From assembly GCA_019894655.1 (NCBI GenBank), contig JAGXNZ010000082.1:1-9718 (forward strand): a stretch of 9,718 nt of DNA, written 5' to 3'. Source of the stretch: Promethearchaeota archaeon (GTDB lineage Archaea > Asgardarchaeota > Lokiarchaeia > Sigynarchaeales > SOKP01). Made by a program: the position numbers and the translations under genes. Below, piece by piece: positions 1 through 9,718 of this stretch. Within the stretch, counting starts at the first letter, position 1; each line of letters opens with the position of its first letter. The notes under the pieces are model-generated. The model searched no databases and was not told the DNA's origin. It saw nothing but the letters and a program-made list of their open reading frames with translations.

Positions 1-2
1 AT

Positions 3-380
3 GAACATAAAACTCAATTAAAAAAATTAGGACACGATTTTTTGAGAGAGATGAAAAATTACGGCTTAAAGGATGTTTGTATTACATCGTTTGATCTTTC
101 GCCTATAATGACCCTCGGAAAAATATACTCATTCAACGATATCCACGAGATTTTAAGAAATATTGGAAATGTTCCAGAAATTCCGCCATTAAATTGGGTT
201 TATCGCCAATCTTCACACGATGGTGAGCAAATATGGGTCTACATCTATAAATCGGATGTAGGTCCAACTATCGAAGGCTTATTTGAACCTTACCTTTATT
301 TGCTTTTTTGCGATCTTAACTCCTACCTTGGAGAAATACCCGAAGTTCTTGGAAATAAAATTAATAGGATTTTAAGCTAA
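3..380 (+). CDS. 3' end of an unrecognised gene, truncated by the left window edge
   Basis: The reading frame is open from the first complete codon at base 3 to the TAA at 378-380, giving 125 residues. The residues before the first ATG (base 51) read as ordinary protein (EHKTQLKKLGHDFLRE), and no Shine-Dalgarno precedes that ATG or the TTG at 42. The gene therefore probably starts outside the window, and this is its C-terminal part. The visible portion is soluble and mixed alpha/beta. It has an aromatic-rich centre (PPLNWVYRQSS, EQIWVYIYKSD) and a hydrophobic stretch, YLYLLFCDL, near the end that is too short and polar-flanked for a membrane helix. I do not recognise the family and assign no function. 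It could also be a complete 110-residue protein starting at base 51. It converges with the minus-strand gene at 415-639, leaving a 34-base gap without a clear T-tract. Confidence 0.7.
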   Translation, partial: EHKTQLKKLGHDFLREMKNYGLKDVCITSFDLSPIMTLGKIYSFNDIHEILRNIGNVPEIPPLNWVYRQSSHDGEQIWVYIYKSDVGPTIEGLFEPYLYLLFCDLNSYLGEIPEVLGNKINRILS

Positions 381-414
381 ATAGAATCATTTTGGGATGA
401 AATTGGTATTGGAA

Positions 415-639
415 CTAAACCACATTTTCTGAAATGTTTTTTAAAAATTTAGAAATTGGATATGCTTCAATTTCTCCGTTGTTCAAGTAACTTTCTAAAT
501 TTTCCTTTAATTCGGCTTTAAATTCGCCATCATTTTTAGCAACGATCCTGCTAAACGGATAGTTCTGAATTTTGCCTTCCTTAGGCATGCACCATAATAC
601 TATTACGAAATATCTTAATAAATTTGAGGAATTTAACAT
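415..639 (-). CDS. small unrecognised protein (74 residues)
   Basis: This minus-strand reading frame has codon use like its neighbours and a protein-like composition. A short beta-like hydrophobic segment (LRYFVIVLWCMP, about residues 8-19) is followed by KEGKIQNYPFSRIVAK and then an acidic/basic amphipathic helix (EFKAELKENLESYL, about residues 39-52), ending in AYPISKFLKNISENVV. No competing plus-strand gene covers these bases. The start is uncertain: the ATG at 639 has no Shine-Dalgarno and could be leaderless, while an internal ATG at 588 would give 57 residues and lose the first strand. The hydrophobic segment is short and probably a core strand rather than a membrane helix. I do not recognise the family. 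It reads tail-to-tail with the gene ending at 380 and head-to-head with the gene starting at 880, so it is its own transcription unit. Confidence 0.55.
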   Translation of the reverse strand: MLNSSNLLRYFVIVLWCMPKEGKIQNYPFSRIVAKNDGEFKAELKENLESYLNNGEIEAYPISKFLKNISENVV

Positions 640-773
640 AATTTTAAAGAAAAAGGTAGCTAAAAGAACACTGTATTTCTTGAATGAGGATTTAATAGAA
701 GCCTTAAATCTTAATACTTAACCAGAAACAATTTTTCAGTTTCAGCTTAAACATTCTACGCTCGTTTTGACAA

Positions 774-797
774 TAATGTAAAATATTAAATAAAATA
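774..797 (+). promoter_or_regulatory. candidate TATA region for the DUF3303-like gene
   Basis: An uninterrupted A/T stretch (AAAATATTAAATAAAATAT) lies 80-105 bases before the ATG at 880, in the divergent gap between the minus-strand gene and the 880 gene. In archaea the TATA box sits about 25 bases before the transcription start, which would put the start near 815-825 and give a leader of about 60 bases. The exact box cannot be fixed because the whole stretch is A/T. Apart from this element and the two palindromes that follow it, I see nothing definable in the 640-865 interval. Confidence 0.35.
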
Positions 798-815
798 TGT
801 GAATATTGAATCACA
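798..815. repeat. interrupted palindrome TGTGA-N8-TCACA, possible operator
   Basis: TGTGA at 798-802 is the exact reverse complement of TCACA at 811-815, separated by 8 bases. It lies directly downstream of the TATA-like stretch, where archaeal repressors often bind. The arms are only 5 bp, so chance is not excluded. The interest comes from a second palindrome with the same 8-base spacer starting two bases further on. Confidence 0.4.
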
Positions 816-817
816 CG

Positions 818-837
818 GTATAGGTTAATGACTATAC
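818..837. repeat. interrupted palindrome GTATAG-N8-CTATAC, possible operator or leader hairpin
   Basis: GTATAG at 818-823 and CTATAC at 832-837 are perfect 6-bp inverted arms with an 8-base spacer. The site lies in the probable 5' leader or at the transcription start of the gene beginning at 880. It could be a dyad operator for a dimeric regulator or a weak RNA hairpin. Its arms differ in sequence from those of the palindrome at 798-815. Confidence 0.4.
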
Positions 838-865
838 AGATGCAAATCCAAAACAAATAGTTTGT

Positions 866-872
866 AGGTGAT
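866..872 (+). promoter_or_regulatory. ribosome binding site that fixes the start at 880
   Basis: AGGTGAT is a 7-base complement to the conserved archaeal 16S rRNA 3' end, and it lies 7 bases before the ATG at 880. The in-frame GTG at 868 lies inside this site and is therefore not the start codon. Confidence 0.8.
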
Positions 873-879
873 AAGTAAA

Positions 880-1191
880 ATGTTGTTTATATCGTATTGG
901 GAATTAAACCCAGATTTTGATCCATCAGAATTAGCTGAAATTGCACAAAAACTAATGAGTAAGAAACTATACCCTGTTGAAGGAGTTAAACAATTAGGTT
1001 TTTATATTAGTGCATCGGATTTTTGGGGAATTAGTATAGACGAGGCTGAAAGTGTAGAACAAATGGCAAAAGGGACAAACATATGGAGACTTGCTAAACC
1101 AGGCTACATTAGGCTTGTAAAAACTACTCCGGCAATGGAAGTTATTCAAATTGTTCCCTTATTAATGAAATTAAAAAAACAGCTAGATTAA
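880..1191 (+). CDS. DUF3303-like small alpha/beta protein (103 residues)
   Basis: The start at ATG 880 is chosen because a strong AGGTGAT ribosome binding site lies 7 bases upstream and because the N-terminus MLFISYWELNP matches the way DUF3303-type proteins begin (a first beta strand, MLFxVxWxxxP). The rest follows the expected order: a helix (SELAEIAQKLMSKK, about 16-29), a strand around GVKQLGFYIS (35-44), the pattern FWGISIDEAESVEQMAKG (48-65; a strand, then a helix that begins with acidic residues), a strand around YIRLVKTTPA (76-85), and a closing helix. This is a ferredoxin-like dimeric alpha-beta barrel layout. Proteins of this group have no established biochemical role, and no catalytic residues are evident. 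The assignment is by pattern and is moderately sure. It is followed by a T14 tract and then by the DUF362 gene 95 bases downstream, so the two are probably transcribed separately. Confidence 0.8.
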   Translation: MLFISYWELNPDFDPSELAEIAQKLMSKKLYPVEGVKQLGFYISASDFWGISIDEAESVEQMAKGTNIWRLAKPGYIRLVKTTPAMEVIQIVPLLMKLKKQLD

Positions 1192-1211
1192 CGAATACTT
1201 CTAAATTTTAA

Positions 1212-1225
1212 TTTTTTTTTTTTTT
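1212..1225 (+). terminator. T14 tract, archaeal-type terminator
   Basis: Fourteen consecutive T residues begin 21 bases after the stop codon of the gene ending at 1191. No GC hairpin precedes them. U-tracts of this kind serve as terminators in archaea, where the polymerase and the FttA/aCPSF1 nuclease act on U-rich RNA. Confidence 0.7.
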
Positions 1226-1276
1226 AATTAACTGGCAAATTTTATTTGTTGACATACATTTTGTCATCTACTATAT

Positions 1277-1283
1277 GGTGGAT
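1277..1283 (+). promoter_or_regulatory. ribosome binding site deciding the DUF362 start
   Basis: GGTGGAT lies a few bases before the ATG at 1287 and resembles the archaeal GGTGAT signal. It overlaps an earlier in-frame ATG at 1275. Choosing 1287 gives MAKVAVISTK, the usual beginning of DUF362 proteins. The 1275 start would add only MVDT. Confidence 0.55.
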
Positions 1284-1286
1284 ACT

Positions 1287-2165
1287 ATGGCTAAAGTTGC
1301 TGTTATTTCTACAAAAGATCGCGTGTATGGAGTAAATAAATCCTTCGAGTTATTAGGAATAAATCCTGTTAAGGGCAAAGACGTAATTTTCAAACCAAAT
1401 TTCAATACTGCGGATCCTCCTCCGGCGTCAAGCTCAATGGAGACAATTAAGCAGCTTATTATAAAGTTAAAAGAAATGGGAGCGAAATCAATAACTGTCG
1501 CTGAACGAAGCGGACCCGCTAAAACTTCGGATGTTTTTGAAAAAAAGGGCTTGAATTCGTTGGCAAAAGAATTGGATTTTACGATCGTTGACTTAACAAG
1601 AATACCCAGAGATGATTATGTCCTCAAAAAACCAGATGGTAGTCATTGGAGAGATGGATTCTTTTTTGCGAAGATATACGATGAAGCGGAGTGTATTATA
1701 GAAACATGTTGTTTAAAGACTCATATGTATGGTGGACACTTTACTTTATCGCTTAAGAATGCTGTAGGGATAGTCAAAAAGAAAAACATGTCAGAATTAC
1801 ATTCCTCGGAACATCAGAGAGATATGATCGCAGAAATAAATTCGGTTTATAAACCTGACTTAATCGTTATGGACGGCGTTATTACTTTTGTAGATCGAGG
1901 ACCTATGGAAGGAACTCGAGTAGAAGGGGATGTTTTCGTTGCGGGCACAGACAAAATTGCACTCGACGCTGTAGGTGTGGCAATATTGAGAATCTTGGGG
2001 ACTACACCAGAGGTTACCAGGGGTCCTATTTTTGAACAAGATCAAATTAAAAGAGCCGTTGAATTAGGTTTAGGGGTTACATCACCCCTGGATATTGAAT
2101 TTTTAACTGATTCTGAAGAAAGTGAGAAGTTGGTTGCTCAAATAAAAGAGAAATTGGCACAATAA
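1287..2165 (+). CDS. DUF362 domain protein (292 residues)
   Basis: The sequence follows the DUF362 pattern throughout: an N-terminal strand MAKVAVIS, KPNFN at 36-40, a helix preceding GAKSITVAERSGP (65-77), the central CCLKTHMYGG and LSLKNAVGIV motifs (141-163) with conserved Lys144-Thr-His146 and Lys157-Asn158, a histidine pair (LHSSEH, 171-176), PDLIVMDG (190-197), GPMEG (205-209), and the closing GTDKIALDAVG (220-230). The length fits the domain alone. The C-terminal 4Fe-4S ferredoxin module of some family members is absent, and Cys136, Cys141 and Cys142 do not form a CxxCxxC cluster motif. The protein is predicted to be cytoplasmic, with no signal or membrane segment. DUF362 has no generally agreed reaction, so none is assigned here. 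A few members of the domain are associated with iron-sulfur proteins. The gene is monocistronic by appearance: a T-tract lies before it and an inverted repeat after it. Confidence 0.92.
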   Translation: MAKVAVISTKDRVYGVNKSFELLGINPVKGKDVIFKPNFNTADPPPASSSMETIKQLIIKLKEMGAKSITVAERSGPAKTSDVFEKKGLNSLAKELDFTIVDLTRIPRDDYVLKKPDGSHWRDGFFFAKIYDEAECIIETCCLKTHMYGGHFTLSLKNAVGIVKKKNMSELHSSEHQRDMIAEINSVYKPDLIVMDGVITFVDRGPMEGTRVEGDVFVAGTDKIALDAVGVAILRILGTTPEVTRGPIFEQDQIKRAVELGLGVTSPLDIEFLTDSEESEKLVAQIKEKLAQ

Positions 2166-2175
2166 TCACTTTTTA

Positions 2176-2204
2176 AAAAGAGTTTCTTTATCAATAACTC
2201 TTTT
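2176..2204 (+). terminator. 9-bp inverted repeat after the DUF362 gene, possible terminator hairpin
   Basis: AAAAGAGTT (2176-2184) and AACTCTTTT (2196-2204) are perfect reverse complements with an 11-base loop, beginning 10 bases after the stop codon. The right arm ends in TTTT, giving a weak hairpin plus short T-run. The stem is A/T-rich and archaea do not generally depend on hairpin terminators, so it may instead stabilise the 3' end of the mRNA. Confidence 0.4.
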
Positions 2205-2306
2205 AACCCGCCGAATAAGTAAGAATAGATTAATCGATATAAATAATACACCTAATGAATAAATTAAAACTAAATTCCTTAAAATATTGCCAAAGAAGAT
2301 TTCAAT

Positions 2307-2350
2307 AATTTTTATACGATTAAAAATACGATTAAAATTTTTATACGATT
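2307..2350 (+). repeat. direct repeats containing ATACGATT, promoter or operator cluster
   Basis: A 15-base sequence, AATTTTTATACGATT, occurs at 2307-2321 and again at 2336-2350. In addition the 12-mer ATACGATTAAAA is in exact tandem at 2314-2325 and 2326-2337. The core ATACGATT therefore occurs three times in 37 bases (2314, 2326, 2343), about 80-115 bases before the winged-helix gene. The TTTTTATAC part resembles an archaeal TATA box, so the cluster may be a duplicated promoter, an operator for the downstream regulator itself, or both. The remainder of the 2205-2430 gap shows no other recognisable element. Confidence 0.5.
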
Positions 2351-2430
2351 GCTACTTCTAATAACTCTAATCGAAGTTTAATAAATCAAGATGTAATAAA
2401 CAATATTATTTTTCTTTAAATGATCTGACC

Positions 2431-2943
2431 ATGACATCTGAAAATAATAAAGAAAATTCTCAGAAACCTCGTATTAAAGAAAAGGGAATACCATCAGTTA
2501 AAAAAATTGAAACCTTAAATCGAGATAAGTTAGTTAGCAATTTAACTGGCCGAACTCTTATGATATACTTCGTTCTTCTAAATAAAAAGTCGATAGGCGT
2601 CCGCGAATTACAACGACACTTGGATCTTTCAAGTCCCAGTGTAGCTAAATATCATTTAGAGAAATTGGTTAATTTACACCTCGCTGAAAACAGGAACGGG
2701 ATCTACCATCTTGGTAAAAAAGCAGATTTACCATTATTAACTTCGTGGGTGTTATTGGGCAAATACTTGTTCCCTAAAGTTTTATTTGCTGCCATTTTAT
2801 TTACATCTCTTTTTATTGGTTATTTACTCTTCATTTACTCTTATTGGAATAAGGATAGTATGTTTTTTATTTTATTTGGATTAATATTGATGGTTTATAT
2901 CTGGTTTGAAGTAATTATACAATTCAAACAAAAGCCAATTTAA
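2431..2943 (+). CDS. winged-helix DNA-binding protein with two C-terminal membrane helices
   Basis: This 170-residue protein starts with a polar, lysine-rich tail (1-35). A winged helix-turn-helix follows at about 38-95: LTGRTLMIYFVLLNKKSIGV, then the helix-turn-helix VRELQRHLDLSSPSVAKYHLEKL (57-79), and the wing, ENRNGIYHLG. This is the ArsR/MarR-like fold in which SSPSVAKYHL is the recognition helix. Two hydrophobic segments follow (about 114-137 and 143-165) and should be membrane helices, with the DNA-binding part in the cytoplasm. The family role is membrane-tethered transcription regulation; the signal and target genes are unknown. No Shine-Dalgarno precedes the ATG. A TATA-like CAATATTATT about 26 bases upstream would allow a leaderless transcript. 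A repeat cluster at 2307-2350 suggests autoregulation. It lies 140 bases upstream of the A2M gene on the same strand, which makes that gene a candidate target by inference only. Confidence 0.88.
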   Translation: MTSENNKENSQKPRIKEKGIPSVKKIETLNRDKLVSNLTGRTLMIYFVLLNKKSIGVRELQRHLDLSSPSVAKYHLEKLVNLHLAENRNGIYHLGKKADLPLLTSWVLLGKYLFPKVLFAAILFTSLFIGYLLFIYSYWNKDSMFFILFGLILMVYIWFEVIIQFKQKPI

Positions 2944-2988
2944 CAAAATCGTTCACTTTCATGATTAAAAAAGGTTGTGTTCTTCGAT

Positions 2989-3025
2989 TTTTTATACTGT
3001 TCTAAACTTTAGTATATTAAATTTA
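2989..3025 (+). promoter_or_regulatory. candidate promoter of the A2M gene
   Basis: Two TATA-like elements lie in the 140-base gap before the A2M gene: TTTTTATAC at 2989-2997 and AGTATATTAAATTT at 3011-3024. The second would place transcription initiation near 3045-3050 and a leader of about 35-40 bases. The first repeats the nonamer found twice in the cluster upstream of the winged-helix gene. The upstream gene has no strong T-tract after it, so some read-through is possible. Confidence 0.4.
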
Positions 3026-3070
3026 CATCACCTAATGCAATGTAATAACCAAATTTTGTTTCTTCTTCAC

Positions 3071-3074
3071 GAGG
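3071..3074 (+). promoter_or_regulatory. ribosome binding site of the A2M gene
   Basis: GAGG sits 9 bases before the ATG at 3084. It supports this start, which also places a clean signal peptide at the N-terminus. Confidence 0.5.
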
Positions 3075-3083
3075 CATTTTAAA

Positions 3084-6000
3084 ATGAACAAATCAAGAAA
3101 AGCATGCTTATTTCTATTGATTATTTGTCTTCAGACCCTTTTGATGGGATTTAATGTAGTGATCGGTAAATCAACTCACGTTATTCAGCCAGAAGATTTT
3201 AAGGGAATTCCCCCTAAAAATGGAGGTGAATCCCATTCATCTCCTTTTTATTTCCCTACTAATCAATCAACTCCTCTGATGACAGAAGAGATATTTAGTG
3301 ATGATATAGAGGATATTCCCAAACAATCGTCTTATGACTATATTAATGATTATGTATTAACTCTTAATCTTGATAAATACGTTCTTACCCCTGGAGAAGG
3401 AATTTCTATTAATCTGGCTTTATCCCACAATTTAGAAGCTTCGGTTGGTCAGATCGTAACGATAGAAATTTACGAAGCATTTTATCGAGATTTTCGTTGG
3501 TATGATCCAGAATATTACGACGGTATGGTTCCTATATATACTACAGAGGTAATTACAGATAACTCAGGTCAAGCTTCCTTAGGATTTTCTTCTACTTCAA
3601 AAACGGGGATTTACACGGTTTATGCTTATATTGAAAATTGTAAATCGTATAATGAATTTACAGTAGGTGAAATTGGTATTTTTTGTAAGGGACCAATGTA
3701 TTTTAAACCAGATCATCAATACACTGCTGCTGTTCACGTTGTGAACATAAGCGATTTTTCTGGTCTCCCATTAAGCACTTTTAATTATTCTCTTTCGTTT
3801 TACGATTATTCAATTTCAAATTGGATTCTCTTAACATCTGACCAGGTTCAGACGGACGATTTAGGTTATGGGATATTTAACGCAGACATTCCTTTGGACG
3901 GAAATAATTATCACATGCTCAAGTTATCTTTGGTCACTTCCAGCGGTGAAGCTAAATATGAAACTTATTTGTACAAATCATGGGATTATTATTATTATTC
4001 ATTATGGGGGGGAGAAAAGCAAACTGTTCAAGAAAAAATGCAATATGTAGTAACTACTGATAAGACAATTTATTCGCCAGGCGAGTCCATCAATTTACGA
4101 GCATTAGTGTTAGAATATTCGTTTATGAATGAAAGTAAGCGAGTTTCTAAAGATGCATCTATCTCCTTAACGATTTACAATCCTGACGACCTTGCTATAT
4201 TCTGGACATCTTTAATCACCGACGAACATGGGATCATTACTTACACATTACCTTTAGACGAAGATTGTGAATTAGGGTATTATGGATTCGAATTTGGAGA
4301 CTCTAATGGTAAATATAGATACAATGTCAAAGTAAGTTTTTACACAAAACCAGTTTTTAGAGTAGAAATTAACACGAATGGAAAGGATTATTATTCCATA
4401 TTAGATAAATATTTTGAAGGATATGTATATGTTTCATATTATTTTGGACAACCAGTTGTAGGAGCTTCTGTAGAACTCACCATTTATGATTATCAGGGTC
4501 AAATCAAAAAAACTATACAAGGATATACAAACGGAGAAGGAAAATTTCACTTTTCAATAAACATCTTTTTCATAAGCGATTTACAGTACTCTTTTAGCGC
4601 TCAAGCTGATGTCGTAGACACTTACGGGAGAAGCGCTTCTATTAAAGGGGCTTATTCTCGGATCGAAACCTTATATGCTTATGGATATTTATCGAATTGG
4701 GCACCTCATCCTGAAGAATATTCGGAATATTATTTCTACGTGTATCAGTATATTATGTCAGATTTAAATTATTGGTATGGGTATTGGAACTATAATCCTC
4801 TTGCAAATGTTTCAGTTAATATAGAAATTTACGGGATAAAAGGCTATCCACTCTTCAGATCTTTAATAGCGAATAGAGATTTGTTGGCTACATATTCAGC
4901 AAAAACTAATATCTATGGATCGGGTAAATTAGAGTTTAAATTACCGATGAATATTATTAAGCACTATGATCTCTTTGAAATTAGATTGAACATCAATCTT
5001 GAAGATAAACGATCCGATACATCGTCGTACTACTATCGTTACAAGAAATATAGTCTGGATGTAAATATAACAGATGTTACCCTAAATCCAGGTCAAACAT
5101 TAGAATTCGATGTGTCATACAAAGATATATTAACAGATTCTCCTTCTGAAGGAGAGGGAATTATATACATTTATGATTCTAATCATCAATTGATAGGTCG
5201 AGCGGATGATATGATTACCGGAACCAAAACCTATCACCTTACAATTCCTAACTTCTCACCAGAGGGGCTCTATTACATCTATTCTTCTGTATACTCGCGT
5301 TCAAATGACTACTATGGCGGATTTAGTTATCACTCTGCACATAAGTCGTTTAGAGTCGGTACATCCCAATCGATAACTTTTACAACTAACTATACCAATA
5401 CTGGTAAATATTACGATGAAATCGAAGTTAAACTAGGTGATGTTATCAGGATTGAGGGATATACTAATGTTACTGCTAACCTCCCCCTATACATAGAAAT
5501 TTACAAACGAGGTCTTATTTACTCGGGTCTCTTGGAAGTAGACGATAATCAATTTTTGTATAATCTTCCAGTGATCGCTGACTACGCACCAGATTTTACA
5601 GTAATAATATATACTATATCTAATTCAGGAAAACTCTATGAAAGCGTACTGTCCGTTCATGTCGAATATTCTTACAGTTTTGATTTATCAACTGACAAAG
5701 AAATTTACGAACCAGGTGATTCGATAACATTAACGATAAGTCCCTCTGAAAATCAAACTTCGATCTTCGCCATCTCATTCATAGATAGTGCTGTTCTTGA
5801 TGTTGAACCAGAAGACGATTCTGAATTAGGGTATTTTACAACGAATAGCTACTCAACGTATATAAGTTCGGGTAGTTCTTGGGGTTCTGGCTTTGACATA
5901 AGCAGTTATTGGTGGTTTTGGTGTGGAACTCCAAGAGGAGGGATTTTTATCCAAGAAGGTCAGCTTTCTGCAGTTCCCAGAGGCGATAATTTTTTCGCAT

Positions 6001-9000
6001 TTGGACTGGAAACGCTCCTGCCCCCTTCCATACCCTCTTTTGAAGATCTTCTTAAAGATTTTGATACCGAAATTAGAAAAAACATCTCTGAGTCAGCAAA
6101 TTGGATGCCAAAGATGATTATATCTGAGCCTACAAACATAACATTTAAACTACCCGATAATATAGGCGAATGGACAATTCGAGTCGTAGGAAGCTCTCTT
6201 TCTGACAATATTAACAATGTTGTACTTGGAGGTGCTGTGGAATCAATCCAGATCAAAACATTTTTACCCTTTTTTGTTGAATTTGACCTACCACAATCCA
6301 TTGCTCAGGATGATATTTTAAGCGTAAAAGGATATGTTTACAATTATATTGGGGAGGATGTTCAAGCTTATGTGGCAATTAGTGCCCCTAACTTAATTAT
6401 ATTGAACAACGATGTCCAACAGATTACAATTCCTAACGCATTCGTTTCTGAAGTAGAATTTTCCGTGTACTGTAAAGAACCCTACCTTCAGAATATTACT
6501 CTTTTAGCCGCTACCGATGTCAATGGAATACATCATTCCGACGCTAAACAATTGACTGCTTATATCAAACCGAACGGCATTGAAGTTACCTATAGGACGA
6601 TAGGATTCTTAAATGCTTCAGATGGAACTACCCTTCTTAATTTTACTTTGGATCCCCTAGCAATATACCACAAGAGCACATTAGCTCTATACACTGACTT
6701 GATGGACATTTCAATCGATAGCTGGAACTCTTTAATTGGATATCCCTATGGTTGTATCGAACAAACAATTTCCAAACTTCTTCCAACAGCGCTCATATTT
6801 CAATATCTTAATCAAACGGGACAACTTACTCCAACCTTAGAAAAGAAGATAACCTTAATGGTTTTAGAAGGTATTTCCCGTATCTACAACTTTCAACATC
6901 ACGACGGTGGTTGGGGATGGTGGCGATCTGACGGTTCTAAAATCATTATGACTGCTATTGTTGTATCGGCATTAAGCCAGATTGAAGAGACTGGCTTTTA
7001 CATCAACCCCAATGTGATTAAAAGAGGCATAGATTATCTCATCGCCAATCAACATACTAATGGTGGATGGGATTTTCAAGAATATTCTTCAAATACACTG
7101 GAAGCTACGGCTTATGTGCTTAAAGCCTTACTAAATTCTCAAAATATCACTCCTGAGCTTGAAGTGAGCATTGATATGGCTATAAACAGATTTGTTGTGT
7201 TATGGAATGCGGGAGAAATGAATAGCGCCTATGCTGCATCTCTTTTCTATGTTGCTACAGTGGGAAGTTCATTCGAAAATTCTACACTTAACAACATATT
7301 AATTCAATACATAAAGGATAATAAAAAAATAGAAGCGAACACTGTTTATTGGGATAGCGACCAAGAAAGCGTTTGGTACTGGCGAAAGCTAGGGAATGAA
7401 GTGGAAATTACAGCTTATGCTATTTGGGCTCTCGCAATTGACGATTTCATCGACAACTATGCTATTATTCAAAAAGCTGTTCGATATTTAATGAATGAAA
7501 GGAGTCGCTGGGGATGGAAGACTACCGCAGATACAGCAGCGGCGATTTCTGTTCTAACATCAATTAAAAAAATCGCAACAACTTGGGGATTTATAGACTT
7601 TAACGGCACCGTGTCGGTTAATATTAACGATGCTTATCCTTCTCAATACAATTTAAACCTCACAGATGAATCTAATCATCCTAACGAAATTCAATTAACT
7701 TTAAGTGAATTTGTTACCGTCGGTTTCAATAGCATTAACATAACTTTAAACGGAATCGGACAAATTTGCTATATTCTGGAGAATACCCAAATTTTGCGTT
7801 CAAACCCCACTGTTGAAGTTCCTGGCACAATTGAGGTGTCAAAGAATGATAATTTCTATTTACCGGTAAAGTTCTTAAACATTGATGGAAGAATGCCTAT
7901 TGTTGATTCAGAAATATCTTTAATTAATGTTCCTTTAGCACTCATAAATTCTAATGAAAATTATGTTGCTAATGTACCCTACATCACTAATGGAAGCGAA
8001 TTAGTATTTTCATTAATTTCTCCCGATGTTCCAGGTAATTACTATATTGAAAGTGTGTCTGTTTCTGGTTATGTTCAATTCATAGGCACTCCAAATAAGT
8101 CTTTAGATTATCAACTGTTCCAACGCACGATAGGTCCAATCGTGATAACTGTGAACGATGAATTGCCTTCTTCCTCATCTACTTCGCTCAAAGCGAAACT
8201 GGATCTTTTGTTTGGAGGAATCCTGAAATCATCTTCAAATAGTTCTGAAATGTTAACCGTAACAAAGGAACTCTCTAAACACACTTATTTATTGCCTGGA
8301 GACATCATTACAACTACTATAACAATATCAAATGATGGGGAGGCTCGCCAATTTTACGTCCTTGAGGACAATTTGCCTACGGGAACGCTATTTTTATCAG
8401 ATACCGTTGAGATATTGAATCTTAATAGTTCAGAAATCACTTACGATCTTTATTCATCAGGGATTCACTTTTTCTTTCCTATACTTCCTACTGGTACTTC
8501 GAAAATCACCTACCAATTACAAGTAGACTCAATTAAAAACTCATATTCTGGTTATTGTAGACTCTGGGGAATGTATGACGACATAAACATCATTAGTCAA
8601 TCGGTTTCGCTGGAAAATATCCCTCGCAAATATTACTCCAACCATTCTATATATCAAGATTTAATAAAACCAACATACTCTGGTATTGAAATTACTCAAG
8701 ATGACTTAAGTTCAATGATAGAGATACTAATTACTGTCATGGCACAAGATATAAATGGTATTTCTAAAATTCGTGTGGTTTTTTCGCAAAACTCCGGTTG
8801 GCGGGCTCGAACTCTTTATTCATCGCAAAATCAAGAAATATTTTCTTTGAGGGTGGCTGATTTTGATAACATTGATTCAGAAGTTAAGATTTTCTTGGAA
8901 ATCTATGATAGTTATGGTAACATTGCAACAACCAGTATAAGAACTATAAAAGTCATTGAAGTGATTCCCTATTTAATAATTGGGGCAATACTCGGTTTTT

Positions 9001-9149
9001 CAATTGGATTAGCGAGTCTGATGTCGTTTTTCTCGAAAAAACAAATAGATAAAAAGCGAGTAAACCAAGCAAAAATAATCAAAAAGAGCGAACATAAGAC
9101 CTCATTTTTAGATATAGCAAACAGTCCTGAAAACGATTCCGAAAATTAA
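3084..9149 (+). CDS. secreted, membrane-anchored alpha-2-macroglobulin family protein with intact thioester motif
   Basis: The 2021-residue protein starts with a signal peptide (basic MNKSRK, hydrophobic 7-27). Macroglobulin-type beta domains carry the hallmark DKxxYxPG at Asp97 (LDKYVLTPGEG), Asp326 (TDKTIYSPGES; MG2) and Asp871 (TDKEIYEPGDS), with an MG3-like domain from about 422 (YFGQPVVGASVELTIYD). A bait-like stretch (about 917-995) precedes the A2M domain (996-1085: IRKNISESANWMP with Trp1007, FKLPDNIGEWTIRVVG, FFVEFDLP). The thioester domain (about 1198-1500) has YPYGCIEQ with Cys1224 and Gln1227 and GGW-type helical repeats (DGGWGWW 1274-1280, NGGWDF 1326-1331, RWGWKTTADTAAA near 1476). 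CUB-like and further beta domains follow, then a DUF11-like domain from about 1720 (NDGEARQFYVLEDNLPTG), one more beta domain, a membrane helix (1960-1983) and a basic tail. Known A2Ms trap proteases after bait cleavage or bond covalently to targets; either role is inferred here. About 25 N-x-S/T sequons fit an extracellular glycoprotein. It lies downstream of a membrane winged-helix gene and ends at a T-rich tract. Confidence 0.95.
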   Translation: MNKSRKACLFLLIICLQTLLMGFNVVIGKSTHVIQPEDFKGIPPKNGGESHSSPFYFPTNQSTPLMTEEIFSDDIEDIPKQSSYDYINDYVLTLNLDKYVLTPGEGISINLALSHNLEASVGQIVTIEIYEAFYRDFRWYDPEYYDGMVPIYTTEVITDNSGQASLGFSSTSKTGIYTVYAYIENCKSYNEFTVGEIGIFCKGPMYFKPDHQYTAAVHVVNISDFSGLPLSTFNYSLSFYDYSISNWILLTSDQVQTDDLGYGIFNADIPLDGNNYHMLKLSLVTSSGEAKYETYLYKSWDYYYYSLWGGEKQTVQEKMQYVVTTDKTIYSPGESINLRALVLEYSFMNESKRVSKDASISLTIYNPDDLAIFWTSLITDEHGIITYTLPLDEDCELGYYGFEFGDSNGKYRYNVKVSFYTKPVFRVEINTNGKDYYSILDKYFEGYVYVSYYFGQPVVGASVELTIYDYQGQIKKTIQGYTNGEGKFHFSINIFFISDLQYSFSAQADVVDTYGRSASIKGAYSRIETLYAYGYLSNWAPHPEEYSEYYFYVYQYIMSDLNYWYGYWNYNPLANVSVNIEIYGIKGYPLFRSLIANRDLLATYSAKTNIYGSGKLEFKLPMNIIKHYDLFEIRLNINLEDKRSDTSSYYYRYKKYSLDVNITDVTLNPGQTLEFDVSYKDILTDSPSEGEGIIYIYDSNHQLIGRADDMITGTKTYHLTIPNFSPEGLYYIYSSVYSRSNDYYGGFSYHSAHKSFRVGTSQSITFTTNYTNTGKYYDEIEVKLGDVIRIEGYTNVTANLPLYIEIYKRGLIYSGLLEVDDNQFLYNLPVIADYAPDFTVIIYTISNSGKLYESVLSVHVEYSYSFDLSTDKEIYEPGDSITLTISPSENQTSIFAISFIDSAVLDVEPEDDSELGYFTTNSYSTYISSGSSWGSGFDISSYWWFWCGTPRGGIFIQEGQLSAVPRGDNFFAFGLETLLPPSIPSFEDLLKDFDTEIRKNISESANWMPKMIISEPTNITFKLPDNIGEWTIRVVGSSLSDNINNVVLGGAVESIQIKTFLPFFVEFDLPQSIAQDDILSVKGYVYNYIGEDVQAYVAISAPNLIILNNDVQQITIPNAFVSEVEFSVYCKEPYLQNITLLAATDVNGIHHSDAKQLTAYIKPNGIEVTYRTIGFLNASDGTTLLNFTLDPLAIYHKSTLALYTDLMDISIDSWNSLIGYPYGCIEQTISKLLPTALIFQYLNQTGQLTPTLEKKITLMVLEGISRIYNFQHHDGGWGWWRSDGSKIIMTAIVVSALSQIEETGFYINPNVIKRGIDYLIANQHTNGGWDFQEYSSNTLEATAYVLKALLNSQNITPELEVSIDMAINRFVVLWNAGEMNSAYAASLFYVATVGSSFENSTLNNILIQYIKDNKKIEANTVYWDSDQESVWYWRKLGNEVEITAYAIWALAIDDFIDNYAIIQKAVRYLMNERSRWGWKTTADTAAAISVLTSIKKIATTWGFIDFNGTVSVNINDAYPSQYNLNLTDESNHPNEIQLTLSEFVTVGFNSINITLNGIGQICYILENTQILRSNPTVEVPGTIEVSKNDNFYLPVKFLNIDGRMPIVDSEISLINVPLALINSNENYVANVPYITNGSELVFSLISPDVPGNYYIESVSVSGYVQFIGTPNKSLDYQLFQRTIGPIVITVNDELPSSSSTSLKAKLDLLFGGILKSSSNSSEMLTVTKELSKHTYLLPGDIITTTITISNDGEARQFYVLEDNLPTGTLFLSDTVEILNLNSSEITYDLYSSGIHFFFPILPTGTSKITYQLQVDSIKNSYSGYCRLWGMYDDINIISQSVSLENIPRKYYSNHSIYQDLIKPTYSGIEITQDDLSSMIEILITVMAQDINGISKIRVVFSQNSGWRARTLYSSQNQEIFSLRVADFDNIDSEVKIFLEIYDSYGNIATTSIRTIKVIEVIPYLIIGAILGFSIGLASLMSFFSKKQIDKKRVNQAKIIKKSEHKTSFLDIANSPENDSEN
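4006..4012 (+). repeat. G7 homopolymer inside the A2M gene
   Basis: Seven consecutive G residues encode part of Trp308-Gly309-Gly310, right after an ATT-repeat stretch coding for Tyr302-305. It stands out in AT-rich DNA. Loss of one G would shift translation into a frame that stops at 4048-4050 and leave a product of about 320 residues, so the tract is a possible slippage site. Confidence 0.6.
6750..6764 (+). other. thioester motif GCIEQ of the A2M protein
   Basis: Codons for Gly1223-Cys1224-Ile1225-Glu1226-Gln1227 lie in the context YPYGCIEQTISKLLP. In the A2M/complement family the Cys thiol and the Gln carboxamide form an internal beta-cysteinyl-gamma-glutamyl thioester. Both required residues are present. 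The preceding Tyr-Pro-Tyr and following Thr resemble bacterial-type members (YPYGCxEQT) more than the vertebrate PxGCGEQNM form. Confidence 0.92.
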
Positions 9150-9165
9150 TTTCTTTTTTTTCTTC
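9150..9165 (+). terminator. T-rich terminator after the A2M gene
   Basis: A stretch of T broken only by C (including eight T in a row at 9154-9161) begins immediately after the stop codon. It fits archaeal U-tract termination. Confidence 0.55.
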
Positions 9166-9200
9166 AGATCTTCAACGAAATTTCTAATTAGTCTAGTTAG

Positions 9201-9239
9201 TATAGATAGCGATCTATATAGAGACTTTTTTTATAGATC
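9201..9239 (+). repeat. three mutually pairing elements forming alternative hairpins
   Basis: TATAGAT (9201-9207) pairs perfectly with ATCTATA (9212-9218) around a 4-base loop. The same middle element, as GATCTATA (9211-9218), is also the exact reverse complement of TATAGATC (9232-9239). The second pairing encloses a T7 run (9226-9232, sharing its last T with the arm). The stems are weak and A/T-rich. The arrangement could act as a back-up terminator after the A2M gene, a mutually exclusive RNA switch if transcribed, or repeated protein-binding sites. It lies upstream of the probable promoter of the next gene, so it more likely belongs to the A2M 3' end. Confidence 0.4.
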
Positions 9240-9251
9240 TGAACACTTATT

Positions 9252-9302
9252 TTTATATATCAGATTCACTAATAGTAATTTGTCAAAAGAACAAATTTTT
9301 AT
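9252..9302 (+). promoter_or_regulatory. candidate promoter of the right-edge secreted-protein gene
   Basis: Two TATA-like elements, TTTATATAT (9252-9260) and AATTTTTAT (9294-9302), lie 50-95 bases before the ATG at 9349. The second matches the first nine bases of the 15-base repeat found upstream of the winged-helix gene. It would give a leader of about 20-25 bases that includes the ribosome binding site at 9337-9340. Confidence 0.4.
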
Positions 9303-9336
9303 CTTGATATTGGATTTGAAACTATAATGGTATCTT

Positions 9337-9340
9337 AGGG
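9337..9340 (+). promoter_or_regulatory. ribosome binding site of the right-edge gene
   Basis: AGGG lies 8 bases before the ATG at 9349, and the start it supports opens directly into a signal peptide. Confidence 0.45.
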
Positions 9341-9348
9341 AATCAAAA

Positions 9349-9718
9349 ATGGTGAAGAATAAAAGAAGATTATCATATATTAGGCAAATGGCTATTCTTT
9401 CTGTTATTTTAATTGTTATTGGAAACATTTCAAGTTTTCAATCGAATTTAATTGTTCTAGATGATTTCAATCAAGAACCGCTTAATAAACCTATAGATGA
9501 TTCTTTAGATAAGCATTTAAGTTTGCCTTTTCCTGGTGTACCTGATGATGCGGGAGGTTATTCTTCAATAAATGCCGCTAACTTCAACATTATTGAAAAT
9601 GCCTCCAGTTTAGAATTTAATAGAGATTATCTAGCAAATGAAAGTAGTTATTTTGACATTACTACACCCCAAACATGGAATATCACATCAATGCAGTTTG
9701 ATCTCGACCCTTATTCAA
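9349..9718 (+). CDS. N-terminal part of a secreted protein, truncated by the right window edge
   Basis: From ATG 9349 the frame stays open to the last base, giving 123 codons with no stop. The N-terminus is a signal peptide: basic MVKNKRRLSYIRQ, then a hydrophobic core, MAILSVILIVIG (14-25), then a polar region. The mature part is acidic and polar, with LPFPGVPDDAGGYSS at about 59-73 and several N-x-S/T sequons (for example NAS, NES, NIT). It ends in TTPQTWNITSMQFDLDPYS, which looks like the start of an extracellular beta domain. I do not recognise a family in the visible part. The short mature-region segment rich in Pro and Gly is similar in style to the N-terminus of the A2M protein, and it is transcribed in the same direction about 200 bases downstream, so it may be another cell-surface protein of the same locus. 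Codon use does not differ visibly from its neighbours. Confidence 0.8.
   Translation, partial: MVKNKRRLSYIRQMAILSVILIVIGNISSFQSNLIVLDDFNQEPLNKPIDDSLDKHLSLPFPGVPDDAGGYSSINAANFNIIENASSLEFNRDYLANESSYFDITTPQTWNITSMQFDLDPYS

Follow-up and report, generated by a model that had tools for sequence, protein, structure and literature searches.

What a thioester-containing alpha-2-macroglobulin (A2M) would do at the surface of an Asgard archaeon, and whether it has any bearing on the source of eukaryotic thioester proteins, are the questions raised by a gene at positions 3084..9149 (+ strand) of the 9,718-nucleotide stretch of DNA analysed here (the window). In animals, A2M and complement form a core part of innate immunity. 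The gene begins with ATG and encodes a protein of 2021 amino acids. The first-pass annotation had supposed an Asgard host, and this is correct because four Asgard genomes carry orthologues of the neighbouring upstream DUF362 gene (1275-2165) at 93-94% identity. Protein searches covered the best 120 of 232 and the best 120 of 3716 matches; in the former set, the closest database proteins are 91% and 85% identical to the window A2M, the second being named Candidatus Lokiarchaeota.

Five Pfam families exceed their curated cut-offs in the order MG2-MG3-BRD-A2M-TED, namely: MG2 (residues 322-417, 66 bits) and MG3 (420-494, 26.2 bits) at 4047..4565; the bait region domain A2M_BRD (753-906, 43 bits) at 5340..5801; the A2M domain (1015-1098, 41.4 bits) at 6126..6377; and the thioester domain (TED_complement; 1204-1492, 118 bits) at 6693..7559, all on the + strand. 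The GCIEQ thioester motif (residues 1223-1227; 6750..6764, +), with Cys1224 and Gln1227, is intact as originally described. Among the matches listed, GCxEQ is kept in 65/65 full-length Asgard homologues (>1900 aa), down to about 25% overall identity. An AF2 model (md0b3bf4f9413) places two beta-sandwich domains ahead of MG2 (residues ~90-194 and 197-298; 3351..3977, +), one of which is presumably MG1. Toward the C-terminus, a candidate MG8/MG10-like domain (1724-1815; 8253..8528, +) matches DUF11 (19.6 bits) and bMG10 (18.4 bits), both below cut-off. The receptor-binding MG8 family (PF07677) gave no Pfam match in the window A2M, and the alignment with TEP1 extends through model residue 1054. 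In our reading of the model, an extra beta-rich segment precedes the MG8-like domain. In the phmmer alignment, an eight-residue CD109 stretch containing VIH is absent from the Asgard TED. The VIH histidine has a role in the thioester chemistry of C3-like proteins; thus, the chemistry of the Asgard TED may differ from theirs.

A putative bait region lies at residues ~951-1000 (5934..6083, +). When the window protein is compared with 44 Loki-type homologues, identity is 0.34 across residues 961-1000, vs. 0.73 and 0.78 in the blocks on either side (881-920 and 1001-1040), and the bait is the least conserved 40-residue block within residues 41-1600. The AF2 model is disordered across residues 901-981. 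Position, low conservation and predicted disorder all suggest an exposed, variable bait.

The protein appears to be exported and held at the membrane through its C-terminus. Kyte-Doolittle profiles of its own database copy and of the 91% relative show hydrophobic stretches at both ends. The N-terminal one is read as a secretory signal (residues 1-28; 3084..3167, +) from the hydrophobicity of homologues, with the cleavage site placed by eye. The C-terminal one (residues ~1963-1982; 8970..9029, +) is predicted to be a membrane helix, modelled by AF2 as helix 1963-1988, and is followed by a charged, predicted cytosolic tail of 39 residues (9030..9146, +) carrying a conserved SFLD motif (2007-2010; nt 9102-9113). 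Among the matches listed, the C-terminal stretch is present in 65/65 and the N-terminal one in 64/65 full-length Asgard homologues, and a comparable C-terminal anchor is found in 1/145 other non-animal matches. No lipobox was seen by eye in the window protein, and a lipobox-like pattern occurs in 2/65 Asgard proteins. The tail pattern [SNT]F[LIVST][DEGN] is found in 39/44 Loki-type tails, 0/21 non-Loki tails and 105/1100 control pieces of equal length.

The resemblance to human CD109 (PDB 8s3o, 9fx2) proposed at the outset is sustained: CD109 is the best PDB sequence match to the window A2M and the best Foldseek match of residues 790-1989 (E 3e-33, TMq 0.49). The model also shares its fold with A2ML1, A2M and TEP1. 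However, CD109 is attached to the membrane at its C-terminus by GPI, whereas the window protein ends in a membrane helix and the charged tail; CD109 has one beta-sandwich domain before MG2 rather than two; and the extra beta-rich segment and the missing VIH stretch also set the two apart. Insect TEP1 (PDB 4d94, 4lnv, 2pn5) has a similar fold and is soluble, unlike the membrane-anchored window A2M. With ECAM/YfhM of E. coli (b2520), the window protein has the A2M core and GCxEQ in common, but it lacks the N-terminal lipobox, is anchored at the C-terminus and belongs to a separate clade, so that the distinction first drawn from this lipoprotein type is upheld. In addition, pbpC adjoins yfhM, whereas there is no pbpC-like gene among the ORFs of the window. 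ECAM (5a42) is the first Foldseek match by E-value for the N-terminal half of the model, with a low TM-score (0.18). For the C-terminal part, ECAM is absent from the best 50 rows of Foldseek, as it is from the 50 VIA-align rows listed.

The family had been introduced as mostly animal and bacterial. This needs qualifying, since archaeal A2Ms with CxEQ are already in print: 27 proteins in 24 genomes of Halobacteria, Methanomicrobia and others, typically with a signal peptide, and in haloarchaea reported with the regulator arCOG02808, in a survey whose main text names no Asgard group (PMC8416519). As far as that text describes them, these proteins resemble the window A2M in being archaeal, in CxEQ and, typically, in the signal peptide, and the haloarchaeal ones also in having an associated regulator (PMC8416519).

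The question of ancestry was addressed by phylogenetic analysis. The tree contained 16 of 29 prepared Asgard-long proteins, 8 animal proteins (P0335 was dropped as its motif is missing), 37 of 158 proteins labelled bacterial (14 from loci, 22 database proteins and YfhM) and 5 GCFEQ-type rows, one of them among the 37; it contained no protists and no Halobacteria, and the short-type A2M L135, which lacks GCxEQ, was excluded. The Asgard-long A2Ms form one clade (support 100/100) outside the common bacterial A2Ms, so a recent transfer from bacteria is not supported; nesting in a recent bacterial clade, which the first-pass annotation had named as a result that would count against it, is thus not what the tree shows. 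The animal A2Ms group with the GCFEQ type (100/98). Relatives of the GCFEQ-type protein P0242 (34-44% identity) occur in three genomes of Planctomycetia/Planctomycetota loci, and the type is therefore treated as bacterial. A grouping of animals with all archaeal types to the exclusion of GCFEQ, defined post hoc from the tree itself, is rejected (p-AU 0.0035), while Asgard-long plus animals alone is 21.5 log units worse and not rejected (p-AU 0.076). An initial tree of 47 rows, 16 of them labelled bacterial, had placed Asgard, animals and P0083 together against the other 15; P0083, first labelled bacterial, proved to be DPANN-like. As the wider set moved the animals beside GCFEQ, the initial tree alone would have misled. 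Taken together, the tree and AU tests do not support descent of the animal thioester proteins from Asgard ones, the evolutionary significance suggested by the first-pass annotation.

Upstream of the A2M gene, on the same strand, lies a gene (2431..2943, +) whose 170-residue winged-helix product ends in two membrane helices and is a predicted membrane-tethered regulator of A2M. Its Pfam matches are weak HTH hits, all below cut-off. Among the best 80 of at least 493 relatives taken into the locus comparison, the gene is kept on the same strand in 7/7 Loki-type loci, where it adjoins or nearly adjoins A2M and its products are 47-65% identical to the window copy. Close orthologues (>270 bits) occur in exactly 7/227 Asgard genomes, every one with this A2M. 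The pairing of a membrane-tethered winged-helix gene with A2M is new here. Hod-type genomes have their regulator homologue away from A2M, and the wider winged-helix family is found in 110/227 Asgard genomes; the link is therefore weak in that type. The recognition helix was considered as a discriminator and set aside, being conserved in regulators both with and without A2M.

Between the two genes, at a distance of 85 nt from the start codon of A2M, is an operator-like element, GTTCTAAACTTTAGTATA (2999..3016, +), a CTAAA-C-TTTAG palindrome beside a TATA-like stretch. A possible second half-site, TGTTCT (2978..2983, +), was tentatively placed by eye 20 nt before the main site; by eye, it is a direct copy in Loki-type loci and inverted, TTAGAACA-like, in Hod-type loci. 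One or other of two class variants is present in exact form in 15/19 A2M loci scanned, and the element stands shortly before A2M in 14/18 genomes spanning two deep lineages, including three (G049, G051 and G112) that were not used for defining the patterns. Across the 18 A2M-bearing genomes, all 9 matches to the exact 18-mer sit at the A2M gene, and the reversed 18-mer, used as a control, has 3 matches. The exact element was not found at A2M in G087, G088, G046 and G002. G001 has another exact copy (C1:265186), which falls within an ORF and was taken as chance. A match with one mismatch is seen at G088:C16:252753. This conserved element in front of A2M is new here and is a putative operator, to which the winged-helix protein would bind.

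The window type of A2M was found in at least 18/227 Asgard genomes, a count in which, as in that of the regulator, absences are soft, since at most 2 first-look candidates per genome were scored for A2M and at most 15 for the regulator. Genome completeness is a caveat on this patchy spread, which indicates that A2M is not essential. The regulator and A2M are missing as a pair from a syntenic relative, leaving an empty site; the two genes form an accessory cassette, also new here. A search for flanking repeats that could explain it found none, six records matched in the search for haloarchaeal A2Ms on plasmids, none of them archaeal, and a phage search for A2M gave one partial match. DNA polymerase B was considered as a functional partner in the Hod type, where its cluster c1 occurs in 8 loci and immediately precedes A2M in 7; this arrangement was taken as synteny of related genomes.

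We favour, with a probability of about 0.62, the reading that the Asgard surface A2M is a protease-triggered covalent trap with its own regulator, carried as an accessory cassette. It builds on the domains, motif, anchor, variable bait, gene pairing, upstream element and empty site computed for the locus; thioester formation, proteases as the trigger and binding of the element by the regulator are what we infer from these. The protein would be exported by its signal peptide and anchored through the C-terminal helix, spring-loaded and facing outward. A foreign protease would cut the disordered bait stretch (~951-1000), upon which the A2M would collapse and expose the Cys1224-Gln1227 thioester. 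This would then bond covalently to the protease or its carrier surface and hold it at the cell. The winged-helix neighbour, tethered to the membrane, would bind the palindromic element and place A2M under the cassette's own control, the two genes being kept or lost together.

Bait cleavage could instead be relayed through the helix and the SFLD tail to the winged-helix protein, altering A2M transcription. The distribution of SFLD-like tails, which follows the Loki type and hence the lineage with the regulator gene next door or nearly so, speaks for such a surface sensor, as do the position of the element before A2M and one GCFEQ-type A2M (P0284) that bears an anti-sigma-like zf-HC2 domain (PF13490). 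However, one clade accounts for both the tail and the gene linkage, whose correlation may therefore reflect a single event, and a contact between tail and regulator is hypothetical; we regard this sensor as unlikely. The proposal of a two-gene sensor of surface proteolysis, whose winged-helix factor acts on essentially one genomic operator, that before the thioester gene, seems to us doubtful, if slightly less so. Thioester domains also serve adhesion in Gram-positive bacteria, and an anchored A2M might likewise act as a covalent adhesin or opsonin, gluing its cell to surfaces, viruses or partner cells while showing little specificity for proteases. To our knowledge, the Gram-positive adhesins lack an A2M scaffold, whereas here the whole scaffold and a variable bait are retained, which makes this use distinctly improbable. 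That the protein is known from sequence and predicted structure alone would leave room for a structural surface role with the thioester unformed or unused, but such a role sits badly with the invariance of GCxEQ among distant homologues and is very improbable.

A C-terminal membrane anchor on an A2M is not confined to animals. The deep history of A2M and complement is unsettled, and the sampled tree does not make the Asgard proteins the source of the animal ones. The regulator and its operator form a specific, testable prediction. Named database matches in the Asgard A2M clade include proteins of Promethearchaeum syntrophicum and Candidatus Lokiarchaeum ossiferum, both of which are in culture, so that the A2M chemistry is testable on real cells. 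If the sensor pair is real, Asgard archaea would have in this accessory cassette a dedicated defence that is inducible and complement-like.

The A2M gene of the window (3084-9149, + strand) encodes a protein of 2021 residues in which the Pfam domains MG2, MG3, A2M_BRD, A2M and TED_complement are all found over their curated cut-offs and in that order. The thioester motif GCIEQ occupies residues 1223-1227. Residues 1-28 have, by eye, the appearance of a secretory signal without a lipobox; a single hydrophobic stretch at ~1963-1982 is followed by a charged tail of 39 residues. The first-pass annotation, which had described an A2M with an intact thioester, a cleavable-looking signal peptide and a C-terminal membrane anchor, is right and well supported. 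In a sequence search against solved structures, CD109 is the best match, with A2M and TEP1 next, whereas the E. coli and Salmonella A2Ms match far more weakly. The upstream DUF362 gene (1275-2165) is 93-94% identical to its counterparts in four Asgard genomes (G143, G144, G147 and G152), and the A2M is 91% and 85% identical to database proteins, the 85% one being named Candidatus Lokiarchaeota; the host, which had been suspected to be an Asgard archaeon, is therefore rightly assigned as one. The source names of close homologues are mixed (Lokiarchaeota, Hermodarchaeota, Thorarchaeota).

The homologue search with the window protein was evaluated on the best 120 of 232 matches, of which P0001 is the window's own protein with a later start codon. 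P0002-P0082 were treated as Asgard; many carry no source name, and the names shown are all Asgard groups bar one 'marine sediment metagenome'. Among the matches listed, the score drops after P0082 from 470 to 244 bits. GCxEQ and a C-terminal hydrophobic stretch (19-residue mean ≥1.6 within the last 110 residues) are present in all 65 Asgard homologues longer than 1900 aa, and an N-terminal hydrophobic stretch in 64 of them. In the comparison sets, which include some partial proteins, the C-terminal stretch occurs in 1/37 (P0084-P0120) and 0/108 (P0242-P0353 minus four animal proteins). The C-terminal anchor is a mark of the Asgard clade, though not unique to it, as P0120, from outside the Asgard set, also has one. 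With a 29-row Asgard profile, the long type was found in 18 of 227 Asgard genomes, a count in which absences are soft since genome completeness is not given; it is complete or nearly so in 15 of these and partial in G051, G112 and G046. Among the database members, P0031 is named Promethearchaeum syntrophicum and P0037 Candidatus Lokiarchaeum ossiferum.

When the window protein is compared with 44 homologues of the group that we label Loki-type, the lowest-identity 40-residue block within residues 41-1600 is 961-1000 (0.34, with insertions and gaps), in the putative bait region, against 0.73 at 881-920 and 0.78 at 1001-1040. Further low-identity blocks are the N-terminus (1-40), a linker (1681-1720) and the tail. 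Within the last 75 residues, the motif [SNT]F[LIVST][DEGN] (SFLD in the window) occurs in 39/44 Loki-type proteins, 0/21 non-Loki proteins and 105/1100 control pieces of equal length cut from Loki-type proteins. Non-Loki tails mostly comprise only a few residues; those of P0067, P0070, P0077 and P0078 are long and without the motif. A contact between the tail and the putative membrane regulator encoded next door would fit this pattern, which is nonetheless a trait of one clade. In P0083, a separate A2M with 78% identity to P0241 (source name Candidatus Parvarchaeota), a pair of membrane helices lies at residues ~674-719, near the expected bait position.

The phylogeny was built from ~585 residues around GCxEQ (73 rows, 529 columns, including two DPANN-like proteins); the tree is unrooted and came with warnings of long branches and uneven composition. 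The long Asgard A2Ms (Asgard-long, 16 rows) form a single clade with support of 100/100, the short Asgard type (6 rows) is supported at 99/92, and eight animal proteins form a single clade (100/100) that groups with five proteins bearing a GCFEQ thioester motif (100/98). A further branch (100/98) separates both Asgard types, the DPANN-like proteins, the animals and the GCFEQ type from 36 other bacterial-labelled rows. A recent bacterial import of Asgard-long is not supported, its clade standing apart from those rows; on this sequence comparison we read Asgard-long as an old archaeal lineage. The suggestion that the protein bears on the source of eukaryotic thioester proteins is weakened by the grouping of animals with the GCFEQ type, which was without representation in an earlier, smaller tree of 47 rows. 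Forcing Asgard-long and animals together is 21.5 log units worse (p-AU 0.076), and a group of all archaeal types plus animals that leaves out the GCFEQ type is rejected (p-AU 0.0035), a result to be read with caution since this group was defined with the tree already in view; the branch that sets off the three archaeal types is supported at only 51/42. Our reading is that the tree does not present Asgard A2Ms as the parent of the animal proteins.

The GCFEQ-type A2Ms (P0242, P0256, P0263, P0273 and P0284) are the animals' nearest sampled A2M relatives and have kin in Planctomycetota genomes: relatives of P0242, at 34-44% identity, lie in three genomes behind Planctomycetia / Planctomycetota loci. 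Four of the five have the animal-type A2M_recep domain, all except P0242 have no bait-region domain by Pfam, and P0284 carries a zf-HC2 anti-sigma-like domain.

Upstream of the A2M, on the same strand, lies a winged-helix gene whose product has two C-terminal membrane helices, in the window (2431-2943, +; 170 aa) and in L001, L117, L118, L126, L128 and L129. This predicted regulator directly adjoins the A2M in 5/7 Loki-type loci, window included; in L128 and L129 one opposite-strand gene intervenes. It likewise adjoins the A2M in L142 (G112:C425:11944-14401), where the long A2M is fragmented in the assembly and the regulator frame and upstream element are intact. Of the 227 Asgard genomes, exactly seven (G114, G091, G089, G087, G088, G001 and G112) have a regulator match scoring over 270 bits, and each of them carries a long A2M, that of G112 in pieces. 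At the next score level (123-138 bits) come nine genomes, each carrying a long A2M of our second group, Hod-type, to which the match is not adjacent; matches at ≤118 bits are mostly in genomes without a long A2M. The family is broad, with a member at E 1e-10 in 110/227 genomes. Some 5 kb away from the Hod-type A2M of L119, L121, L124 and L125, and on the strand opposite to it, stands a gene for an actin-like protein of 383 aa (cluster c2), which is perhaps synteny only.

The DNA before the A2M (2999-3016 in the window) has a common layout, GTTCTAWWCYKTAGKATA in Loki-type and GTTCTAATRCTTGGTAT in Hod-type loci. Its first base is ~65-99 nt before the likely A2M start codons, which were chosen by signal peptide; several Hod-type loci have their longest ORF starting inside the element or just past it. 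The exact class form is present in 15 of 19 loci scanned and absent from L128, L129, L144 and L002. Patterns were defined with G049, G051 and G112 left out. Within the 18 A2M-bearing genomes, the 18-mer TGTTCTAANNNTTRGTAT has 9 matches, all at A2M (reversed control, 3). A looser 17-mer has 39 matches over 227 genomes (10 at A2M, 1 elsewhere in A2M-bearing G001 and 28 in genomes without a long A2M) against 80 for its reversed control by our own count, and its matches away from A2M are therefore no more than chance. The Hod-type form matches at A2M only (9 matches over the 227 genomes). The Loki form with ≤1 mismatch has 7 matches in 7 genomes, 5 of them at A2M (control, 4). In total, the element is found at A2M in 14/18 A2M-bearing genomes. 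By eye, a possible extra TGTTCT half-site is seen further upstream, as a direct copy in Loki-type loci and as an inverted one in Hod-type loci. Part of the element may be core promoter; the half that extends past the TATA-like stretch speaks for a candidate protein-binding site.

The G152 contig (L162) matches the window at 3-583 (82%), 581-2156 (91%) and 9246-9718 (82%), with 3.7 kb extra between the first two segments. Where the window has the regulator and A2M, G152 has 1150 bp with two small ORFs (by eye) and no match to the window. The 29-row profile found no long A2M in G143, G144, G147 or G152, and no close regulator orthologue was found in these four, G147 having one weaker paralogue. 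The sequence comparison indicates that the pair is absent from syntenic G152, gain and loss being indistinguishable; flanking repeats were looked for around the pair and none were found. Window 9349-9718, which also borders this empty site, holds the start of a secreted-looking protein downstream of the A2M.

Short Asgard A2Ms without a visible signal peptide were also observed (L130:2431-7359, L131:7983-12935, L132:8313-13280 and L136:494-5275). The first ~50-60 residues of actin are inserted between their BRD and A2M domains, at the bait position (Pfam Actin, position 5 to 54-59; E 3.1e-7 in L130, 2.5e-6 in L131, 8.8e-9 in L132; by alignment in L136). Two or three genes downstream, past VWA or TPR genes, is a 298-308-aa actin beginning near actin position 57-65. 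It therefore looks as if one actin had been divided between the A2M and this downstream gene. Matches spanning the whole profile occur in 4/227 Asgard genomes, three of which also have a separate actin match; in most of the other Asgard genomes, the insert part by itself picks up ordinary actins. Our literature search found no paper on split actin in Asgard. Another short-type A2M (L135:6261-11141) is without GCxEQ, and its genome, G002, also has a long A2M.

Archaeal A2M homologues with CxEQ have been reported (27 proteins in 24 genomes, with Halobacteria and Methanomicrobia named), the haloarchaeal genes together with a regulator (PMC8416519); the main text of that paper does not contain 'Asgard', 'Lokiarch', 'Heimdall' or 'Thorarch'. 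A literature search on A2M/thioester and archaea/Asgard/Lokiarchaeota returned no paper on Asgard A2M by title, a statement confined to that search. What is added here is a conserved regulatory pairing and an upstream element, which make the system testable.
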